A stretch of 64,000 nucleotides of DNA from Burkholderia sp. D-99 (GTDB lineage Bacteria > Pseudomonadota > Gammaproteobacteria > Burkholderiales > Burkholderiaceae). The DNA lies in contig NZ_JAAOXM010000002.1 of the NCBI RefSeq assembly GCF_011605345.1, forward strand, positions 620,001-684,000, written 5' to 3'. This document shows positions 1 to 64,000 of this stretch, in pieces. Position numbers and translations under genes: made by a program. Positions within the stretch are counted from its first letter, which is position 1; each line of letters begins with the position of its first letter. A model generated the notes under the pieces. The model did not search any database and was not told the origin of the DNA. It saw only the letters and a program-made list of their open reading frames with translations.

Positions 1-400
1 CAAAACGGCTGTCGAGTTTCGTTCTCGCCGGATCGACGTATTTCCCCGCCTGCACCGCGTACAGCAGCGGAATGAAACCCTTGTGGATTTCCGCCGTGAG
101 AAAATTCAGCCATTCCATCAGCCGATAGCGGGCGAGCGTGCCATACGCAGGCGCAAGCGCGGCTTCCGGGCACAGATCCGCGAGATACTGCGCGATCACC
201 GGGCCTTCGCGCAGCAGCGTGCCGTCGTCGAGTTCGAGCAGCGGCACGTAGCCGAGTTCGGTCACATCGTAGTAATTGCGCCCGTCTTCAATGACGTGTT
301 TGCGCGCGTCGACCTTGATGACCTCCGCGTCGATGCCGCCTTCGCGCAGCACGATGCAGATGGCCTGCGAACAGCTTCCGGGAGCGTGATAGAGCTTCAT
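1..400 (-). CDS. Glutathione S-transferase, GstA-like (3' end outside window)
   Basis: The first 133 residues of a cytosolic glutathione S-transferase, which conjugates or reduces electrophiles with glutathione. The thioredoxin-fold N-terminal domain is visible: MKLYHAPGSCS opening, VPLLELDDGTLL with the cis-proline, and EGPVIAQYLAD, where the E/S pair normally contacts glutathione. The helical domain begins near residue 85 and runs off the window edge. The start is the ATG at 398-400. The gene is divergent from the HxlR regulator at 537, so control by that regulator is plausible. It most resembles the bacterial beta class. Confidence 0.9.
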   Translation of the reverse strand, partial: MKLYHAPGSCSQAICIVLREGGIDAEVIKVDARKHVIEDGRNYYDVTELGYVPLLELDDGTLLREGPVIAQYLADLCPEAALAPAYGTLARYRLMEWLNFLTAEIHKGFIPLLYAVQAGKYVDPARTKLDSRF

Positions 401-491
401 GCGTTTCCTTCGTGGGTTGTCCATGTATCGATTCGCCGCGACGCGGGCGCTAATATCTCGCATCGGCGCAGGGCTGGGAAGACGGCAGTCG

Positions 492-510
492 TTTGTGCCG
501 TAGTCACAAA
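492..510. promoter_or_regulatory. Dyad in the GST/HxlR divergent promoter
   Basis: A 6-bp inverted repeat, TTTGTG-N7-CACAAA, lies 26 bp before the HxlR start and about 92 bp before the GST start. HxlR-family regulators commonly bind short dyads in their own divergent promoters, so this is a candidate operator. Binding is inferred. Confidence 0.4.
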
Positions 511-536
511 AAATTTACCGACCAGGATTCAGCACG

Positions 537-929
537 ATGAAAACGAGTGCGACCGGATGTTCCGTTGAAGAAGCGATGCGCCTGCTCGGCGGCCGCTGGC
601 GGCTGCTGCTGGTGTCGTATCTGCTCGACGGGCCGCGACGCTTCAGCGACCTGCGCCGCGACATGCCCGGCATCTCGCAACGGATGCTGACGCTCGACCT
701 GCGCGCACTCGAAGACGCGGGGCTCGTGCGGCGCACCATCTATCCGGAAGTGCCGGTGCGGGTCGAGTACGACCTGACCGCCGACGGCGACCGGCTGCGG
801 CCCGTCGTCGAGGTCATGCGCGAATTCGGGCTGTGGCTGAAGGCACGCGATGCCGATGCGTCGTGCGATACCGGCGTGCCGCCCGGCGCGGCAGCCACGA
901 TCGAAACGGCCCTCCATTCCACCCGATAA
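537..929 (+). CDS. HxlR-family transcriptional regulator
   Basis: A 130-residue single-domain winged helix-turn-helix regulator. The family signature is clear: CSVEEAMRLLGGRWRLLLVSYLLDGPRRFSDLRRDMPGIS near residues 7-48, then the wing segment ending YDLTADGDRLRPVV. The Cys near the N-terminus is typical of HxlR proteins, some of which sense electrophiles or oxidants through it. Divergent orientation to the glutathione S-transferase suggests it controls that gene. No effector can be read from the sequence. Confidence 0.9.
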   Translation: MKTSATGCSVEEAMRLLGGRWRLLLVSYLLDGPRRFSDLRRDMPGISQRMLTLDLRALEDAGLVRRTIYPEVPVRVEYDLTADGDRLRPVVEVMREFGLWLKARDADASCDTGVPPGAAATIETALHSTR

Positions 930-962
930 CCCCATACAACCCTTACGCGGGAACCTACGTTC

Positions 963-1331
963 ATGGAACTTCATGCCACCGTCGGCGCGGCGACGTCCGA
1001 TCTCGACGACGACGAAAGCTTCGCCAACATCTACTGTCACGACGCCGAGCAGGACTATTGCTTCGCGCTATCGCGCTTTCCGGACGACACGCTGATCGAA
1101 GTGATGGTGCGCGACCAGATCAACTGGCGCGTCAAGGATCTGTCGGTGCGCCGGACGGACGACACGATCGACGTCGAACTCGAACCCGGCATCGCCGCGC
1201 GTCTCGATGGCCAGACGCGCTACGTGATCCATCTCGCACCCGGCCAGTACGATCCGGTCGCGCTGCGCGCCGCGCTGAAGGAGATCTTCGTCGGCAAGAA
1301 CGGTTTTCAGGACGACAGCACGCGCGGCTAA
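963..1331 (+). CDS. Conserved hypothetical protein, 122 aa
   Basis: I do not recognise the family. It is a small acidic soluble protein with no signal peptide or membrane segment. The N-terminal third is rich in Asp/Glu and has two Cys residues (YCHDAEQDYC). The rest reads as alternating strands, suggesting a compact beta-rich fold. It starts 33 bp after the HxlR gene on the same strand, so it may be co-transcribed with it. Its stop overlaps by 4 bp the stop of the convergent gene at 1328. Confidence 0.7.
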   Translation: MELHATVGAATSDLDDDESFANIYCHDAEQDYCFALSRFPDDTLIEVMVRDQINWRVKDLSVRRTDDTIDVELEPGIAARLDGQTRYVIHLAPGQYDPVALRAALKEIFVGKNGFQDDSTRG

Positions 1332-1876
1332 CGGCTCAGTCGCACGGTCATCGTCGCCTTCGCGATGGCCTGGTAGTGAGCAGTGAAGCCGACGACCGCA
1401 GGCGTCGCGTCACGCTCGACCGGCAGCTTCGCCACCTTGAGCGCGGTCAGCGCAATGACGTAGCGATGTGTCTCGCCCTGCGGCGGACACGGGCCAAGAT
1501 AGCCGGCGTGGCCGGTGTCGTTCTTCATCGGGACGGCACCCGGCGGCAGTCCGGCAACGTCATTGCCCGAGCCGGGCGCGATACCATGCGCCGACGCCGG
1601 TATGTCGGCGACGACCCAGTGCCAGAATCCGGAACCCGTCGGTGCGTCGGCATCGAACATCGTCAGCAGGTAGCTTTGCGTTCCCTCCGGGGCACCGCTC
1701 CACTGTATGGATGGCGAAATGTTTTGACCGTGGCAGCCGAAGCTGTCCGATACCTGTGCGTGATCAAACGCGCCGCCGGCGAGCTCCGCGCTTTCGATCG
1801 AGAAATCGCCCGCCCGCGCCGTACCGACAGCGAGCATCGCAACGCAAAGGGCGAAACCGGGCTTGAATGTCTTCAT
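1328..1876 (-). CDS. YbhB/YbcL family (PEBP-like) exported protein
   Basis: A 182-residue member of the phosphatidylethanolamine-binding/Raf-kinase-inhibitor-like family. A signal peptide spans about residues 1-22 (MKTFKPGF... ending ARA-GDF). Family motifs follow: CHGQNISPSIQWSGAPEGTQSY, the DADAPTGSGFWHWV ligand-pocket segment, and GYLGPCPPQGETHRYVIALTAL near the end. I chose the ATG at 1874-1876 because it opens directly into the signal peptide. Bacterial members have no established enzymatic role; periplasmic location is inferred. Confidence 0.88.
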   Translation of the reverse strand: MKTFKPGFALCVAMLAVGTARAGDFSIESAELAGGAFDHAQVSDSFGCHGQNISPSIQWSGAPEGTQSYLLTMFDADAPTGSGFWHWVVADIPASAHGIAPGSGNDVAGLPPGAVPMKNDTGHAGYLGPCPPQGETHRYVIALTALKVAKLPVERDATPAVVGFTAHYQAIAKATMTVRLSR

Positions 1877-2094
1877 CGTCAACCTCACCAGCAAACAGGA
1901 ATGGAACCGACATTCTTGCAATCGCGCCAACCCCGAACAAGGCGGGCAAAGGTACCGGTATCGCTACTACCCGGCAACGCCAAACCGAGTCTGAGCCGCT
2001 CGCGCAAAAAACCGGATGCCGGTACATTGGCGGCAAACGGAAGCCGGGGCCGGCCGCTTCCATCCTCACCACGCCCTTCATGCCTGATCCGACC

Positions 2095-2955
2095 ATGACG
2101 CGCCCCTCGCGACTCCGTGCGCTGCTCCACGGCTCCATGCTGCTCGTCGCCTGCACATCGCTCGCGCCCGCCGCGCACGCGGCCAAACCGCTGCTCACGT
2201 TCAAGGTCGACGACACCGTCACGGCCCGCGTCGAACGGGCGGATAGCGAGCACATCACCGTGCGCTTCCTGCCGAGCGGCAAGACGCAAACGCTCGACGT
2301 GACCGCCGCCGACGAGGAAGGCCACTATCACCTCGCGTCGGACGACTACAACTTCGACGGCCACCGCGATCTCGCGATGCACGCGACGCTCGGCATGGTC
2401 AACGACAGCTACGGCATCTACCTGTACAACGCCGCGCGCCAGCAGTTCGAGCCGCTGCGGATGCCGGCGAGCAACATGCCGCACGGCAATTGCGACGACC
2501 TGGTCAACGTGGTGGCGAAGCCGAAGGAGCGCACGCTGTACAGCTCGTGTCGCGGCGGGCCGATCTGGTACACCGATGCGTATCGCTTCGACGCCGGCGG
2601 CAGGATGTACCTGTACCAATCCAGCGAGGCGATACCGGACGACTTGCGCGACCTGCTCGACGCGGACAACGGCCCGTCGTCGATGCTGCTGACCTACGAC
2701 GCACAAGGCAAGCGCGTGTCGCGCCGCCCCGACGCCTACGGCGGCGGCACCGTCACGTTCAAGGTGCGCCCGGCGCGCCTGCCGCTGCACGACGCGATGA
2801 CCGACGCACCCACGCGCCGCTATGTCGTCGCAGGCGACACGGTGGAGGTGATCGACGCGAGTGCCGATTTCCAGTGGCTGAAGGTGCGGTATCGCAACCC
2901 GCACGCGGGCGTGGTGCAGGGCTGGGTTAGTGCGAAGGAGGCGATGGGCGACTGA
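2095..2955 (+). CDS. Exported protein with XAC2610-like motif and SH3-like C-terminus
   Basis: A 286-residue secreted protein. A signal peptide covers about residues 1-30 (RLRALLHG, hydrophobic run, AAHAA). The middle contains DYNFDGHRDLAM, the acidic loop typical of XAC2610-related periplasmic proteins, one of which is known as an inhibitor of a peptidoglycan hydrolase. The C-terminal 60 residues (VVAGDTVEVIDAS through GVVQGWVSAKEAM) look like a bacterial SH3 domain. An in-frame ATG at 2080 would add five residues. The envelope role is inferred from the motif and the signal peptide. Confidence 0.65.
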   Translation: MTRPSRLRALLHGSMLLVACTSLAPAAHAAKPLLTFKVDDTVTARVERADSEHITVRFLPSGKTQTLDVTAADEEGHYHLASDDYNFDGHRDLAMHATLGMVNDSYGIYLYNAARQQFEPLRMPASNMPHGNCDDLVNVVAKPKERTLYSSCRGGPIWYTDAYRFDAGGRMYLYQSSEAIPDDLRDLLDADNGPSSMLLTYDAQGKRVSRRPDAYGGGTVTFKVRPARLPLHDAMTDAPTRRYVVAGDTVEVIDASADFQWLKVRYRNPHAGVVQGWVSAKEAMGD

Positions 2956-3134
2956 TGCAAGCGGCATTTTCGCCGCGCTTTCCCACATACTGAACGCGCA
3001 ACATCCCATCAATAGGGATACCTGTCCAAATGTTGACGCGCTTCCCGCCACGGCTCTAACGTTCACCCCAACGCCATTCGATTCGGCCGCCCCGCTCGCG
3101 GGCGACGGCCGGGCATAGAACACAGGAGACAGCC

Positions 3135-4520
3135 GTGGCCCATTCCGCGTCGCGCACCCACGCCAACCCGCCGGATCAGTTGCACGCCCACGCCGGCATC
3201 GCATCCGATTCCGCCGCCCGTGCGGCCGCGGCACAAGCAGCGCCACCGAGCCGCAAGCGGCTGCTGATCCTCGCGCTGCTGTTCGTCACGGTCGTGATCA
3301 ACTATCTCGACCGCAGCAACCTGTCGATCGCCGCGCCCGCCTTGTTCAAGGAACTGAATATCGATCCCGTGCGCGCGGGCCTGGTGTTCTCGGCATTCGG
3401 CTGGACCTACGCGCTGATGCAATTGCCGGGCGGCTGGCTCGTCGACAAGGTATCGCCCCGCGTGCTGTATGCAGGCGCGCTTGCGTTGTGGTCGGCCGCG
3501 ACGTTGCTGCTCGGCTTCGCCGGTTCGTTCGTCGGGCTGATCGTGCTGCGTCTCGCGGTCGGCGCGCTCGAAGCGCCGGCCTACCCGATCAACAACCGCG
3601 TGGTGACGACCTGGTTCCCGACCCGCGAGCGCGCGAGCGCGATCGGCGGCTACACGTCGGGCCAGTTCGTCGGCCTCGCATTCCTCACGCCGGTGCTCGC
3701 GTGGCTGCAGGTGCATCTCGGCTGGCACATGGTGTTCGTCGCGACCGGCATCGCCGGCATCGTATGGGCCGCGATCTGGTATGCGGTGTATCGCGAGCCG
3801 CGCGCGTTTCGCGGCGTCAACGCGGCCGAAATCGCGCTGATCCGCGACGGCGGCGGCCTCGTCGATCTCGAGGACCGCATCGCAGCGCGCACCGAACGCG
3901 CACCGTCGACGTGGCGCGACCTCGGCGTCGTGCTCGGCCGGCGCAAGCTGTGGGGCATCTATCTCGGCCAGTTCGCGCTGAACTCGACGCTGTGGTTCTT
4001 CCTCACGTGGTTTCCGACCTATCTCGTCAAGTATCGCGGAATGGATTTCATCAAGTCGGGCTTTCTCGCGTCGCTGCCGTTCCTCGCCGCGTTCGTCGGC
4101 GTGCTGTGCTCGGGCGTGCTGTCGGACTGGCTGATGCGCCGCGGTGCATCTCAGGGCTTCGCGCGCAAGCTGCCGATCATCTCGGGGCTGCTGATCTCGA
4201 CCTGCATCATCGGCGCGAACTACGTCACGTCGACCGGCTGGGTAATCGCGTTCATGACGATCGCGTTCTTCGGCAATGGCTTCGCGTCGATCACGTGGTC
4301 GCTCGTATCGGGGCTCGCGCCCGCGCGGCTGATCGGCCTTACGGGCGGCGTGTTCAACCTGATCGGCAACCTGTCCGCGATCGCGACGCCGATCGTGATC
4401 GGGCTGCTCGTGAACGGCGCGGACTTCTCGCGCGCGATCACCTACATCGCCGCAATGGCGCTCGCGGGCAGCCTGTCGTACGGGTTGCTCGTCGGCAAGG
4501 TCGAACGCATCGACGCATGA
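3135..4520 (+). CDS. MFS transporter, anion:cation symporter type
   Basis: A 461-residue major facilitator superfamily carrier with twelve predicted membrane helices after a 45-residue Ala/Ser/His-rich N-terminal extension. The NYLDRSNLSIAAPALFKELNI segment in helix 1 and the GWLVDKVSPRVLYAGAL loop between helices 2 and 3 are typical of the ACS family (glucarate, galactonate and phthalate carriers). It converges on the C45 hydrolase at 4551. The substrate is probably an organic anion but cannot be fixed from sequence. Confidence 0.85.
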   Translation: MAHSASRTHANPPDQLHAHAGIASDSAARAAAAQAAPPSRKRLLILALLFVTVVINYLDRSNLSIAAPALFKELNIDPVRAGLVFSAFGWTYALMQLPGGWLVDKVSPRVLYAGALALWSAATLLLGFAGSFVGLIVLRLAVGALEAPAYPINNRVVTTWFPTRERASAIGGYTSGQFVGLAFLTPVLAWLQVHLGWHMVFVATGIAGIVWAAIWYAVYREPRAFRGVNAAEIALIRDGGGLVDLEDRIAARTERAPSTWRDLGVVLGRRKLWGIYLGQFALNSTLWFFLTWFPTYLVKYRGMDFIKSGFLASLPFLAAFVGVLCSGVLSDWLMRRGASQGFARKLPIISGLLISTCIIGANYVTSTGWVIAFMTIAFFGNGFASITWSLVSGLAPARLIGLTGGVFNLIGNLSAIATPIVIGLLVNGADFSRAITYIAAMALAGSLSYGLLVGKVERIDA

Positions 4521-4531
4521 ACGTCACGAGG

Positions 4532-4549
4532 GCGGCACACGCGTGCCGC
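4532..4549. terminator. Hairpin between convergent MFS and C45 hydrolase genes
   Basis: A perfect 7-bp stem (GCGGCAC / GTGCCGC) with a 4-nt loop fills the 30-bp gap between two convergent stop codons. There is no T tract, so it is at best a weak or Rho-assisted bidirectional terminator. Confidence 0.4.
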
Positions 4550-4550
4550 G

Positions 4551-5627
4551 TCAGAACCGCATGAACCCGTCGCGCGCGAGATCGTACGGATTGCCGGCCA
4601 CGTAGTCGAGCGCGCACGTATCGGTATCGATGCCGACGGTAAGCAGCGTTTCCCAGCGCTCGGTGTCGGGCATCGACAGGTCCGGATGGAAACACACAAT
4701 GGCCTGGTCGCCGGCCGCACCGCACATCGCCGCCGCGCGCTCGCGCACGTCGGCGCTCGTCATGCCTGCCACGACCTCGTTCAGGTGCGCGAAGCGTTCG
4801 CGCGTGGTCGAGCTGTCGGGCATGCATTCGCCGCCGCTCAACGCACGATCGAGGAAGTGGTTCGTATGCAGCAGCCAGCCGTCCGGACGCGGCACGACCA
4901 CGCCGATACCGGACGGGCTCAGCTCGATGCTCGCCGCGCGCGGGTTCGCGTCATGCCGTGTGAACACGGTCAGCACCGTCGATGCGCTCACGCGCGCGGT
5001 GCGCGCGAGTTCGATCGCCTCCTGCACCGTCGTCGCATCTTCGAGCAGGCGCCGCGCGATCGCGTGCACGGGCACGCCGGCGCTGTCGTTGTCGCTCGCG
5101 TGATGCAGGATGTTGAAGTGCAGCCCGAGCCCCGCGCCGTTCACACCGAGCTTCGCCAGCATCCCGAACTCGGAGAACAGCTTGACGGTGCGGCCGTGCG
5201 GCGTCGCGAACTGCATCAGCAGCCCCTGCGGCGCGAGGCTGTCGTGCCAGTCCCACGTCTGCAGCGTGCGCGGCGCGTGCGGGCCGGCCGGCGCGTAAAC
5301 GGTCGTCGAGCACTCGCCTTCGGCCGATGCGGGCGCGGTCGCGAGGATCTCGGTGCGCGCGTTCAGGCACGCGAGCTGCCAGCGCGGCAAGTCGACGCCG
5401 TCGGCGATCGCCTCGACTTCGGCGGCGAGGCGCGGGCACCACGCCCCGAGCGCGGCCAGGCTCGCTTCGCCGATCTCCCGCGCACGCTGCGGCTCGATGC
5501 CGAGCTTCGAGAAGAACGCGAGGTAAAGCGCGACCGTCTCGCGAATCTCCGGCGCGAAGCGCGCGCCGATCAGGCGGCCGCGCTCGCGCGGATCGGTGAG
5601 GTCGGTCACGAAGGTGTGCAGCTTCAA
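4551..5627 (-). CDS. C45-family autoproteolytic acyltransferase/hydrolase
   Basis: A 358-residue N-terminal-nucleophile hydrolase of the acyl-CoA:6-aminopenicillanate acyltransferase (AAT) type. Members cut themselves just before a Cys, which becomes the nucleophile for amide hydrolysis or acyl transfer. That Cys is C106, in AEGECSTTVYAP. Downstream motifs match the family: QTWDWHDS, GLGLHFNILHH and LLHTNHFL. The start is TTG at 5625-5627, chosen because an AGGAG box lies 8 nt upstream and no ATG fits. It lies downstream of the DUF3138 porin and the PotF-like binding protein, so its substrate may be an acylated amine or polyamine (inferred). Confidence 0.82.
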   Translation of the reverse strand: MKLHTFVTDLTDPRERGRLIGARFAPEIRETVALYLAFFSKLGIEPQRAREIGEASLAALGAWCPRLAAEVEAIADGVDLPRWQLACLNARTEILATAPASAEGECSTTVYAPAGPHAPRTLQTWDWHDSLAPQGLLMQFATPHGRTVKLFSEFGMLAKLGVNGAGLGLHFNILHHASDNDSAGVPVHAIARRLLEDATTVQEAIELARTARVSASTVLTVFTRHDANPRAASIELSPSGIGVVVPRPDGWLLHTNHFLDRALSGGECMPDSSTTRERFAHLNEVVAGMTSADVRERAAAMCGAAGDQAIVCFHPDLSMPDTERWETLLTVGIDTDTCALDYVAGNPYDLARDGFMRF

Positions 5628-5650
5628 GGTCAAATCTCCTGTGTTGAATG

Positions 5651-5677
5651 CGTTCCGGGCCCGCACGGCCCGGAACG
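5651..5677 (-). terminator. Hairpin after the DUF3138 porin gene
   Basis: A perfect 10-bp stem (CGTTCCGGGC / GCCCGGAACG) with a 7-nt loop sits between the porin stop and the C45 hydrolase start. There is no T run. It may attenuate read-through or stabilise the upstream mRNA end. Confidence 0.45.
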
Positions 5678-5743
5678 TGATGCAGCGCGCAGCCGCTCGA
5701 CCGGTACGCGCGCCGGCCTGAGCGACGAGGGCGGCCAGGGCGG

Positions 5744-7333
5744 TCAGAACGAGTAGATGAACTGCATCCCGGCCAGATCGTTGCTGCGCGCGTACGTGCC
5801 GTTGTTCTTCAGGAACACCGGATGGTTCGCCGCGTCGTGGCGGTATTCGAGCTTCACGGTGATCTGCTGCGTCGGATAGAACAACAGGTCGGCCGTGATC
5901 GCGTAGCGCTGCGCGCCCTTGCACTCGGTGCCGTTCGTCGACGAACCCTGGAAGCACGCCGGATCGATGCCGAAGCCGCTCGACCCGTTCACCGACGGAT
6001 TGCCGCCCGCGAGCCCGTACTGGATGTTCGTGCCGCCACCGCCGTTCGACGTGTTGTTCAGGTAGTCGAAGCGCAGCGTCGCGCCCATGCGGCCGACCCA
6101 CGCCTGCGTCCACTTCGTATGGCCGAGCAGCGACATCCCGTACCAGCGCGCGGTGCCGCCGTTCCACGCGCCCTTCTGCAGCTCGCCGTAATCGACCTGC
6201 GCGTTGACCTGCGTCTTGTCGTGCGTATAGGTCACGTCGGCTTCCACGTACTTGTAGAGGCCGGTCGGCGACGAGCCGTTGCACTGGTAGCCGTAGCCGC
6301 CCGCCGTCGCGCACGGCGAGAACAGCGACTGCCGGCCCAGCATCCCGGAAATGCCGAAGTCGAAGGCGGTCGACGTCGCGTTGTCGAAGCGCGCGGTGAT
6401 CGTCGGCGTCCAGTTGGTCTTCGTCGTGTTGTTCGCCGCGTTCGCGATCGCGCCGGCGGTGCGCATCACCTCGTTGCCGATCACGACCTGCCAGAAGCGC
6501 GTCATCGCCGCGTTGGAGCCCTTCAGCCCGACGCCGATCAGGTTGCCCGGTTCGCTGAAGTCGTACAGCAGCCCGTGCGTGAGCGTCAGCATCTGGTTCG
6601 ACGGCTGCACCTCGTAGCCGGCGAGGCTCGGCATCATCCCGACCTCGAAGGTGCGCGTCGTGCTGAGCGGCACGGTCACCACGGCCTGCGTGACGATGTT
6701 GTTGCCGACGCCGCCGTGCGAATTGCTGAACACGTTGCCGAAGCCCCGGTTCGGCTGGATCACGATCTCCGCCGCCGGCGCCATCGGGCCGACGCCGAAG
6801 GTCTTCTTGATGTCGAGGTAGACGTCGCCGATCGTGCTATTGAAGTAGTCGTACGCGCCCGGGTCGTGGTTCAGGAACTGGAAGCCGGACGTGCGCTGCG
6901 CACGGTTGAACAGGTACACGGGATCGACGTAGCCGGTGATGCTCAGGCCCGCGAGCGGGCCGGTGGTCGCGGCTTCCTGCAGCGAGTCGACCTTCAGCGA
7001 CGCGTTCGCGATCTGCTCGCGCATCTGCTGCAGGTCGTCGTTCGTGAGCGCCGGTGCGGAATCCGTGGCCGGCGCGGCGGCCGCCGCCGTGTTGATCGTG
7101 CCGATCTTCGCGCCGCCTGATGCGGCGGTGGCGGCGGTGGCGGTCGTTGCGGCGCCGGGCGCCTGCGCGGCCTGCATGCTCGCGCGCAGTTCGTTCACCT
7201 GCTGCTGCAGCGCAGTGACCTGCGCCTGCAGCGCCTTCATCTTGCTCGCGTCGGTCGCCTGCGGCGTGTGCGCGAATGCGGAGGCCGCTTCGAACGCAAG
7301 CAGGCACAGCGCCGTCATGTGTTTGATTTTCAT
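5744..7333 (-). CDS. DUF3138-type outer-membrane beta-barrel porin
   Basis: A 529-residue outer-membrane protein. A signal peptide ends near residue 21 (ASAFA-HTP). Next come a heptad coiled coil (KMKALQAQVTALQQQVNELRASMQ) and an Ala/Thr/Gly linker, and then a barrel of alternating aromatic/polar strands from about residue 125 to the terminal FIYSF. The terminal aromatic residue is the usual Bam recognition signal. The layout matches Burkholderia DUF3138 proteins and phosphate-selective-type porins. Sitting between a PotF-like binding protein and the C45 hydrolase, it probably imports their substrate (inferred). Confidence 0.7.
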   Translation of the reverse strand: MKIKHMTALCLLAFEAASAFAHTPQATDASKMKALQAQVTALQQQVNELRASMQAAQAPGAATTATAATAASGGAKIGTINTAAAAAPATDSAPALTNDDLQQMREQIANASLKVDSLQEAATTGPLAGLSITGYVDPVYLFNRAQRTSGFQFLNHDPGAYDYFNSTIGDVYLDIKKTFGVGPMAPAAEIVIQPNRGFGNVFSNSHGGVGNNIVTQAVVTVPLSTTRTFEVGMMPSLAGYEVQPSNQMLTLTHGLLYDFSEPGNLIGVGLKGSNAAMTRFWQVVIGNEVMRTAGAIANAANNTTKTNWTPTITARFDNATSTAFDFGISGMLGRQSLFSPCATAGGYGYQCNGSSPTGLYKYVEADVTYTHDKTQVNAQVDYGELQKGAWNGGTARWYGMSLLGHTKWTQAWVGRMGATLRFDYLNNTSNGGGGTNIQYGLAGGNPSVNGSSGFGIDPACFQGSSTNGTECKGAQRYAITADLLFYPTQQITVKLEYRHDAANHPVFLKNNGTYARSNDLAGMQFIYSF

Positions 7334-7357
7334 GTCGTGGGTGGTCGTCGGGACGAG

Positions 7358-7395
7358 CGCGCCCCCGCCCGCCGCGATGAGCGGCGGGGCGCGCG
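7358..7395 (-). terminator. GC-rich hairpin between binding-protein and porin genes
   Basis: An interrupted inverted repeat (CGCGCCCC, 3-nt bulge, CCGCCGC / GCGGCGGGGCGCG) occupies the gap between the binding-protein stop and the porin start. With no T tract it is more likely an mRNA-stabilising or partial-termination element, which could set high binding-protein against low porin expression. Confidence 0.35.
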
Positions 7396-7431
7396 ATAGG
7401 TATGCGGGAGTCGGGAGAAGCGGCGGCCGGC

Positions 7432-8547
7432 TTACTCGGTCTTCAGCTTCGTCCAGAGACGGTTCTGCAGACGCATCAGCTCAGGCGGAACCGGCTTGCT
7501 GAGGCTCAGCTTGCGGATCACGTCGGCGGGCGGGAACACGGCCGGATCGCTCGTCACTTCGGCACGCACGAGGCGCTTCGACGACGGCACGGCCGACGGG
7601 TACGACGTGTCGTTGGTCAGGTTCGCGCTCTCCTTCTCCGACAGCACGAAGTTGACGAACTTCAGCGCGGCGTCCGGGTGCGGCGCATCCTTCGGCACCG
7701 CCATCATGTCGAACCACATCGCGCTGCCCTCGGTCGGGATCACGTACTTGATGTGATACGGCTTCTTCGCGGAAGCGGCCGCGATCCGCGCGGAGTTCAC
7801 GTCGCCCGACCAGCCGAGCGCGAGGCAGATGTCGCCGCCCGCGAGATCGTTGATGTAGCTGCTCGAATTGAACTGCGTGATGTACGGCCGCACCGACTTC
7901 AGCAGCTCGTACGCGGCCTGGTAGTCGGCCGGGTTCGTCGTGTTCGCATCCTTCTTCAGGTAGACCAGCGCCATCCCGAACGCATCGACCGGCGAATCGA
8001 GCACCGACACGCCGCAGCTCCTCAGCTTCTGCGCGTACTTCGGGTCGAACAGCAGCGCCCAGCTGTCGAGCGGCGCGTCGTTGCCGAGCGCGGCCTTCAC
8101 CTTCTCGACGTTCATCCCGAGGCCATCCGTGCCCCACGTCCACGGAATGCCGAACTGGTTGCCCGGATCGTCCTTCGCGAGCACCTTCATGATCTCCGGA
8201 TCGAGCAGCCCGTAGTTCGGCACCTGGCTCTTGTCGATCTTGCGGAAGATGCCGGCCTGCAGTTGCCGCGCCCAGAAGATGTCGGACGGCACGACGACGT
8301 CGTAGCCCGACGTGCCCGACAGCAGCTTCGCCTGCAGCGTCTCGTTCGAATCGAACTCCTGGTAGACGACCTTGATGCCGGTCGCCTTCTCGAAGTTCGC
8401 GATCGTCGCCTTGCCGATCGAGTTGCCCCAGTTATACACGTTGACGACGTCCGCCGCGTGCGCAACCGGCGCGCCGGCCCACAGGACGCCGCCCAGCGCG
8501 AGCGCCGCGCATGCCGTTCTCAGATGCTTGCTCCAATCCCCTGCCAT
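7432..8547 (-). CDS. Periplasmic polyamine-binding protein, PotF/PotD-like
   Basis: A 371-residue ABC-type solute-binding protein. A signal peptide ends near residue 31 (PVAHA-ADVV). The mature protein opens with VNVYNWGNSIGKATIANFEKATGIKVVYQEFDSNE, the putrescine/spermidine-binding signature, followed by GYDVVVPSDIFWARQLQAG and GIPWTWGTDGLGMNV. The ATG at 8545-8547 has a strong GGAGGAAACC box. No permease or ATPase gene adjoins it. The nearest, potGHI at 42-45 kb, lacks its own binding protein, so the two may work together (inference). Confidence 0.87.
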   Translation of the reverse strand: MAGDWSKHLRTACAALALGGVLWAGAPVAHAADVVNVYNWGNSIGKATIANFEKATGIKVVYQEFDSNETLQAKLLSGTSGYDVVVPSDIFWARQLQAGIFRKIDKSQVPNYGLLDPEIMKVLAKDDPGNQFGIPWTWGTDGLGMNVEKVKAALGNDAPLDSWALLFDPKYAQKLRSCGVSVLDSPVDAFGMALVYLKKDANTTNPADYQAAYELLKSVRPYITQFNSSSYINDLAGGDICLALGWSGDVNSARIAAASAKKPYHIKYVIPTEGSAMWFDMMAVPKDAPHPDAALKFVNFVLSEKESANLTNDTSYPSAVPSSKRLVRAEVTSDPAVFPPADVIRKLSLSKPVPPELMRLQNRLWTKLKTE

Positions 8548-8640
8548 GGTTTCCTCCGTCGATATCATGATCCGCTCGCGATGAACGGTGTGTGCTTCGG
8601 TCCGGAAAAATGTAGCCAGAGGAAATTGGCCGGTCTGCCC

Positions 8641-8655
8641 TGCCAATAGGGGGAC
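8641..8655. promoter_or_regulatory. Candidate LuxR-regulator box upstream of the binding protein
   Basis: Read on the minus strand the sequence gives GTGTCCCCCTATTGGCA, about 95-110 bp before the binding-protein start. It shares the CCCCCTAxTG core with the site at 16137 and, on the plus strand, the GGGGGACAmGC string found at 16077. Function is inferred from recurrence. Confidence 0.35.
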
Positions 8656-8757
8656 ACGCCGCACAATCGGCGCATCCGGTTCCGGCCGGATGCGCCGATC
8701 CTCGAAAACGGAAGCCATCTGAAAGCAACCGTCACCGCTTCGTCAGCCGAAAACCGC

Positions 8758-10482
8758 TCAGGATGCCTGCATACCCGTGCGCTCGCAGAAATCGTCGCCC
8801 ACGTGCGTGATGCGGCCATCCATCATCGTCAGCCCGACGTCGATGCGTCCGATGTCGTACTGGCCGACCTCGAACAGGTCGTTCTCGAGCACGACGAGAT
8901 CCGCGCGCTTGCCGGGCGTGAGCGACCCGACCTCGTGCTCCATCCCGAGCTGGTACGCGCCGTGGATCGTGTACGCGGCGATCAGCTGCGGAATGCTCAG
9001 GCGCTCGGCGATGTCCGGGAACACCGGCGCATCGGGCTCGCCCGCAAGCTGGCGCGTGTGGCCCGACTCGATGTGTTCGAGCGGCTTGTGCTGGCAGCGG
9101 CACTGGCACGCGAGGCCGTCCATGCCGATCGACACCGTCACGCCTTCGTCGAGGAACGTGCGGAACTTGTACATGTTGCTCCAGCGCTCGTGCCCGTAGT
9201 GGTCGCGCAGCTGCTCGGTGTACGCGTCGACCACGCCCCACTGCAGCTGCGTGTTCGCCATCACGCCCGCGCGGCGGAAACGCGGGATGTCGTCCGGATG
9301 CGTGAGGAACGCGTGCGTGATCACGTGGCGGCGGTCGCGCGGCGGGTTCGTGCGGTTGACCGCGTCGAAGCCGTCGAGCGCCATCCGCACGGCCGCGTCG
9401 CCGACACAGTGGACCATCACGTTCGCGTGCGCCCGATCGGCTTCGACGAGATAGCGGTTGAACGTGTCGGCCGGCATCGTCGGCGCGCCGCAGGTGTCGG
9501 GGCGGTCCGCGTACGGTTCGAGCAGGTAGGCGGTGTGGTTCGCCTCGGTGCCGTCGAGGAACAGCTTCAGCGCGCGCGCCTTCACGAGCGGCGAATCGTA
9601 CTGCTCGCGGTATCTGACGAGCGTGCCGACCGGATCGTCGATCTCGCCGATCACCGCGACGCTGCCGACCACCCGCAGCTTCAGGTCGCCGGCGCGCTCC
9701 ATCGTCTGCAGCGTCTCGTACAGCAGCGACTGGTCGCCACTCGGATCGAAGAAGCCCGCGTCGAACACGGTCGTCACGCCGGCCGCGCACAGCTTCTTCT
9801 GCCACGGCGGGATCGACTTCAGGTAAAGGTCGATGCCGGTCGGCAGCAGGCCGGCCGCGCTGATCCGCTGCATCAGCAGCGAATACGCGGCGCCGTCGAC
9901 GATCAGGCCGGTCGGCTCGCCGGTCACGGCGTCCTTCTCGAACCAGCTCGCGCCTTCCTGCACGGGCGGTGTCGATGCGTCGATGCCGGCGATCTCCAGC
10001 GCCTTCGAGTTCACCCACATCGAATGGAAATCGGTCGACAGCAGGCACACGGGGCGATCCGCGCAGATCGCGTCGAGCGTCTCCTTGCGCAGCAGCGCGG
10101 GCGGAATCGTCGCCTGCACCCAGCCCATCCCGGTGATCGCCGGCTCGTCCGGATGCGATTCGACATAGGCGCGCAACGCGCCGAGCACCTTCTGCGGGTC
10201 CTCGTAGTTCACGAACGCCTGGAACGCGAACGCGGTCGTCTCGAAGTGCCAGTGCGATTCGACGAAGCCCGGCAGCACGAGCCGGCCTGCTGCATCGACC
10301 ACCTTCGTGCCCGCACCGACGTACGCCTGCACGGCCGCCGTGTCGCCGACGTGGACGATCCGGCCGTCGCGCACGGCGACGGCCTGTGCCCACGGCTTGT
10401 GCGGATCGACGGTATAGACCTTCGCGTTGGTCAGAACGAAATCCGCCGGCGTCGTGGCGGCGGGCGTCGGTTGCATCTGCAT
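8758..10482 (-). CDS. Metal-dependent amidohydrolase, YtcJ-like
   Basis: A 574-residue amidohydrolase of the YtcJ/AtzF-like group. The N-terminal beta sandwich (DFVLTNAKVYTVDPHKPWAQAVAVRDGRIVHVG) leads to the barrel. The HxH metal motif is seen as GFVESHWHFET, with later His/Asp ligands in VMVHCVGDAAVR and MDGLA. The C-terminal segment returns to the sandwich (GKRADLVVLENDLFEV). There is no signal peptide, so it is cytoplasmic. It opens the run of minus-strand genes with the binding protein, porin and C45 hydrolase and is divergent from a LuxR gene, which probably controls it. The amide or ester it cleaves is unknown. Confidence 0.85.
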   Translation of the reverse strand: MQMQPTPAATTPADFVLTNAKVYTVDPHKPWAQAVAVRDGRIVHVGDTAAVQAYVGAGTKVVDAAGRLVLPGFVESHWHFETTAFAFQAFVNYEDPQKVLGALRAYVESHPDEPAITGMGWVQATIPPALLRKETLDAICADRPVCLLSTDFHSMWVNSKALEIAGIDASTPPVQEGASWFEKDAVTGEPTGLIVDGAAYSLLMQRISAAGLLPTGIDLYLKSIPPWQKKLCAAGVTTVFDAGFFDPSGDQSLLYETLQTMERAGDLKLRVVGSVAVIGEIDDPVGTLVRYREQYDSPLVKARALKLFLDGTEANHTAYLLEPYADRPDTCGAPTMPADTFNRYLVEADRAHANVMVHCVGDAAVRMALDGFDAVNRTNPPRDRRHVITHAFLTHPDDIPRFRRAGVMANTQLQWGVVDAYTEQLRDHYGHERWSNMYKFRTFLDEGVTVSIGMDGLACQCRCQHKPLEHIESGHTRQLAGEPDAPVFPDIAERLSIPQLIAAYTIHGAYQLGMEHEVGSLTPGKRADLVVLENDLFEVGQYDIGRIDVGLTMMDGRITHVGDDFCERTGMQAS

Positions 10483-10543
10483 GGCCTGTCCTTTCTGGTC
10501 ATCAGGTTTTCGAAGTGCTTTCACTATAGGCAGACGATTCGCG

Positions 10544-10568
10544 CCGGTATGCCCCCCCGCCGCCGGGG
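10544..10568. promoter_or_regulatory. Candidate operator shared with the second LuxR promoter
   Basis: CCGGTATGCCCCCC followed by a short spacer and GGGG lies in the 238-bp gap between the divergent amidohydrolase and LuxR genes. The same string, CCGGTATGCCCCCC then G-rich, occurs at 16060 before the paralogous LuxR gene. Finding one box in front of both paralogues suggests a common regulator-binding site. Confidence 0.5.
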
Positions 10569-10720
10569 CTTGGACGAATTCCGGCCGCCGCGCGCACGGT
10601 CTTGTCGTCGTTTTGGGGACAACGCTCGAAATCCGTGGGGTTGATCCGGTGAATTCCCGGCTGACGCGTGCACGGCGTTCGCGTAACGTCGCGCTGTCCC
10701 CCGACCGCCTTCGTCCGACC

Positions 10721-11551
10721 ATGCGACTTCTCCAGCCCGACCCTGCCGCCCGCGGCCACTACCTGATCGGCGTGCGCCCCGACTCGCTCGGTGCGACGTT
10801 ACGCGCGGTCGGCACGCCGGATTTCGTCGGCGCGGTGACGGAGTTCGTCAACGACAGCATCGACGCCGACGCCGTGCACCTCGAACGCTGGCGTGCGGAC
10901 GCGGGCAGCACATCGGGCTTCGTGGTCGAATGGCTCGGCAGCGGCAGCCTGCGTTTCGCGGCCGATACGCTGCGCGTGATGGACGTCTACTACCAGGACT
11001 ATTGCCAGGCCGACCCGCTGGTCGCGCCGCTGCGCGGCAAGGCCGGCACGCTGCTCGTGCAGCGCCATGTCGACGGCATCGCGCAAGGCGAATTCCGCCG
11101 GCGGATCTTCGACGAACCCGGCATCGGGCAGGAATGCCTGCTCGTGCACGGCAACGCGCACCTGCAGTACGCGCTCGGGCTCGCGCGCACCGTCGGGCGC
11201 GCCGCGTTCACCACGGACGAGCTGTTCCACTTCCGGCAGATGGTCGACCTGCTGTTCCCGATGTTCGAGCTGCATGCGCGCACCTGCGCGGCGCGGCGCG
11301 TGGCGTCGGTGTCTGTGAATGTCGAATCGCAGGCGAGCTTCGACGCGCGCCTCGAACGGCAGGACGTGCAGTTGTCGCGCCGCGAACACGAGATCTGCCG
11401 GCTGATGCTGTGCGGGCGCTCGGTGCCCGAGGCCGCGCAGCAGCTCGACGTGAAGCTGTCAACGGCCGAGTCGTACGTGAAGCGCGCGTTCGCGAAGCTC
11501 GGCGTGCGCACGCGCCGCGAGCTGTTCGACTGGGTACTCGTCGACTGCTGA
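10721..11551 (+). CDS. LuxR-type transcriptional regulator (first paralogue)
   Basis: A 276-residue regulator with a C-terminal LuxR helix-turn-helix at residues 218-268 (LSRREHEICRLMLCGRSVPEAAQQLDVKLSTAESYVKRAFAKLGV). The 200-residue N-terminal part is not a clear receiver or acyl-homoserine-lactone domain. It shares many blocks with the regulator at 16199 (GTPxFV, YYxxxxxxDPLxAxLRGKxGTxLV, EFRxRIFD, RQMVDLLFPMFELHA). The two are therefore paralogues, probably sensing related small molecules. The divergent amidohydrolase operon is the likely target. Confidence 0.85.
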   Translation: MRLLQPDPAARGHYLIGVRPDSLGATLRAVGTPDFVGAVTEFVNDSIDADAVHLERWRADAGSTSGFVVEWLGSGSLRFAADTLRVMDVYYQDYCQADPLVAPLRGKAGTLLVQRHVDGIAQGEFRRRIFDEPGIGQECLLVHGNAHLQYALGLARTVGRAAFTTDELFHFRQMVDLLFPMFELHARTCAARRVASVSVNVESQASFDARLERQDVQLSRREHEICRLMLCGRSVPEAAQQLDVKLSTAESYVKRAFAKLGVRTRRELFDWVLVDC

Positions 11552-11564
11552 GCGCGCGGCGCGT

Positions 11565-11785
11565 GCATAGGGCCTGTTCCCGCTAATAACGGGCTTGCGA
11601 ACGTGCCTTTCCGCCCGTCCCCCAAGGGCACTTCCGTTGGGCACGTGCAAGGAGAGAGGAGGCGCAATAGCCGTAGCTATTGCAACGACGAACGACGCCG
11701 CCATGCGGGCGGAAAGGCACGTTCCCCTGTTTGGGAAAATTCATTCGTGGGGCTGGCCCGTTATTAGCGGGAACAGGCCCTATGC
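11565..11785. repeat. 221-bp nested inverted-repeat element (MITE-like)
   Basis: Perfect 30-bp terminal inverted repeats lie at 11565-11594 and 11756-11785 (outer end GCATAGGGCCTGTTCCCGC). Inside are a perfect 19-bp inverted pair at 11599-11617 and 11706-11724 and a small CAATAGC-cgta-GCTATTG hairpin in the centre. There is no open reading frame. The right end supplies the stop codon of the LysR gene at 11780. The structure is like a miniature inverted-repeat element. As RNA it would fold into a long stem, so it may also act as a bidirectional terminator between the two convergent genes. Confidence 0.85.
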
Positions 11786-12700
11786 GGCCAGCGCGGCCGC
11801 CTTGATATTGAACGCGCGCAGCAAGTCCTCGCAGAACGCGTCGACGATCGGCTTGTCGCTCGTGCTGCGCTTCATCGCGAGATGCAGCGGCACGTCGAAG
11901 CTGAACGTCGTGCGGCCGACGGCCTTCACGAGCCCGCGCTGCTCGAACGGCTCCGCGTAATGCGCGGGCAGGTAGCCGAGATGGCCGCCCGACAGGATCA
12001 GGATCGTCGCGGCCTCGATACTGTCCGCGCTCGCGGTCACGCGCCGCTCGGGCAGCGGATACTGCTCCTCCGGCACCGGATAGGTGCGCCACACCCAGTC
12101 GTGAAGCTGCAGGTCGTCCGCCGTCACGGGCCGTGACGCGTGGAACAGCGGATGCCCGCGCCCGCAGTAGATCACCTGCTGCTCGGTGAAGAGCGGCGTG
12201 TAGAGCAGGCCCGGCACGCGATGCCAGAAATACCCGATCGCGAGATCGAGCTGGTTGTTGACGAGGCTTTCCTCGAGCTCCTGAGGCGACGCGACCTTCA
12301 TCGCGAACGTGACGGCCTGGTCGCGCTTGCGGAATGCGCCGATCGCATCGGCCACGCGCGCGTTCTCGACGAGCGGCGCCTGGCCGATCAGGCCGATCGA
12401 CAGCGTGCCGACCAGCTTGCGGTCGATGTCGCGCACGCGCGCGACGAATTCGGAGGTCGCCGCGACGAGCGTGCGCGCGGTGGCCGCGAAACGTTCGCCC
12501 TTCGACGTCAGGCGAAAGCCGCCGCGCCCGCGATCGCACAGCTTGAAGCCGACGCGCGCCTCGAGCGCCGACAGCTGCGTGCTGATCGTCGACTGCCGCA
12601 CGCCGAGCGACGCCTCGGCGGCCGTGATGCCGCGTGCGTCGACGACGGCCAGAAAGACCCGGATGAGCCGGAGATCGAGATCGGAGGTATTCGAGAACAT
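11780..12700 (-). CDS. LysR-family transcriptional regulator
   Basis: A 306-residue LysR protein. The helix-turn-helix occupies residues 9-67 (LRLIRVFLAVVDARGITAAEASLGVRQSTISTQLSALEARVG), followed by the usual periplasmic-binding-like effector domain. It converges on the first LuxR gene across the 221-bp repeat, and its TAG stop lies inside the repeat end. It follows the MFS gene at 12832 on the same strand with a 131-bp gap, so it may regulate the MFS/FAD-oxidase/cupin unit. Effector unknown. Confidence 0.9.
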   Translation of the reverse strand: MFSNTSDLDLRLIRVFLAVVDARGITAAEASLGVRQSTISTQLSALEARVGFKLCDRGRGGFRLTSKGERFAATARTLVAATSEFVARVRDIDRKLVGTLSIGLIGQAPLVENARVADAIGAFRKRDQAVTFAMKVASPQELEESLVNNQLDLAIGYFWHRVPGLLYTPLFTEQQVIYCGRGHPLFHASRPVTADDLQLHDWVWRTYPVPEEQYPLPERRVTASADSIEAATILILSGGHLGYLPAHYAEPFEQRGLVKAVGRTTFSFDVPLHLAMKRSTSDKPIVDAFCEDLLRAFNIKAAALAA

Positions 12701-12831
12701 GCTTCAAGCCGCTTGTGCGTGTGCGCGTTGCCGGGCCCCGCACGACGCGCATCGCGCGCCACGCCGGCCGCCTTCGCCGATGAACCGAACCGGACACGCG
12801 CCGCCATCGGCAGCGGCGCGCGTCGCATCCG

Positions 12832-14022
12832 TCATTCAGGTGCCACCGCAAGCGCGCGTTCCATGCCGAACACGGCCGGCCGCAGCCGCCTGTAGCACAG
12901 GAATGCCACCGCGCACAGCACGATCGCCGCGATCAGCGCCGACTGCGTGCCTGCGCTCTCGATCAGCGAACCGCCCGCGACCGAGCCGACGCCGTAGCCG
13001 AGCGCGACGCAGCCCGGTGACAGCGCCGCCGACTTGCCGACCAGGTCGTATTGCGGAATCGTCGCGTAGATCAGCAGCGCGCCGCCGGTCCAGCAGCCGA
13101 TGAACACGATCGCGCCGAGCGTGAACGTCACGGCCGATGCCGGCATCGCGAGCAGCACGGCCGCGACCGCGCAGCCGCCGAGGTTCACGAGCGCCCAGCG
13201 GCGCAGGCCCGCGCCCGCGCCGAGCTTCGGCATCGCCGCGCAGATCACGAGGCTCGCGACGTTCGCGATGCCGAGCACGAGCGATACCGACTTGCCGCTC
13301 AGGCCCGCATCGGTGCCGATCTTCTCGAGGAAGGTCCACACGACGCCGACGCCGCCATACAACGCAAGCTGCGCGCACAGCACGAGCATCGCGCCCTTCC
13401 GGTCGATGCGGCCGGCGATGCCGGCCGGCGTCGGCGCGGCCAGCGTCTCGCCGCGGCGAAACAGCGGCGCCGCGAGCACGAACACGCCGAGCACGCATGC
13501 GACGAAGCCGAACACGCCGTGCGCGCCCCATCTGCCGCTCAGCATCGGGAAGATGTAGGCAAGCAGCACCATGCTCCACGTCACCTGTCCCATCAGCATG
13601 ATCCCGAGATTGCGTTCCGGCGCGCGCGAATACGACAGGTAGCGCAGCGCGATCCCGTTCAGCCCGCCCGAGCCGACGCCCGCGATGAACTGCAACGCGG
13701 AATACGCGACGAGCCCGTGCGTCGCGAGCGTGCCGAGGTTCGCGCCGGCCGCGAGCGTCACCGCGCCCGCGAGCACCCACCGCACCGGCTGGCGGCCGAG
13801 CACGAACGCGACGAGCAGCGTGCCCGTCGATTCGCCGAGCACCTCGACGAAGCTCGACAGCCCGAGCGCCGCTTCGCCGAAGCCCCAATGACGCTCGACC
13901 TGCCCGACGATCGCGGGCAGGCCGAGAAAAACCGTCGGCCCGAGGATGCCGAGCAGCAGCATCACGACGACGAACAGCGCGCTTTCCTGTCGCGCTTCAT
14001 CCTGCAGATTCACTACGTTCAT
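12832..14022 (-). CDS. MFS transporter in the amine-catabolism locus
   Basis: A 396-residue twelve-helix major facilitator carrier without large extensions. The first helix (ALFVVVMLLLGILGPTVFLGLPAIVGQ) and the LGRQPVRWVLAGAV loop after helix 2 fit the superfamily, but no subfamily motif reveals the substrate. It lies 87 bp downstream of the FAD oxidoreductase and is probably in one transcript with it and the cupin. Uptake of the amine that the oxidase degrades is the simplest reading. Confidence 0.82.
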   Translation of the reverse strand: MNVVNLQDEARQESALFVVVMLLLGILGPTVFLGLPAIVGQVERHWGFGEAALGLSSFVEVLGESTGTLLVAFVLGRQPVRWVLAGAVTLAAGANLGTLATHGLVAYSALQFIAGVGSGGLNGIALRYLSYSRAPERNLGIMLMGQVTWSMVLLAYIFPMLSGRWGAHGVFGFVACVLGVFVLAAPLFRRGETLAAPTPAGIAGRIDRKGAMLVLCAQLALYGGVGVVWTFLEKIGTDAGLSGKSVSLVLGIANVASLVICAAMPKLGAGAGLRRWALVNLGGCAVAAVLLAMPASAVTFTLGAIVFIGCWTGGALLIYATIPQYDLVGKSAALSPGCVALGYGVGSVAGGSLIESAGTQSALIAAIVLCAVAFLCYRRLRPAVFGMERALAVAPE

Positions 14023-14109
14023 CAGATGTCTCTCTCCGTGTCCGCTGCGCGGACCGTCTCCTCGAAGGAGTTTGGTATGGCGGCGGCCCGGCCCGGGCCG
14101 CCGTGTCGC

Positions 14110-15570
14110 TTACATCGGGAAACCCATCGCCTTGAGGCCGCTGATCCACGCGCGCTTCCAGCCGCCTTCGGCATCCGCGCCGTCGAACGCATGGAACGTG
14201 ATCTTCGCGGCGACCCAGCGCATCGGCTCGGGCGGAATGTAGCTCGGGCTCTGGTTCGCGATGTCGAGCTTGCGCTCGGGGCTGTCGCGATCGAACAGGA
14301 TGTTCAGCCCCATGAACGCGCCGAACCGGCTCGCCGCGACGCCGAAGCCCGTATAGCCGGCGACGAACACCGCCTTGTCGCCGAGATAGCGCTTCGCGAA
14401 TACCGAACCGCGCGAGCAATAGTCGATCGGGCCGCCCCACGCGTGCGAGAAGCGCACGTCGCACAGCTGAGGGAACGTGCGATAGAACGCTTCCGCGAGC
14501 CGGTAGTAGGTCTCGCGCTGGCCGTCCTGATGCGGTTCCGGATCGCCGTCGAAGTGATAACTGACCAGGCCGCCGAAGATGATGTTGTTGTTCTTTGTCA
14601 GCCGGAAATAGTTGAGCTGCGTGCGCGTGTCGTACACGCCCTGGCGGTTCTTCCAGCCGATCCGCGCGAGCTGCTCGTCGGTGAGCGGCTCGGTCGCGAG
14701 CACGTGGTCGCGCACCTGCATCACGCGGCGGTTGATGTCGGGAATCCCGACCTTCGCCGTACCGCTGCCGAACACCACGCGCGGTGCGCGCACGCTGCCC
14801 TTCGGCGTCTTCACGAACACCGTGCTGCCTTCGTCGGTCACGGTCACGAGCGGCGTGTGTTCGTACAGCTTCACGCCGAGCGACAGCGCCGCGCGCTTCA
14901 GCCCCCACGCGAGCTTCGCCGGATGCACGATGCCGCTGCGGTTACGCGACCACAGCGCACCGGCGAACATCGGCGAATTCAGTTGTTCGAGTGTCTCTTC
15001 GCGGTTCAGCAGCACGACGTCGTGGCCGTATTCGCGATGCAGGTCGTAATCGCCCTTCAAATGTGCAATGTGCTCGGGATCGACCGCGACGGTCATCTCG
15101 CCGTTCCACTCGATATCGGCGTCGATGTCGTAGCGCTTCAGCGTTTCCTCGAAGCCGTCGAGGTTGTGATGGCCGAACGTCTCGAGCTCTGCGATGTCGT
15201 TCGGGAACACGCGCACCGCGTTCGGCAGCCCGTGCATCACCGACGTCGAGATGATCCCGCCCGCGCGGCCCGATGCGCCGTGCGCCACCTTGCCGGCCTC
15301 GATCAGCACCACGTTCAGGTGCGGCATCTGTTCCTTCGCCTGCACGGCCGACCACAGCCCCGTGAAGCCGCCGCCGACGATCAGCAGGTCGGCGCTCACG
15401 TCGCCGACGAGTTCCGGCTCGGTGGCCGGCGCAGTCGGATTGTCGAGCCAGTACGGGAACAGCTTCGTATTCGCGAGCGCCGCCTCGACGCCCAGTGCGA
15501 CCGGCGCGCCACGCTGCGCGTGCGCCTGCATCGACGCGGTCTGTTTTGCTTCGTTGACTTCCATTTCCAT
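14110..15570 (-). CDS. FAD-dependent amine oxidoreductase, PuuB/DadA-like
   Basis: A 486-residue flavoprotein of the D-amino-acid/glycine oxidase (DAO) fold. The FAD-binding dinucleotide motif is ADLLIVGGGFTGLWSAVQ near residues 60-77, with the second FAD segment HGASGRAGGIIS soon after. The C-terminal half carries WGGPIDYCSRGSVFAKRYL and AGYTGFGVAASRFGA, as in gamma-glutamylputrescine oxidases. It should oxidise a primary or secondary amine to an aldehyde with release of ammonia and H2O2. The start is the ATG at 15568-15570; another ATG is 12 bp upstream. It pairs well with the aldehyde dehydrogenase at 18231. Confidence 0.82.
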   Translation of the reverse strand: MEMEVNEAKQTASMQAHAQRGAPVALGVEAALANTKLFPYWLDNPTAPATEPELVGDVSADLLIVGGGFTGLWSAVQAKEQMPHLNVVLIEAGKVAHGASGRAGGIISTSVMHGLPNAVRVFPNDIAELETFGHHNLDGFEETLKRYDIDADIEWNGEMTVAVDPEHIAHLKGDYDLHREYGHDVVLLNREETLEQLNSPMFAGALWSRNRSGIVHPAKLAWGLKRAALSLGVKLYEHTPLVTVTDEGSTVFVKTPKGSVRAPRVVFGSGTAKVGIPDINRRVMQVRDHVLATEPLTDEQLARIGWKNRQGVYDTRTQLNYFRLTKNNNIIFGGLVSYHFDGDPEPHQDGQRETYYRLAEAFYRTFPQLCDVRFSHAWGGPIDYCSRGSVFAKRYLGDKAVFVAGYTGFGVAASRFGAFMGLNILFDRDSPERKLDIANQSPSYIPPEPMRWVAAKITFHAFDGADAEGGWKRAWISGLKAMGFPM

Positions 15571-15655
15571 GATCCCAGCCATCACACGCGAAAAACGAAA
15601 CCGCCGCCGGGTGCGCGTCACACGGACGACGACACCACGGCGGCGGCTTCGGCCA

Positions 15656-16000
15656 TCACGACTTCTCGAGCAGCACGTAGAACTTCTTCGCGTCCTCGAT
15701 CGTCTCCCAGCGGCCCGCGAAGCCGGCCGGCAGCAGGTAGCCCTGGCCCGGCGTGAATTCCTTGCGGTTGCCTTCGACGTCGGTCAGTGCGATCCGGCCC
15801 TCCACGAGCCACACCGCTTCGTCGGCCGCCGTTTCCGGAAACTCCACCGAGCCGACCTTGCCTTCCCACCAGCCGATGATGTAATTGCCGCTCTTGCCTT
15901 CCGCCGCGCGCCAGTCGCTTTCGTCCATCCCGAAGTCGAGCTTCGTGAATTCGCCAATGCCTGCGCCGAGCGGCAGGATGTCCTTGATCAGTTTGGTCAT
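15656..16000 (-). CDS. Small cupin-domain protein
   Basis: A 114-residue single cupin barrel: SGNYIIGWWEGKVGSVEFPETAADEAVWLVEGRIALTDVEGNRKEFTPGQGYLLPAGFAGRWE covers both cupin motifs. The usual metal-binding His residues of motif 1 are largely missing, so binding of a small ligand rather than metal catalysis is likely. It resembles the EutQ/DUF861 type. It precedes the FAD oxidoreductase by 85 bp on the same strand and is divergent from the second LuxR gene, so it is the first gene of that operon. Confidence 0.78.
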   Translation of the reverse strand: MTKLIKDILPLGAGIGEFTKLDFGMDESDWRAAEGKSGNYIIGWWEGKVGSVEFPETAADEAVWLVEGRIALTDVEGNRKEFTPGQGYLLPAGFAGRWETIEDAKKFYVLLEKS

Positions 16001-16059
16001 CAGAATCTTTCGTCTCTTGATTGAAAAAAGCAGAGACAAAGTTACTCATTTACACTGCC

Positions 16060-16141
16060 CCGGTATGCCCCCCTCCGGGGGGGACAAGCGGTGTTTTCCG
16101 GGGCAAGACAGGTCGCAAGGACACCTGCCGGTATTTCCCCC
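16060..16141. promoter_or_regulatory. Candidate LuxR operators in the cupin/LuxR divergent promoter
   Basis: Two related boxes lie in the 198-bp gap. One at 16060-16083 reads CCGGTATGCCCCCC-tcc-GGGGGGG, a GC palindrome. The other at 16128-16141 reads CCGGTATTTCCCCC. The first closely matches 10544-10568 before the paralogous LuxR gene. Binding by either LuxR protein is inferred. Confidence 0.5.
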
Positions 16142-16198
16142 TAATGACGTTTTTCGTTGCCGACGCTACAATCCGCCCGCTTCTCACCGGGGAACCGC

Positions 16199-17083
16199 AT
16201 GCTGCTCAACGTGAACCCCTTCCACCGCGACAACGACCGCTTCAACGTGTCGTTCAAGGCGCTGGGCGAGCTGATCGAGACGGTCGGCACGCCGCACTTC
16301 GTGCCGCGCCTCACGCAACTGCTCAATGAAGTGGTGCCGCTCGACGTCGCGCACGTCGAACGCTCGCGCGTCGACGGATCGATGCCCACCGGCTACCGAT
16401 GCGAATGGATCGGCAGCAGCGGGATCGGCGCGGCGAGCGCCGACGTCTCCGACGTGATGACGCTCTACTACGAGCGCTTTCTCGACAGCGACCCGCTGTT
16501 CGCGGGGCTGCGCGGCAAGACGGGCACGATGCTCGTCGTGCGCGACATCGCGGCGATCCCGCCCGGCGAATTCCGCCAGCGGATATTCGACGACGTGCAG
16601 ATCGGGCACGAGTGCGTGCTCGCGCGCGGCACGCGCTATTCGCAGCATTCGATCGCGCTGGAGCGCGGCCGCGACCGGCCGCCGTTCACGCTCGCCGAGA
16701 TGAACCGCTTTCGCAGCATCAGCGACGTGCTGTTCCCGTTGCTCGAACTGCACGCGTCGACCACGGCCGTGCGGCGCGTCGCGCATCCGACACCGGAAGT
16801 CCATCCGCTCGCGCAGTTCGACGCGCGCATCGCGGCCGACGGCGTGAAGCTGTCGAAGCGCGAATACGAAACCTGCAAGCACCTGCTCTCCGGCAAGACC
16901 GTGCCGGAGACGGCCGAGATCCTCGGCGTGCGCGTCGCGTCGGCCGAGTCGTACGTGAAGCGCGCGTTCGCGAAGCTCGGCGTGCGCACGAAGCGCGAAC
17001 TCGCCGCGTGGGGTTCGGCGACCACCACATTCCCTTCCCCGGGTTCGCACGACGGCGCCGCGCCGCCGTCCCTCTCGCGCTGA
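16199..17083 (+). CDS. LuxR-type transcriptional regulator (second paralogue)
   Basis: A 294-residue regulator with the LuxR helix-turn-helix at residues 218-268 (LSKREYETCKHLLSGKTVPETAEILGVRVASAESYVKRAFAKLGV), the same position as in the paralogue at 10721. It has a Ser/Pro-rich tail of about 25 residues that the other lacks. The N-terminal sensor is of the same type and does not look like an acyl-homoserine-lactone domain. It lies between the divergent cupin/FAD-oxidase operon and the downstream guanidinobutyrase and aldehyde dehydrogenase genes, its probable targets. Confidence 0.86.
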   Translation: MLLNVNPFHRDNDRFNVSFKALGELIETVGTPHFVPRLTQLLNEVVPLDVAHVERSRVDGSMPTGYRCEWIGSSGIGAASADVSDVMTLYYERFLDSDPLFAGLRGKTGTMLVVRDIAAIPPGEFRQRIFDDVQIGHECVLARGTRYSQHSIALERGRDRPPFTLAEMNRFRSISDVLFPLLELHASTTAVRRVAHPTPEVHPLAQFDARIAADGVKLSKREYETCKHLLSGKTVPETAEILGVRVASAESYVKRAFAKLGVRTKRELAAWGSATTTFPSPGSHDGAAPPSLSR

Positions 17084-17251
17084 CCTGACCCGGCCTCGCC
17101 GCACCGCCGCGTTCGGTTGCGCCTCGTCGATGCGGCGGCGCCACTCGCATCGAGACCCGTCGATGTAAACGTTGCGACTTCAAAATCTTCGCGCGGGCGT
17201 TCTCCTCTACCATCGGCCGATCGCTTTACCTCAGAAAAAAGGAGACGGCCC

Positions 17252-18202
17252 ATGCCCCGCGAACTGAACCAACCGATGGGCGGCAACGAGATGCCGCGCT
17301 TTGGCGGCATCGCCACGATGATGCGGCTGCCGCAAGCCGCGACGACCGACGGCCTCGACGTGTGCTTCGTCGGCGTGCCGCTCGATCTCGGTACGTCGAA
17401 CCGCTCGGGCTCGCGCTTCGGCCCGCGCCAGATCCGCACCGAATCCGTTCTGCTGCGCCCGTACAACATGGCCACGCGCGCGGCGCCCTTCGATTCGCTG
17501 CAGGTGGCCGACATCGGCGACGTCGCGACCAACCCGTACGACCTGAAGGACTCGGTGCGCCGCATCGAAGAGGCGTACGACGAGATCGTCGCGAACGGCT
17601 GCCGGCCGATCACGCTCGGCGGCGACCACACGATCGCGTGGCCGATCCTGCGCGCGCTGCACAAAAAGTACGGCAAGGTCGCCGTCGTGCACATCGACGC
17701 GCATGCGGACGTGAACGACACGATGTTCGGCGAGAAGATCGCGCACGGCACGCCGTTCCGCCGCGCGGTGGAAGACGGGCTGCTGCAATGCGACAAGGTC
17801 ACGCAGATCGGCCTGCGCGGCACCGGCTACCACGCGGACGATTTCGACTGGTGCCGCCAGCAGGGCTTCACCGTCGTGCAGGCGGAGGAATGCTGGAACA
17901 AGTCGCTCGTGCCGCTGATGGCGCAGGTGCGCGAACGCGTCGGCGACACGCCGGTCTACCTGAGCTTCGACATCGACGGCCTCGATCCGTCGTTCGCGCC
18001 CGGCACCGGCACGCCGGAAATCGGCGGCCTCACCGTGCAGCAGGGCCTGGAAATCATCCGCGGGATGAAGGGCCTGAACATCGTCGGTGCGGACCTCGTC
18101 GAAGTCGCGCCGCCGTACGATCCGACCGGCACCACCGCGCTCACGGGCGCGAACCTCGCGTTCGAGATGCTCTGCGTGATGCCGGGCGTCGCCTACCGCT
18201 AA
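17252..18202 (+). CDS. gbuA: Ureohydrolase: guanidinobutyrase/agmatinase family
   Basis: A 316-residue manganese ureohydrolase that splits a guanidino compound into urea and an amine. Metal ligands are in place: H126 (GGDHT), D149/H151/D153 (HIDAHADVN) and D240/D242 (SFDIDGLDPSFAPGTGTPE). The N-terminal GGNEMPRFGGIATMMRLP and the RPYNMATRAAPFDSLQVADIGDV blocks resemble Pseudomonas GbuA (4-guanidinobutyrase) more than E. coli SpeB, from memory of those sequences. A strong AAAAAAGGAGA box precedes the ATG. It lies 28 bp before an aldehyde dehydrogenase, as expected for 4-guanidinobutyraldehyde to 4-guanidinobutyrate to GABA. Agmatine remains a possible substrate. Confidence 0.82.
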   Translation: MPRELNQPMGGNEMPRFGGIATMMRLPQAATTDGLDVCFVGVPLDLGTSNRSGSRFGPRQIRTESVLLRPYNMATRAAPFDSLQVADIGDVATNPYDLKDSVRRIEEAYDEIVANGCRPITLGGDHTIAWPILRALHKKYGKVAVVHIDAHADVNDTMFGEKIAHGTPFRRAVEDGLLQCDKVTQIGLRGTGYHADDFDWCRQQGFTVVQAEECWNKSLVPLMAQVRERVGDTPVYLSFDIDGLDPSFAPGTGTPEIGGLTVQQGLEIIRGMKGLNIVGADLVEVAPPYDPTGTTALTGANLAFEMLCVMPGVAYR

Positions 18203-18230
18203 CCCGACCGACCTCGACAGGATGAACCTC

Positions 18231-19712
18231 ATGTCTACCGCCGAGCTTTCCCCTTCCGCCGCGACGTTCGTGCTGCCCGCCGCGCGCATCGCCGGCCAGC
18301 CCGTGCACACGCATTCCGACACGGCTGGCGCGCCGATCTTCGATGCGTCGACCGGTAACGCGATCGGCTGGCAGGAATTCGCGACGGCCGCGCATGTCGA
18401 TGCCGCGGTGCGTGCCGCGCGCGACGCATTCGCCGGCTGGCGCGACACGCCGCCGGCCGAACGCGGCCGGTTGCTCGCGAAGATCGCCGAGCGCGTCGAA
18501 GCGTCGCGCGACCGCCTTGCGGCGCTGCAGATGCAAGTGAGCGGCAAGCCACCGTTCGAGGCCGACGCCGATGTCGGCGACGTCGCCGCCACGTTCGCGT
18601 ACTACGCGAAGCTGTGCGAAGACCCGGCGCTGTTCGCGGCCGAACCGGTCGCGCTGCCGAGCGACGCCGTCACGGCCGAGCGCTTCTATGATTCCGTCGG
18701 CGTCGCGGCACTCGTCATGCCGTGGAACTTCCCGATGGTCACGACCGCGTGGAAGCTCGCGCCCGCGCTCGCGGCCGGCTGTGCGGTCGTGCTGAAGCCG
18801 TCCGAACTCACGTCGCCCACCGAGCACGCGCTGCTCGACATCATCGTCGAGGCCGGTGTGCCGGCCGGCGTCGTCAACGTCGTGAACGGCGGCGCCGAGG
18901 TCGGCGCGGCGCTGACCGCGCATCCGCTGATCGACAAGATTTCGTTTACCGGCAGTACGGCGGCCGGCCGCAAGGTCATGCAGGCCGCCGCCGTCGACAT
19001 GAAACGCGTGACGCTCGAACTCGGCGGCAAGTCGTCGCTGATCGTGCGCGACGACGCCGATCTCGACGTCGCGGTGTCGCTCGCGGTCGCGGGCGCGTTC
19101 ACGAACGCGGGCCAGATGTGCTCGGCCACCGCGCGCATCCTCGTGCACGACAGCGTGTACCGCAGCTTCATGGCCGCGTTCGAGACGGCCGTGCGTGCGC
19201 TCGTCGTCGCGCCGCCCGCCACGGAGCAGGTCGCGATGGGGCCGCTGATCTCGGCCGCGCAGCGCACGCGCGTCGAAGCGATGCTCCAGCACGGCATCGA
19301 TGCGGGCGCACGCGTCGCCTTCAGCGGCCGGGTGACGGATGCCGGCGGTGCGGGTTTCTTCATGGCGCCCGTCGTGATCGCCGAGCCGGCGGCCGACAAC
19401 CCGCTGTGGACCGACGAAGTGTTCGGCCCCGTCGCGTGCGTGAAATCGTTCCGCACCGACGACGAAGCGATTGCGCTCGCGAACGACACGCGCTACGGGC
19501 TCGTCGCGACCGTCGTGACGCGCGATGCGGGTATCGCGACGCAATTCCAGCAGCGCGTGCGCGCGGGGCTCGTGTGGATCAATGCACCGCAGCTCATCTA
19601 TCCGCACGTGTGCTGGGGCGGGTTCGGGCTCAGCGGGATCGGCCGCGAACTCGGCGTCGCGGGGCTGCGCAGCTATCAGGAACTGCGCCACGCGATGCGC
19701 GCGATCGACTGA
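18231..19712 (+). CDS. NAD(P)-dependent aldehyde dehydrogenase
   Basis: A 493-residue aldehyde dehydrogenase. The catalytic Cys is C297 in TNAGQMCSATARIL, the general base Glu is in VTLELGGKSSLIV, the cofactor-binding turn is FTGSTAAGRKVM, and the PWNFPMV segment is typical. The start at 18231 has AGGA at 8-nt spacing; an ATG at 18222 adds three residues but its AGG directly abuts it. It follows the ureohydrolase and would oxidise the aminoaldehyde or guanidinoaldehyde made by the FAD oxidase. A strong terminator follows. A decayed second copy of its 3' region lies at 23357. Confidence 0.9.
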   Translation: MSTAELSPSAATFVLPAARIAGQPVHTHSDTAGAPIFDASTGNAIGWQEFATAAHVDAAVRAARDAFAGWRDTPPAERGRLLAKIAERVEASRDRLAALQMQVSGKPPFEADADVGDVAATFAYYAKLCEDPALFAAEPVALPSDAVTAERFYDSVGVAALVMPWNFPMVTTAWKLAPALAAGCAVVLKPSELTSPTEHALLDIIVEAGVPAGVVNVVNGGAEVGAALTAHPLIDKISFTGSTAAGRKVMQAAAVDMKRVTLELGGKSSLIVRDDADLDVAVSLAVAGAFTNAGQMCSATARILVHDSVYRSFMAAFETAVRALVVAPPATEQVAMGPLISAAQRTRVEAMLQHGIDAGARVAFSGRVTDAGGAGFFMAPVVIAEPAADNPLWTDEVFGPVACVKSFRTDDEAIALANDTRYGLVATVVTRDAGIATQFQQRVRAGLVWINAPQLIYPHVCWGGFGLSGIGRELGVAGLRSYQELRHAMRAID

Positions 19713-19737
19713 CCAGTGCGGCCGTTCAGGCCGTTGG

Positions 19738-19773
19738 CGGCACCGTGTCTCGTGCACGGTGCCGTTTTTTTTT
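19738..19773 (+). terminator. Rho-independent terminator of the aldehyde dehydrogenase gene
   Basis: A 10-bp stem (CGGCACCGTG / CACGGTGCCG) with a 7-nt loop is followed by nine T residues, 26 bp after the stop codon. A close relative of this terminator occurs at 23729-23761. Confidence 0.92.
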
Positions 19774-19826
19774 GGTTCTTCGCAGATTACGGGGAGAGGG
19801 TTGGGCAGCCTGGCAGCCCTTCGGTC

Positions 19827-20092
19827 GGTGTTCGGTGTTCGGTGTTCGGTGTTCGGTGTTCGGTGTTCGGTGTTCGGTGTTCGGTGTTCGGTGTTCGGCG
19901 TTCGGCGTTCGGCGTTCGGCGTTCGGCGTTCGGCGTTCGGCGTTCGGCGTTCGGCGTTCGGCGTTCGGCGTTCGGCGGTCGGCGGTCGGCGTTCGGCGTT
20001 CGGCGTTCTACGTTCGGCGTTCTGCGTTCTGCGTTCTGCGTTCTGCGTTCTGCGTTCTGCGTTCTGCGTTCTGCGTTCTGCGTTCTGCGTTC
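19827..20092. repeat. Heptanucleotide tandem array, 38 units
   Basis: Exactly 38 tandem 7-bp units. In order they are 10 GGTGTTC, 11 GGCGTTC, 2 GGCGGTC, 3 GGCGTTC, 1 TACGTTC, 1 GGCGTTC and 10 TGCGTTC. Because 7 is not a multiple of 3, every frame stays open through it and encodes a repeating heptapeptide, so long reading frames here are artefacts. It lies between the aldehyde dehydrogenase terminator and the 3' end of the convergent patatin gene. The block order points to successive slipped-strand expansions. Unit number is likely to vary between strains. Confidence 0.97.
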
Positions 20093-20119
20093 ATGAGTTT
20101 GACGGCGCGTAAGCAACCC

Positions 20120-21004
20120 TCAATGCGACAGCGCCGCGGCGTGATCGTGCTCGCGCAGCGGGCCAGGAATCGCGCACTGCGCGAGCCCGCCCGCGTCGAT
20201 CCACGCGCGCGTACGTTCCGCGGCCTTGTCGATCAGTTGCGCGCACTGCGAATAATCGTATGACGACACGTCGAGCGGGCAAAGCGGCGGCACGACATGG
20301 ATTTGCGCGCGTGCCGCGTACAGCTCCAGATCGCGCACCAGCTGCCGCGCGATCACGAGCGTCAATGCATGCGTCGCATGCGCGATCGCGCTGCGCGGCG
20401 GTACGCGCAACGCACAGGCAAACCCGGCCGGCAGCACGACGATCCGCTTGACGCCGAGCGCAATCGCCACGGAAATCGGCGTATTGTTCGCGACGCCGCC
20501 GTCGACCAGCTCCACACCGCCGATGCTGACCGACGGAAACACGCCGGGAATCGCCGCGCTGGCCTGCACGGCATCCACCACCGGGCCGGCGGACAGCACG
20601 ACTTCCCGGCCGCTCAGCACGTCGGTCGCGACGATGTGGAGCGGCAACGCGGCCTGCTCGATCCGCTGGTACGGCAGGTTCCTTTCCAGCAGCAGGCGCA
20701 GCGCGTCGGCTTCGACCAGATGCGGCCGGTTGCGCAGCAGCATCGCGACGATGCTGCGCATCGAGAACGGCATCACGTCCTGGCGGCGGATCCTGCACCA
20801 CAGCGCGGCGAGCATCGCGACGCCGTCCGCATCCGGCCGGCCGGCGAAATAGGCGGCATTGATCGCGCCGGCCGATGCGCCGACGACGCAATCCGGCCGT
20901 TCGCCGCTCGCGACCAGCTCGCGGAGCATGCCGACCTCGATCGCGCCAAGACTGCCGCCGCCGGCGAACACGAAGGCGGTCGAGGGAGTGGAATCGGACG
21001 TCAC
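20120..21004 (-). CDS. Patatin-like phospholipase
   Basis: A 294-residue bacterial patatin-type acyl hydrolase. The oxyanion loop GGGSLGAIEVGML and the nucleophile GASAGAINAAYF (Ser-Asp dyad Ser) are near the N-terminus. The catalytic Asp is in ELVDGGVANNTPISVA near residue 190. I chose the GTG at 21002-21004 because a perfect AGGAGG lies 7 nt upstream; the ATG at 21046 would add 14 residues. There is no signal peptide. The 7-bp array lies just beyond its 3' end. Confidence 0.85.
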   Translation of the reverse strand: MTSDSTPSTAFVFAGGGSLGAIEVGMLRELVASGERPDCVVGASAGAINAAYFAGRPDADGVAMLAALWCRIRRQDVMPFSMRSIVAMLLRNRPHLVEADALRLLLERNLPYQRIEQAALPLHIVATDVLSGREVVLSAGPVVDAVQASAAIPGVFPSVSIGGVELVDGGVANNTPISVAIALGVKRIVVLPAGFACALRVPPRSAIAHATHALTLVIARQLVRDLELYAARAQIHVVPPLCPLDVSSYDYSQCAQLIDKAAERTRAWIDAGGLAQCAIPGPLREHDHAAALSH

Positions 21005-21519
21005 GGTGCACCCTCCTGCGGTTGGCTGCGACAGTGCTTTCTCCATGATGGATCGTGCGGCGCCCCGTATGTCCTGATGAAAACCCTGCCGGCACGCTGC
21101 TCCGGCCGTTCGGCGACGATGCGCGCCGCGGTCCCCTGAATCCCGCGATGAAGCTTTCATGGGGAAGGTTACGTCATGCGTCGCCTCGTTTCCGGGTCGC
21201 ATCCCTACGGAAATCAACGCGAAGGCCGCGCACTTTTTGACTTCGATCAAGAAAATCGTGTACATCGGCACACGCAAACGTGTGCCGGGCGTGAATCCTG
21301 CGTGATACGTGGAATCACGGGTTCAGTCGTCCGGGCGATCGCCGTTATTGCATCAACACCCACCGACTGGCATCGCGTCGCGACGCATCGGGACGGCTGC
21401 CCGGATCGCACCCCACATACAACGATCCGGCGCCGTCGCGGGCATGGAGCGGTATGGCCGGACGTCCCGCTCGCCTTTCGACAACAGATGCAGCAGCGCA
21501 AGCCGCGCAAGAGGTAATC
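21005..21519. promoter_or_regulatory. 515-bp patatin/motA divergent intergenic region
   Basis: No gene is supported here. It contains a perfect hairpin GCACACG-caaa-CGTGTGC near 21269-21286 and a relatively AT-rich stretch (CACTTTTTGACTTCGATCAAG) near 21230-21250 that could hold a promoter. I could not assign a sigma-28 motif for motA with confidence. A GAGGTAATC ribosome-binding region ends the segment. Confidence 0.4.
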
Positions 21520-22389
21520 ATGTTTGTAGCCATCGGGTGGATCGTCGTGATCGGGTCGGTGATCGGCAGCTTTGTCGGCGTGGGCGGCCATTTGCCGGCC
21601 TTGCTGCAACCATTCGAACTCCTGTGCATTTTCGGTGCCGCGCTGGGCGCCTTCGTCGTCAGCAATCCGGTCACGACGCTGAAGAAGACGATCAAGAGCC
21701 TGCCGACCTGTTTCAAGGGCGGCGGCTATACGAAACAGCAATACGTAGAACTGATCGCACTGCTGTACGAGCTGCTGCAGAAGGCGCGCAAGGACGGCAT
21801 GATGGCGCTCGAGGCCGATGTCGATGCGCCCGAGCAAAGCCCGCTGTTCCAGAAGTATTCGCATGTGCTCGAGGATCATCACCTGCTCGACTTCATCGTC
21901 GATTATCTGCGGATGATGTCGGGCGGCAACGTAAACGTGCTGGAAATGCAGGACCTGATGGATGAAGAACTGCATACGCACCATGCAGAGGCATCGGTCG
22001 CGGCCAACGCGATCCAGAAGATGGCGGACGGCCTGCCGGCGTTCGGCATCGTCGCGGCGGTGATGGGTGTCGTGCATACGATGGGCTCGGTCGGCGCGCC
22101 GCCCGCCGTGCTCGGCAAGATGATCGCCGGCGCGCTCGTCGGCACGTTCCTCGGCATCCTGCTCGCGTATGGCTTCGTCGGGCCGCTCGCGGATCTGCTC
22201 AATGCGAAGGGCCGCGCCGCGGCCAAGCCGTTCCAGTGCGTGAAGGCCGTGCTGCTCGCGTCGATGAGCGGCTACGCGCCGGCGGTGGCGGTGGAATTCG
22301 GCCGCAAGGTGCTGTTCACGGCCGATCGCCCGAGCTTCAAGGAGCTCGACGAGGCCGTCCGCGCGACGAAGTCGCCCAAGCCAGCATAA
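21520..22389 (+). CDS. motA: Flagellar motor stator protein MotA
   Basis: A 289-residue stator subunit with four membrane helices: two at the N-terminus (IGWIVVIGSVIGSFVGVGG and FELLCIFGAALGAFVVSN) and two near residues 168-220 (GLPAFGIVAAVMGVVHTMG and GALVGTFLGILLAYGFVGPLADLL). The cytoplasmic loop between them carries the rotor-facing charged residues. It pairs with MotB 10 bp downstream to form the proton channel that drives flagellar rotation. No other flagellar or chemotaxis genes are nearby, so this is probably a separate or second stator locus. Confidence 0.93.
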   Translation: MFVAIGWIVVIGSVIGSFVGVGGHLPALLQPFELLCIFGAALGAFVVSNPVTTLKKTIKSLPTCFKGGGYTKQQYVELIALLYELLQKARKDGMMALEADVDAPEQSPLFQKYSHVLEDHHLLDFIVDYLRMMSGGNVNVLEMQDLMDEELHTHHAEASVAANAIQKMADGLPAFGIVAAVMGVVHTMGSVGAPPAVLGKMIAGALVGTFLGILLAYGFVGPLADLLNAKGRAAAKPFQCVKAVLLASMSGYAPAVAVEFGRKVLFTADRPSFKELDEAVRATKSPKPA

Positions 22390-22399
22390 CGGAGGCGCC

Positions 22400-23356
22400 A
22401 TGGCCGACAGCCGCTCCAACTCGTCGAAACAGTCCGCATCGGCATCGCGCGTCGTCGTGCGCCGCAAGAAAGGCGAGGACCACGATGCCCACCACGGCGG
22501 CGCATGGAAAATCGCCTACGCCGATTTCGTCACGGCGATGATGGCGTTCTTCCTGCTGATGTGGCTGCTCGGCTCGGTGTCCAAGTACGACAAGCAGGGG
22601 ATCGAGGATTACTTCAACACGCCGCTGTCGACGCTGCTGTCCGGCGGGAAAGATGCGCAGGCGCCGCGTCCGAGCGTCGTGCAAGGCGGCGGCCGCGACC
22701 TGTCGAACCCGGCGCCGGCCATCGACGCGAAAGCGCAACCGGTGCCGGCCAGCTCGCCCGCGGCACTTGCCGACATCGTCGATACGCAAAAGCTCGAACG
22801 CCTGAAGGCGAAGCTGAGCGCGGCGATTGCACAAAGCCCGTCATTGCGCGCGTACCAGGACCAGATCCGGATCGCGATCACCCACGAGGGCTTGCGCATC
22901 GAGATCGTCGATTCGCTCAAGCGCCCGATGTTCGCGTCGGGCAGTTCGCAACCCGAAGGCTATGCCACCGCCATCCTCAGCCAGATCGGTACGGCACTCG
23001 ACGATGTCGAAAACCGCGTGTCGATTGCAGGCCATACCGATTCGACGCCGTATCCCGACGGCCGCACGGGTTATTCGAACTGGGAGCTCTCCAGCGATCG
23101 CGCGAACGCCGCGCGGCGCGCGCTGGTCGCGGGCGGATTGCGGGAAGAAAAGCTGCTCCAGGTGCGCGGGCTCGCGGATGTCCTGCCGCTCGACAGGAAC
23201 GTCGCGGACGAGCCGACCAATCGCCGCATCAGCATCCTCGTGATGAACAATGCCGCCGAGCAGGCGTTCTTTCGGGACGGCGGCAGGACGCCCGTGGACG
23301 AATCGGCCGGCACCCGGGCCGCCGTGCTGCCGGCGACGCTCACACGGCAGCATTAG
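22400..23356 (+). CDS. motB: Flagellar motor stator protein MotB
   Basis: A 318-residue partner of MotA. One transmembrane helix carries the proton-binding aspartate, D42 in IAYADFVTAMMAFFLLMWLLGS. A plug/linker follows (DKQGIEDYFNTPLSTLLSGG), then an OmpA-type peptidoglycan-binding domain with the signature AGHTDSTPY and NWELSSDRANAARRAL. There is a 10-bp gap to motA, with GGAGGC before the ATG. The C-terminal tail beyond residue 285 is unusually long and poorly ordered. The decayed aldehyde dehydrogenase fragment begins right after its stop. Confidence 0.94.
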   Translation: MADSRSNSSKQSASASRVVVRRKKGEDHDAHHGGAWKIAYADFVTAMMAFFLLMWLLGSVSKYDKQGIEDYFNTPLSTLLSGGKDAQAPRPSVVQGGGRDLSNPAPAIDAKAQPVPASSPAALADIVDTQKLERLKAKLSAAIAQSPSLRAYQDQIRIAITHEGLRIEIVDSLKRPMFASGSSQPEGYATAILSQIGTALDDVENRVSIAGHTDSTPYPDGRTGYSNWELSSDRANAARRALVAGGLREEKLLQVRGLADVLPLDRNVADEPTNRRISILVMNNAAEQAFFRDGGRTPVDESAGTRAAVLPATLTRQH

Positions 23357-23487
23357 GCGCGAGCGCATTCGCGAACGTGGGCGGGGTGTGTGCGATGTGC
23401 CCGGCCGCCGCGCGCATGCTCGTGCGCGACAGCGTTTTCCTCAGCTTCACGGTCGCGTTCGGGACGGGCGGGCGCGACATCGACTGA
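23357..23487 (+). pseudogene. Relic of an aldehyde dehydrogenase 3' region
   Basis: Translated in one frame the stretch gives SAFANVGGVC..AARMLVRDSV and FLSFTVAFGTGG before ending RDID-stop. This matches the active-site region of the intact gene at 18231 (GAFTNAGQMC, TARILVHDSVYRSF, AAFETA) joined directly to its last residues (RAID-stop). At the DNA level the two align closely, apart from a short insertion just before the catalytic Cys codon and a large internal deletion. It has no start and no full domain, so it is a duplicated and decayed copy. The homology continues past the stop into the terminator at 23729. Confidence 0.8.
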
Positions 23488-23494
23488 CTCGTGC

Positions 23495-23722
23495 GGTTAT
23501 TTAGGCGGTTGTTCGGGTGGTTGTTCGGGTGGTTGTTCGGGTGGTTGTTCAGGTGGTTGTTTGCGTGGTTGTTTGGGCGGTTGTTCGAGCTGTTGTTCGA
23601 GCTGTTGTTCGAGCTGTTGTTCGAGCCGTTGTTCGAGCCGTTGTTCGAGCCGTTGTTCGAGCCGTTGTTCGAGCCGTTGTTCGAGCCGTTGTTCGAGCCG
23701 TTGTTCAGGCCGTTGTTCAGGC
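23495..23722. repeat. 12-bp tandem array, 19 units
   Basis: Nineteen 12-bp units with consensus near CGTTGTTCGAGC. The first units are GGTTGTTCGGGT-like, the middle ones end GAGCTG or GAGCCG, and the last two carry TTCAGGC. The intact aldehyde dehydrogenase gene has GGCCGTTCAGGCCGTTG at the equivalent place between stop and terminator, which looks like the seed of this expansion. As 12 is a multiple of 3, frames through it encode tetrapeptide repeats, but no start or gene supports translation. Confidence 0.95.
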
Positions 23723-23728
23723 CGCTAA

Positions 23729-23761
23729 CGGCACCATGTCTCACGCACGGTGCCGTTTTTT
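23729..23761 (+). terminator. Terminator duplicated from the aldehyde dehydrogenase gene
   Basis: The CGGCACC / GGTGCCG stem with loop ATGTCTCACGCAC and six T residues closely matches the terminator at 19738-19773 (GGCACC, GTGTCTCGTGCAC, GGTGCCG). It is the distal end of the duplicated 3' region and may now serve motB. Confidence 0.85.
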
Positions 23762-23770
23762 CTGCGCACT

Positions 23771-23794
23771 CGATATATTCCGTAGAATATATCG
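23771..23794. promoter_or_regulatory. ModE-like palindrome upstream of the 189-aa protein
   Basis: A perfect 10-bp inverted repeat, CGATATATTC-cgta-GAATATATCG, ends 25 bp before the start codon at 23820. Its 10-4-10 layout and CGnTATAT halves resemble the E. coli ModE operator, whose left half as I recall it is CGTTATATTG. Related sites occur at 24434, 34082 and 35745. A lone ModE-type protein is encoded at 25965. Binding is inferred. Confidence 0.65.
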
Positions 23795-23819
23795 ATACCT
23801 GCACTTCCGGAGATTCACC

Positions 23820-24389
23820 ATGCCCCGTACGCCGACGGATCGCGCCTCGCAGCGCGTCGCACGGGAACAGCCGCTCGCGCGCAAGATCAGCGCGCTCAGG
23901 CCGCTGTCGAGCGACGCGCGCGCGCAGCAGGTCACGGATGTCGTCGACGCGTTCCGGCGCCTGCGCGGCAGCGTCGTACGCTTCATCCGGATGTTCTCGG
24001 CCACGCACGCTGAAGCCGCGCCGGACGATGCGCTGTCCGCAATGGGCTTTCGCGAATTGCTGTCAACGCTCGAAGACGACGCACGCACCGCCCGCTTCAC
24101 GCGCCTGCCCGAACTTGAACGGGCGATCGGCCACGCGCGCCGACTCGAACGCACACGTGACGACGTGTTCTCCGATTCGTTCAGCAACGACCCGGCCGCG
24201 ATGCGCGACGCGGTCGCCGCGCTGGAGCGCGTCGACGTGCTGTTCGTCGGGCTGTGCGTCGAGTACGTGATGGAGCGGCACGCACCGGCATCGCTCCCCG
24301 TTTCGCCCGCGGCGCCGGCGTCCGCATCCGCGTCCGCATCGGCATCGGCCGCACTACCGCGCACCGACCGCTCGACCGCGCTCTGCTGA
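23820..24389 (+). CDS. Uncharacterised 189-aa protein under a ModE-like box
   Basis: I do not recognise the family. It is a mostly helical soluble protein: residues 40-75 (QQVTDVVDAFRRLRGSVVRFIRMF) and 85-150 form several amphipathic helices. The C-terminal 30 residues are an Ala/Ser-rich tail that looks disordered. There is no signal peptide. The start is the ATG at 23820, directly behind a perfect palindrome. The DUF2325 gene follows 120 bp downstream with a related box, so the two are probably co-regulated. Confidence 0.7.
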   Translation: MPRTPTDRASQRVAREQPLARKISALRPLSSDARAQQVTDVVDAFRRLRGSVVRFIRMFSATHAEAAPDDALSAMGFRELLSTLEDDARTARFTRLPELERAIGHARRLERTRDDVFSDSFSNDPAAMRDAVAALERVDVLFVGLCVEYVMERHAPASLPVSPAAPASASASASASAALPRTDRSTALC

Positions 24390-24433
24390 CCGCGCCACGC
24401 CGCGTTACTCCCTGATTTCCCCGGAATTTCTCG

Positions 24434-24457
24434 CGTTATATTCCGTGGTATATTTCG
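24434..24457. promoter_or_regulatory. ModE-like palindrome upstream of the DUF2325 gene
   Basis: CGTTATATTC-cgtg-GTATATTTCG lies 52 bp before the DUF2325 start. The left half agrees at nine of ten positions with the left half of the E. coli modA operator as I recall it (CGTTATATTG). It differs from the perfect site at 23771 by one change in the left half and two in the right. Confidence 0.6.
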
Positions 24458-24509
24458 CGAATCTTTCGCGCATCCGTCCCCGGCTCGACCACGCCGGACA
24501 GAGGTCAAC

Positions 24510-25856
24510 ATGCACGCTCCGCCCTTTCGCCTTGCCCGCACGGCGGATCTCTCGTCGCCCGGCGGTAATCTGCCTGCGGCAACCGGCACGCGGGTCGACG
24601 CATGCTGCGCGCCGTCGCGCGCGCAACTGACCGAGCTGAAGCGCCGCACGCGCCTGTCCGAGCTCGATGCGAACCTGCACTGCTCGATCATCGGCACCTG
24701 CCTGACCACGCACGAACTACGCAGGCTCGTGCCGAAATTCACCGACCTCGACCGCCAGCACGCAACCGACCTCGACATCCATCACGCTGCCGTCGAGCTC
24801 GCGATCGACGGCACGGCCGGCGCCAAGGCATTGCACAAGGCGCTCGACGAGCGTTACGCCGGCGCGATCCGCGCATTCGACAGCGCACAGGACGCGGATG
24901 ACCTCCTCGCGCGCTGGAAGGAAGCGCTGAAGAGCGGCGACATCCCGCCGGCCTACTGGGCGCTGATGACGCATCCGCGCACGACGATGGTCGTGCGCCA
25001 GGCTGCGTTCGGCGACCTGCACATGCTGTCGCACCTGGTCGGCGCGGCCAATCGCGCCGATATCCGTCGGCTGGTCGCGCTGGAAGAGGAGAATGCGGCG
25101 CTGCACGCGAAGATCGACCGGCAGCAGGCGCGCCTGCAAGAAATGAGCGCGCAGCGCGACGCGGCGCTGCAGGAACGGGATGCCCTCGCCGCGCGCCAGA
25201 ACGCGCAGCCGCTGGCGGCTGAAAGCGTCTTGCGCGACGAAGTCCACGAACTGCGCGAAGCGCTGGCCGTGCGCGACGAACGACTCGCACTGCACACGAG
25301 CCGCCGCGAGGCGGCCGAGCAGCGGATCGCCGCGGAACAGGCGAGCGCCCGCGCGATGCGCGCGCGGCTCGACGACCTGATGGCGATGGTGAAGACGCTG
25401 CGCGCCGAAGCGAGCGCGATCGAACAGGCGGTGCAGGCGTCGGCGGACGATCCTGCCGAACACGCGGCCGATCCGCTGTCGATCCTTCAGGGCATGCGTC
25501 TGGTGTACGTCGGCGGGCGCCCGGGCTCGAACCGCGCGATCAGGCGGATCGTCGAAGCGGCGGGCGGTGACGTGACGCTGCACGACGGCGGCATCGAGGA
25601 TCGCAAGGGCCTGCTGGCCGCTGCGCTACCGGGCGCGCACATGGTCGTGTTCCCGGTCGACTGTATCGACCACGATTCGATGAACCTGCTCAAGCGCATC
25701 TGCGAACGCCACCACATCGCGTACTACCCGCTGCGGACTGCCAGCGTCGCCAGCTTCGTCGAACTGATCGGGCGGCTCGATGCGCAGGCACGCGATGTCA
25801 TGGCGCCGGATGCCGCCGCGGGCGGCACGCCGCGCTTCTGCCTGCGGCACGGCTAG
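24510..25856 (+). CDS. DUF2325 coiled-coil protein
   Basis: A 448-residue protein in three parts. Residues 30-175 are an uncharacterised helical region (LHCSIIGTCLTTHELRRLVPKF). Residues 185-320 are a long coiled coil (LVALEEENAALHAKIDRQQARLQEM and following heptads). The last 110 residues are a DUF2325 domain, with MRLVYVGGRPGSNRAIRRIVEAAGGDVTLHDGGIED and the conserved DCIDHDSMNLLKRIC. DUF2325 domains have no established activity. AGAGGTCAAC precedes the ATG. The ModE-like box upstream and the ModE-type gene nearby suggest a link to molybdenum or a similar oxyanion (inferred). Confidence 0.78.
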   Translation: MHAPPFRLARTADLSSPGGNLPAATGTRVDACCAPSRAQLTELKRRTRLSELDANLHCSIIGTCLTTHELRRLVPKFTDLDRQHATDLDIHHAAVELAIDGTAGAKALHKALDERYAGAIRAFDSAQDADDLLARWKEALKSGDIPPAYWALMTHPRTTMVVRQAAFGDLHMLSHLVGAANRADIRRLVALEEENAALHAKIDRQQARLQEMSAQRDAALQERDALAARQNAQPLAAESVLRDEVHELREALAVRDERLALHTSRREAAEQRIAAEQASARAMRARLDDLMAMVKTLRAEASAIEQAVQASADDPAEHAADPLSILQGMRLVYVGGRPGSNRAIRRIVEAAGGDVTLHDGGIEDRKGLLAAALPGAHMVVFPVDCIDHDSMNLLKRICERHHIAYYPLRTASVASFVELIGRLDAQARDVMAPDAAAGGTPRFCLRHG

Positions 25857-25964
25857 GGCCCAATTCGCTTCGACGCGTTCTTTACGCACGGCCCTTCAGC
25901 AGGCCAGTGCAAGCCCGTCGTCAGCAAGAGCAGGCCACGGGCAAGCGTTCGCGCAGCCCCCCTT

Positions 25965-26330
25965 TCAGCGCCGCACCATTTTCGTCAGCGCGGCGATTTC
26001 GTCGGCGCACGCCGCGTAGGCACGCGCCTCGATCCCGCGATAGAGACGGATGATCTCCTCGCCGACCGGCGTGAGCACGCTGCCGCCGCCGCTCTGCCCG
26101 CCATGCTCGGACACCGTCGCCGGCGATTTCAGCGAGCGGTTCAGTTCGTCCATCAGCAACCACGCACGCCGGTACGACATCTTCAGGCTGCGCGCCGCCG
26201 CCGAAATCGAACCGTGCTCGCGCACGGCTTCGAGCAGCGCGACCTTGCCCGGGCCGAGCGCGATCGTGTCGGCCTGCTGGATCCGCATCCTGAACCGCAC
26301 CTCAGGCTTGGGGTGTGCCGGTGTCTTCAT
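25965..26330 (-). CDS. Lone ModE-type winged-helix DNA-binding protein
   Basis: A 121-residue protein equal to the N-terminal DNA-binding domain of ModE: ALGPGKVALLEAVREHGSISAAARSLKMSYRRAWLLMDELNRSL, then a Gly/Ser-rich wing (SEHGGQSGGGSVLTPVGEEIIRLYRGIE). The molybdate-binding TOBE/Mop half is absent and there is no frameshift, so it is a natural single-domain form. AGGACAAC precedes the ATG at 26328-26330. It lies downstream of the molybdopterin-fold gene on the same strand. ModE-like palindromes at 23771 and 24434 are likely targets. Confidence 0.85.
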   Translation of the reverse strand: MKTPAHPKPEVRFRMRIQQADTIALGPGKVALLEAVREHGSISAAARSLKMSYRRAWLLMDELNRSLKSPATVSEHGGQSGGGSVLTPVGEEIIRLYRGIEARAYAACADEIAALTKMVRR

Positions 26331-26408
26331 GTTGTCCTGCCCTTTGAACGATGCGGGCAAGCATACACGATGGCCGGTCCGACGCATGCCGGCCGCCTGC
26401 GCGCCCGT

Positions 26409-26909
26409 TCAAACCTCGAGCACGCGCGCGACGATGCCGGCCAGCCGCTTCACGTGGCGCGGCGCGGGCAGGAGGTCGGCGCCGGAGAACAACAGCGGCG
26501 CGCCGTCGTCGATCGACAGCGGCGCGTCGCCGCATTCGAACGCGACGATCACGTGTTCGCCGATGGGCGTATTGAACAGTTCATGCCAGGAAAACGTGAC
26601 CGCGTAGCCGTCGTGCGCATGTGCGATGAACACCATGCGCTTGAAGTCGCCCGGTGCGTCGTTGCGCAGCCCGGCCGCGTCGAGCAGGTCCTTCAGCCGC
26701 GCGCCGCGATACGGCGCGACCGAGCGGATGAAGCGGTTCGTCGTGAAGCAGCGCAGGTCGAACGGCTCGGCCGTCGCGCTCGCATGCCGGCGCAGATCAT
26801 CGAGCGTCACCGTCATCGGCCGCACGAATGCGCCCGTCAGCGCGATCGAGCCTGCCGCCGCCTGATGCTCCTGTTGCGCCGAAGGCGCCGCCGTCCCTGC
26901 CATCTCCAT
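26409..26909 (-). CDS. Small molybdopterin-binding-fold protein
   Basis: A 166-residue protein with the sulfite-oxidase/YedY-type molybdopterin fold in reduced form: VRPMTVTLDDLRRHASATAEPFDLRCFTTNRFIRSVAPYRGARLKDLLDAAGL, then a Gly/Ala-rich end (RHVKRLAGIVARVLEV). The Cys in DLRCFTTN sits near the place of the family's molybdenum-ligating Cys. No Tat signal or haem domain is present. Its role may be binding rather than catalysis. GGAGGCGGGCG precedes the ATG at 26907-26909. The lone ModE gene follows 78 bp downstream, so the two are probably one transcript. Confidence 0.75.
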   Translation of the reverse strand: MEMAGTAAPSAQQEHQAAAGSIALTGAFVRPMTVTLDDLRRHASATAEPFDLRCFTTNRFIRSVAPYRGARLKDLLDAAGLRNDAPGDFKRMVFIAHAHDGYAVTFSWHELFNTPIGEHVIVAFECGDAPLSIDDGAPLLFSGADLLPAPRHVKRLAGIVARVLEV

Positions 26910-26955
26910 CGCCCGCCTCCATGACGGCCCGCCGGTGGGCGTGCCTGCGCTGTAT

Positions 26956-26974
26956 CGGCGGATATATTACGCCG
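26956..26974. promoter_or_regulatory. Dyad upstream of the molybdopterin-fold gene
   Basis: CGGCG-GATATATTA-CGCCG lies about 47 bp before the start codon. The centre shares GATATATT with the ModE-like boxes, but the arms differ, so it may be a diverged site or another operator. Confidence 0.35.
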
Positions 26975-27049
26975 GGAAAAGCCTGGCCGGCAGAATGCGC
27001 GCCGCATGGGCGGCATAACGGCGGCCGATCGTGCCCCCGCCGCCCGGCG

Positions 27050-27817
27050 CTACGCCAGCACGATGTTCTTGATGGCTTTCTTCAGGCTCTTGAAGCTGTC
27101 GACCGATTCCGCCTTGGCGTCCGTCACCAGTGCGCCGATCCGCGCCGGCTCGCAGAAGCTGATCCGGCTGTTCGTGCCGAGCTTGCTGAAATCGGCCAGG
27201 ATCGCGACGTCCGCCGCGTTGCTCACCATCGCGCGCGCCACTTCGGTTTCCATCCGGTCGTAGTTGGTCGCGCCGCGGACGGCATCGACGCCCACCGGCG
27301 ACAGCAGCGCGAGGTCGGCGCGATAGCGGAAGATTTCGGCGACCGTGCCGTCGCCGACGGTCGCGGCCGCGCGGCTGCCGATCATCCCGCCGAGCAGGAT
27401 CGTCTCGTTCCTCGCCTGCCCCGGATCGCCCGACCGCATCTTCAGCGCGACGTCGATCGAGTTCGTGACGATCGTGAGGCCCGACAGCTTCGCCAGTTCT
27501 TCGGCCAGCAGTGTCGTGGTCGTGCCCGCGTCGATGAACAGCGTCTGCGAGCCCGTGACCAGCCTGGCCGCCGCCCGGGCGATCGCCAGCTTCGCCTTCA
27601 CGTGGGTCTGCGCGCGCTCGGCGATCGGCGCTTCGTCGCCCACCTGCACCGCGCCCCCGTGCACGCGCTTCAGTTCACCGAGCGCTTCGAGATCGACGAG
27701 ATCGCGACGCACGGTTTCCCGCGACACGTTCAGGTCGGCCATGATCCGGTCGGTGGAAACGCGCTGCATCTTCGATAACAGAAGCCGGATCCTCTGGTAT
27801 CGCTCTTCTTGCCACAT
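27050..27817 (-). CDS. DeoR-family transcriptional regulator
   Basis: A 255-residue DeoR/GlpR-type repressor. The N-terminal helix-turn-helix is RYQRIRLLLSKMQRVSTDRIMADLNVSRETVRRDLVDLEALGELKRVHGGAV. The DeoR sensor domain follows with FIDAGTTTTLLAEEL (phosphosugar-binding loop), VTNSIDVALKM and LLGGMI. Such proteins usually respond to a phosphorylated sugar or polyol. It begins 43 bp after MgtC on the same strand, so both may be transcribed together. No sugar operon adjoins, so the target is unknown. Confidence 0.9.
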   Translation of the reverse strand: MWQEERYQRIRLLLSKMQRVSTDRIMADLNVSRETVRRDLVDLEALGELKRVHGGAVQVGDEAPIAERAQTHVKAKLAIARAAARLVTGSQTLFIDAGTTTTLLAEELAKLSGLTIVTNSIDVALKMRSGDPGQARNETILLGGMIGSRAAATVGDGTVAEIFRYRADLALLSPVGVDAVRGATNYDRMETEVARAMVSNAADVAILADFSKLGTNSRISFCEPARIGALVTDAKAESVDSFKSLKKAIKNIVLA

Positions 27818-27860
27818 GGAATGTCCTCGGAGTGAACGTCAATATTATTCGAACGACGAA

Positions 27861-28541
27861 CTACGCAGCGCTCTCCTCCATCTTTTTGACGCCGACGAGG
27901 GTCTGCAGGGATTGACGCACCGCCTGGACCTCGCTGCTCGTCATCTTTGAAAACACCACGTGGATGCGGTCGTCGTCCGGCGCGGCATCGTCCTGTTCGA
28001 TGATGAACTGGACGATGCGCGCCTGGTCGATGCCGGGCATCGCCTGCAGCGACGTCAGCTTCACAGCGCCGCGGCTCGCGAGGATGCGCACGCCCCAGCG
28101 CTGCCGTGCGGCGAAGAAACGCTTCTCGATCGGCTTCAGGCCGGCCAGGATCGCGAGCACGATCGCCGTCGCGGCAATCGCGGCCACGTACATGCCGCCG
28201 CCCACCGCCAACCCGACCGCCGCCACGACCCACAGGCTCGCCGCGGTCGTCAGGCCGCGGATGATCTCGCCGCGCAGCATGATCGAACCGGCGCCGAGGA
28301 AGCCGATGCCCGACACCACCTGCGCGGCGACGCGCGACGGGTCCAGCGACACGTTCTTCGCGTTCTGGATATCCGCGAAGCCGAACGCCGACACGACCAT
28401 CACAAGCGCGGCGCCCACGGCCACCAGCATGTGGGTGCGCAATCCCGCCGCCCACGACAGGCGTTCGCGCTCGATGCCCACGATGCTGCCGAGCAATGCC
28501 GCCAGCAACAGGCGGGACACGATTTCCAGCTGACTGATCAT
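27861..28541 (-). CDS. MgtC/SapB-family membrane protein
   Basis: A 226-residue inner-membrane protein. Five hydrophobic helices fill the first 145 residues, with the family motifs LLGSIVGIERERLSWAAGLRTHMLVAVGAAL and VSGIGFLGAGSIMLRGEIIRGLTTAASLW. The C-terminal 80 residues form a soluble, ACT-like domain. MgtC proteins support growth in low magnesium and survival in macrophages, in part by acting on the ATP synthase. AAGGAGA precedes the ATG at 28539-28541. The DeoR regulator follows. Confidence 0.9.
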   Translation of the reverse strand: MISQLEIVSRLLLAALLGSIVGIERERLSWAAGLRTHMLVAVGAALVMVVSAFGFADIQNAKNVSLDPSRVAAQVVSGIGFLGAGSIMLRGEIIRGLTTAASLWVVAAVGLAVGGGMYVAAIAATAIVLAILAGLKPIEKRFFAARQRWGVRILASRGAVKLTSLQAMPGIDQARIVQFIIEQDDAAPDDDRIHVVFSKMTSSEVQAVRQSLQTLVGVKKMEESAA

Positions 28542-28809
28542 TCGAGGTCTCCTTGCTATGCCTGGTCCACCTGATGAAGCGCGGCCCGCACGGGCCACCA
28601 CCCGATTCTTCCTGCCTTCATCCGCCGGAAACCGCATCCGGCTTCCGGCGAGTTGTATTTTTGTGCGATCTTGCGATTTTGTGCGTTCTAATATACGGTA
28701 CGAAAAACTACAAAGCCAGACCCAAGTTCGTTTGTTTCATCCGATCAGCACGATCAATCGTCAGACCATTCAGGCAACACGATCCGGAACACTTGCTTAG
28801 GAGACCCAC

Positions 28810-29754
28810 ATGATGAAGAAGGCATGGATGCTGGCAGCAACGCTGCTGGCGGCGCTGGCGACGGCCCCCGCTCACGCATCGGAAGGCGACGTCTGTAAAA
28901 AGGTGACGCTCGGCGATGTCGGCTGGAGCGACATCGCGGCCACCACCGGCGTCGCGATGATGCTGCTCGACGGGCTCGGCTACGAGGCGACCAAGACGAT
29001 CGCGTCGCCGCCGATCGTGCTGGCCGGCGTGAAGAAGGCGCAGATCGACGCGTTCCTCGGCTACTGGGATCCGAGCATGACGCCGACGGTGAAGCCGTTC
29101 GTGGACGCCGGCGCCGTGCATCAATTACCGCAGCCCAACCTGGTCGGCGCGCGCTACACGCTGGCCGTGCCGCAATACGTGTCGGACAAGGGGCTCAAGA
29201 GCTTCGCCGATATCGCCAGATTCCGCGACCAGCTCGACGGCAAGATCTACGGGATCGGCGCCGGCAACAACGGCAACGCGCTGATCCAGCGGATGATCGA
29301 CAGGAACGAGTTCGGGCTCGGCGGCTTCAAGCTGGTCGAATCGAGCGAGGCCGGGATGCTCGTACAGGTGACGCGCGCCGTGCAGGAGCACCGGATGATC
29401 GTGTTCCTGGCGTGGGAGCCGCATCCGATGAACATCAACTACAAGATCGCCTATCTCGACGGCGGCGACACCGTGTTCGGCCCGAACTACGGCTCGGCGA
29501 AGGTCTACACGCTCGTCACGCCCGGCTATCTCGAACGCTGCCCGAACGTCGGCCGGCTGCTGACCAACCTGAAGTTCACGACTGACGAAGAGAACCAGCT
29601 GATGGTGCCGATCATGAATCACGCGGACCCGGTCGCGGTTGCCAGGGAATGGGCGAAGAAGCATCCCGGCGAGCTGTCGAAGTGGCTCGACGGCGTGACG
29701 ACCATCGATGGAAAGAACGCGAAAGACGCGATCGAGAAGCTGATCGGCGCGTAA
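28810..29754 (+). CDS. Choline/betaine-type ABC substrate-binding protein
   Basis: A 314-residue periplasmic binding protein of the glycine-betaine/choline (OpuAC/ChoX) type. A signal peptide ends near residue 23 (APAHA-SEG). Ligand-box features include GDVGWSDIAATTGVAMMLLDGLGYE, DAFLGYWDPSMTPTVKPF and VFLAWEPHPMN, whose aromatic residues cage quaternary ammonium groups. GGAG lies 6 nt before the first of two ATGs. No permease or ATPase gene is beside it. A HAD phosphatase and phospholipase C follow on the same strand, which supports choline as ligand. Confidence 0.87.
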   Translation: MMKKAWMLAATLLAALATAPAHASEGDVCKKVTLGDVGWSDIAATTGVAMMLLDGLGYEATKTIASPPIVLAGVKKAQIDAFLGYWDPSMTPTVKPFVDAGAVHQLPQPNLVGARYTLAVPQYVSDKGLKSFADIARFRDQLDGKIYGIGAGNNGNALIQRMIDRNEFGLGGFKLVESSEAGMLVQVTRAVQEHRMIVFLAWEPHPMNINYKIAYLDGGDTVFGPNYGSAKVYTLVTPGYLERCPNVGRLLTNLKFTTDEENQLMVPIMNHADPVAVAREWAKKHPGELSKWLDGVTTIDGKNAKDAIEKLIGA

Positions 29755-29777
29755 GCCCGCAAGACAAGGAACCCCGC

Positions 29778-30458
29778 ATGTACAAGAATCTCGCGCTGTT
29801 CGATCTCGACCACACGCTGCTGCCGCTCGACAGCGACCAGGCCTGGGCCCGCTTCATCTCGCGGGTCGGCTGGCGCGAGGACGACGCGCACGCCGCGCTG
29901 ATCGACGAGCACTACGGTCATTACGCGGCCGGCACGCTCGACATGAACGCGTATCTCGCGGTGACGCTCGCACCGCTCACCCGCTATCCGCGCGAGGTGC
30001 TCGAACGCTGGCATGCGCGGTTCATGGACGAAGTGATCCGTCCGGCGATTACGCCGCAAGCGCGCGAACTGGTCGACCGGCATCGCGAAAACGGCGATCT
30101 CTGCTGCATCGTGACGGCGACCAACGTGTTCGTCACGCGGCCGATCGCGGCCGAATTCGGCATAGAGCACCTGCTCGGTATCGAACTCGATACCGACGAC
30201 GGCACGCCGGGCGGCGCGTTTACCGGGCGCAGCACCGGCGTGCCGAGCTTCCGCGAAGGGAAGATCGTGCGCACGACCGCATGGCTGGAGTCGCTCGGCT
30301 ACGCTCCGGTCGATTTCGAACGCACCTACTTCTACAGCGATTCGATCAACGACGTGCCGCTGCTGGACTACGTCACACATCCGGTCGCAACCAATCCCGA
30401 CTCGAAGCTGTTGCAAGTGGCAGGCACGCGCGGGTGGCCTGTCATGAAGTTGTTCTGA
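29778..30458 (+). CDS. HAD-IB phosphatase, possibly for phosphocholine
   Basis: A 226-residue haloacid-dehalogenase-superfamily phosphatase of the SerB-like IB type. Motif I is LFDLDHTLLPLDSD with catalytic D9 and D11. Motif II is IVTATNVFVT, and motif IV is YFYSDSINDVPLLDYV. There is no signal peptide. It begins 24 bp after the choline-type binding protein and precedes phospholipase C, which releases phosphocholine. Dephosphorylation of phosphocholine to choline is the simplest role, but phosphoserine or another small phosphoester cannot be excluded. Confidence 0.83.
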   Translation: MYKNLALFDLDHTLLPLDSDQAWARFISRVGWREDDAHAALIDEHYGHYAAGTLDMNAYLAVTLAPLTRYPREVLERWHARFMDEVIRPAITPQARELVDRHRENGDLCCIVTATNVFVTRPIAAEFGIEHLLGIELDTDDGTPGGAFTGRSTGVPSFREGKIVRTTAWLESLGYAPVDFERTYFYSDSINDVPLLDYVTHPVATNPDSKLLQVAGTRGWPVMKLF

Positions 30459-30503
30459 TTCGGGCGATATTCTCTGCTGTCCATTTTCATGTCTGGAGGG
30501 GTA

Positions 30504-30764
30504 ATGAAATACGGAGCACGCAGCAACAATCTCGATCGTTCAGGAATCCGATTCGAATCGGATAGAAAGCATGTCGTCAGGTCGCGCCCGCCGGAAAGCC
30601 GTTTTCCGCACTGGCGCGGCGTTTTCATGATCGCACTGATGTGCACGCTGGCCGCTTGCGGCGATGGCGACTCGGGCACCGCGGCCAACGTGGCGGCCGC
30701 GCGCGCGGCCGCACCGGGTTCGGCGTCCACGCCCGTCCTGCACTGCGCGAGCGCGTGCCACTGA
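30504..30764 (+). CDS. Possible small lipoprotein overlapping the phospholipase start
   Basis: An 86-residue reading frame with a good GGAGGGGTA box 5 nt before its ATG. A hydrophobic run ending in a lipobox is visible (MIALMCTLAACGDGDSG, residues 42-58), but it is preceded by 41 polar, Arg-rich residues, long for a signal peptide; an inner ATG at 30627 would give a 45-residue lipoprotein. Its stop overlaps the likely GTG start of phospholipase C. It may be a real small lipoprotein, a leader peptide for translational coupling, or chance. Confidence 0.45.
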   Translation: MKYGARSNNLDRSGIRFESDRKHVVRSRPPESRFPHWRGVFMIALMCTLAACGDGDSGTAANVAAARAAAPGSASTPVLHCASACH

Positions 30765-33259
30765 CCGACTCAGGCCCCAGGGCCAGCCATCCACGACAGA
30801 GAGCGATCATTCAAAACAAACCCACAACACGACGCCAGTTCCTCGCCGATGCATTGAAGCTCGCCGGTGCGACCGCGATCACGGGCATGCTGCCCGAAAG
30901 CATCGCGCGCGCCCAGGCCATTCCGGCGGCCACCGTGACCGGCACGATCCAGGACGTGAAGCACGTCGTGATCCTGATGCAGGAAAACCGCTCGTTCGAC
31001 CACTACCTCGGCACGCTCGGCGGCGCCCGCGGCTTCGGCGATCCGCGGCCGGTGGTGATTTCGAGCGGGTATCCGGTGTGGCGCCAGCCCTGGCTGTTGT
31101 CCTACGTGTTTCCGTTCAACCCGTCCCCGCCCTCCGGCATGGCGAACGGCGACACCTACTACGGCGACCTGGACCACAGCTGGACCGGCACGCACAGCGC
31201 CTGGAACAACGGCCGCTACGACAACTGGGCCGACGCGAAGACCAGCGGCACGATGTACTACTTCACGCAGAAAGACATCCCGTTCTACTACGCACTGGCG
31301 AGCGCCTTCACGGTGTGCGACGACTACCACTGCTCGATGCTCGGCCCGACCGACCCGAACCGGCTGTATCTGTGGACCGGGTGCTGCGGCAACGTGCCGG
31401 GCTATTCGCCGTACACGGACAACACGATGACCGGCACCGGCTGGACGACCTTGCCGGAACGGCTGAACGCGGCCGGCGTCACGTGGAAGTTCTACCAGGA
31501 CAAAGGCAACGGCCTGGATGCCGGCCACGCGTACGGCAATTCCAACAGCGCCGGCAGCACGCTCTGGTGGAACGGGAACTACGGCGACAACATCGTTCTC
31601 AACTTCAAGCAGTACCAGAACCTCGGCGCCAACGATCCGCTGGCGCCCGCGATCAACGGCACGCAGATCGACCCGAGCGGCGGCGGCAAGGAATACGACA
31701 CGAACCTGTTCAGCCAGCTGCAGGCCGACGTCGCGAACGACACCTTGCCGCAAGTGTCGTGGATTGCCGCGCCTTACGCGTACTGCGAGCATCCGTCGTG
31801 GGCCGCGAGCGGCGGCGAATGGTACGTGAGCAACGTGCTGAATGCGCTGACCTCGAATCCGAAGGTCTGGGCGAGCACCGTCCTGCTCGTGATGTACGAC
31901 GAGAACGACGGCCTGTTCGATCACGTCCCGCCCGCCGTCCCGGCCAGCTCCGCGGCCGGCACCGGCCAGTCGACCGTCTCGACGGCCGCGGAATTCGTCG
32001 CCAGCAGCGGCAGCGCATCGGATGGTTCGGCCAGCGGCGACGTGCCGATCGGGCTCGGGCCGCGCGTGCCGATGTTCGTGATCTCGCCGTGGTCGAAGGG
32101 CGGCAAGGTGAATTCGCAGGTGTTCGATCACACGTCGGTGGTCCGCTTCCTGGAGGCGCGCTTCGGGTTTCAGGAAACCAATATCTCGCCGTGGCGGCGC
32201 GCGGTCTGCGGCGACCTGACGTCGGCCTTCGATTTCTCGAACGCCGACCAGACCGTTCCCGCGATCCAGCCGCCGGCGAGCAACATGAACCCGAACGGCC
32301 CGGCCGTCCTGATCCCCTACCCGACCACCACCGCGGTGCCGGCGCAGACGGCCGGCCGCAGCACCGCCTGCCGCCTGCCCTACGAGTTCTTCGTGCAAGG
32401 CAAGGTCAACCGCGCCGGCAACGCGCTGTCGCTGACGATGACCAACACCGGCACCGCCGGCGTACACCTGCAGGCGTGGGTCGACGGCACGGGCACGATC
32501 CCCCGGCATTACACGATCGCGGCCGGCGCGAGCCCGTGCGCGAACCTGTCGGATTCGCTCGCGCTGAATGCCGGCGGCAGCTACGACTATTCCGTCTACG
32601 GCCCGAACGGCTTCCTGCAGACGTTCCGCGGCAGCGTCGGTTCGTCCGGCAACAGGGGATCGACCGCCGAAATCAGCCTGTGCTACGACGTGGCCAACGG
32701 CAACGTGCAGATCACGCTCGACAACTCCGCCGGCGCCGGCGCGACGACGTTCCAGCTCACCGACAACGCATACGGAATGAACACGCGGCAGTCGGTCACC
32801 GTCGCCGCCGGCGCGACGCAAGCCGTCACGTGGTACGGCGACGGCGGCTGGTACGACGCCAGCATCCGCGATGCGAACGATCCGAACTTCCTGCGCCGGG
32901 TGGCCGGCTGCGTGCAGACGCAATCCGGCCTCCTGCTCACGGATTCGGCGATCGGCAATACCGGCAAGAAGTTCGTCGCGTCGCTCGCTTCGCAGGGCTC
33001 GACGTTCGGCACGCTGCGGTTCGACTACGTCGCGCCGCCGTGGAGCCACAGCCCGAAGAACTGGGTGGGCATCTTTGCGCATGGCGCGCAGCCGACCAAG
33101 GGCAGCTACAAGTCGTGGGCGTACCTGCCGAAGAGCACCGGCTCGCTGCTGTTCTCGTCCACGGCCAACAGCACGCTGGCGTCGGGGCAGTACGACGCGT
33201 GGTATCTGTTCGACGACGGCTACACGCCGCTCGCGGGCCCCGTCACGATCAACATCTGA
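30755..33259 (+). CDS. Phospholipase C, phosphocholine-specific, Tat-exported
   Basis: About 834 residues. A twin-arginine signal is plain: TTRRQFLADALKLAGATAITG ending near ARAQA. The phosphoesterase domain starts with TIQDVKHVVILMQENRSFDHYLGTLGGARGFGD and includes VCDDYHCSMLGPTDPNR and MYDENDGLFDHVPP. Two DUF756-type beta domains follow (about residues 550-830), as in Burkholderia and Pseudomonas PlcN/PlcH. It cleaves phosphatidylcholine to diacylglycerol and phosphocholine. No ATG precedes the Tat signal in frame, so I used the GTG at 30755. The true start is uncertain. Confidence 0.88.
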   Translation: MPLTDSGPRASHPRQRAIIQNKPTTRRQFLADALKLAGATAITGMLPESIARAQAIPAATVTGTIQDVKHVVILMQENRSFDHYLGTLGGARGFGDPRPVVISSGYPVWRQPWLLSYVFPFNPSPPSGMANGDTYYGDLDHSWTGTHSAWNNGRYDNWADAKTSGTMYYFTQKDIPFYYALASAFTVCDDYHCSMLGPTDPNRLYLWTGCCGNVPGYSPYTDNTMTGTGWTTLPERLNAAGVTWKFYQDKGNGLDAGHAYGNSNSAGSTLWWNGNYGDNIVLNFKQYQNLGANDPLAPAINGTQIDPSGGGKEYDTNLFSQLQADVANDTLPQVSWIAAPYAYCEHPSWAASGGEWYVSNVLNALTSNPKVWASTVLLVMYDENDGLFDHVPPAVPASSAAGTGQSTVSTAAEFVASSGSASDGSASGDVPIGLGPRVPMFVISPWSKGGKVNSQVFDHTSVVRFLEARFGFQETNISPWRRAVCGDLTSAFDFSNADQTVPAIQPPASNMNPNGPAVLIPYPTTTAVPAQTAGRSTACRLPYEFFVQGKVNRAGNALSLTMTNTGTAGVHLQAWVDGTGTIPRHYTIAAGASPCANLSDSLALNAGGSYDYSVYGPNGFLQTFRGSVGSSGNRGSTAEISLCYDVANGNVQITLDNSAGAGATTFQLTDNAYGMNTRQSVTVAAGATQAVTWYGDGGWYDASIRDANDPNFLRRVAGCVQTQSGLLLTDSAIGNTGKKFVASLASQGSTFGTLRFDYVAPPWSHSPKNWVGIFAHGAQPTKGSYKSWAYLPKSTGSLLFSSTANSTLASGQYDAWYLFDDGYTPLAGPVTINI

Positions 33260-33302
33260 CGGCAGGGCCAGACCGCGCCGGCCGCCTGTATGGGGCCGGC
33301 AC

Positions 33303-33339
33303 GCATTCGGGCGCGACGTGCCACGTTGCGCCCGAATGC
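33303..33339. terminator. Long near-perfect hairpin between convergent genes
   Basis: An 18-bp stem with one G-T wobble (GCATTCGGGCGCGACGTG / CACGTTGCGCCCGAATGC) and almost no loop lies between the convergent phospholipase C and M24 peptidase genes. It lacks a T tract but probably acts as a bidirectional terminator or cruciform. Confidence 0.65.
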
Positions 33340-33370
33340 ATTTCCAGCCGCGCTACACGCGCGACAGACG

Positions 33371-34030
33371 CTACACGAGCAGATCCTCGTAGAACGCGCC
33401 GAACGGCCGTGTCGGATGCGCGATCTGGATTTCGAGGATCCACAGCCCGGCCGCCGGCGCGGCATCGAAGTCGCCGAGATTGCCGGCCTTGTAGATCGCA
33501 TGCGGAAAATCGCTGACGCGGTGCCCCTTGATGTCGACGTTCAGCCGGAAGCCGTGCGCGTCGGCGCGTTGCGCGGCGAATTCGTACAGCGCGATGCCCG
33601 CGCAGCCGGTGGTGCGCCAGTGATGCTCGACTTCGTCGTAGATCACGCGCGCCGCGTGCGCACACGCATGCATGTCCGGATCGTCGCCGCACACGAACGT
33701 CGCACCCGCGTCGCCCTCATGCTTCGACCACACCGCGCCCAGGTCGATGAAGAAGATGTCGTCGTCGGCGAGCACCGGGTCTGCCACCGAGCGCTCCTTG
33801 AACGTGCGCAGCGTGTTTTCCCCGAAGCGGACCAGCACCGGATGCCAGATCCGGTCCATCCCGAGCGCCTGCAGCACGCTCAGCCCCAGCGCGTTGGCCT
33901 CCGATTCCCGCATGCCGGGCCGGATGCCGTCGGCGATCGCGTCGACGGCCTGCCATGTCATGGTTCTTGCGTGCTGCATCGCGTCGAGCGAAAAGGCTTC
34001 GCCGACGGCTTCGCGTTGCGTCGAGTTCAA
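33371..34030 (-). CDS. M24-family metallopeptidase-like protein
   Basis: A 219-residue protein of the pita-bread fold (methionine/Xaa-Pro aminopeptidase). The five metal ligands appear conserved: D96 (FIDLGAVW), D107 (HEGDAGATF), H170 (KGHRVSDFPH), E200 (WILEIQIAH) and E215 near the end. It is shorter than Xaa-Pro peptidases, with no N-terminal domain. I chose the TTG at 34028-34030 because GGGAG lies 7 nt upstream; a GTG at 34066 would add 12 residues. A ModE-like palindrome lies 52-75 bp upstream. The substrate is unknown. Confidence 0.8.
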   Translation of the reverse strand: MNSTQREAVGEAFSLDAMQHARTMTWQAVDAIADGIRPGMRESEANALGLSVLQALGMDRIWHPVLVRFGENTLRTFKERSVADPVLADDDIFFIDLGAVWSKHEGDAGATFVCGDDPDMHACAHAARVIYDEVEHHWRTTGCAGIALYEFAAQRADAHGFRLNVDIKGHRVSDFPHAIYKAGNLGDFDAAPAAGLWILEIQIAHPTRPFGAFYEDLLV

Positions 34031-34081
34031 GATGGGGCTCCCGTGAGGGTGAATGTGGGGCGACACGATCGACCGTCGCTT

Positions 34082-34105
34082 CGATATGCATGATCGAATA
34101 TATCG
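34082..34105. promoter_or_regulatory. ModE-like palindrome upstream of the M24 gene
   Basis: CGATATGCAT-gatc-GAATATATCG. The right half is identical to the perfect site at 23771 and the left keeps CGATAT. It sits in the promoter position of the M24 peptidase gene, 52 bp before the TTG. Confidence 0.5.
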
Positions 34106-34152
34106 CTTTCCGGGCCGACGCGTTGCCGGGTCATCGTGTCGCCCACAGCAAA

Positions 34153-34177
34153 ACGGGCACTCCGATGGAGTGCCCGT
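34153..34177 (-). terminator. Terminator of the porin gene
   Basis: A perfect 11-bp stem (ACGGGCACTCC / GGAGTGCCCGT) with a 3-nt loop lies 75 bp after the porin stop. On the porin strand it is followed by TTTTGC, a short T run typical of porin terminators in this group. Confidence 0.8.
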
Positions 34178-34251
34178 TGTCGCGCCGGCTCAGGTTCCGG
34201 ACGTCGCGACGGGTGCTGCCGGCTTCGACAACGCCCGCCTTCCTTCGTCGA

Positions 34252-35415
34252 TCAGAACTTGTGACGCAGGCCGATCCGCGTGACGAGCTGCGTGTTCGCG
34301 CCCGCGTTGCCGATGAACGACCCCGACGAGCCGATCTCTGCCTGTACCGGCACCGCGCGGCCGCCCATCGTGTTGCTGCCCGACGCCTTCTGGTAAGCCG
34401 CGCTCACATAGACGTCCGTGCGCTTCGACAGCGCATAGTCGACCGCGGCGTTGACCTGGTGCCATTTGCCGTCGAAGCGGCCGTCGAGCTTCGAGAACGT
34501 ATAGCCGAGCCCACCGCTCAGGGCCGGCGTGAACGCGTAGCGGCCGCCGATTTCGTAGTTGTTCAGCTTCGACGATTCGCCCGACAGCGGCACGAACTTC
34601 GTATGCGTCCAGTTCGCCCACACGAGGGCCGCCGAGATCGCATAGCGCGCGCCGACGCCGACCGTCTCGAGATCGCGCAGCCCCTGCGTGTTGATGTTCG
34701 CGATGCTCACGCCGAACGCGGGCGTCGCGCCGTTCGGGAAGCGGATGTTCGTGTACGCGGCACCGATGCCGAACGGCCCCTGCGCATAGTTCGCGCCGAA
34801 GCTGTACGCGCTCGACGAACCCTGCGAGCCGTTCGCGCCGGTCGTGGTCGGCGTACCTGCGAACTGCGTCGAGTTCGAGAAGCCGTACATCGCGCCGAAC
34901 GTGAGGCCCGCAAAGTTCGCGCTCTGGAACTTCACGGCGTTGTTGATGCGGCTCGACGTCAGCTGGTCGAGATCGTTGATGTGATACGCGTAGTTGCCGG
35001 CCGGCGTCTGGCTGCCCATCGTGTAGTTCGCGCCGATGTAGTCGGTCGAGAACGAGTACTGGCGGCCGAACGTCAGCGAGCCGATCCCGTTCTTCGACAG
35101 CCCGACGAACGCCTGCCGGCCGAACAGCGCACCGCCCTGGCCGATCGAGCCGTCACCGCTGCTGAAGCCGTTTTCCAGCACGAACAGCGCCTTCAGCCCG
35201 CCGCCGAGATCCTCGGTCCCGCGAATGCCCCAGCGGCTGCCCGAAGCAACGCCGTCACCGTACTTGACGAGCTTGCCGTGCCCGCCCGACGTCGCGACCT
35301 TGTTCGAATACGTGATACCCGCATCGATCAGCCCGTAGAGCGTGACGCTGCTTTGCGCGTGCGCGGCGGTGCCGAACATCCCGAGTGCGGCCGCGGCCAC
35401 GATGGTCTTTTTCAT
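34252..35415 (-). CDS. Trimeric outer-membrane porin, OmpC-like
   Basis: A 387-residue Gram-negative porin. A signal peptide ends at residue 20 (GTAAHA-QSS). The mature N-terminus SVTLYGLIDAGITYSNK, the SRWGIRGTEDLGGGLKALFVLENGF strand pair and the GRQAFVGLSKNGIGSLTFGRQY segment are characteristic of Burkholderia porins. Loop 3, the pore constriction, follows, and the chain ends in the Bam signal LRHKF. It makes a general diffusion channel. AAAGGAAGGGAAC precedes the ATG. A ModE-like palindrome lies 330 bp upstream, perhaps too far to act on this gene. Confidence 0.92.
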   Translation of the reverse strand: MKKTIVAAAALGMFGTAAHAQSSVTLYGLIDAGITYSNKVATSGGHGKLVKYGDGVASGSRWGIRGTEDLGGGLKALFVLENGFSSGDGSIGQGGALFGRQAFVGLSKNGIGSLTFGRQYSFSTDYIGANYTMGSQTPAGNYAYHINDLDQLTSSRINNAVKFQSANFAGLTFGAMYGFSNSTQFAGTPTTTGANGSQGSSSAYSFGANYAQGPFGIGAAYTNIRFPNGATPAFGVSIANINTQGLRDLETVGVGARYAISAALVWANWTHTKFVPLSGESSKLNNYEIGGRYAFTPALSGGLGYTFSKLDGRFDGKWHQVNAAVDYALSKRTDVYVSAAYQKASGSNTMGGRAVPVQAEIGSSGSFIGNAGANTQLVTRIGLRHKF

Positions 35416-36163
35416 GTTCCCTTCCTTTTGTTGTTGACGCGCGCGCCTGTGTCGCAGCGTGACGCGCGGCGTGTTGACGACGAACCGACTGATGAACGAG
35501 CGCAAGCCACAGGATCGCCGCACGCACGCCTGCCTCATGCGCGTGCACGATGTTCCGTTTCGATGCCTGTGTGGGCTTGCTGAAGCGGCATGCCGCGGGG
35601 CGGCCGCTCGTGTTGCAGCGCCGGCAAGCGTGCGCACCGATTGCGCATGCCGCGACGACGCGTTGCTCCGGCGATGCAGGTCAGAATCTCTTCCGGCTTT
35701 CGTGGAGCGGGTGGCGACGTGGCGCCTGACGACGCCACGACCTTCGATATATTTTTCGAAATATATCGAGTTGTCACGAAACGGTAAACATTTATTCGGG
35801 TTCCTGTCGTCTTTCATCCACATGCGGACGACGGTCGACTGGATCGAAGTCGCGACGTACGACGGCCGGCATCGCACCGATGCCGGCGACGGGCCATCGC
35901 CGAAATCCAGCATAATCGGGCGGTTGAACAGGCGTCGTAGCCGGCGTGCGAATCCCGCACACGTTTGCGTCGCCGTCCGGTTCACGGCTTGCCCGCGTTC
36001 CGCCGTTACGGAAGGAGCCAGTCTGTGCCGGTCTCGCGCGCGCTGGATTGTGCCGGGGCAAAAAATCGAAGCAAGCACAAACGCGATGCGGCGCACCTCA
36101 CGACGCCGCCGATCGCATCACGGACCACACCACGCCATCCCGCAGAAGACAGGACACCGACAC
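35416..36163. other. 748-bp gene-free region between porin and acetyltransferase
   Basis: No reading frame here has convincing support. It probably holds the porin promoter and leader, and that of the acetyltransferase. The notable element is the perfect palindrome at 35745. A GCCGGCATCG / CGATGCCGGC hairpin lies near 35866-35889. Confidence 0.5.
35745..35768. promoter_or_regulatory. Perfect ModE-like palindrome in the porin upstream region
   Basis: CGATATATTT-ttcg-AAATATATCG is a fully self-complementary 24-bp site with the same layout as 23771. It is 330 bp before the porin start and 396 bp before the acetyltransferase start, followed by AT-rich DNA that could be a promoter. The target gene is uncertain. 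Confidence 0.55.
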
Positions 36164-36754
36164 ATGGACCGAGCCGAACACATCAGCATCGAACAGACGA
36201 GCGGGCTTCCCGCCGACGAACTGGATCGATGCGACTTCTCGTTCGACATCGCGTGGGAATTGAACGCGCCGTATCAGGACTTGCTCGATCTGCGCGCGCT
36301 GCCGGCGCGCCGCAAGAATTACGGCTTCGATCCGGCCGGCTGGGCAGACGAGGCGACCGGCAAGACCGCGCTCTTTCGCGCGACGGCCGGCAGCCGGCTC
36401 GCCGGGTTCGTGGCGATCGGGCAGAGCTGGAACGGGATGGCCGAGATCGCGGAGCTGGCCGTCGATCGCCACAGCCGGCGGCAAGGCATCGGGCAGTTGC
36501 TGCTGGCGGCCGCCGAATCCTGGGCGCGCAGCCACGGGTTCGGCTTCATGCGGCTTGAAACGCAGTCGAACAATGTCGCCGCGTGCAGCACCTATGCCCG
36601 CTCGGGCTTCGTGCTGGGCGGGCACGATCGCCTGCTGTACGCGGACGACGAGAACGCCGGTGAAGTCGCGCTGTTCTGGTACAAGGACCTGCGCGACGGG
36701 CAGACCGCGCGGATCCGCACGGTCGACCCGGCATCGATGCGGCCGGTGCGCTGA
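36164..36754 (+). CDS. GNAT acetyltransferase, streptothricin-acetyltransferase-like
   Basis: A 196-residue N-acetyltransferase. The acetyl-CoA loop is RHSRRQGIGQLLLAAAESWA. The blocks QSWNGMAEIAELAV, GFMRLETQSNNVAACSTYARSGFVLGGHDRLLY and ALFWYKDL follow closely the pattern of streptothricin acetyltransferases (Sat/Nat). AGGACACC lies before the ATG. The family suggests acetylation of an amino group of an antibiotic or similar beta-lysine-like amine, though a chromosomal homologue may have another natural substrate. Confidence 0.82.
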   Translation: MDRAEHISIEQTSGLPADELDRCDFSFDIAWELNAPYQDLLDLRALPARRKNYGFDPAGWADEATGKTALFRATAGSRLAGFVAIGQSWNGMAEIAELAVDRHSRRQGIGQLLLAAAESWARSHGFGFMRLETQSNNVAACSTYARSGFVLGGHDRLLYADDENAGEVALFWYKDLRDGQTARIRTVDPASMRPVR

Positions 36755-36783
36755 CGCACCGCCGAGCGCGCGTCTTTGCCGCG

Positions 36784-37569
36784 TCAGGCCCGCGTCGCCA
36801 CGATGAACAGACGCGGGAACGGCAGCAGCACGGTGCCGTCGGCAAGCGCCGGATAACCGCCCGGGCCCGCGATCGCATCGCGATACCGCGCGAGAAACGC
36901 CGCGCGTTCGCCGTCGTCGAGCGCCGCGAGGAACGGCCGCAGCGCGCTACCCTTGAACCATTCGACGACCGCGTCGGCACCGCCGCGCAGCGGGTGGTAG
37001 TAGGTCGTGCGCCACACGTCCACGCGCGAGCACAGCGGCGACAGCAGCGCGTGGTAATAACGCGCATCGAACCGCTCGGTGCGTGCCGCGCCTTTCAGCT
37101 TGTCCGCCCACGGCCCGGCCGCGGCGACCTCGCGCATCAGCCGATGCGCGGGTTCGTCGAGGTTGTCGGGCATCTGCACCGCCAGATGGCCGCCCGGCGC
37201 GAGCCTGCCGACGAGCGCCGGAAACAGCGTGGCGTGCGCGGGCACCCATTGCAGCACCGCGTTCGCGAGGATCAGGTCGTAGCCGCCGGGATCGGCCCAT
37301 GTGGAAATATCCACGACATCGAAACGCTGGTCCGGCAGGCGCTTGCGCGCGGCGTCGATCATGTCCGCCGATGCATCGATCCCGTGGACCGTTGCGTCCG
37401 GCGCACGCGCGATCAGCGCCTCCGTGGAATTGCCGGGCCCGCAGCCGATGTCGATCGCGGTATGGATCGGCGTGTTCGGCACCGCGGCCAGCAGATCGCG
37501 GATCGGGCGCGTGCGTTCGTCCTCGAATTGCACGTACTGGGCGGCGTATCGATCGAGTGGGGTCGTCAT
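36784..37569 (-). CDS. tam: Trans-aconitate 2-methyltransferase
   Basis: A 261-residue class I SAM-dependent methyltransferase. Motif I is AIDIGCGPGNSTEALIAR, followed by GIDASADMIDAARKRLP and DLILANAVLQWVPAH. The MPDNLDEPAHRLMREVA segment and the C-terminal FPRLFIVATR match Tam, which methylates trans-aconitate to relieve inhibition of aconitase. It converges on the acetyltransferase and is divergent from the LysR gene at 37708. Confidence 0.88.
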   Translation of the reverse strand: MTTPLDRYAAQYVQFEDERTRPIRDLLAAVPNTPIHTAIDIGCGPGNSTEALIARAPDATVHGIDASADMIDAARKRLPDQRFDVVDISTWADPGGYDLILANAVLQWVPAHATLFPALVGRLAPGGHLAVQMPDNLDEPAHRLMREVAAAGPWADKLKGAARTERFDARYYHALLSPLCSRVDVWRTTYYHPLRGGADAVVEWFKGSALRPFLAALDDGERAAFLARYRDAIAGPGGYPALADGTVLLPFPRLFIVATRA

Positions 37570-37707
37570 GTCGTTCCTCCTGGTCGGCGTGGACGGCCGT
37601 GCAGCTGCCTGCGTGCACGATGCGGGGGGCCGTCGATGCGAAGCATTCTGCGATCGTCACGAAGTTCAGTAAAATGAATTTAATATCGTGATTGATTCAA
37701 AAATCTG

Positions 37708-38604
37708 ATGAAGATCGATACGCTCGGTGTCCAGGCTTTCGTCGCGATCGCCGACGGCGGCAGCTTCCGGCAGGCAGCCGATACGCTGCACGTCACGCAG
37801 ACGGCCATCACGCAGCGGCTGCGCAAGCTCGAAACCTTTCTCGGCGTCGCGCTCGTCGAGCGCACCACGCGCCGCACCACACTCACCGAAATCGGCCGGC
37901 GCTTCCTGCCGCAAGCGCGCCGGCTGCTGAACGAGCTGTCCGACGCGCTCACCGAAATTCGCGAGACCGGCCTGAGCCAGCGCGGCGACGTCACGATCGC
38001 GTGCGTGCCGACGGTCGGCGTGCAATACCTGCCCCGCATCCTGCGCGCATTCTCCGCGCACCGGCCGCATGATCGCGTGAAGATCCTCGATCACGCGTCG
38101 GCGTCGGTGCTGCAGGCCGTGCTGCATCGCGAGGCCGAGTTCGGCATCGGCATCGCCGGCGACCAGCATCCCGAACTGGTCAACGTCCCGCTGACGAGCG
38201 ATCCGTACGTGCTGGTGTGCCGCGACGATCATCCGCTTGCGAAGCGGCGGCGCATTCGCTGGGCCGCACTGCAGCCGCATCCGCTGATCTTCGCCGGCGA
38301 AGTGAGCGGCAATCGCGGGCTGCTCGACGGCGCGCTGAAAACGAGCGGCGTGTCGCTGCATTCGTTCTACGAAGTGCAGCGCAGCTCGACGGCGCTCGGG
38401 CTCGTCGCGGAGGGGCTCGGCGCGGCCGTGGTGCCGAAGCTCGCGATCCAGAAGAACGCGTATCCGATGATCCGCACGATCGAGCTCGTCGAGCCGGCGG
38501 TGTCGCGCACGCTCGTGCTCGTCACGCGCAGGAACGCGCAACTGTCGCCGGCCGCCCGTGCGCTGTACGACATGATCGTCGAACAGGCGACACTTGCCCG
38601 ATAG
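37708..38604 (+). CDS. LysR-family transcriptional regulator
   Basis: A 298-residue LysR protein. The helix-turn-helix is at residues 3-62 (DTLGVQAFVAIADGGSFRQAADTLHVTQTAITQRLRKLETFLG). The effector domain shows the usual DVTIACVPTVGVQYLP opening. It lies between tam (divergent) and the cystathionine-synthase-family gene 140 bp downstream. Either could be the target; the gap upstream contains AT-rich sequence suited to a LysR box. Confidence 0.9.
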   Translation: MKIDTLGVQAFVAIADGGSFRQAADTLHVTQTAITQRLRKLETFLGVALVERTTRRTTLTEIGRRFLPQARRLLNELSDALTEIRETGLSQRGDVTIACVPTVGVQYLPRILRAFSAHRPHDRVKILDHASASVLQAVLHREAEFGIGIAGDQHPELVNVPLTSDPYVLVCRDDHPLAKRRRIRWAALQPHPLIFAGEVSGNRGLLDGALKTSGVSLHSFYEVQRSSTALGLVAEGLGAAVVPKLAIQKNAYPMIRTIELVEPAVSRTLVLVTRRNAQLSPAARALYDMIVEQATLAR

Positions 38605-38744
38605 TGTCAGTAGCGTGTCACGAAAGCCGTGCCTTCCGGTAGTATCGCCACACGCGGTCGCGACGGCCGGTGCCTACCCGGCGCCGCACCCGTCACGCCA
38701 CCGCTGCAACGGCTGTTCCTCACCACCCCAGCACGGAGCACTGC

Positions 38745-40028
38745 ATGGCCTATCGCACCTACCACAAGCGCAAGATTGCAGACCGGGAACTCCATCCCGA
38801 AACCCAGATGATGTCGTACGGCTACGATCCGTTCCTGTCGGAAGGATCGGTGAAGCCGCCCGTGTTCCTCACGTCGACGTTCGCGTTCCGCACGGCCGAG
38901 GACGGCGCCGAATTCTTCGACGTCGTGGCCGGACGCAAGCCTGCGCCCGAAGGCGAAGGCGCGGGCCTCGTCTACAGCCGTTTCAATCACCCGAACCTGG
39001 AGATCGTCGAGGATCGCCTCGCGCTGCTCGACGATTCCGAAGCCGCCGTCGTGACGTCGAGCGGCATGTCCGCGATCGCGGCGATCTTGCTGACGTTCCT
39101 GCGGCCGGGCGACTGCGTCGTCCAGTCCGTGCCGCTGTATGGCGGCACCGAAACGCTGATCTCGAAGTTCCTGCCCGAGTGGGGCATTCGCTCCGAAGCC
39201 ATCGCCGACGGGCTGTCCACCGTTGCGATCCGCGCCGCGCTCGAAGCGGCCGCGCAAAAGGGCAACGTGCGGATGTGCTACATCGAGACGCCCGCCAACC
39301 CGACCAACGCGCTGTTCGACCTCGACGGGCTGCGCAGCGAGATCGATGCGTTCGAGGCACGCCACGGCTATCGCCCGCTGTCGGTCTGCGACAACACGCT
39401 GCTCGGGCCGCTGTATCAGAAACCGTCGCGGCAAGGCATCGACCTGAGCGTGTACTCGCTGACGAAATACATCGGCGGACATAGCGACCTCGTCGCCGGC
39501 GGCGTCACGGGCGCCCGCGACCTGATCACGAAGATCCGCTCGATCCGCAGCTCGCTCGGCTCGCAGCTCGACCCGCATTCGTCGTGGATGATCACGCGCT
39601 CGATGGAAACGCTCGTGCTGCGCATGCAGCAGGCCGCGCGCAGCGGCAGCGACGTCGCCCGCTGGCTCGCCGGCAATCCGCATCGGCCGGTGCGCGTGCT
39701 GCACCCCGAACTCATCGACGATCCCGTCTACCAGGCCGTCTACCAGCGCCAGTGCAGCGGGCCCGGCTCGACGTTCGCGTTCATCCTCGACGGCGGCCGC
39801 GAGCAGGCGTTCAGGTTCATCAACCACCTGACGCTCTTCAAGTCCGCGGTCAGTCTCGGCGGCACGGAGTCGCTGATCTGCCATCCGGCGTCGACGACGC
39901 ATTCGGGCGTGCCGGCCGATGCGCGCGCGGCGGCCGGTGTGTCGGAAGGGTTGATTCGCGTGTCGGTCGGGCTCGAACATCCGGACGACCTGATCGCCGA
40001 CCTGTCGTACGCGCTGGAGCATTGCTGA
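38745..40028 (+). CDS. PLP-dependent cystathionine gamma-synthase-family enzyme
   Basis: A 427-residue enzyme of the Cys/Met metabolism fold. The pyridoxal phosphate lysine is K241 in VYSLTKYIGGHSDLVAGG; other family marks are YSRFNHPNLEIVEDRLA, SSGMSAI, ETPANPTN and CDNTLLGP. It has an N-terminal extension of about 30 residues. Reaction options are gamma-replacement (cystathionine or homocysteine synthesis) or gamma-elimination of methionine, and sequence alone does not choose. ACGGAGC precedes the ATG. Control by the upstream LysR is likely. Confidence 0.87.
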   Translation: MAYRTYHKRKIADRELHPETQMMSYGYDPFLSEGSVKPPVFLTSTFAFRTAEDGAEFFDVVAGRKPAPEGEGAGLVYSRFNHPNLEIVEDRLALLDDSEAAVVTSSGMSAIAAILLTFLRPGDCVVQSVPLYGGTETLISKFLPEWGIRSEAIADGLSTVAIRAALEAAAQKGNVRMCYIETPANPTNALFDLDGLRSEIDAFEARHGYRPLSVCDNTLLGPLYQKPSRQGIDLSVYSLTKYIGGHSDLVAGGVTGARDLITKIRSIRSSLGSQLDPHSSWMITRSMETLVLRMQQAARSGSDVARWLAGNPHRPVRVLHPELIDDPVYQAVYQRQCSGPGSTFAFILDGGREQAFRFINHLTLFKSAVSLGGTESLICHPASTTHSGVPADARAAAGVSEGLIRVSVGLEHPDDLIADLSYALEHC

Positions 40029-40165
40029 CGCGGGGGGCGTGCGCCCCGTGCCGTTCGCACGGGGGTAGTTCCCACCGCGGCGCGGAGCGGGCATTCAGTG
40101 ACACCGCCCGCGCCCGGATGCCGGCGTTTGAGCCACGTAAACGTGCTCGCACAAGGATCAACAAC

Positions 40166-40741
40166 ATGAGCACCGTACGGCATCCGTACCGGATCACCGA
40201 TCTGCAAGGCGCGCCGATCGCGACCATGACGATCGTGCAGGAAATCGAAAAGCTGGACGAGTTGCCCGATCGCTACTGCTCGGGTCGCGTGTCCGTCGAA
40301 CTCGAATACCCGGGATCGCGATTTGGATCGACCACTCGGGTGAAGATATTCCCGTTCGAAGGACGATGGTTTCCGCTGGACGAATCGTCGTTCAAGATGC
40401 ACATCGGCGACTTCATCCTGCCGCCGGAATTGTGCTGCCGGGGCATCGGCACGCTGTGCTGGTCGGAGATCCATCAAACGCTTCCCCTTCCGCCGGGCTT
40501 CTCGCTCCTGCTTACCGGCAGGCTCAGCGACAAGGATGCAACGATGACCGGCACGATCCTCGGAAAGCAGCAAACGATCGACAACCTCGAACGCCGGAAC
40601 GGATTCTGGCGCCGCATGCTGGATCCGGCCAGCCTGACGTTCGAGTCCGACGAGAACGGCGAAGGATTTTTCAAAGGCCGGTTCGTGGATCCGGCCACTC
40701 ACGCCAGCTATGCGCCCAAGGCGATCGCCAAGAGAATCTGA
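40166..40741 (+). CDS. Uncharacterised 191-aa protein
   Basis: I do not recognise it. The protein is soluble, without signal or membrane segments, and rich in aromatic and beta-forming residues. The segment SRFGSTTRVKIFPFEGRWFPLDESSFKMHIGDFILPPELCCRG includes an adjacent Cys pair. AAGGATCAACAAC lies before the ATG. The local GC content is a little lower than in its neighbours. It stands 137 bp after the PLP enzyme and converges on the acetyltransferase at 40770. Confidence 0.65.
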   Translation: MSTVRHPYRITDLQGAPIATMTIVQEIEKLDELPDRYCSGRVSVELEYPGSRFGSTTRVKIFPFEGRWFPLDESSFKMHIGDFILPPELCCRGIGTLCWSEIHQTLPLPPGFSLLLTGRLSDKDATMTGTILGKQQTIDNLERRNGFWRRMLDPASLTFESDENGEGFFKGRFVDPATHASYAPKAIAKRI

Positions 40742-40769
40742 CCGCGCGACGCGAGCCGGCTGAACCGGT

Positions 40770-41204
40770 TCAAAGCACCTTCACCATGAACACGCGCGAC
40801 GTCCCTTCCGGTTCGCACGGCACTTCGCCGAACGCTTCGTAACCCTGCTTCCGGTAGAAATCCGGCGCCTGGAACGAGATCGTGTAGAGCACCGCACGCG
40901 CACATCCGCGTCGTTTCGCTTCCGCTTCGGCCTCGCGCAGCAGCCGGCTGCCGAATCCGCCGCCGCGCAGCGATTCCGGCAGGTAGAACAGATCGATGAA
41001 GAAGAGACCGAGCGACGTGCGCCCCGTCAGGCCGCCCACGATCTCGCCGGTCGCGGGATCGGTGACGTACACGTCGAGCGTGGCCGCGTCGGCGCGCCCC
41101 GTCATCGCGTGATTGAATTCGCCGAGCTTGCGGCTGATGAAGTCGCGTGCGGCAGGCTGCTCGGTGTCGGTCAGTCGAAGGGTTACGTCGGGAAGGGCTG
41201 TCAT
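40770..41204 (-). CDS. GNAT-family N-acetyltransferase
   Basis: A 144-residue single-domain acetyltransferase. The core strands and acetyl-CoA loop are visible: IVGGLTGRTSLGLFFIDLFYLPESLRGGGFGSRLLREAEAEAKRRGCARAVLYTISFQAPDFYRKQGYEAFGEV. The basic LRGGGFGSRLL corresponds to the Q/RxxGxG/A motif. The start is the ATG at 41202-41204; its ribosome-binding site is weak. Substrate unknown. Confidence 0.85.
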   Translation of the reverse strand: MTALPDVTLRLTDTEQPAARDFISRKLGEFNHAMTGRADAATLDVYVTDPATGEIVGGLTGRTSLGLFFIDLFYLPESLRGGGFGSRLLREAEAEAKRRGCARAVLYTISFQAPDFYRKQGYEAFGEVPCEPEGTSRVFMVKVL

Positions 41205-41299
41205 CGGGAGAATGTGCGCGTGAAAGGGCTGTCGGGTGTGCCGCACCGTCAGCGGGCATCGCACGACCAGCGCGCGCCGCCCGCTGCGTGACGACCGCG

Positions 41300-42169
41300 C
41301 TACTCGCGCGCGATATCGCGTGCCATGTGGAATTCCCACGCGTTGTTCGGCCACATCGGGAACCCGAACCCCGGCGCCGAAGGCACCGTCGCGAATCGCG
41401 ACGGCTGTGCCGCCTTGCACGTGGCATCGTCGCCGTAGCCGACCAGCTCGGTCACGAGCGAGCCCGCGTTCTTCAGCGACGCATCGGGCGAACCATCGGT
41501 CATCGAAGGCTCGAACCCGCTCTGCACATTCGCGCGCAGCACGACCCGCCCGATCGACGGCGCATACCACGATACTTCCCTGCTGTAGCCCGACACCGTG
41601 CACTCCGGCGCGTCGCAATGCATGCCCATTTCACGCAGCGTCGCATCGGTCGTGCCGGGATCGCTCTTGGTCCACGACGTGGTGCGCACGATCACGAACG
41701 TGTCGTACGTGCCCGCGCCAACCTGCCGCTTCTCCGTACCGATCACCTCGCTCGACGCAACGGCCTGGTAGCGGTAATGCCATGCCCATCCGCGGCCGAT
41801 ACTCGAGGTCACGGTTTCGTCGAAGCGGTCCTCCCACTGCTTGCCCGGCTTCAACGGAAACACGAGCAGCCTGCGCTGGCCGTGTCGCGCCGGGTTTGGC
41901 GTCGTATAGGTCGAGATGTCCTCGTCGATCTTCACCGGTGCGGCGGCCGGCCCGGCGTCGTAGCTCGCGACGCCGTCATGCACGGCCTTGAGCGTCATCG
42001 GCGTCACGTGGCCCTCGCCGACGCTGTAGCACCACGTCGTGCCGACGGCCGGCAGGGTCCGGGTGTCGGCGGCCGGCGCGGCGGCCGCCCATGGTCCGTG
42101 GCTCATCGCGACCGCGGCGGCGGCAGCGCCGATCAGCGGCGCCATTCTTCTTGACGGGTGGCAGGACAT
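41300..42169 (-). CDS. Exported hypothetical protein, about 289 aa
   Basis: I do not recognise the family. It has a signal-like N-terminus with RR followed by an Ala-rich hydrophobic stretch (MAPLIGAAAAAVAMSHGPWAAAA). The mature part is beta-rich with four Cys residues, among them the pair in HCDAPEC. The start is uncertain: ATGs at 42202, 42169 and 42145 are in frame and none has a strong ribosome-binding site. A periplasmic location is inferred. It is not clearly coupled to the potGHI genes upstream. Confidence 0.65.
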   Translation of the reverse strand: MSCHPSRRMAPLIGAAAAAVAMSHGPWAAAAPAADTRTLPAVGTTWCYSVGEGHVTPMTLKAVHDGVASYDAGPAAAPVKIDEDISTYTTPNPARHGQRRLLVFPLKPGKQWEDRFDETVTSSIGRGWAWHYRYQAVASSEVIGTEKRQVGAGTYDTFVIVRTTSWTKSDPGTTDATLREMGMHCDAPECTVSGYSREVSWYAPSIGRVVLRANVQSGFEPSMTDGSPDASLKNAGSLVTELVGYGDDATCKAAQPSRFATVPSAPGFGFPMWPNNAWEFHMARDIARE

Positions 42170-42271
42170 GGCAGGAACGTGTGTCGTGGAATTGTCCGAC
42201 ATGATGCCAGCAAAGCACGCGGCACACGACCACCCCGCCACCCGCCTCGCCAGCAAGCGGCCAATGCAAAC

Positions 42272-42294
42272 GGCGGGCCCGTTACGGGCCCGCC
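42272..42294 (-). terminator. Hairpin terminator after potI
   Basis: A perfect 10-bp GC stem (GGCGGGCCCG / CGGGCCCGCC) with a 3-nt loop lies 61 bp after the potI stop, followed on that strand by GTTTG. It probably ends the potGHI transcript. Confidence 0.65.
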
Positions 42295-42310
42295 GTCGCT
42301 TTCGTCACGC

Positions 42311-42342
42311 GATCACGCCATCACGCCATCACGCCATCACGC
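42311..42342. repeat. Short 8-bp tandem repeat next to potI
   Basis: Four units of CATCACGC (the first is GATCACGC) lie between the terminator stem and the potI stop. A short microsatellite of this type could vary in number without affecting a gene. Confidence 0.8.
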
Positions 42343-42354
42343 CTGCGCTCACGC

Positions 42355-43194
42355 TCACGCCACCGCGAACGCCGCCTTCATGTCGGCCACGCGGCGCCGC
42401 TCGCGCGCGATCATCATCCGGTTCACGACGATCACGCCGATCGTCACCGCCGTGATGAACAGCGTCGCCAGCGCGTTCATCTCCGGGTTCAGCCCCAGCC
42501 GCACGCGCGAGAACACCACCAGCGGCAGCGTCGTCGACCCCGGCCCCGACAGGAACGCCGACAGCACCAGGTCGTCGATCGACAGCGTGAACGACAGCAG
42601 CCACCCCGACAGCAGCGCCTGCGAGATCAGCGGCAGCGTCACCACGAAGAACACCTTCAGCGGCGTCGCGCCCAAGTCGAGCGCCGCCTCCTCCAGCGAC
42701 TTGTTCATCTCCTTCACGCGCGACTGCACGATGATCGCCACGTACGACACGCACAGCATCACGTGGCCGATCCAGATCGTCAGCATCCCGCGGCCCTTCG
42801 GCCAGCCGAACATCTGCTCCAGCGCAACGAACAGCAATAAGAGCGAGATACCCTGGATCACTTCCGGAATCACCAGCGGCGCGTTGATCATCCCCGTGTA
42901 CAGCGTGAAGCCCTTGAAGCGGCCGAAGCGCGCGAGCACGAAGCCCGCCCACGTGCCGATCACGACCGACGCGGTGGCCGTCAGCAGGCCGATCTTCAGC
43001 GACAGCCACGCGGCGGTCAGCAGCTCGTCGTCGTCCAGCAGCGCGCTGTACCACTTCAGCGAGAAGCCCGACCACACCGTCACCAGCTTCGACTCGTTGA
43101 ACGAGTACACGATCAGGCTGATGATCGGGATGTACAGGAACAGGAAGCCGAAGGCGAGAACGCCCGTCGACAGCGGTTTGCTCGGCTTGATCAT
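42355..43194 (-). CDS. potI: Putrescine ABC transporter permease PotI
   Basis: A 279-residue inner-membrane permease with six helices. The conserved ATPase-contact loop (EAA motif) is KSLEEAALDLGATPLKVFFVVTLPLI near residues 155-180. It closely resembles PotI, one half of the PotHI channel for putrescine. Its ATG overlaps the potH stop by 4 bp (ATGA), so the two are translationally coupled. Transcription is potG-potH-potI. Confidence 0.9.
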   Translation of the reverse strand: MIKPSKPLSTGVLAFGFLFLYIPIISLIVYSFNESKLVTVWSGFSLKWYSALLDDDELLTAAWLSLKIGLLTATASVVIGTWAGFVLARFGRFKGFTLYTGMINAPLVIPEVIQGISLLLLFVALEQMFGWPKGRGMLTIWIGHVMLCVSYVAIIVQSRVKEMNKSLEEAALDLGATPLKVFFVVTLPLISQALLSGWLLSFTLSIDDLVLSAFLSGPGSTTLPLVVFSRVRLGLNPEMNALATLFITAVTIGVIVVNRMMIARERRRVADMKAAFAVA

Positions 43195-44177
43195 TTCGCG
43201 TCCTCCAGTTCCTTGACCTGGTAGTACTGGAACAGCGCCATCGGCACCAGCAGCAGCATCACCATCGCGACCGTCACCGCGGACGCCATCGGCCAGTCCA
43301 TGTTGTTGAAGAATTCATCCCACATCACGCGGCCGATCATCAGCGTGTCGGCGCCGCCCAGCAGTTCCGGAATCACGTACTCGCCCACCGCCGGGATGAA
43401 CACCAGCAGGCTGCCCGCGATGATCCCGTTCTTCGACAGCGGCAGCGTGATCCGCGTGAACGCGACCCACGGTTTCGCGCCGAGGTCATACGCGGCTTCG
43501 AGCAGCGTGAGGTCCATCTTCACGAGGTGCGCGTACAGCGGCATCACCATGAACGGCAGGTACGAATAGACCATCCCGATGTAGACACCCGCGTCGCTGT
43601 GATAGAGGCGCAGCGGCGTGTGGATGATGCCCAGCGCGATCAGCGTGTGGTTCAGCAGGCCGTCATCCTTCAGGATGCCGATCCATGCGTACACGCGGAT
43701 CAGGAACGACGTCCAGAACGGCAGCATCACGGCCATCATCAGCACGTTGCGGCGGTTCGGTTCCGAGCGCGCGATGTAGTACGCCATCGGGTAACCGATC
43801 AGCAGGCACAGCACCGTCGATACGGCGGCCATCTTCAGCGAGCTGAGGTAGGTCGCGATGTACAGGTCGTCCTGCAGCAGGAACGCGTAGTGCGACAGCT
43901 GCAGCGCAAAGTGCACGACGCCGTCCTTGAACTCGACGAGCGACGTGTACGGCGGAATGCCCATCACCTGGTCGGCGAAGCTGATCTTCAGCACCAGCAC
44001 GAACGGCAGCGCGAAGAACACCGCGAGCCACACGAACGGCACGCCGATCGCGACGCTGCGGCCCGACGGCAGGAAGCGCGACAGCGCGGCGAAGCGGCTC
44101 GGGCGGGCGCGGCCGGCGCCGGCGCTCGCGGCGCCGGACGACACCGGCGCGGACGGAGTGGAAGCAGAGGTTCTCAT
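43191..44177 (-). CDS. potH: Putrescine ABC transporter permease PotH
   Basis: A 328-residue permease. An Ala/Ser/Arg-rich 30-residue N-terminal extension is followed by six helices. The EAA loop is TLLEAAYDLGAKPWVAFTRITLPLSKNGI. The large first periplasmic loop (MGIPPYTSLVEFKDGVVHFALQLSHY) is typical of PotH/PotB. It pairs with PotI as the membrane channel and is 10 bp downstream of potG. Confidence 0.9.
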   Translation of the reverse strand: MRTSASTPSAPVSSGAASAGAGRARPSRFAALSRFLPSGRSVAIGVPFVWLAVFFALPFVLVLKISFADQVMGIPPYTSLVEFKDGVVHFALQLSHYAFLLQDDLYIATYLSSLKMAAVSTVLCLLIGYPMAYYIARSEPNRRNVLMMAVMLPFWTSFLIRVYAWIGILKDDGLLNHTLIALGIIHTPLRLYHSDAGVYIGMVYSYLPFMVMPLYAHLVKMDLTLLEAAYDLGAKPWVAFTRITLPLSKNGIIAGSLLVFIPAVGEYVIPELLGGADTLMIGRVMWDEFFNNMDWPMASAVTVAMVMLLLVPMALFQYYQVKELEDAK

Positions 44178-44187
44178 CGTGGCGTCC

Positions 44188-45342
44188 TCATTGCGTCAGC
44201 ACGACGCCGCTCGCCGGCGACCACGACACGAACACGTCGTCGTTCCACGCCGGAGCCGTATCGCTCATCAGGTGCGAGCTCGACAGGTTCGACACGACTG
44301 TCTTGCCGCTCGGCAAGCGCACGTGGTACAGCGAGTAGCTGCCCATGTAAGCGATGTCGGTCACGACGCCGCGCGCCCAGTTGTGTTTCGAGCCCGGCTT
44401 CTCACGCGACACGTGGATGCGTTCCGGGCGCACCGAGATGCCGACCGGCATCCCGAGCGGGCCCGTGATGCCGTGGCTCACGTACATGCGCGCTTCGAGG
44501 TCGTCGCTCTCGACGAAGATGTGATCGGGTTCGTCCTCGACCACGCGGCCTTCGAACAGGTTGGTCGAGCCGATGAATTCGGCCGAGAAGCGGCTGTTCG
44601 GGAATTCGTAGACTTCCCCCGGCGCACCGATCTGCACGATCTTGCCTTCGCTCATCACCGCGAGGCGGCTCGCCATCGTCATCGCCTCTTCCTGGTCGTG
44701 CGTGACCATCACGCAGGTCACGTCGACCTTCTCGATGATGTTGACGAGTTCGAGCTGGGTCTTCTGGCGGATCTTCTTGTCGAGCGCGGACATCGGCTCG
44801 TCGAGCAGCAGGAGCTTCGGGCGCTTGACGAGCGAACGCGCGAGCGCGACGCGCTGCTGCTGGCCGCCTGAAAGTTGATGCGGCTTGCGCTGCGCGTACT
44901 TGCTCATCTGCACGAGCGCGAGCGCATCGGCCACGCGCTCCTTGATCTCGTTCTTCGGCGTGCCTTCCTGCTTCAGGCCGAACGCGACGTTCGACTCGAC
45001 CGTCATGTGCGGGAACAGCGCGTACGACTGGAACATCATGTTCACCGGGCGGCGGTACGGCGGCAGCGACGCGAGGTCCTCGCCGTCGACGAAGATCTTG
45101 CCGGAGGTGGCCGTCTCGAGCCCGGCGAGCATGCGCAGCAGCGTGGACTTGCCGCAGCCGGAGCTGCCGAGCAGCGCGAACAGCTCGTTCTTCGCGATCG
45201 TCAGGTTCACGTTGTCGACGGCCGTGCTGTCGCCGAATTTCTTCACGACGTTTTCGATGCGCACAAAGGCGTCGTTCGACTTGAGCATGTCCGTCGCCGG
45301 TCGATGCATCGCATCAGGTGTACTGAATGAATCCCGTTTCAT
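44188..45342 (-). CDS. potG: Putrescine ABC transporter ATPase PotG
   Basis: A 384-residue ATP-binding subunit. Walker A is LLGSSGCGKSTLLRML, the signature is QLSGGQQQRVALARSL, Walker B is KLLLLDEPMSALD and the switch His is in VTHDQEEAM. A TOBE domain fills the C-terminal third (GMPVGISVRPERIHV). It energises PotHI. No potF gene precedes it; instead there are 480 bp without a gene. The PotF-like protein at 7432 may supply the ligand. Confidence 0.92.
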   Translation of the reverse strand: MKRDSFSTPDAMHRPATDMLKSNDAFVRIENVVKKFGDSTAVDNVNLTIAKNELFALLGSSGCGKSTLLRMLAGLETATSGKIFVDGEDLASLPPYRRPVNMMFQSYALFPHMTVESNVAFGLKQEGTPKNEIKERVADALALVQMSKYAQRKPHQLSGGQQQRVALARSLVKRPKLLLLDEPMSALDKKIRQKTQLELVNIIEKVDVTCVMVTHDQEEAMTMASRLAVMSEGKIVQIGAPGEVYEFPNSRFSAEFIGSTNLFEGRVVEDEPDHIFVESDDLEARMYVSHGITGPLGMPVGISVRPERIHVSREKPGSKHNWARGVVTDIAYMGSYSLYHVRLPSGKTVVSNLSSSHLMSDTAPAWNDDVFVSWSPASGVVLTQ

Positions 45343-45822
45343 GATGGTCCGTTTTAAGCAGGTAAGCGAATCTCAGGCGTCAGGCGCGACCGGTCGGCAG
45401 TCGCGCGGTGCTGGCGGAGAGGGATCGAGCGATTCCTCGTCCGGAACGAATGGCGCAACGAAACAGGTGTGGGGGCACGCACGGCGATCGTGGGCAATCA
45501 GTCGCGAACGACCGGAGGCACCGCGCTGGCTGTCATGAAGATTTCATCGGTTTTCATCGGGCTTTCCGCACGTTTCTGTCGTCTCCAGTGCGAATTTTTA
45601 AACCCGTCAAAAACCTTTTGGATCGCGGATTTCCGTTCCGGACATTGAACGGGATCGATGTTTGGGGAGGCGGGAAAACGGGGGCACGACCCGGCCCCCG
45701 CGGCAGCGCGGGCGCCCCGGCGGCACGGGCGCCGCCGGGTGACACGGAGGGTGAAACGGAGGGTCGGGAAAACGAGCAGCCGGGCGGCTGCCGCGCGCGG
45801 CCGGTGCGCCGCGCGGGTCACG
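45343..45822. other. 480-bp gene-free region upstream of potG
   Basis: I see no supported gene. In related operons potF usually occupies this position. The segment contains an AT-richer stretch near 45535-45640, a possible potG promoter, and a very GC-rich stretch near 45660-45800 next to the deaminase stop. No remnant of a binding-protein gene is evident. Confidence 0.45.
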
Positions 45823-46290
45823 TCACTTCGCGTTCAGTTCCTTCCAGCGCCGGTAGACGGCGATCGCGTCGCCGTGCTTGTGCTGCACCATCGGCAGCCG
45901 GCGTTCCTCGATCGGCTTCGCATATTCGGCATAGAAGGTGTCGAGCTCGAAATACTTGCGGTCGTCGCGGTAGAACGGCGCGTAGTCCTCGCGCGTCGTG
46001 ATGTAGACCACGCGTTTCGGGCTGCAGTAGTACAGCGAGCCCAGGCACATCGGGCACGGGCTCGCGAGAATGTAGATCTCGCAGTCGGTCAGGTGCTCGG
46101 TGCCGAGCTTGCGGCACGCGTCGCGCACCGCGAGGATCTCGGCGTGCGCGGTCGGATCGCTGGTCTGCGCGACGAGGTTCGGGCTCTCGGCGACGATCTC
46201 GCCGTCGCGGACGATCACCGTCGCGAACGGGCGGCCGCCCTCTTCCACGTTCTTCATCGCAAGATCGATCGTGCGTTTCACAAAATCCAT
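45823..46290 (-). CDS. Nucleoside/guanine deaminase, CDA fold
   Basis: A 155-residue zinc deaminase. The active-site motifs are TAHAEILAVRDA (H49, E51) and SPCPMCLGSLYY (C79, C82), as in guanine and tRNA-adenosine deaminases. The C-terminal FYRDDRKYFELDTFYAEYAKPIEER resembles the GuaD group, whose C-terminus closes over the active site. The start is the ATG at 46288-46290. It lies 107 bp after the cyanase gene on the same strand, possibly an added member of the cyn operon with a shared ammonia-releasing theme. Confidence 0.86.
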   Translation of the reverse strand: MDFVKRTIDLAMKNVEEGGRPFATVIVRDGEIVAESPNLVAQTSDPTAHAEILAVRDACRKLGTEHLTDCEIYILASPCPMCLGSLYYCSPKRVVYITTREDYAPFYRDDRKYFELDTFYAEYAKPIEERRLPMVQHKHGDAIAVYRRWKELNAK

Positions 46291-46397
46291 GGCTGCGTCC
46301 TCGTAGAAACGGAATGGCGGGAACGTGCGCCGGCCGGCGGCCGACGCAGGTCGGGCGGAAACCTGCGCGGCACCGCTGCCGTGGCGCCGCACCGGCC

Positions 46398-46868
46398 TCA
46401 GAACGGCTTGGTCGGCAGGTACTTGCCGTCGAGCGTGATCACCGCGCGCGAACCGCCTTCGGGATCGTCGACCTTCTTCACGTCGAGCCGGAAATTGATC
46501 GCGCTGATGATGCCGTCGCCGAACTTCTCGTGAACGAGTGCCTTCAGCGTTGTGCCGTACACCTGCAGCATTTCGTAGAAGCGGTAAATCGTCGGGTCGG
46601 TCGGCACGCGATCGTCGATGCTGCCGCGCAGCGGGATCGATTGCAGCAGCAGCACCGCGTCGTCGTCGAGGCCGAGCTTGTCGGCGACGCTGCGCGCCGC
46701 ATCGGCCGGCAACGCGTGCTGGCCGAGCAGCGCGGCCGTCACGAACGCTTCGCTCAGGCCCGTACCTTCGGTGAGCTGCGCGAACGACAGGTTCTTGCGC
46801 GCCTTCGCGAGAACGACGGTCTCCGCAAGCGCGTGGCGGGCGGTCTGGCTGTGCTGGGACTGGATCAT
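46398..46868 (-). CDS. cynS: Cyanate hydratase (cyanase)
   Basis: A 156-residue cyanase, which converts cyanate and bicarbonate to ammonia and carbon dioxide by way of carbamate. The catalytic residues R96, E99 and S122 ([19 protein letters not shown]) fall at exactly the E. coli positions. The N-terminal helix-turn-helix-like domain and the C-terminal dimer strand ([14 protein letters not shown]) are intact. It lies 30 bp downstream of carbonic anhydrase, which recycles the carbon dioxide. Confidence 0.96.
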
Positions 46869-46898
46869 GGCAATTCCTCGTGGTGGGGTAGGAGCGAT

Positions 46899-47558
46899 TC
46901 AGGCCGCGACGGGAAGCGTCGCGGGCATGGCGCGGACATCGGGATGGTCCGCCAGGGAGACGAACCGGCCGGTCGCGCCGTCATGGGCGTCGATGCAGCC
47001 CGATTCGATGTCGTAGACCCAGCCGTGCAGCGCGAGCCGCCCTTCTTCGAGCGCGAGCCGCACGGCCGGGTGTGTCTTCAGGTTCGCCAGTTGCGCGACG
47101 ACGTTCTCGCGCACCATCGAGTCGATCCGCTCGCGTTCGCTGCGATGCGTACGCGCCTCGTTCACGACGCGCGCCGAATCGGCGTAGCGCAACCAGTGGC
47201 CGACGGCCGGCATGTGGTCCATGCACTGGCAGGTGGCAATCGCTGTCATTGCGCCGCAATCGGAATGGCCGCAGATCACGACGTCGGTCACGCGCAGCGC
47301 GGCCACCGCGTATTCGACCGACGCCGACACGCCGCCCGGCTCGGGGCCGTACGACGGCACGATGTTGCCGGCATTGCGGATCACGAACAGGTCGCCCGGT
47401 TCGCGCTGCGTGACGAGTTCGGGCACGAGCCGGCTGTCCGAGCACGAGATGAACAGCGCCCGCGGATTCTGGCTGCGCGCGAGATCGCGGAACAGCGCGG
47501 CGCGCTCCGGGTAGGCGTCGCGCTGGAACTTCAGGAAGCCTTCGATGATGTCCTTCAT
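46899..47558 (-). CDS. cynT: Beta-class carbonic anhydrase of the cyanate operon
   Basis: A 219-residue beta-carbonic anhydrase. The zinc ligands and catalytic dyad are in place: C39 and D41 (SCSDSR), H98 and C101 (GHSDCGAM), the same spacing as E. coli CynT. It regenerates bicarbonate needed by cyanase. The ATG at 47556-47558 is first in the transcript cynT-cynS, divergent from the LysR regulator CynR. Confidence 0.94.
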
Positions 47559-47632
47559 CGTGTGTTCTCCGGTGCGGGTGGAATCGATGAAGGGCAGGTT
47601 ACGCCGGACTTCCAATAACGTAAAAGACTGAT

Positions 47633-47650
47633 TTATGATCCACCGGATAA
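47633..47650. promoter_or_regulatory. Candidate CynR operator
   Basis: A TTAT-N10-ATAA dyad with the T-N11-A character of LysR boxes lies 21 bp before cynR and about 75 bp before cynT, inside the divergent promoter. Its position fits autoregulation plus activation of cynTS. Confidence 0.45.
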
Positions 47651-47671
47651 GCAGGACTTATAGGAACCGCC

Positions 47672-48568
47672 ATGCTGCTGCGCCATATCCACTACTTCCT
47701 CGCCGTCGCCGAGCATCGCAGCTTCACGCGCGCGGCCGCCGCGCTGCATGTGTCGCAGCCCGCGCTGTCCCAGCAGATCCGTCAGCTCGAGGAGACGCTC
47801 GGCGCGCAACTGTTCGACCGCACCGGGCGCGTGACGCGGCTGACCGATGCCGGCGACGTGTATTTCCGCTATGCGCGGCAGGCGCTGCACGATCTCGCGG
47901 AAGGCCGGCGCGCCATTCACGACGTGCAGGATCTGAGCCGTGGCTCACTGCGGATCGCGGTTACGCCGACCTTCACGAGCTATCTCGTCGGGCCGCTCGT
48001 CGAGGCGTTTCACGGCCGCTATCCGGATGTGTCGCTGTCGGTGCGCGAGATGTCGCAGGAACGCATCGAGGCGCTGCTCGTCGACGACGAGCTCGATGTC
48101 GGCATCGCGTTCGACGAGGTGCAGACGGCGGATATCGAAGCGCAGACGCTGCTGGTCGAAACGCTCGCGCTCGTCGTGAGCCGCCGGCATGCGCTCGCCG
48201 GGAAACGCAAGGCCGGCCTGCGCGCGCTGCACGACGCGCCGCTCGCGCTGCTCACGGCCGAGTTCGCGACACGCGTGCAGATCGATCGTTATTTCCGCGA
48301 GCACGACGTGCGGCCGCGCGTATTGATGGAAGCGAATTCGCTGGGCGCGGTAATCGAGATCGTGCGCCGCACGAACCTTGCGACGCTGCTGCCCGCGACA
48401 ATCGCGAGCGGGCACGACGATCTCGTCGCCGTCGCGCTCGATCCGGCCGTCCTGCGGCGCACGGCCGTGCTGCTGCAGCGCAAGGGGGCGTACCGGAGCG
48501 CGGCCGCGCGCGCGTTCGTCGAACTGGCGCTTGCGCAAGGAGCGGGGCCGGTCAGGCGTGCGCGATGA
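47672..48568 (+). CDS. cynR: LysR-family regulator CynR
   Basis: A 298-residue LysR protein with helix-turn-helix at residues 1-60 ([43 protein letters not shown]) and an effector domain starting [20 protein letters not shown]. Sequence pattern and divergent position to cynTS identify it as CynR, the cyanate-responsive activator. It is followed by a DUF3304 gene. Confidence 0.9.
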
Positions 48569-48653
48569 CCTCGGCCGCCGGCGCGCGCGTCACGCGCCCG
48601 GGCACCACCAACAATGGATCGTCGCCGACGAACCGATTCACGAGAACATCGAC

Positions 48654-49109
48654 ATGCCGAACCTGCTACGCCGCGTGATGCTCAACCCGCTTGCCATCGC
48701 AGCGCTGCTGGTGGGCGCGGTCTGGTGGGTCCACGCACAGACGCGCGCCGACGGCCCGTATCGGGTCGTGGGATTCAACTACACCGATCGTGGCATCTAC
48801 AGCTTCGTGGTTGATGGCTTCGGCGCCGGCAGCGTGCACGCACGCCAGTTCGGTGGCGGGGGCGGCACGGTGTGCTGCATGAGCGTGCCGCGCGACAGGA
48901 AGACCTGGCACGTCAGGATCACGTACGATCTGACGCCTGAAGAAGACGCCCGGAACCAGGCGCCTGAAATCGTCGAAACCGACGTCGCCGTGCCGGCATT
49001 GCCGAACCGGCGCGACGGCTATATCGAGTTTCATTTTCTGCCCGGCCGCAAGATCGACGCCCGATGGGTGGCGTACCCGACGATGCCGCGGATGCACGCC
49101 ACCGGTTGA
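48654..49109 (+). CDS. DUF3304-like membrane-anchored protein
   Basis: A 151-residue protein with an N-terminal hydrophobic segment (LNPLAIAALLVGAVWWVHA) acting as signal or anchor. The body has GFNYTDRGIYSFVVDGFGAGSVHARQFGGGGGTVCCMSVPRDRKTWHVRITYDLTP, the pattern of DUF3304 proteins common in Burkholderia, often as several small paralogues. The Cys pair after the Gly run is typical. Function is unknown. The ATG at 48654 is 86 bp after cynR; an inner ATG at 48678 is possible. Confidence 0.72.
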   Translation: MPNLLRRVMLNPLAIAALLVGAVWWVHAQTRADGPYRVVGFNYTDRGIYSFVVDGFGAGSVHARQFGGGGGTVCCMSVPRDRKTWHVRITYDLTPEEDARNQAPEIVETDVAVPALPNRRDGYIEFHFLPGRKIDARWVAYPTMPRMHATG

Positions 49110-49169
49110 TCGGGAAGGGCTTGCTCGTCGACGCTGCGCGGCCGCGCAGAACACTCGCTCAGCGTTGCA

Positions 49170-49373
49170 TCAGTTGTAACCGAGAATCGCCACCGCCGCG
49201 ACATCCGGCCGATCGATCGTATTCCCGACGAGCGACGTCATCGGCTCCTGAAGCACGGCCTGATACGACGTCACGCGCGCGGCCTCGGGCACACCCGCGT
49301 CATCCGGTGCCGCTTCGTCGAACGCGGCATCGAAGCCGCTGTAAAACCCCGGTTGTTTCTGCGAAAAAGTCAT
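49170..49373 (-). CDS. Small orphan protein, 67 aa
   Basis: I do not recognise it. It is acidic with no signal peptide or Cys residue. The N-terminal FSQKQPGFYSGFDAAFDEAAPDD is followed by a more hydrophobic C-terminal half ending AVAILGYN. A strong AAAGGAGTGGAG box precedes the ATG at 49371-49373, which supports translation. It lies 34 bp downstream of the DUF3422 gene on the same strand, so it is probably its operon partner. Confidence 0.6.
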   Translation of the reverse strand: MTFSQKQPGFYSGFDAAFDEAAPDDAGVPEAARVTSYQAVLQEPMTSLVGNTIDRPDVAAVAILGYN

Positions 49374-49407
49374 CTCCACTCCTTTACCTGAATATGTTTT
49401 AGATGTT

Positions 49408-50727
49408 CTAACCAACCTGCTTCAACGCCGCCGCATGCACCGTCGTGCCGTCATGCGCCGCCTCCGATCGTGCCAGCTGCGCGCGCGTGCGCCGTGTGAT
49501 ATGAATCACCGCGAACACGACCGGCGCGATCAGCAGGCCCTCCGCCAGTTCGGGATCGACCGGCAGGTTCATCACGTGCAGCGCCTTGAACGCCGCTGTC
49601 GCGAGCGACAGCACGTAGTACGAAATAGCTGCCACCGACAGCCCCTCCACCGCGTGCTGCAGATGCAGCTGGTTGCGCGCGGTGCGCTCCATGCCCGCCA
49701 GCAGGCGCGTCACGTCCTTTTCCTGCGCGAGATTCACGCGCGTGCGCAGCAGGTCGACCGCCCGTGCGATCCGCGCGGCGATCTGTTCGTGGCGCGCCCA
49801 TACGCTGCGACAGGTTTCCATCGCCGGCGCGAAGCGCCGCTCCATGAATTCGGCGATCGTCGGCATCCCTTCGATGCGTTCCTCGCGCAGCTCGTGGATG
49901 CGCGCCAGCACGAGCTTTTCGTACGCCCGCGACGCGCTGAAGCGCGCGCCCGATCCCGACAGCGATTCGACCCGTACCGCGAGATGCGTGAGCTTGACGA
50001 GCAGCGCTGTATCGTCGCCGTCGGCGCCGCTCGCGTCCATCCGCTGCATCAATGCGTGCAGCGCCGCGTGGATCTCGTCGAGCTCGCGGCTCATCCGGCG
50101 CGCGACGGGCAGCGCCAGCAGCGCCATCATCCGGTACGTTTCGATTTCATACAGGCGCTGCAGCAGGCGGCCGCCCTGCTCCTCGCGGAAATCCTCGTCG
50201 ACGACGAGAAAACGCATGAAGCCGTCGTCGCGCACATGCCAGTCGCAGAACACCTTGCCGCCGCCGAGCACGTTGCTGCCGACGAGCGCGGGCCCGTCGA
50301 TCCAGCGGCGCAGGTCGCCGCAGACGAGCCGCGCGGCGTCACCCGTCAGCAGCTCCATGCGCACCGCGACGAAGCGGATGCCGGCGAGCCGAGCGAACCA
50401 CGCGGCCGGAATGCCTTCGATCGCGAGATCGTCGAAATAGCCAGTGTCGCGACGCGGCGCGACGAACGTGAAGGTCGAGAATTCGGTGTGACGCTCCCAC
50501 TTCAGGTGCCAGCCGCTCGGCGACTGCACTGCGTAGTGCGTCGCACCCTCGTGCGGCGCGGCGATGCCGGTATCGCGGCACAGTGCGTGCAGCAGCGTCT
50601 CGTGGATGTCGGGCTGGCCGTCCGCGTAGATCGCGTAATGCGTGAGCGACACGGCTTCGGCGAGCCGCAGGAATGGCCGGGCATGCAATTCCGCGGCCAG
50701 TGCGGCGCGCAACGGATGGTCGATCAT
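49408..50727 (-). CDS. DUF3422-family protein
   Basis: A 439-residue protein. The N-terminus HPLRAALAAELHARPFLRL is the DUF3422 hallmark. Residues 1-230 look globular and the middle is helical (VESLSGSGARFSASRAYEKLVLARIHELREERIEGMPTIAEFMERRFAPAMETC). Two hydrophobic segments near residues 365-410 (SYYVLSLATAAFKAL and LLIAPVVFAVIHI) suggest a membrane-anchored C-terminus, resembling CorA-type tails in layout. The function is not established. It is divergent from a LysR gene. Confidence 0.85.
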   Translation of the reverse strand: MIDHPLRAALAAELHARPFLRLAEAVSLTHYAIYADGQPDIHETLLHALCRDTGIAAPHEGATHYAVQSPSGWHLKWERHTEFSTFTFVAPRRDTGYFDDLAIEGIPAAWFARLAGIRFVAVRMELLTGDAARLVCGDLRRWIDGPALVGSNVLGGGKVFCDWHVRDDGFMRFLVVDEDFREEQGGRLLQRLYEIETYRMMALLALPVARRMSRELDEIHAALHALMQRMDASGADGDDTALLVKLTHLAVRVESLSGSGARFSASRAYEKLVLARIHELREERIEGMPTIAEFMERRFAPAMETCRSVWARHEQIAARIARAVDLLRTRVNLAQEKDVTRLLAGMERTARNQLHLQHAVEGLSVAAISYYVLSLATAAFKALHVMNLPVDPELAEGLLIAPVVFAVIHITRRTRAQLARSEAAHDGTTVHAAALKQVG

Positions 50728-50888
50728 CGATACACCACGCTTCCTTGTTCAGTCCTGCACACCGGATCAACCGGCCTGAACGCCGCGCCACCCTCGGGCG
50801 AAACGCCAGCGTGATCGCACTATGGCAGACACACAGCAACAATAAAAACGCATAATGCTGATCGTTACGTTCAGTTTTCCTGATACCC

Positions 50889-51764
50889 ATGAAGATGCTC
50901 GATCACGACGTGCTGGCCACCGTCGTCGCCGTCGCGGAGACCGGCAACATGACCCGCGCCGCCGAGGCCGTGAACCGCTCGCAGTCGGCCGTGAGCATGC
51001 AGATCAAGAGCCTGGAAGACGCGATCGGGCGGCCGCTGTTCGTGCGCAAGCCGCGCAGCATCGTGCTGACGCGCGAAGGCGAGGTGCTGCTGGGATTTGC
51101 CAGACGAATGCTGGCGCTGCGCGACGAGGCGTGGGCGGCCGTGGTGCGGCCGGAGGTGACCGGTAAAGTCGTGATCGGTGTGCCGGACGACTATGCGTCG
51201 TCGCTGCTGCCGTCGGTCCTGAAAAAATTCTCGGCAACCTACCCGAAGGTCGAGATCCAGGTGATGGGGCTGCCGAGCAGCGCGCTCGCGCCGCTGATCA
51301 AGGAGGGCACCGTCGATCTCGTATGCGGCACGCGCATCAAGGGGTTGTCGGGCGACTTCATCCGCCACGAGCCGATGGCGTGGGCCGCGATGACGAACGG
51401 GCCGCGCGTGTGGGAAGAGCGGCCGCTGCCGATCGCGGTGTTCATGCCGGGCAGCGTCGCGCGCGAGAACGCGATCCGCAGCCTCGAACGCGCGAAGGTG
51501 CCGTATCGCACTTCGTATGAAAGCCCGAGCCTGCTCGGGCTACTCAGCATGGTCGAGGCCGGCCTCGCGGTCGCGCCGCTCGCGCGCTGCGCGATTCCTG
51601 CGCAACTGTCGATGCTCGGCCGCGCACACGGGCTGCCCGACCTGCCGCCGCTCGAACTGATTCTCGCGCGCAGCACGAAATCGAAGCGGCCGCCGTGCGA
51701 CTTTCTCGCGGAACAGTTGATGGAAGACCTGCAGCGTCAGACCGGGCAGGCCGGCGACGCGTAA
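50889..51764 (+). CDS. LysR-family transcriptional regulator
   Basis: A 291-residue LysR protein; the helix-turn-helix is LDHDVLATVVAVAETGNMTRAAEAVNRSQSAVSMQIKSLEDAIG. The effector domain opens GKVVIGVPDDYASSLLPSVLKKF, which resembles the NodD-like/HTH_1 group that often controls neighbouring transport or envelope genes. It is divergent from DUF3422 and its 67-aa partner, the most likely target, with a 161-bp shared upstream region. Confidence 0.9.
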   Translation: MKMLDHDVLATVVAVAETGNMTRAAEAVNRSQSAVSMQIKSLEDAIGRPLFVRKPRSIVLTREGEVLLGFARRMLALRDEAWAAVVRPEVTGKVVIGVPDDYASSLLPSVLKKFSATYPKVEIQVMGLPSSALAPLIKEGTVDLVCGTRIKGLSGDFIRHEPMAWAAMTNGPRVWEERPLPIAVFMPGSVARENAIRSLERAKVPYRTSYESPSLLGLLSMVEAGLAVAPLARCAIPAQLSMLGRAHGLPDLPPLELILARSTKSKRPPCDFLAEQLMEDLQRQTGQAGDA

Positions 51765-52325
51765 TCAGCGCATCGCGCCGAACCCGGCCGCGCCCAGCGC
51801 CGCGTTGACGTTCGCGGCCACCACATCGACGAGCGCTTCCAGCGTATCGCCGCGCACCTGCATATGTTCCGGCGCGACGTGCTCCGCGCGTTGCCAGCCC
51901 CACTGCGCGCCCGACGCAACCGACAGCGTCGCGCCGAAGCGGTTGCCGTGGCGGCGGCCGAAGGTGCTCACGCGCCGCTCGGCCAGGTAGTCCTGTTCGG
52001 GCAGGCAGAGCCGGATCTCGACCGCGACCTGGTTGCGATCGTTGACGCGCGCGGCCGGGTTGACCGTCGCGGCGAACACCTTGCCGATCCGCCAGGTCAC
52101 ACACGTCTCCCAGGCCGCGAGCGGCCCGCCGGCCGCGTCGACCCGCTCGGTGTCGACCGACCACTGATGTCCGTCGGGCACGACGATCGCCTGATGCAGC
52201 AGCACTTCGGCCACGCGCACCGTCGTCACGAGCTGACGCGCGAGTTGCTGGCCCGACGGCAGCGACGCCGTCCGTACCCGGCGGCTTGCCGGCCGCGCGA
52301 CATGCACTGCTTCCATGAGGTCCAT
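51765..52325 (-). CDS. Uncharacterised 186-aa protein
   Basis: I do not recognise the family. It is soluble, with no signal peptide, and appears alpha/beta. It includes the blocks VRVAEVLLHQAIVVPDGHQWSVDTERV and EIRLCLPEQDYLAERRVSTFGRRHG. A GGAGGGGTC box before the ATG at 52323-52325 makes the start firm. Its stop abuts that of the convergent LysR gene directly (51764/51765). Confidence 0.65.
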   Translation of the reverse strand: MDLMEAVHVARPASRRVRTASLPSGQQLARQLVTTVRVAEVLLHQAIVVPDGHQWSVDTERVDAAGGPLAAWETCVTWRIGKVFAATVNPAARVNDRNQVAVEIRLCLPEQDYLAERRVSTFGRRHGNRFGATLSVASGAQWGWQRAEHVAPEHMQVRGDTLEALVDVVAANVNAALGAAGFGAMR

Positions 52326-52466
52326 GACCCCTCCGTATTCAGGATCGGCGCCGCGCACGCGGTGTCGCACGCCAGTCCGCCGCCTGCGGGCGAACAGCAC
52401 GGCAACCGGCGATCGGGCGGCGGATCGGACAAGCCGTCAAGGAACGGGCAACACCCGTTCCCCGCT

Positions 52467-52817
52467 TCACCGTGCCTTCGGTCCGATGCGCAATCGGCGC
52501 GCGACCGGCCCGATCACCGCATCGGCCTGCTGCGCGATCAGCATGTGCAGCGTGAAATCCAGGTCTTCCGGTGCGATGTCGAAGTGCACGTGAACCACGT
52601 CGCGCACGGCACGCGCACTGACGACATACACGCCGAGCGGGGAATGCAGCAGCGCCGCGAGCCGGGCGTGCGCGTGTTCGCCGGAATCGGCCGTCAACGT
52701 GACGGGCAACTGCAGGCGCGGGCGCGGCGGCGGGAACGGAATGACGTTGTTGCGTGCGCCGGCGTCCAACTGGCGGCCGGCGACATTGAAGGCGGGAACG
52801 GGATGAATGAAGGTCAT
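52467..52817 (-). CDS. Uncharacterised protein, 116-128 aa, downstream of a heptamer array
   Basis: I do not recognise it; a Burkholderia-restricted DUF is possible. It begins MTFIHPVPAFNVAGRQLDAG and has a Pro/Arg-rich linker (NNVIPFPPPRPRLQLPV) before an alpha/beta segment of about 75 residues. Two ATGs compete: 52815-52817, used here, and 52851-52853, which adds 12 residues; neither has a good ribosome-binding site. The 7-bp array at 52946 lies about 95-130 bp upstream, where the promoter should be. Confidence 0.6.
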   Translation of the reverse strand: MTFIHPVPAFNVAGRQLDAGARNNVIPFPPPRPRLQLPVTLTADSGEHAHARLAALLHSPLGVYVVSARAVRDVVHVHFDIAPEDLDFTLHMLIAQQADAVIGPVARRLRIGPKAR

Positions 52818-52945
52818 GGAGCGGACGGAGGCCGTCTCGGCTGTTAGACACATGCCCAGCTTAGAAGAGACCGCATAAACGTCGTGCAAAGAAACGGGCT
52901 GCCGGTGCAAAAAAGCGGGACGGGGGACGCGATACGCCACCGTGC

Positions 52946-53092
<147 letters not shown>

Positions 53093-53198
53093 GGCAGCTA
53101 AAAGCTGGCGACCGGCGGCCGATCTCGCAGTCATCGCGCCGGCGCCGCGGCCGCGCGCCACCGTTCGCGTCGCCCCCGCCTGCGCATCAGTCGCCCCG

Positions 53199-54116
53199 CT
53201 ACGCGAACGCCTCGAGCGACGCGCGCCGCCGCTCGTCGACCATCGATTCGATCAGCGACACCAGATCGTCGGTCAGCGGATCGCAGATGCCCGGCGAACG
53301 ATGCAGTTCGAGATCGGCCGCCGGCAGCGGCGGCAGCCCGTCCGTCTCGTCGAGCACGCGCCAGTTCTCGGGCAGCGTGCAGCGGTCGATCATCGTCACG
53401 GCCGCGCCGTGGTTCACCGCGATCTTGATGCCGGTCGGGCTCTGGCTCGTATAGACGACGTGATACGGCCGCTCGGCCGTCGCGAGCGCCTGCAGCCCGC
53501 GCTGCCGGTAGCAGCACGTCTCCGGAAACAGCGCGAGCGGCACCGACGCCTGCGGGCCGAGCGCGAAATCCCGGTGCGCGGCCCACACGACCTCGTGACG
53601 GCCGAGCAGCCGCCCGCCTGCGTTCGGCCCGTGCCGCACGACGAGCGCGACGTCGAGCTCGCCGGCCTGCAGCCGTTCGAGCAGTTCGAGCGACGTGCGG
53701 CAATGCACGTGAAAACGCGCGCCCGGCCGCATCGCATAGAACGACTTCAACAGGTCCGGCAGCCACAGCTCCGCATAGTCCTCGGGCAGCCCGAAGCGCA
53801 CGACGCCGCGGTCGCTGCTCGCCTGCTTCAGCGCGAGGATCGCGTCGTTCTGCACCTGGATGATGCGACGCGCATGGATCAGGAAATTCTCACCGTCGCG
53901 CGACAGCTCGAGCCGCCGGCTGTTGCGCATGAACAGGTGCGTGTCGAGCCGCTCCTCGAGCGTGCGGATGCGCAGGCTGATCGTCGATTGCGTGCGATGC
54001 AGTTGCCGGGCCGCCGCGGTGAAGCCGCCGCTCTCGACCACGGCGACGAATGCGCGGATCAGCTCCGGATCGAGCGAACTGAGCTTCGACCAATCGGGCC
54101 TTTGAATGGCAGCCAT
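53199..54116 (-). CDS. LysR-family regulator divergent from the fae operon
   Basis: A 305-residue LysR protein; the helix-turn-helix is LDPELIRAFVAVVESGGFTAAARQLHRTQSTISLRIRTLEERLD. The effector domain starts GVVRFGLPEDYAELWLPDLLKSF. The start is the ATG at 54114-54116. It is divergent from fae across 326 bp and so probably controls the fae/reductase/dehydrogenase/carrier run. The ligand may be the imported substrate or an aldehyde product. Confidence 0.88.
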   Translation of the reverse strand: MAAIQRPDWSKLSSLDPELIRAFVAVVESGGFTAAARQLHRTQSTISLRIRTLEERLDTHLFMRNSRRLELSRDGENFLIHARRIIQVQNDAILALKQASSDRGVVRFGLPEDYAELWLPDLLKSFYAMRPGARFHVHCRTSLELLERLQAGELDVALVVRHGPNAGGRLLGRHEVVWAAHRDFALGPQASVPLALFPETCCYRQRGLQALATAERPYHVVYTSQSPTGIKIAVNHGAAVTMIDRCTLPENWRVLDETDGLPPLPAADLELHRSPGICDPLTDDLVSLIESMVDERRRASLEAFA

Positions 54117-54213
54117 CGGAATTACTCGCTTTCGAAAAAAGAAGGGAAGACGAAAGATAGGGCTCGGAGTACGCCGATTGTTGTCCGGATGCGCCCGGCC
54201 CTCCAACCCCTGC

Positions 54214-54232
54214 CCGGGTATGACAAACCCGG
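54214..54232. promoter_or_regulatory. Candidate LysR box in the fae divergent promoter
   Basis: CCGGGT-N7-ACCCGG with T-N11-A character lies about 100 bp before the LysR gene and 210 bp before fae. The rest of the 326-bp region is GC-rich, and I see nothing else definite in it. Confidence 0.4.
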
Positions 54233-54442
54233 AGCCGGTTCGCGAACGCCCACCCGCCGATCCCGCCCCGCCCGCCGTCATGACACCGGCCGAGGCCCGC
54301 CCGGCGGGCGTCTGCGCACCGGGCTCAGGGCATTCCCGGAGACGACGAAAACTCATAGCCCGATCAGAAAACATCGATTCACCGGCCGCGCCGCGGCCCA
54401 CCACAATCGCCTCACACCCAACCTCATCGACGAGACACCGCA

Positions 54443-54967
54443 ATGACCGCATCCCAACCCAGGCAGCTTTACATCGGCGAAGGCTTCGAAGGCCCCGGCG
54501 TCAACCTCGCGCACATCAACGTGCTGGTCGGCCCGCGCAACGGCCCGGCGGGCCAGGCGTTCGCCACGGCCCTCGCGACGCCGTCGGCCGGCCACGCGCC
54601 GTTCGTCGTGATCGCGCAGCCGGGCGTGCCGACCAAGCCGCTCACGCTGTACGTCAACAAGGCGCAGATCGCCAACGATTTCCACGGCAACGCCACGTGG
54701 GGTGCGTCGCAGGCCGGCATCGCGAAGGCCGTGGCCGAAGCGCTCGAGAACGGCACGCTGCCGCCCGAAGCGGAGAACGACTGGGTCGTCGTGTCGGCGA
54801 ACTGGGTGAACCCGCAAACCGATGATCTCGATGCCGTGTTCGAGAACAACTATCGCGCGTGCCGCAACGCGATCGTCGCCGCGATGGAAGGGCTGCCGCA
54901 TCGCGATGCCGTGTTCGCCGCCGCACGCGACGTGTCGAACCCGTTCTACACCCCGAAGAAAAACTGA
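54443..54967 (+). CDS. fae: Formaldehyde-activating enzyme (Fae)
   Basis: A 174-residue stand-alone Fae, which joins formaldehyde to tetrahydromethanopterin (H4MPT) in methylotrophs. The family core is complete: YIGEGFEGPGVNLAHINVLVGPRNGPAGQAFATALA with the catalytic His at H24, PLTLYVNKA, ATWGASQAGIAKAVAEAL and NNYRACRNAIVAAM. No H4MPT or methanol genes are in the window. It heads a same-strand run with an aldo/keto reductase, a semialdehyde dehydrogenase and a sugar-porter-type carrier. A role with another aldehyde or another pterin is possible. Confidence 0.92.
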   Translation: MTASQPRQLYIGEGFEGPGVNLAHINVLVGPRNGPAGQAFATALATPSAGHAPFVVIAQPGVPTKPLTLYVNKAQIANDFHGNATWGASQAGIAKAVAEALENGTLPPEAENDWVVVSANWVNPQTDDLDAVFENNYRACRNAIVAAMEGLPHRDAVFAAARDVSNPFYTPKKN

Positions 54968-55008
54968 CGACGACAAGCGGCCGACACAAGGCCGCACCTG
55001 GAGGAAAC

Positions 55009-56031
55009 ATGGAATACGTCCGCCTCGGCCAGTCCGGCCTGAAGGTGTCCCGCCTGTGTCTCGGCACGATGAACATGGGCACCCCCGAATGGAAGCCCTG
55101 GATCTTCGACGAAGCGCAGAGCGAGCCGATCGTGCGCCGCGCGCTCGACGCCGGCGTCAACTTCATCGATCTCGCGGATTTCTATTCGACGGGCGTCGGC
55201 GAGGAAGTGGTCGGCCGCATCCTGAAGCGCAACGCGCGCCGCGAGGAGCTCGTCGTGACGACCAAGGTCGGCTACGACATGGGCAGCTATCCGAACGCGG
55301 GCGGCCATTCGCGCAAGCACGTGCTCGACGGCATCGACGCTTCGCTGAAGCGGCTCGGGATGGATTACGTCGACATCTTCATGCTGCACTTCTTCGACGT
55401 GAACACGCCCGTCGAGGAAACGATGAGCGCGCTGCACGACATCGTGCGCGCGGGCAAGGCGCGCTATATCGGCGTATCGACGATGTACACGTGGCAGTTC
55501 GCGAAGATCATGCAGGCCTGCGAACGAAACGGCTGGGACAAGCCGATCAACATGCAGCTGCAGCTGAACCTCGCGTATCGCGAGGAAGAGCGCGAGATGG
55601 TGCCGTACTGCATCGACCAGGGCGTCGGCGTGTCGGTGTTCAGCCCGCTCGCGCGCGGCCTGCTGACCTGCGAGCCGCAATCGACGCGCAACCAGACCGA
55701 CTTCTTCACCGCGCAGATGTACGGCGATGCTTCGTCGCTCGCGATCGCGGAATCGGTCGCGAAGGTCGCGAAGCGCCGCGGCGTACCGCCCGCGCAGATC
55801 GCTCAGGCGTGGGTGCTGAGCCGCCCCGGCATCGCGAGCATGCTGGTCGGCGCGGATTCCGTCGAGCAGTTCGACAGCGCGCTCGGCGCGCTCGAAACGC
55901 AGCTCACCGAAGAAGAGCTGCACGAACTGGAACGCAACTACACGCCGTGCGACCTGATCAACGACTACACGGCCGGCAAGCGCATCGCGCGCGCGTCGCG
56001 TCCGGCGCAGGGCAGTTTCGCGACGGACTGA
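55009..56031 (+). CDS. Aldo/keto reductase
   Basis: A 340-residue NADPH-dependent aldo/keto reductase of the YajO/YghZ type. Catalytic residues are visible: Asp and Tyr in FIDLADFYSTGVGEEVVG, Lys in VTTKVGYD and His in DIFMLHFFD. The cofactor-binding C-terminus is SMLVGADSVEQFDSAL. A strong GAGGAAAC box lies before the ATG at 55009, 41 bp after fae. It would reduce an aldehyde or ketone, perhaps the same metabolite handled by the dehydrogenase downstream. Confidence 0.9.
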   Translation: MEYVRLGQSGLKVSRLCLGTMNMGTPEWKPWIFDEAQSEPIVRRALDAGVNFIDLADFYSTGVGEEVVGRILKRNARREELVVTTKVGYDMGSYPNAGGHSRKHVLDGIDASLKRLGMDYVDIFMLHFFDVNTPVEETMSALHDIVRAGKARYIGVSTMYTWQFAKIMQACERNGWDKPINMQLQLNLAYREEEREMVPYCIDQGVGVSVFSPLARGLLTCEPQSTRNQTDFFTAQMYGDASSLAIAESVAKVAKRRGVPPAQIAQAWVLSRPGIASMLVGADSVEQFDSALGALETQLTEEELHELERNYTPCDLINDYTAGKRIARASRPAQGSFATD

Positions 56032-56077
56032 CGGACTGAAGGACTGAAGCTCCGAGGCACTGAAGGAACAACACACA

Positions 56078-57529
56078 ATGAATGAATTTCTGAGGACCGG
56101 CCATTTCATCGGCGGCGAATGGCACGAATCGCATGGCGCGAGCGATGCGACCTATCCGGTGCTGAACCCCGCGACCGGCGAGACGATCGCGAAAGTCGCG
56201 AAAGGCGGCGCCGACGACACGCAGCGCGCCATCGACGCGGCCGCACACGCGTTTCCCGCGTGGCGCGCACTGACCGCGAAGGAGCGCGGCGCACGCGTGA
56301 AGCGCTGGGGCGAGCTGATGCTCGAGAATCGCGACGCGCTCGCCGAGCTGCTGACGCGCGAGCAAGGCAAGCCGCTCGCCGAAGCGCGCGGCGAAGTCGC
56401 GTATGCGGCGAGCTTTCTCGAATGGTTCGCGGAAGAAGCGAAGCGCATGTACGGCGACGTGATCCCGAGCCCGAAGCCGGATTCGCAGATCGTCGTCACG
56501 CGCGAGCCGGTCGGCGTCGTCGCGGCGATCACGCCGTGGAATTTCCCGCTCGCGATGATCACGCGCAAGGCCGGCCCCGCGCTCGCGGCCGGCTGCACGA
56601 TGGTGCTGAAGCCGTCGGAGGAAACGCCGCTGTCGGCGTTCGCGCTCGCGGTGCTCGCCGAACGCGCGGGCGTGCCGGCCGGCGTGTTCAACGTGGTGTC
56701 GGGCGACGCGGTCGCGATCGGCGAGACGCTGACGAGTTCGTCCGTCGTGCGCAAGCTGTCGTTCACGGGCTCGACGCGGGTCGGCAAGCTGCTCGCGAAG
56801 CAGTCGGCCGACACGCTGAAGAAGCTGTCGCTCGAACTCGGCGGCAACGCGCCGTTCATCGTGTTCGACGATGCCGATCTCGATGCGGCGGTCGTCGGTG
56901 CGATCGCGTCGAAGTTTCGCAACACGGGCCAGACCTGCGTGTGCGTGAACCGCTTTCTCGTTCAGGACGGCGTGTACGACGCGTTCACGCGCAAGCTCGC
57001 GGATGCCGTGCGCACGCTGCGCGTCGGCAACGCGCTCGCGGGTGAAGTCGACCAGGGGCCGCTGATCAACGAAGCGGCGCTCGGCAAGGTCGAGCGGCAC
57101 GTGGCCGATGCCACCGCGAAAGGTGCAAACGTGCTCATCGGCGGCAAGCGTCACGCGCTCGGCGGCACGTTCTACGAGCCGACCGTGCTGACCGGCATGA
57201 CGGCCGACATGCTGATCGCCGAAGAGGAAACCTTCGGCCCCGTCGCCGGCTGCTTCCGCTTCACGACCGAGGAAGAGGCCGTCGCCGCGGCCAACGACAC
57301 GCCGTTCGGGCTGTCCGCGTACTTCTACACGCGCGACCTCGGCCGCGCGTGGCGCGTGTCGGGTGCGCTGGAAAGCGGGATGGTCGGCGTCAACGACGGG
57401 ATCATCTCGACCGAAGTCGCGCCGTTCGGCGGCGTCAAGCAATCGGGGCTCGGCCGCGAAGGCTCGAAGTACGGCCTCGATGAATACGTGGAACTCAAGT
57501 ACACGCTGATGGCCGGCCTCGGCCGCTGA
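56078..57529 (+). CDS. Succinate-semialdehyde-type dehydrogenase
   Basis: A 483-residue aldehyde dehydrogenase of the GabD group. The catalytic Cys is in NTGQTCVCVNRF, the base Glu in LSLELGGNAPFIV, and the NAD turn is FTGSTRVGKLL. The CVC and the C-terminal FGGVKQSGLGREGSKYGLDEYVELKY match GabD. The preceding 46 bp contain a short GGACTGA tandem repeat. It is third in the fae run. In this setting the aldehyde could differ from succinate semialdehyde, so I leave the symbol open. Confidence 0.9.
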   Translation: MNEFLRTGHFIGGEWHESHGASDATYPVLNPATGETIAKVAKGGADDTQRAIDAAAHAFPAWRALTAKERGARVKRWGELMLENRDALAELLTREQGKPLAEARGEVAYAASFLEWFAEEAKRMYGDVIPSPKPDSQIVVTREPVGVVAAITPWNFPLAMITRKAGPALAAGCTMVLKPSEETPLSAFALAVLAERAGVPAGVFNVVSGDAVAIGETLTSSSVVRKLSFTGSTRVGKLLAKQSADTLKKLSLELGGNAPFIVFDDADLDAAVVGAIASKFRNTGQTCVCVNRFLVQDGVYDAFTRKLADAVRTLRVGNALAGEVDQGPLINEAALGKVERHVADATAKGANVLIGGKRHALGGTFYEPTVLTGMTADMLIAEEETFGPVAGCFRFTTEEEAVAAANDTPFGLSAYFYTRDLGRAWRVSGALESGMVGVNDGIISTEVAPFGGVKQSGLGREGSKYGLDEYVELKYTLMAGLGR

Positions 57530-57650
57530 CCGCTCCCCGCGGTCGACCCGCGCCGCGCGCCGTCCGGCCGCGCGGCGCCTCGCACGGCGCTCGCGGCGGC
57601 ACGCCGCCTGCGCGCACCGCTGCGCGCCAGATAACAATCCAGGAGGCAGC

Positions 57651-59024
57651 TTGACTCAAGCCAACGTTCAATCCGGCGCCGCACGCGCGCTGCCGCTGTC
57701 GCGTGGCGCCGATGCGCCGCACCGCCCCGTCGCCCTCGACGACGTGCCGCTCAACCGTTTCCACGTGAAGATCGCCGGCCTCACGTTCGGCGCGCATTTC
57801 ACCGAAGGCTACACGCTCGGCACGATCGGCTACGCGCTCGCCGCGCTCGGCAAGCAGATGCCGATCGACGCGTTCTGGATGGGGATGATCGGCAGCTCGG
57901 CGCTGATCGGCATCTTCTTCGGCAGCCTCGTGTTCGGCTGGCTGTCCGACCGGATGGGCCGGCAGAAGATCTTCCTGACGAGCTTCGTGATCATCACGGC
58001 GGCCGCGTTCGCGCAGTGCTTCGTCACGTCGCCGCTCGAATTGTGTTTGCTGCGCGTGCTGATCGGCTTCGGGATGGGCGGCGACTTCACCGTCGGCCAC
58101 GCGATCCTCGCCGAATTCTCGCCGCGCAAGCATCGCGGTGCGCTGCTCGGCTCGTTCAGCGTGATCTGGACGATCGGCTATGTCGCCGCGAACGTGCTCG
58201 GTCTCGCATACAGCGACGCGACGCCCGGTGCATGGCGCTGGCTGCTCGCGTCGGCTGCGCTGCCTGCGCTGATCGTGCTGGTGCTGCGAATCGGCACGCC
58301 CGAGTCGCCGCGCTGGCTGCTCGGCAAGGGCCGCGTGCAGGAGGCGCGCGCGATCGTCGCGAAGCATTTCGGGCCGCACGTGATGCTCGACGGTTCGGCC
58401 GAACCGCATGCGAATGCAGGCTTCGCGCGGCTGTTCCAGCGCGACCTGATCCGCCGCACGATTTTCAACTGCGCGTTCTTCGTGTGCCTCGTGATTCCGT
58501 ATTTCGCGATCTACACGTTCCTGCCGACGATCCTGAAGACGATCGGCCTCGCCGAAGGCTTCGGTGCGGACCTGCTGCTGAACGCGTTTCTCGTGCTGGG
58601 CGCGCTGATCGGCATCTGGCTGACGATCCGGCTGTCGCGACGCGGCTTCCTGATCGGCTCGTTCGCGGTGACGTGCGCGTCGCTCGTCGCGCTGGCGGTG
58701 CTGCCTTCGTCGGCGGCCCTCGCGATGATCGTCGCGTTCGCGATCTTCACGCTGACGATGTCGGCGTTCAGCAATCTCGTCGGCGTGTTCCCGCCCGAGT
58801 GCTTCCCGACCGAAGTGCGTGCATGCGGCGTGGGCCTCGCGATCGCGTGCAGCCGGCTCGGTTCGGCGATCGGCACGTTCCTGCTGCCGGCCGGCATCGC
58901 GACGCTCGGCTTTCACGCGACAATGTTCGCGCTCGCGGGCGTGCTGCTGGTGGGGATGATCGTGTCGATCGCGTGGGCGCCGGAGACGAAGCATCTGACG
59001 CTGGAGGAGGCGTCGGGGCATTGA
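57651..59024 (+). CDS. MFS transporter, sugar-porter/aromatic-acid type
   Basis: A 457-residue twelve-helix carrier. The loop motif GWLSDRMGRQKIFLTSFV after helix 2, GFGMGGDFTVGHAILAEFSPRKHRGALLG in helices 4-5 and PTEVRACGVGLAIACSRLGSAIGTFLLP near helix 10 place it with the metabolite:H+ symporters (aromatic or sugar acids). The start is TTG with AGGAGG 5 nt upstream. It is the last gene of the fae run and probably imports the growth substrate. Confidence 0.87.
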   Translation: MTQANVQSGAARALPLSRGADAPHRPVALDDVPLNRFHVKIAGLTFGAHFTEGYTLGTIGYALAALGKQMPIDAFWMGMIGSSALIGIFFGSLVFGWLSDRMGRQKIFLTSFVIITAAAFAQCFVTSPLELCLLRVLIGFGMGGDFTVGHAILAEFSPRKHRGALLGSFSVIWTIGYVAANVLGLAYSDATPGAWRWLLASAALPALIVLVLRIGTPESPRWLLGKGRVQEARAIVAKHFGPHVMLDGSAEPHANAGFARLFQRDLIRRTIFNCAFFVCLVIPYFAIYTFLPTILKTIGLAEGFGADLLLNAFLVLGALIGIWLTIRLSRRGFLIGSFAVTCASLVALAVLPSSAALAMIVAFAIFTLTMSAFSNLVGVFPPECFPTEVRACGVGLAIACSRLGSAIGTFLLPAGIATLGFHATMFALAGVLLVGMIVSIAWAPETKHLTLEEASGH

Positions 59025-59124
59025 CGATGGAGGCGGCGTGCGGACGCGCGTGCGTCGTCGCGCTCGGTGCTTTCGCAGCGACATACGGCTCATGCGCCGT
59101 GGCGATACGGAATGCGATCTGAAC

Positions 59125-59146
59125 GAACCCGGCCGAAGCCGGGTTC
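59125..59146. terminator. Bidirectional hairpin between MFS and toxin genes
   Basis: A perfect 9-bp stem GAACCCGGC-cgaa-GCCGGGTTC sits between two convergent genes, 100 bp after the MFS stop and 60 bp after the toxin stop. The tetraloop and stem are terminator-like, although T tracts are short. Confidence 0.6.
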
Positions 59147-59206
59147 ATGCAATGCGGCCGGCGGATTTTCGTGTTCCCTGCGAGAAGACGCGGTTGCCGA
59201 TATCGC

Positions 59207-59500
59207 TCAGAACAGAATCGACGCGTAATCCCGCGCCCCGTGCAGAATTTGAAGGATGTCGATCCGCTCAGGCGGATCGCCGACGACCCGATAGAAGATC
59301 TGGTAGTTGCCGTACACACGGTGCCGCACGCCGTGACGCTCGAAGCGCGGCACCAGCGGAAACGCCAGCGGCATCCCGGCAAGACCCAGACACTTGTCGC
59401 GAATCTCCCGCACGAAGGTCACGGCTCGTTGCGGATTGTCACGCGCGATGCAATCGGCGATCGCTTCGAGTTCGGCAATCGCAAAATCAGACAGGCGCAC
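59207..59500 (-). CDS. ParE/RelE-family toxin
   Basis: A 97-residue toxin of the RelE/ParE fold. It has LSDFAIAELEAIADCIARDNPQRAVTFVREIRDKC, then the strand HRVYGNYQIFYRVVGDPPERIDILQILHGARD typical of ParE, which poisons DNA gyrase (RelE cuts mRNA). The start is a GTG two bases after the antitoxin stop, indicating translational coupling; an upstream non-ATG start is possible. It is paired with the antitoxin at 59503. Confidence 0.85.
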   Translation of the reverse strand: MRLSDFAIAELEAIADCIARDNPQRAVTFVREIRDKCLGLAGMPLAFPLVPRFERHGVRHRVYGNYQIFYRVVGDPPERIDILQILHGARDYASILF

Positions 59501-59502
59501 GG

Positions 59503-59760
59503 TCAGGCCTGACGATCCGCCTGGGCCCGATACTTTGCCTCCAGACGATCGAAGACTTCCGCCGCCTCGGCGCCACGTCCTGCTTCCGCATCGGCCAGGC
59601 TGCGCGCGATCACAGCGTCCAGCGCATTCAGTTGCGCCTCGCGATCCTGGATCAGGCGCACGCCTTCGCGCAGCACTTCGCTCTTGGATCCGTAACGCCC
59701 CGATTCGACCAGCTTCGCGACGTAAGCCTCCAGTTGCTGGCCCAGTTCCGCACTGATCAT
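59503..59760 (-). CDS. ParD/CopG-type antitoxin
   Basis: An 85-residue antitoxin. The ribbon-helix-helix part is MISAELGQQLEAYVAKLVESGRYGSKSEVLREGVRLIQDREAQL (residues 1-44). The rest is an acidic, extended toxin-wrapping tail (AEAGRGAEAAEVFDRLEAKYRAQ). The ATG is at 59758-59760. Dimers should bind the operon promoter and neutralise the toxin downstream. It starts the low-GC accessory stretch 59-62 kb. Confidence 0.87.
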   Translation of the reverse strand: MISAELGQQLEAYVAKLVESGRYGSKSEVLREGVRLIQDREAQLNALDAVIARSLADAEAGRGAEAAEVFDRLEAKYRAQADRQA

Positions 59761-59983
59761 GTCGACGTCCCGACCGGATTGAATTCGATCGGTCAAGCGT
59801 ATCCCGGTTATCAACTATTATCAAGAATACGATCTCCAGACGGATCGACGCGAATGCCTTCACAGCCGAACGGGTGGATGGAGCGGGACGGGATTCGCAC
59901 AGGCCGCGGCGGCGCCGGCATTCATCCGGTTTTCGCCTTCACTCGTGTAGCCTTGCCGGATCCTCACCGTGCGGAGACCGATC

Positions 59984-60703
59984 ATGATCGAAGACATCGT
60001 CACGCCACAACCCGGCCTGAAGGTGTACCCGCCGGACACCGACGTCTTTGCCGAGCCCCATGCCGCACTCGCGCGCCACCTGCATCCGCTCGTGTCGATC
60101 GACCTGTCGACGGTCAATCCATCGTGGGAAGGCTGGATCCACCTGCTCAGCCCCGTCGAACCGTACGACGGGCTCGTCGGGCAGGACACGACCGCGTACC
60201 ACAACGACTATCTGCGCGCGAACTGGATCGGGTTCCGGCTCGACGACAATAACCGCTACACGCTGCTCGGCGACCCGCGCTACTTCTATCTGGAAAACCC
60301 ACCCGGCACGCATGACACGGGCTATCGCGAGGCACTGGAGGCGCACTACGCCGAGCAACAGGCCAGCATCGAAGCCGCGCGCAAGCGGTTCGCCGAATAC
60401 GGCGTGCTCTACTCGTCCAACCAGTACGCGCCGGACGAGCGCGATTTCAGCCAGGAAAAACCGTGCAACCTGATCGACCAGCTCGGTGGAACAGTCGGCT
60501 GGGGCAACTGGTCAGGCACCTCGGATTTTCCGATCGACGACAGCGATCCCGACGACATCCGGCCGATCGGCCCCGACGGTGCGCGCTTTCGCTTCGTCGC
60601 CGGCGTGACGGGGTGGGAATATCGCGCGATGGGGGCTGACTGGATTCTCTTGTTTTACGAACCGGTCAGCCGCGTGGCGCTGTTGACGTTCGACTGGACG
60701 TAA
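59984..60703 (+). CDS. Uncharacterised 239-aa protein
   Basis: I do not recognise the family. A soluble protein, rich in Asp, Tyr and Trp, with no signal peptide. Blocks include LHPLVSIDLSTVNPSWEGWIHLLSP, LGGTVGWGNWSGTSDFPID and FRFVAGVTGWEYRAMGADWILLFYEPVSRVALLTFDW. The acidic, aromatic character recalls polymorphic-toxin immunity proteins, but this is impression only. GGAGACCGATC precedes the ATG at 59984. It lies next to the toxin-antitoxin pair. Confidence 0.65.
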   Translation: MIEDIVTPQPGLKVYPPDTDVFAEPHAALARHLHPLVSIDLSTVNPSWEGWIHLLSPVEPYDGLVGQDTTAYHNDYLRANWIGFRLDDNNRYTLLGDPRYFYLENPPGTHDTGYREALEAHYAEQQASIEAARKRFAEYGVLYSSNQYAPDERDFSQEKPCNLIDQLGGTVGWGNWSGTSDFPIDDSDPDDIRPIGPDGARFRFVAGVTGWEYRAMGADWILLFYEPVSRVALLTFDWT

Positions 60704-60807
60704 GGCGGGCGGAACGGCGGGCGTTCCGTCTCGTGATTGGCCGTTTGGCGGACTCGGCGCGACGGATTCGCGGCGATATGCTGGGGTTTTCCGCTCCTCG
60801 GGCCGCC

Positions 60808-61533
60808 ATGTCTACCCAACCCGTCGATCTCAACCATACGTTGCCGTACGAGAAGGCGTTCTTCGACGGTCGATGGGCGATCGAGCGTAACGATCTGGAC
60901 ATCTCCGCATTGCTTGGTATGGATGACGAAGTTCCTGACGGGTTGCTCGCTTCGTTATGCGGCGCGCCAGCCGGATCGGACGTTCAGGCCTATCTCGATA
61001 GCGCGGGCAGACTGACATTCGCCGTCACCCACCCGACGTTGATCCGATCGGAAAACCGGATATCCGTATTCCAAACCGGCGACTCACGGGTACTCGAACT
61101 TCGTTCAATCGATCTGGCCGACAGCGCGGCCGCCGGGTTCGGTGCGGCCATGCTCTGGAGGATCGTTCGAGCGTGTGATACGTTGGGCATCGCGCGGATC
61201 AGCGCTTTGGCGATGGGTGGCCGCAAGTCGCCGCCGGAACCCGGCGGGCCGCGACTCCTTGGATATTACGCGTGGCCAAGGTTTGGCTTCGATGCGCCCA
61301 TTCCTGGTGTGCATGCCGACGAGGCAGCCCTGTTCCAGTATTTCCAGGGATATCCGGTCGGGTTGGCCGATGGATCGCTTCGATCATTGCGCACGCTCTA
61401 TGCAACCCGGTTCGGGCAAGATTTCTGGCGAGCAGCCGGCTCGCACCGGTGGATGACGTTCGACGTCGCACCGTGCGGCGCGTGCGTGTCGACACTGCAG
61501 GAATATCTGATCGAGAAGGGGATTTACGAATGA
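60808..61533 (+). CDS. Uncharacterised protein with a GNAT-like segment, 241 aa
   Basis: The C-terminal half has a pattern seen in divergent GNAT acetyltransferase domains of phage and mobile-element proteins: AAGFGAAMLWRIVRACDTLGIARISALAMGG, then LLGYYAWPRFGFDAP. The N-terminal 100 residues are not recognised. There are Cys residues in CGACVSTL near the end. The ATG at 60808 was chosen; one at 60778 is also in frame. GC content and third-position bias are clearly lower than in neighbours. Its stop overlaps the next start (ATGA), so the two proteins are probably made together. Confidence 0.65.
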   Translation: MSTQPVDLNHTLPYEKAFFDGRWAIERNDLDISALLGMDDEVPDGLLASLCGAPAGSDVQAYLDSAGRLTFAVTHPTLIRSENRISVFQTGDSRVLELRSIDLADSAAAGFGAAMLWRIVRACDTLGIARISALAMGGRKSPPEPGGPRLLGYYAWPRFGFDAPIPGVHADEAALFQYFQGYPVGLADGSLRSLRTLYATRFGQDFWRAAGSHRWMTFDVAPCGACVSTLQEYLIEKGIYE

Positions 61534-61907
61534 CCGAAAAGCACAGCCCGATTGCCGGATTCCGCATCGCACGACCGGAAACGAGGCGCGGTCGCCCGAT
61601 GCTCGAGCGTCGTCCCGTTCGACGCTCGGAAGTGAGGCAACTCATTGAAGAACTCATCGTGAACGAACTCCGTCGCGGCTTCACACATGTTGCGCAGACG
61701 TCCGCTACCGAACCCGTCGCATGGCCGACCGCGAGACCTGTCTCCCGGCTGCCCAGAAAATTCTTCTCCGAGGGACGCATCGATCCATCGAAGTGCCAGT
61801 TGCCCATCATCTCGGAAGCCGAGGCCAGAGCCATCGGTGGCCGGGAAACGTTCATGCACTTCGGCCTGGATCCCGATTTGTACTCCGCGACTGGTGACAC
61901 TCTCTGA
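61530..61907 (+). CDS. Uncharacterised 125-aa partner protein
   Basis: I do not recognise it. The N-terminal 55 residues are very basic (RPETRRGRPMLERRPVRRSEVRQLIEELIVNELRRGF), the rest mixed, ending FMHFGLDPDLYSATGDTL. There is no signal peptide. It overlaps the preceding gene by 4 bp and shares its lower GC content. It could be a partner or immunity-like protein of the GNAT-like product; no function can be assigned. Confidence 0.6.
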   Translation: MTEKHSPIAGFRIARPETRRGRPMLERRPVRRSEVRQLIEELIVNELRRGFTHVAQTSATEPVAWPTARPVSRLPRKFFSEGRIDPSKCQLPIISEAEARAIGGRETFMHFGLDPDLYSATGDTL

Positions 61908-62002
61908 CAGATTGCAGTACGGCCGCCGGAACGATCCGCCCGACCTCGTGACGGCAGGCATCGGCACACGGTGATGCCAGGCCGTCCGCCCGCCCCCTAC
62001 CC

Positions 62003-62878
62003 CTACCCCTTCCGCCCCGCCTGCTCCCGCAACCACGCAGCAAACGCAACCACATGCTCGACCGCGACACTCTCCGGCTCGACATCGAGCCAATAACCGA
62101 ACGGCCCGATCGGCTGCACCGGCGACAGCCGCACGAGGCTGCCCTCGCCGATCTCCTCCTCGATCATGTTCAGGTCGACCACCGCGAGCCCCGCGCCCTT
62201 GCGCGCCGCGCGGATCGCCTGTTCGAGCGTGGAAAACTCGATGCCGTCACCGATCCGCGCCACCTGCACGCCCGCCTGCTCGCACCAGTCGGCCCATAGC
62301 GTCAGGCGCTTGCCTTCGTGCAGCACATGCAGCGACGGCAGCCGGCCGAGCAGCACGTCGAGCGCATCGCCGCGATAACGCGGCGCGCCGACGAGCGCAT
62401 GCCGCTCCATCATCAGCAACTCCGACTGCATCCCGGCGCGCGCCGCGCGCCCGAAGCGGATGTGGCAATGGCAATCGTCGGCCGGCTCGGTGCGGATCGA
62501 CAACTCGACGTCGGGCAGCGCCTCCGCGAGCGTGCCGAGCCGCGGCGAAAACCACTGCGTCGCGAACGTCGGCGGCAGCGACACCGTCAGGCGCCGCTTC
62601 GCACCCGGCCGCGTGGCGGCGACTTCGTCGACGCCGCGCTCGATCGTGTCGAACGCCTGCCCGATGAACGGCAGCAACCGCTGACCGGCATCGGTCAGGC
62701 GCACGCCCTTGTGATCGCGCTCGAACAATCGCGCGCCGAGCGCCTCCTCGAGCAGCCGGATCTGCCGGCTCACCGCCCCCTGCGTCACGCACAGCGAAAC
62801 CGCCGCACGGTTGAAGCTCAGGTGACGCGCGGTCTCCTCGAAAAATCGCAGTGCGATCAACGATGGCAGGCGTCGCAT
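62003..62878 (-). CDS. LysR-family regulator, GcvA-like
   Basis: A 291-residue LysR protein of the GcvA type: MRRLPSLIALRFFEETARHLSFNRAAVSLCVTQGAVSRQIRLLEEALG, then an effector domain starting RRLTVSLPPTFATQWFSPRLG. It is divergent from a second GcvA-like gene at 63097 and shares its 218-bp upstream region. No enzyme gene in the window is an obvious target. Confidence 0.9.
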   Translation of the reverse strand: MRRLPSLIALRFFEETARHLSFNRAAVSLCVTQGAVSRQIRLLEEALGARLFERDHKGVRLTDAGQRLLPFIGQAFDTIERGVDEVAATRPGAKRRLTVSLPPTFATQWFSPRLGTLAEALPDVELSIRTEPADDCHCHIRFGRAARAGMQSELLMMERHALVGAPRYRGDALDVLLGRLPSLHVLHEGKRLTLWADWCEQAGVQVARIGDGIEFSTLEQAIRAARKGAGLAVVDLNMIEEEIGEGSLVRLSPVQPIGPFGYWLDVEPESVAVEHVVAFAAWLREQAGRKG

Positions 62879-63096
62879 GATGTGTGTCCCTTTCTTTCGT
62901 ATCGTTCGTATCGTTCGTGTTGTTGCCGGCCGTCACCGCCGTCCCTCCTGCGGGCAGCCTGATCGCAACAAGGCGCGCCAATCGCCGCGCCGTCAAAACC
63001 GCGAGGGCCCGCGCCCTCGGTCGCATCCATTCATCGTCCCCGCGCCCGCGCCGCCCGCCTACAATAAGCATCCCGCACCAAACACGACACCGCCCC

Positions 63097-64000
63097 GTGA
63101 GACGCAAGATGCCGGCGCTGAACGCGCTGAAAGCCTTCGAGATGGCCGGCCGCACCGGCAGCTTCACACGCGCGGCCGAACTGCTCAACGTGACGCAGAG
63201 CGCGGTGAGCCGGCAGGTTCGCCAGCTCGAGGGCCAGCTCGGCGAAACCCTGCTCGAGCGCCGCCATCACCAGCTCGAATTGACAGCGGCCGGCCGCGTG
63301 CTGCTGCGCGCGCTGCAGCAATCGTTCGACAAGATCGAGCTGACCGTGCGCAGCCTGCAGGAAAAAACCCACCTGAACCGCCTGCGCGCGAACGTGCCGC
63401 CCACCTTCGCCGCGCGCTGGCTGATGCCGCGGCTCGGCCGGCTGCGCGACGCGCATCCCGAATTCGAGCTGAGCCTCACGACCCGCATTCACGACAGCCT
63501 CGGCGAATCGCGCGTGCTCGACTGCGCGATCCGGTTCGGCGACGGCGAATGGGACGGCTTCGACAACGCACTGCTGATGCAGGAGCAGCATATCGCCGTC
63601 TGCGCGCCCGCGCTGTATGCGCGGCTACGACAGGACGGCGCGCCGATCGACCTGAACCGCTTCACGCTGCTGCACGTGCTCGCCACCGACGACCAGCGCT
63701 ACCTGACCTGGCAGCACTGGCTGAAGGCCGCCGGCATCACCGACGTCGACACGCGCGGCGGCTACGAATTCGACCTGCTCGACCACGCGATCCGCGCGGC
63801 GATCGACGGCCTCGGGATCACGATCGCCGATCGCCACATGGTCGCGCGCGAACTGGCGACCGGGCAACTGATGCAGGTGCTCAACGTGCACGTCGACGGC
63901 CACCAGTCGTACTGGTTCGTCACGCGGCCCGAGCAGACGAACCTGCCGCACATCGTCCAGTTCCGCGACTGGCTGCAGCAGGAAGTGTGGCTCGCGAAGC
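63097..64000 (+). CDS. LysR-family regulator, GcvA-like (runs off window end)
   Basis: At least 301 residues, open to the window edge. The helix-turn-helix is LNALKAFEMAGRTGSFTRAAELLNVTQSAVSRQVRQLEGQLG and the effector domain opens NRLRANVPPTFAARWLMPRLG. I used the GTG at 63097 because homologues usually begin MRRK-x-P; an ATG at 63109 is the alternative. It is a distant paralogue of the divergent LysR at 62003. The target is probably outside the window. Confidence 0.85.
   Translation, partial: MRRKMPALNALKAFEMAGRTGSFTRAAELLNVTQSAVSRQVRQLEGQLGETLLERRHHQLELTAAGRVLLRALQQSFDKIELTVRSLQEKTHLNRLRANVPPTFAARWLMPRLGRLRDAHPEFELSLTTRIHDSLGESRVLDCAIRFGDGEWDGFDNALLMQEQHIAVCAPALYARLRQDGAPIDLNRFTLLHVLATDDQRYLTWQHWLKAAGITDVDTRGGYEFDLLDHAIRAAIDGLGITIADRHMVARELATGQLMQVLNVHVDGHQSYWFVTRPEQTNLPHIVQFRDWLQQEVWLAK

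Follow-up and report, generated by a model that had tools for sequence, protein, structure and literature searches.

A 12-kb gene cluster of Burkholderia sp. D-99 carries five operators that, judged by their sequence, are of ModE type, and we consider it fairly probable that they belong to a molybdenum-limitation regulon operating outside nitrogen fixation, in which a lone ModE domain would bind and repress while a di-Mop protein would sense. The cluster lies within the 64,000-nt stretch of DNA that was analysed (the window), and its features are listed in Table 1.

Table 1. Putative operators and associated genes of the lone ModE cluster, with the related di-Mop gene of contig C17.
Feature	Position	Strand	Description
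ModE-type operator (putative)	23771..23794		CGATATATTCCGTAGAATATATCG; 0 mismatches, 31.4 bits; 25 bp to 189-aa gene start
189-aa orphan	23820..24389	+	no Pfam/NCBIfam match at E 0.01
ModE-type operator (putative)	24434..24457		1 mismatch, 28.8 bits; 52 bp to DUF2325 start
448-aa DUF2325 protein	24510..25856	+	Pfam PF10087, 52.2 bits (cut-off 33.6); likely coiled coil
Lone ModE DNA-binding domain	25965..26330	-	121 aa; TIGR00637, 79.1 bits (cut-off 98.5)
Oxidored_molyb-fold (Moco-fold) protein	26409..26909	-	166 aa; Pfam PF00174, 42.2 bits (cut-off 24)
ModE-type operator (putative), fifth site	26948..26971		2 mismatches, 20.8 bits; 38 bp to molybdopterin-fold gene
M24 metallopeptidase	33371..34066	-	Pfam PF00557, 57.1 bits
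ModE-type operator (putative)	34082..34105		2 mismatches, 24.4 bits; left arm CGATATGC, imperfect
Porin	34252..35415	-	Pfam PF13609, 189.7 bits
ModE-type operator (putative)	35745..35768		CGATATATTTTTCGAAATATATCG; 0 mismatches, 31.4 bits; between porin and GNAT genes
Stand-alone di-Mop protein	C17:22001-22426		two Mop/TOBE domains; site 156 bp upstream

The window and the genome were scanned for CGNTATATN8ATATANCG, counting mismatches, and the sites were scored with a matrix built from six sites of this genome. The window held seven matches with at most 3 mismatches (mean 0.28 and maximum 3 in 100 shuffles): the five operators of Table 1 and two matches with 3 mismatches each, at 24422 and 39463. 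The sequence-only reading had counted four sites sharing one layout. All four are real, but a fifth, at 26948-26971, had been missed, and the layout holds exactly at 23771 and 35745 and with one mismatch at 24434, whereas 34082-34105 only half fits it because of its left arm. As that reading stated, two sites stand directly before the 189-aa and DUF2325 genes, and one before the M24 peptidase, at 51 or 15 bp depending on the start chosen for this gene. The site assigned to the porin is indeed upstream of it, at a distance of 329 bp, but a GNAT gene lies 396 bp off on the opposite side, and its target is thus ambiguous. A scan of 23650-24560 for sigma-70 promoters found none.

Over the 8.7-Mb genome the pattern occurred at 8 places with at most 2 mismatches, 5 of them within these 12 kb; the reversed pattern, scanned as a control in the same genome, gave 5 places. 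By chance, one given 12-kb segment would receive 5 of the 8 places with a probability of about 3e-13, not yet allowing for approximately 725 such segments. A looser pattern with variable spacing was uninformative, since it yielded 20 genome places against 19 in its control. Chance palindromes were ruled out by the window shuffles, the genome scan, the clustering odds and a permuted-column control (see below). Outside the cluster, one site is weak, another precedes the di-Mop and NifQ genes of contig C17, and the third (C1:1589031) precedes modA (202 bits, cut-off 62.5) of a modABC-modE locus, so that molybdate transport genes of the same genome carry the motif. With the fifth site, the C17 genes and modA, the predicted regulon is larger than first reported.

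The available part of PMC545781 gives the E. coli ModE consensus as ATCGNTATATA-N6-TATATANCGAT. Set against CGNTATATA-N6-TATATANCG, our sites have equal spacing and an innermost arm base that varies, being T in the two perfect sites. Half-sites CGNTATAT and spacing are common to these sites and the E. coli modABC operator; the likeness pointed out in the sequence-only reading agrees with that part of PMC545781, the innermost base of the arm being the one exception. The consensus match, the presence of the same motif before modA and the association of the site with DUF2325, conserved in Burkholderiaceae and in all 10 Hyphomicrobiales records examined, together indicate that the sites are of ModE type, and support the proposal of a molybdate-type ModE regulon. 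That the palindromes are the sites of some other, unrelated family of regulators, resembling ModE operators by chance, is very improbable, given the half-sites and spacing described in the same part of PMC545781, the sites before modA, WtpA-like and di-Mop genes, and the conservation of the sites beside lone ModE. Unlike in the E. coli ModE regulon, the predicted targets here include DUF2325, the 189-aa orphan, NifQ, M24 and porin genes.

The suggested search of relatives with the site matrix bore out this association. It covered the best 80 of at least 348 loci from a DUF2325 scan, which were chosen for DUF2325 and are related to one another, and whose genes were called with our own script; 9 of 60 further stretches (L076-L135) share sequence with them. 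Of these best 80 loci, 76 had a site no more than 400 bp ahead of DUF2325 by the tblastn start, and 73 by the called gene, while the permuted-column control gave a mean of 0.015 and a maximum of 1 of 80, and other genes had a site in 59 of 884 cases. In the same best 80, 60 of the 63 called copies of the 189-aa gene (a relative of which occurs in 62 loci) had a site in the 400 bp before them, and sites were also found upstream of 45 of 46 called Moco-fold genes, 43 of 44 WtpA-like binding-protein genes, all 4 M24 copies, 12 of 16 porin genes and 1 of 4 GNAT genes; in L096, L097 and L099 the site lies 81-88 bp before the porin. Of the 256 sites in these best 80 loci that score 19.5 bits or more, 8 fall within called genes. 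Sites directly upstream of lone ModE (2/80) and NifQ (2/46) were rare in this best-80 set, and the control of both genes therefore rests on presumed operons; in the window, the Oxidored_molyb gene is presumed to be the first of an operon with lone ModE.

Lone ModE is adjacent and convergent to DUF2325 in 78 of the best 80 loci, of which 19 show the commonest gene order, namely DUF2325, lone ModE, NifQ and Moco-fold, followed by a divergent binding protein and an ABC fusion. Paraburkholderia xenovorans LB400 (L177) is a relative with the cluster and has four sites. Among 299 family genomes, long DUF2325 and lone ModE occur together in 81 of the 84 with long DUF2325. This is a class of our own, comprising 84 of 91 matched genomes; the other seven (G011, G068, G114, G126, G236, G273 and G280) were left out as fragments or the short type. 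Because the arrangement recurs in many related bacteria, several uncharacterised proteins can be linked with the handling of molybdenum.

For the 189-aa family, a profile search of solved structures gave nothing better than E 0.78, and for DUF2325 it returned coiled-coil and weak matches (best E 0.0032). In 41 aligned DUF2325 copies, C32, C33, C58, C64, H91, H92, H155, H171, H175, C385, H388 and C398 are invariant, and C54 of the Oxidored_molyb-fold protein is conserved in 93% or more of the 45 copies that were aligned. A literature search, mostly outside subscription papers, found nothing linking DUF2325 to ModE or molybdenum.

The four-cysteine motif of NifQ is Cx4Cx2Cx5C, and it is seen in the nif copies. 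The C17 NifQ belongs to the same Pfam family as that of nitrogen-fixing bacteria (107.4 bits, cut-off 27), but it keeps three of the four motif cysteines, the first one missing, and the genome has no match to nitrogenase (PF00148), so that NifQ cannot be taken to indicate nitrogen fixation here. The fetched loci contain 65 NifQ copies, of which 59 keep three of these cysteines, 3 keep all four and 3 lack them entirely, and 101 of the 126 NifQ-containing genomes among the 299 lack a PF00148 match over the cut-off.

A single-domain ModE behind a molybdopterin-fold gene had been described, and the 121-aa protein indeed follows the Oxidored_molyb gene on the minus strand. It matches TIGR00637 at E 2.1e-22, under the curated cut-off, and its solved relatives are 2ijl, 1b9m and 1o7l. 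Its winged-helix domain could be aligned with 1b9m and 1o7l. Unlike E. coli ModE, the protein is without Mop domains, no TOBE match being found in this chain. In this it resembles other stand-alone ModE DNA-binding domains, such as those of Desulfovibrio and the solved chain 2ijl; the means of sensing in Desulfovibrio is called not clear in the available part of PMC545781. According to the same part, the Desulfovibrio sites differ (CGGTCACG-N14-CGTGACCG), whereas the sites here have remained of the E. coli type, and one of them stands ahead of a di-Mop gene. This C17 gene precedes the NifQ gene on the same strand; its product is stand-alone, as is the Mop of Rhodobacter capsulatus in the part of PMC6925177 available, from which it differs in preceding NifQ and following a ModE-type site. 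Both halves of ModE are thus encoded near the same operator type, at 26948, one gene upstream of lone ModE, and on C17. Since the di-Mop protein is encoded separately, behind an operator of its own, a split ModE, in which one chain binds DNA and another senses, is likely, and the earlier statement that the regulator cannot sense molybdate is not established. Di-Mop occurs in 25 of the best 80 of at least 348 DUF2325 loci; in this genome it lies on another contig than the cluster. Split and fused ModE architectures are reportedly known from the work of Zhang and Gladyshev.

The main binder may be a protein other than lone ModE, because a two-domain ModE is also encoded (C1:1591504-1592337) beside modABC, whose site shares the consensus, and a full-length ModE query matches 226 of the 299 family genomes at E 1e-20, some of them by di-Mop only. 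Either this protein or an HTH+PBP_like protein of contig C23 might bind the same sites. We regard it as rather unlikely that the two-domain ModE is the actual regulator, with lone ModE as a competitor, helper or leftover: lone ModE is surrounded by 5 of the 8 places found in the genome, and in five genomes (G183, G017, G053, G285 and G219; G053 is 83% complete) the single match to the full-length query, judged by match size, is only di-Mop-sized, whereas lone ModE and a site of at least 24.9 bits are kept.

Alphaproteobacterial plasmids bear on the same alternative. Of 31 plasmid records with DUF2325 we examined 15, comprising 10 of 14 from Hyphomicrobiales, 3 of 7 from Azospirillum and two nif-type Paraburkholderia. 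A site accompanies DUF2325 in all 10 Hyphomicrobiales stretches, which include the near-identical pairs L252/L260 and L261/L262. Only 2 of these stretches also contain lone ModE; the 8 with a site and no lone ModE in the stretch favour the two-domain protein. In the three Azospirillum loci, no site reached 17 bits. Methylorubrum pCMU01 groups TOBE, modCBA, glp, a lone wHTH and DUF2325, and the nif cluster of P. aromaticivorans contains nifQ, a hypothetical gene, DUF2325, LLM, modB, modA, an ABC ATPase and TOBE. Across 15 nif-cluster stretches, a site of at least 19.5 bits was present in 6 and a DUF2325 match in 6, both in only 3; in L256 and L265, DUF2325 is present and no site reached 17 bits.

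Lone ModE could also bind these sites and answer a signal other than molybdate via di-Mop, for example a Mo-Fe-S, iron-sulfur or redox state, to which it would respond by its C-terminal cysteine or by way of NifQ/DUF2325. Cysteine C108, in the C-terminal helix, is present in 79 of 80 relatives (best 80 of at least 348 DUF2325 loci) and does not occur in those parts of 2ijl and 1b9m that were aligned; DUF2325 is rich in Cys and His, and a 104-aa DUF2325 protein of C. jejuni is under PerR and RacRS, according to the available part of PMC9426514. Even so, some of the lone ModEs next to DUF2325 (L105, L106 and L113) lack this cysteine and the C17 di-Mop gene bears the same operator, so we hold this signal to be unlikely. 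Slightly more doubtful is that, in non-nitrogen-fixing Burkholderiaceae, NifQ and long DUF2325 carry or assemble Mo-Fe-S species for a non-nitrogenase use, with lone ModE reading the state of this route (di-Mop or loaded NifQ/DUF2325) and not free molybdate through its own domain.

In the molybdenum-limitation regulon that we favour, dimers of the lone ModE winged helix would bind the 24-bp palindromes, and the molybdate signal would most likely reach them through the separate di-Mop protein. When molybdenum is sufficient, the 189-aa, DUF2325, M24 and porin genes would be kept off, as would the C17 di-Mop and orphan NifQ genes and, by autoregulation of a presumed operon, the Moco-fold and lone ModE genes. 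The targets may act in the uptake, storage and trafficking of molybdenum for purposes other than nitrogen fixation, and the Cys/His-rich DUF2325 protein may be a partner of NifQ. The DUF2325 domain and the 189-aa orphan family would thereby gain a testable place in molybdenum homeostasis, in a family in which NifQ is often kept without nitrogenase, and the system would offer a clean case for the question of metal sensing by stand-alone ModE DNA-binding domains.

The four palindromes that the sequence-only reading had placed around the lone ModE gene are all present, two of them perfect, and a fifth was found at 26948-26971. As this last one precedes the molybdopterin-fold (Moco-fold) and lone ModE genes, it represents an operator in front of the regulator's own presumed operon. 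The 34082 site, with a damaged left arm, is weaker than the others in the window.

Coordinates of the features (bare numbers, window positions; C, contigs of D-99; L, fetched stretches; G, genomes)
Feature	Position	Strand	Remarks
189-aa orphan gene	23820-24389	+	
DUF2325 gene	24510-25856	+	
Lone ModE gene	25965-26330	-	
Moco-fold gene	26409-26909	-	precedes lone ModE
M24 gene	33371-34066	-	
Porin gene	34252-35415	-	
Site	23771-23794		25 bp before 189-aa gene
Site	24434-24457		52 bp before DUF2325
Site	26948-26971		38 bp before Moco-fold
Site	34082-34105		51 or 15 bp before M24
Site	35745-35768		329 bp from porin, 396 bp from GNAT gene
Tandem array	19825-20092		38.3 copies of 7-base unit TCGGCGT
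Tandem array	23508-23718		17.6 copies of 12-base unit GTTGTTCGAGCC, just upstream of first operator
Site	C1:1589031		directly before modA of modABC-modE locus
Site	C17:22583		before stand-alone di-Mop gene
Match	C12:450296		10.2 bits, taken as chance
Di-Mop gene	C17:22001-22426		site 156 bp upstream, NifQ next
NifQ gene	C17:21326-21925		Pfam 107.4 bits
HTH + PBP_like gene	C23; L146:6684-7790		368 aa
Single-Mop gene	C5:88413; L145:6393-6608		71 aa
G190 NifQ gene	L246:5190-5819		four cysteines
G190 site	L246:5099-5122		28.3 bits, just upstream of NifQ

At two mismatches or fewer the pattern occurred at eight places in the 8.7-Mb genome, five of them in the window, against five genome-wide for the reversed pattern; the window alone accounted for the three places with one mismatch or none. 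A looser variable-spacing pattern gave 20 places against 19 for its control, and therefore the full motif alone is informative. The proposed likeness to the E. coli ModE operator was borne out, since both the CGNTATAT half-sites and the overall span of 24 bp fit the consensus ATCGNTATATA-N6-TATATANCGAT quoted in PMC545781, as well as its other form in PMC2700814; the innermost arm base is variable.

A search of the genome and its relatives with a matrix built from six D-99 sites (threshold 19.5 bits, within 400 bp upstream) located a site upstream of DUF2325 in 76 of 80 named relatives (L148-L227), the best 80 of 348 picked for DUF2325; L204, L207, L216 and L224 lacked it, and permuted-column matrices placed one there in 0.015 of the 80 loci on average and never in more than 1. 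Counted by called gene in these loci, a site preceded DUF2325 in 73/80, the 189-aa family in 60/63, the Moco-fold gene in 45/46, a WtpA-like binding-protein gene in 43/44, di-Mop in 18/25, the porin in 12/16, M24 in 4/4, GNAT in 1/4, the lone ModE in 2/80, NifQ in 2/46 and the ABC fusion in 0/63, and other genes in 59/884, many of which have their promoter region in common with a listed gene. Only 8 of the 256 sites in these loci fell within called genes, as did 4 of 128 in 60 further stretches, nine of which have sequence in common with the named loci. DUF2325 and the lone ModE were convergent and adjacent in 78 of the 80 relatives, and the most frequent order (19/80) was DUF2325, lone ModE, NifQ and Moco-fold, followed by divergent binding-protein and permease-ATPase genes. 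In one further stretch (L095) the binding protein was closest to WtpA (104.9 bits vs a cut-off of 355) and the ABC fusion resembled ModB/WtpB plus ATPase, every score being under cut-off.

Long DUF2325, a class defined in this analysis, was present in 84 of 299 Burkholderiaceae genomes and the lone ModE (E <=1e-20) in 130, with 81 genomes having both; these counts are non-independent owing to kinship. The three genomes with long DUF2325 and no lone ModE (G167, G173 and G185) are fragmented and carry a partial or broken DUF2325. In these small genomes of genus label g10 the lone ModE, too, went unmatched, which looks like loss of the unit as a whole.

The lone ModE is a single-domain protein, as anticipated: its 121 aa comprise a ModE-type winged helix alone, with no TOBE match, scoring 79.1 bits against TIGR00637 (cut-off 98.5) and matching the solved structure 2ijl best, then E. 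coli ModE 1b9m and 1o7l. A full-length ModE (278 aa, two Mop domains) is encoded in D-99 as well, adjoining modABC. The lone ModE is present in five other genomes (G183, G017, G053, G285 and G219), every one of which has a site scoring 24.9 bits or higher; each gave one full-length-ModE match (E 1.5e-31 to 1.6e-36), of the size seen for the di-Mop proteins of their fetched stretches (111-129 bits), and thus no full-length ModE was seen in them (G053 being 83% complete), as judged from score rather than match position and leaving out PBP_like regulators. Since the lone ModE and the di-Mop protein are each encoded near such sites, separate ModE halves lie near operators of the same type; no binding-protein or ABC transporter gene was among those called beside di-Mop in D-99.

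Further ModE-like and Mop proteins were observed. The HTH + PBP_like protein is a third ModE-like regulator, divergent by eye from apparent formate dehydrogenase genes; two relatives, L108 and L110, have a gene of this type in divergent orientation to the lone ModE, with one site common to both. The single-Mop gene closes, by eye, an apparent sulfonate-uptake operon, and no ModE-type site of at least 15 bits was found in the 13 kb around it. Plasmids frequently encode lone ModE-like proteins: there are 252 such records, of which 165 are predicted to be conjugative and 102 come from Salmonella, and identity is ~39-46% among the enterobacterial matches listed.

According to published accounts, NifQ passes molybdenum to NifEN/NifH (PMC6448029) and is involved in MoFe3S4 cluster insertion (PMC6159551). 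NifQ was present in 126 of the 299 genomes and PF00148 above cut-off in 28; 101 NifQ genomes were without PF00148 above cut-off, and the D-99 genome had no PF00148 match whatever. The D-99 protein ends in CPGCEDFGFC plus five residues and, like 59/65 copies, retains three cysteines of the four-cysteine motif. G190 has a four-cysteine NifQ and no PF00148 match above cut-off. Of the 25 genomes combining NifQ and PF00148 above cut-off, 8 (G055, G114, G126, G195, G201, G236, G260 and G273) have a short DUF2325 match no more than 1.5 kb from a nif-type nifQ. In 15 nif-cluster stretches (L229-L239, L244, L245, L247 and L248), six of them selected for holding DUF2325, a site of 20-22 bits followed nifQ in six (L229, L230, L232, L235, L236 and L239) and DUF2325 matched in six (L229-L234); L238 had a 19.0-bit site. 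Because only 3/15 stretches have both, and L256 and L265 carry DUF2325 with no site at 17 bits, the tie to nitrogen-fixation clusters is real but partial. In some Paraburkholderia/Burkholderia nif clusters (among L229-L239, L256 and L265) nifQ is followed by a globin-like or hypothetical gene and short DUF2325, then LLM and mod genes; the annotated order in P. aromaticivorans is nifQ, hypothetical, DUF2325, LLM oxidoreductase, modB, modA, ABC ATPase and TOBE, and the L229 gene after nifQ is globin-like (Bac_globin 20.7 bits, cut-off 21).

Beyond the family, 31 plasmid records matched DUF2325, 21 of them alphaproteobacterial, of which 13 were looked at. At a threshold of 17 bits, a site lay near the DUF2325 start in 10/10 Hyphomicrobiales records, two near-identical pairs included, within ~560 bp upstream (with a NUDIX gene intervening in Shinella HZN7), and in 0/3 Azospirillum records (28-30% identity); randomised upstream stretches gave 1/1500. 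In Aureimonas sites lie on either side of the annotated DUF2325 start, which is probably too early. The lone ModE was within the stretch in two of the ten: Methylorubrum extorquens pCMU01 (TOBE, modCBA, alcohol dehydrogenase, glp, lone wHTH, DUF2325) and Aureimonas, where modA, with a 19.5-bit site of its own, is near the lone wHTH and DUF2325.

Residues C32 C33, C58, C64, H91 H92, H155, H171, H175, C385, H388 and C398 are invariant in 41/41 aligned long DUF2325 proteins, and 93% or more of 45 copies of the Moco-fold protein retain C54, the expected position of a molybdenum ligand. By analogy with MopA/MopB of R. capsulatus (PMC6925177), ModE-type dimers would most likely repress the target genes when molybdenum is sufficient. 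The tabulated site distances for the 189-aa, DUF2325, Moco-fold and M24 genes suit repression; no sigma-70 promoter was recognised in the region scanned, 23650-24560. Molybdate may be sensed via di-Mop; alternatively, the input could be the C-terminal cysteine of the lone ModE, conserved in 79/80 named relatives.

In summary, the sites and their gene associations are genuine, recur widely across Burkholderiaceae and make the predicted ModE regulon more extensive than first described. The ModE operator and DNA-binding domain are already known; what would be new to regulons of this kind, as far as the literature was searched, is a putatively split regulator together with an orphan NifQ and the predicted DUF2325 and 189-aa effectors.
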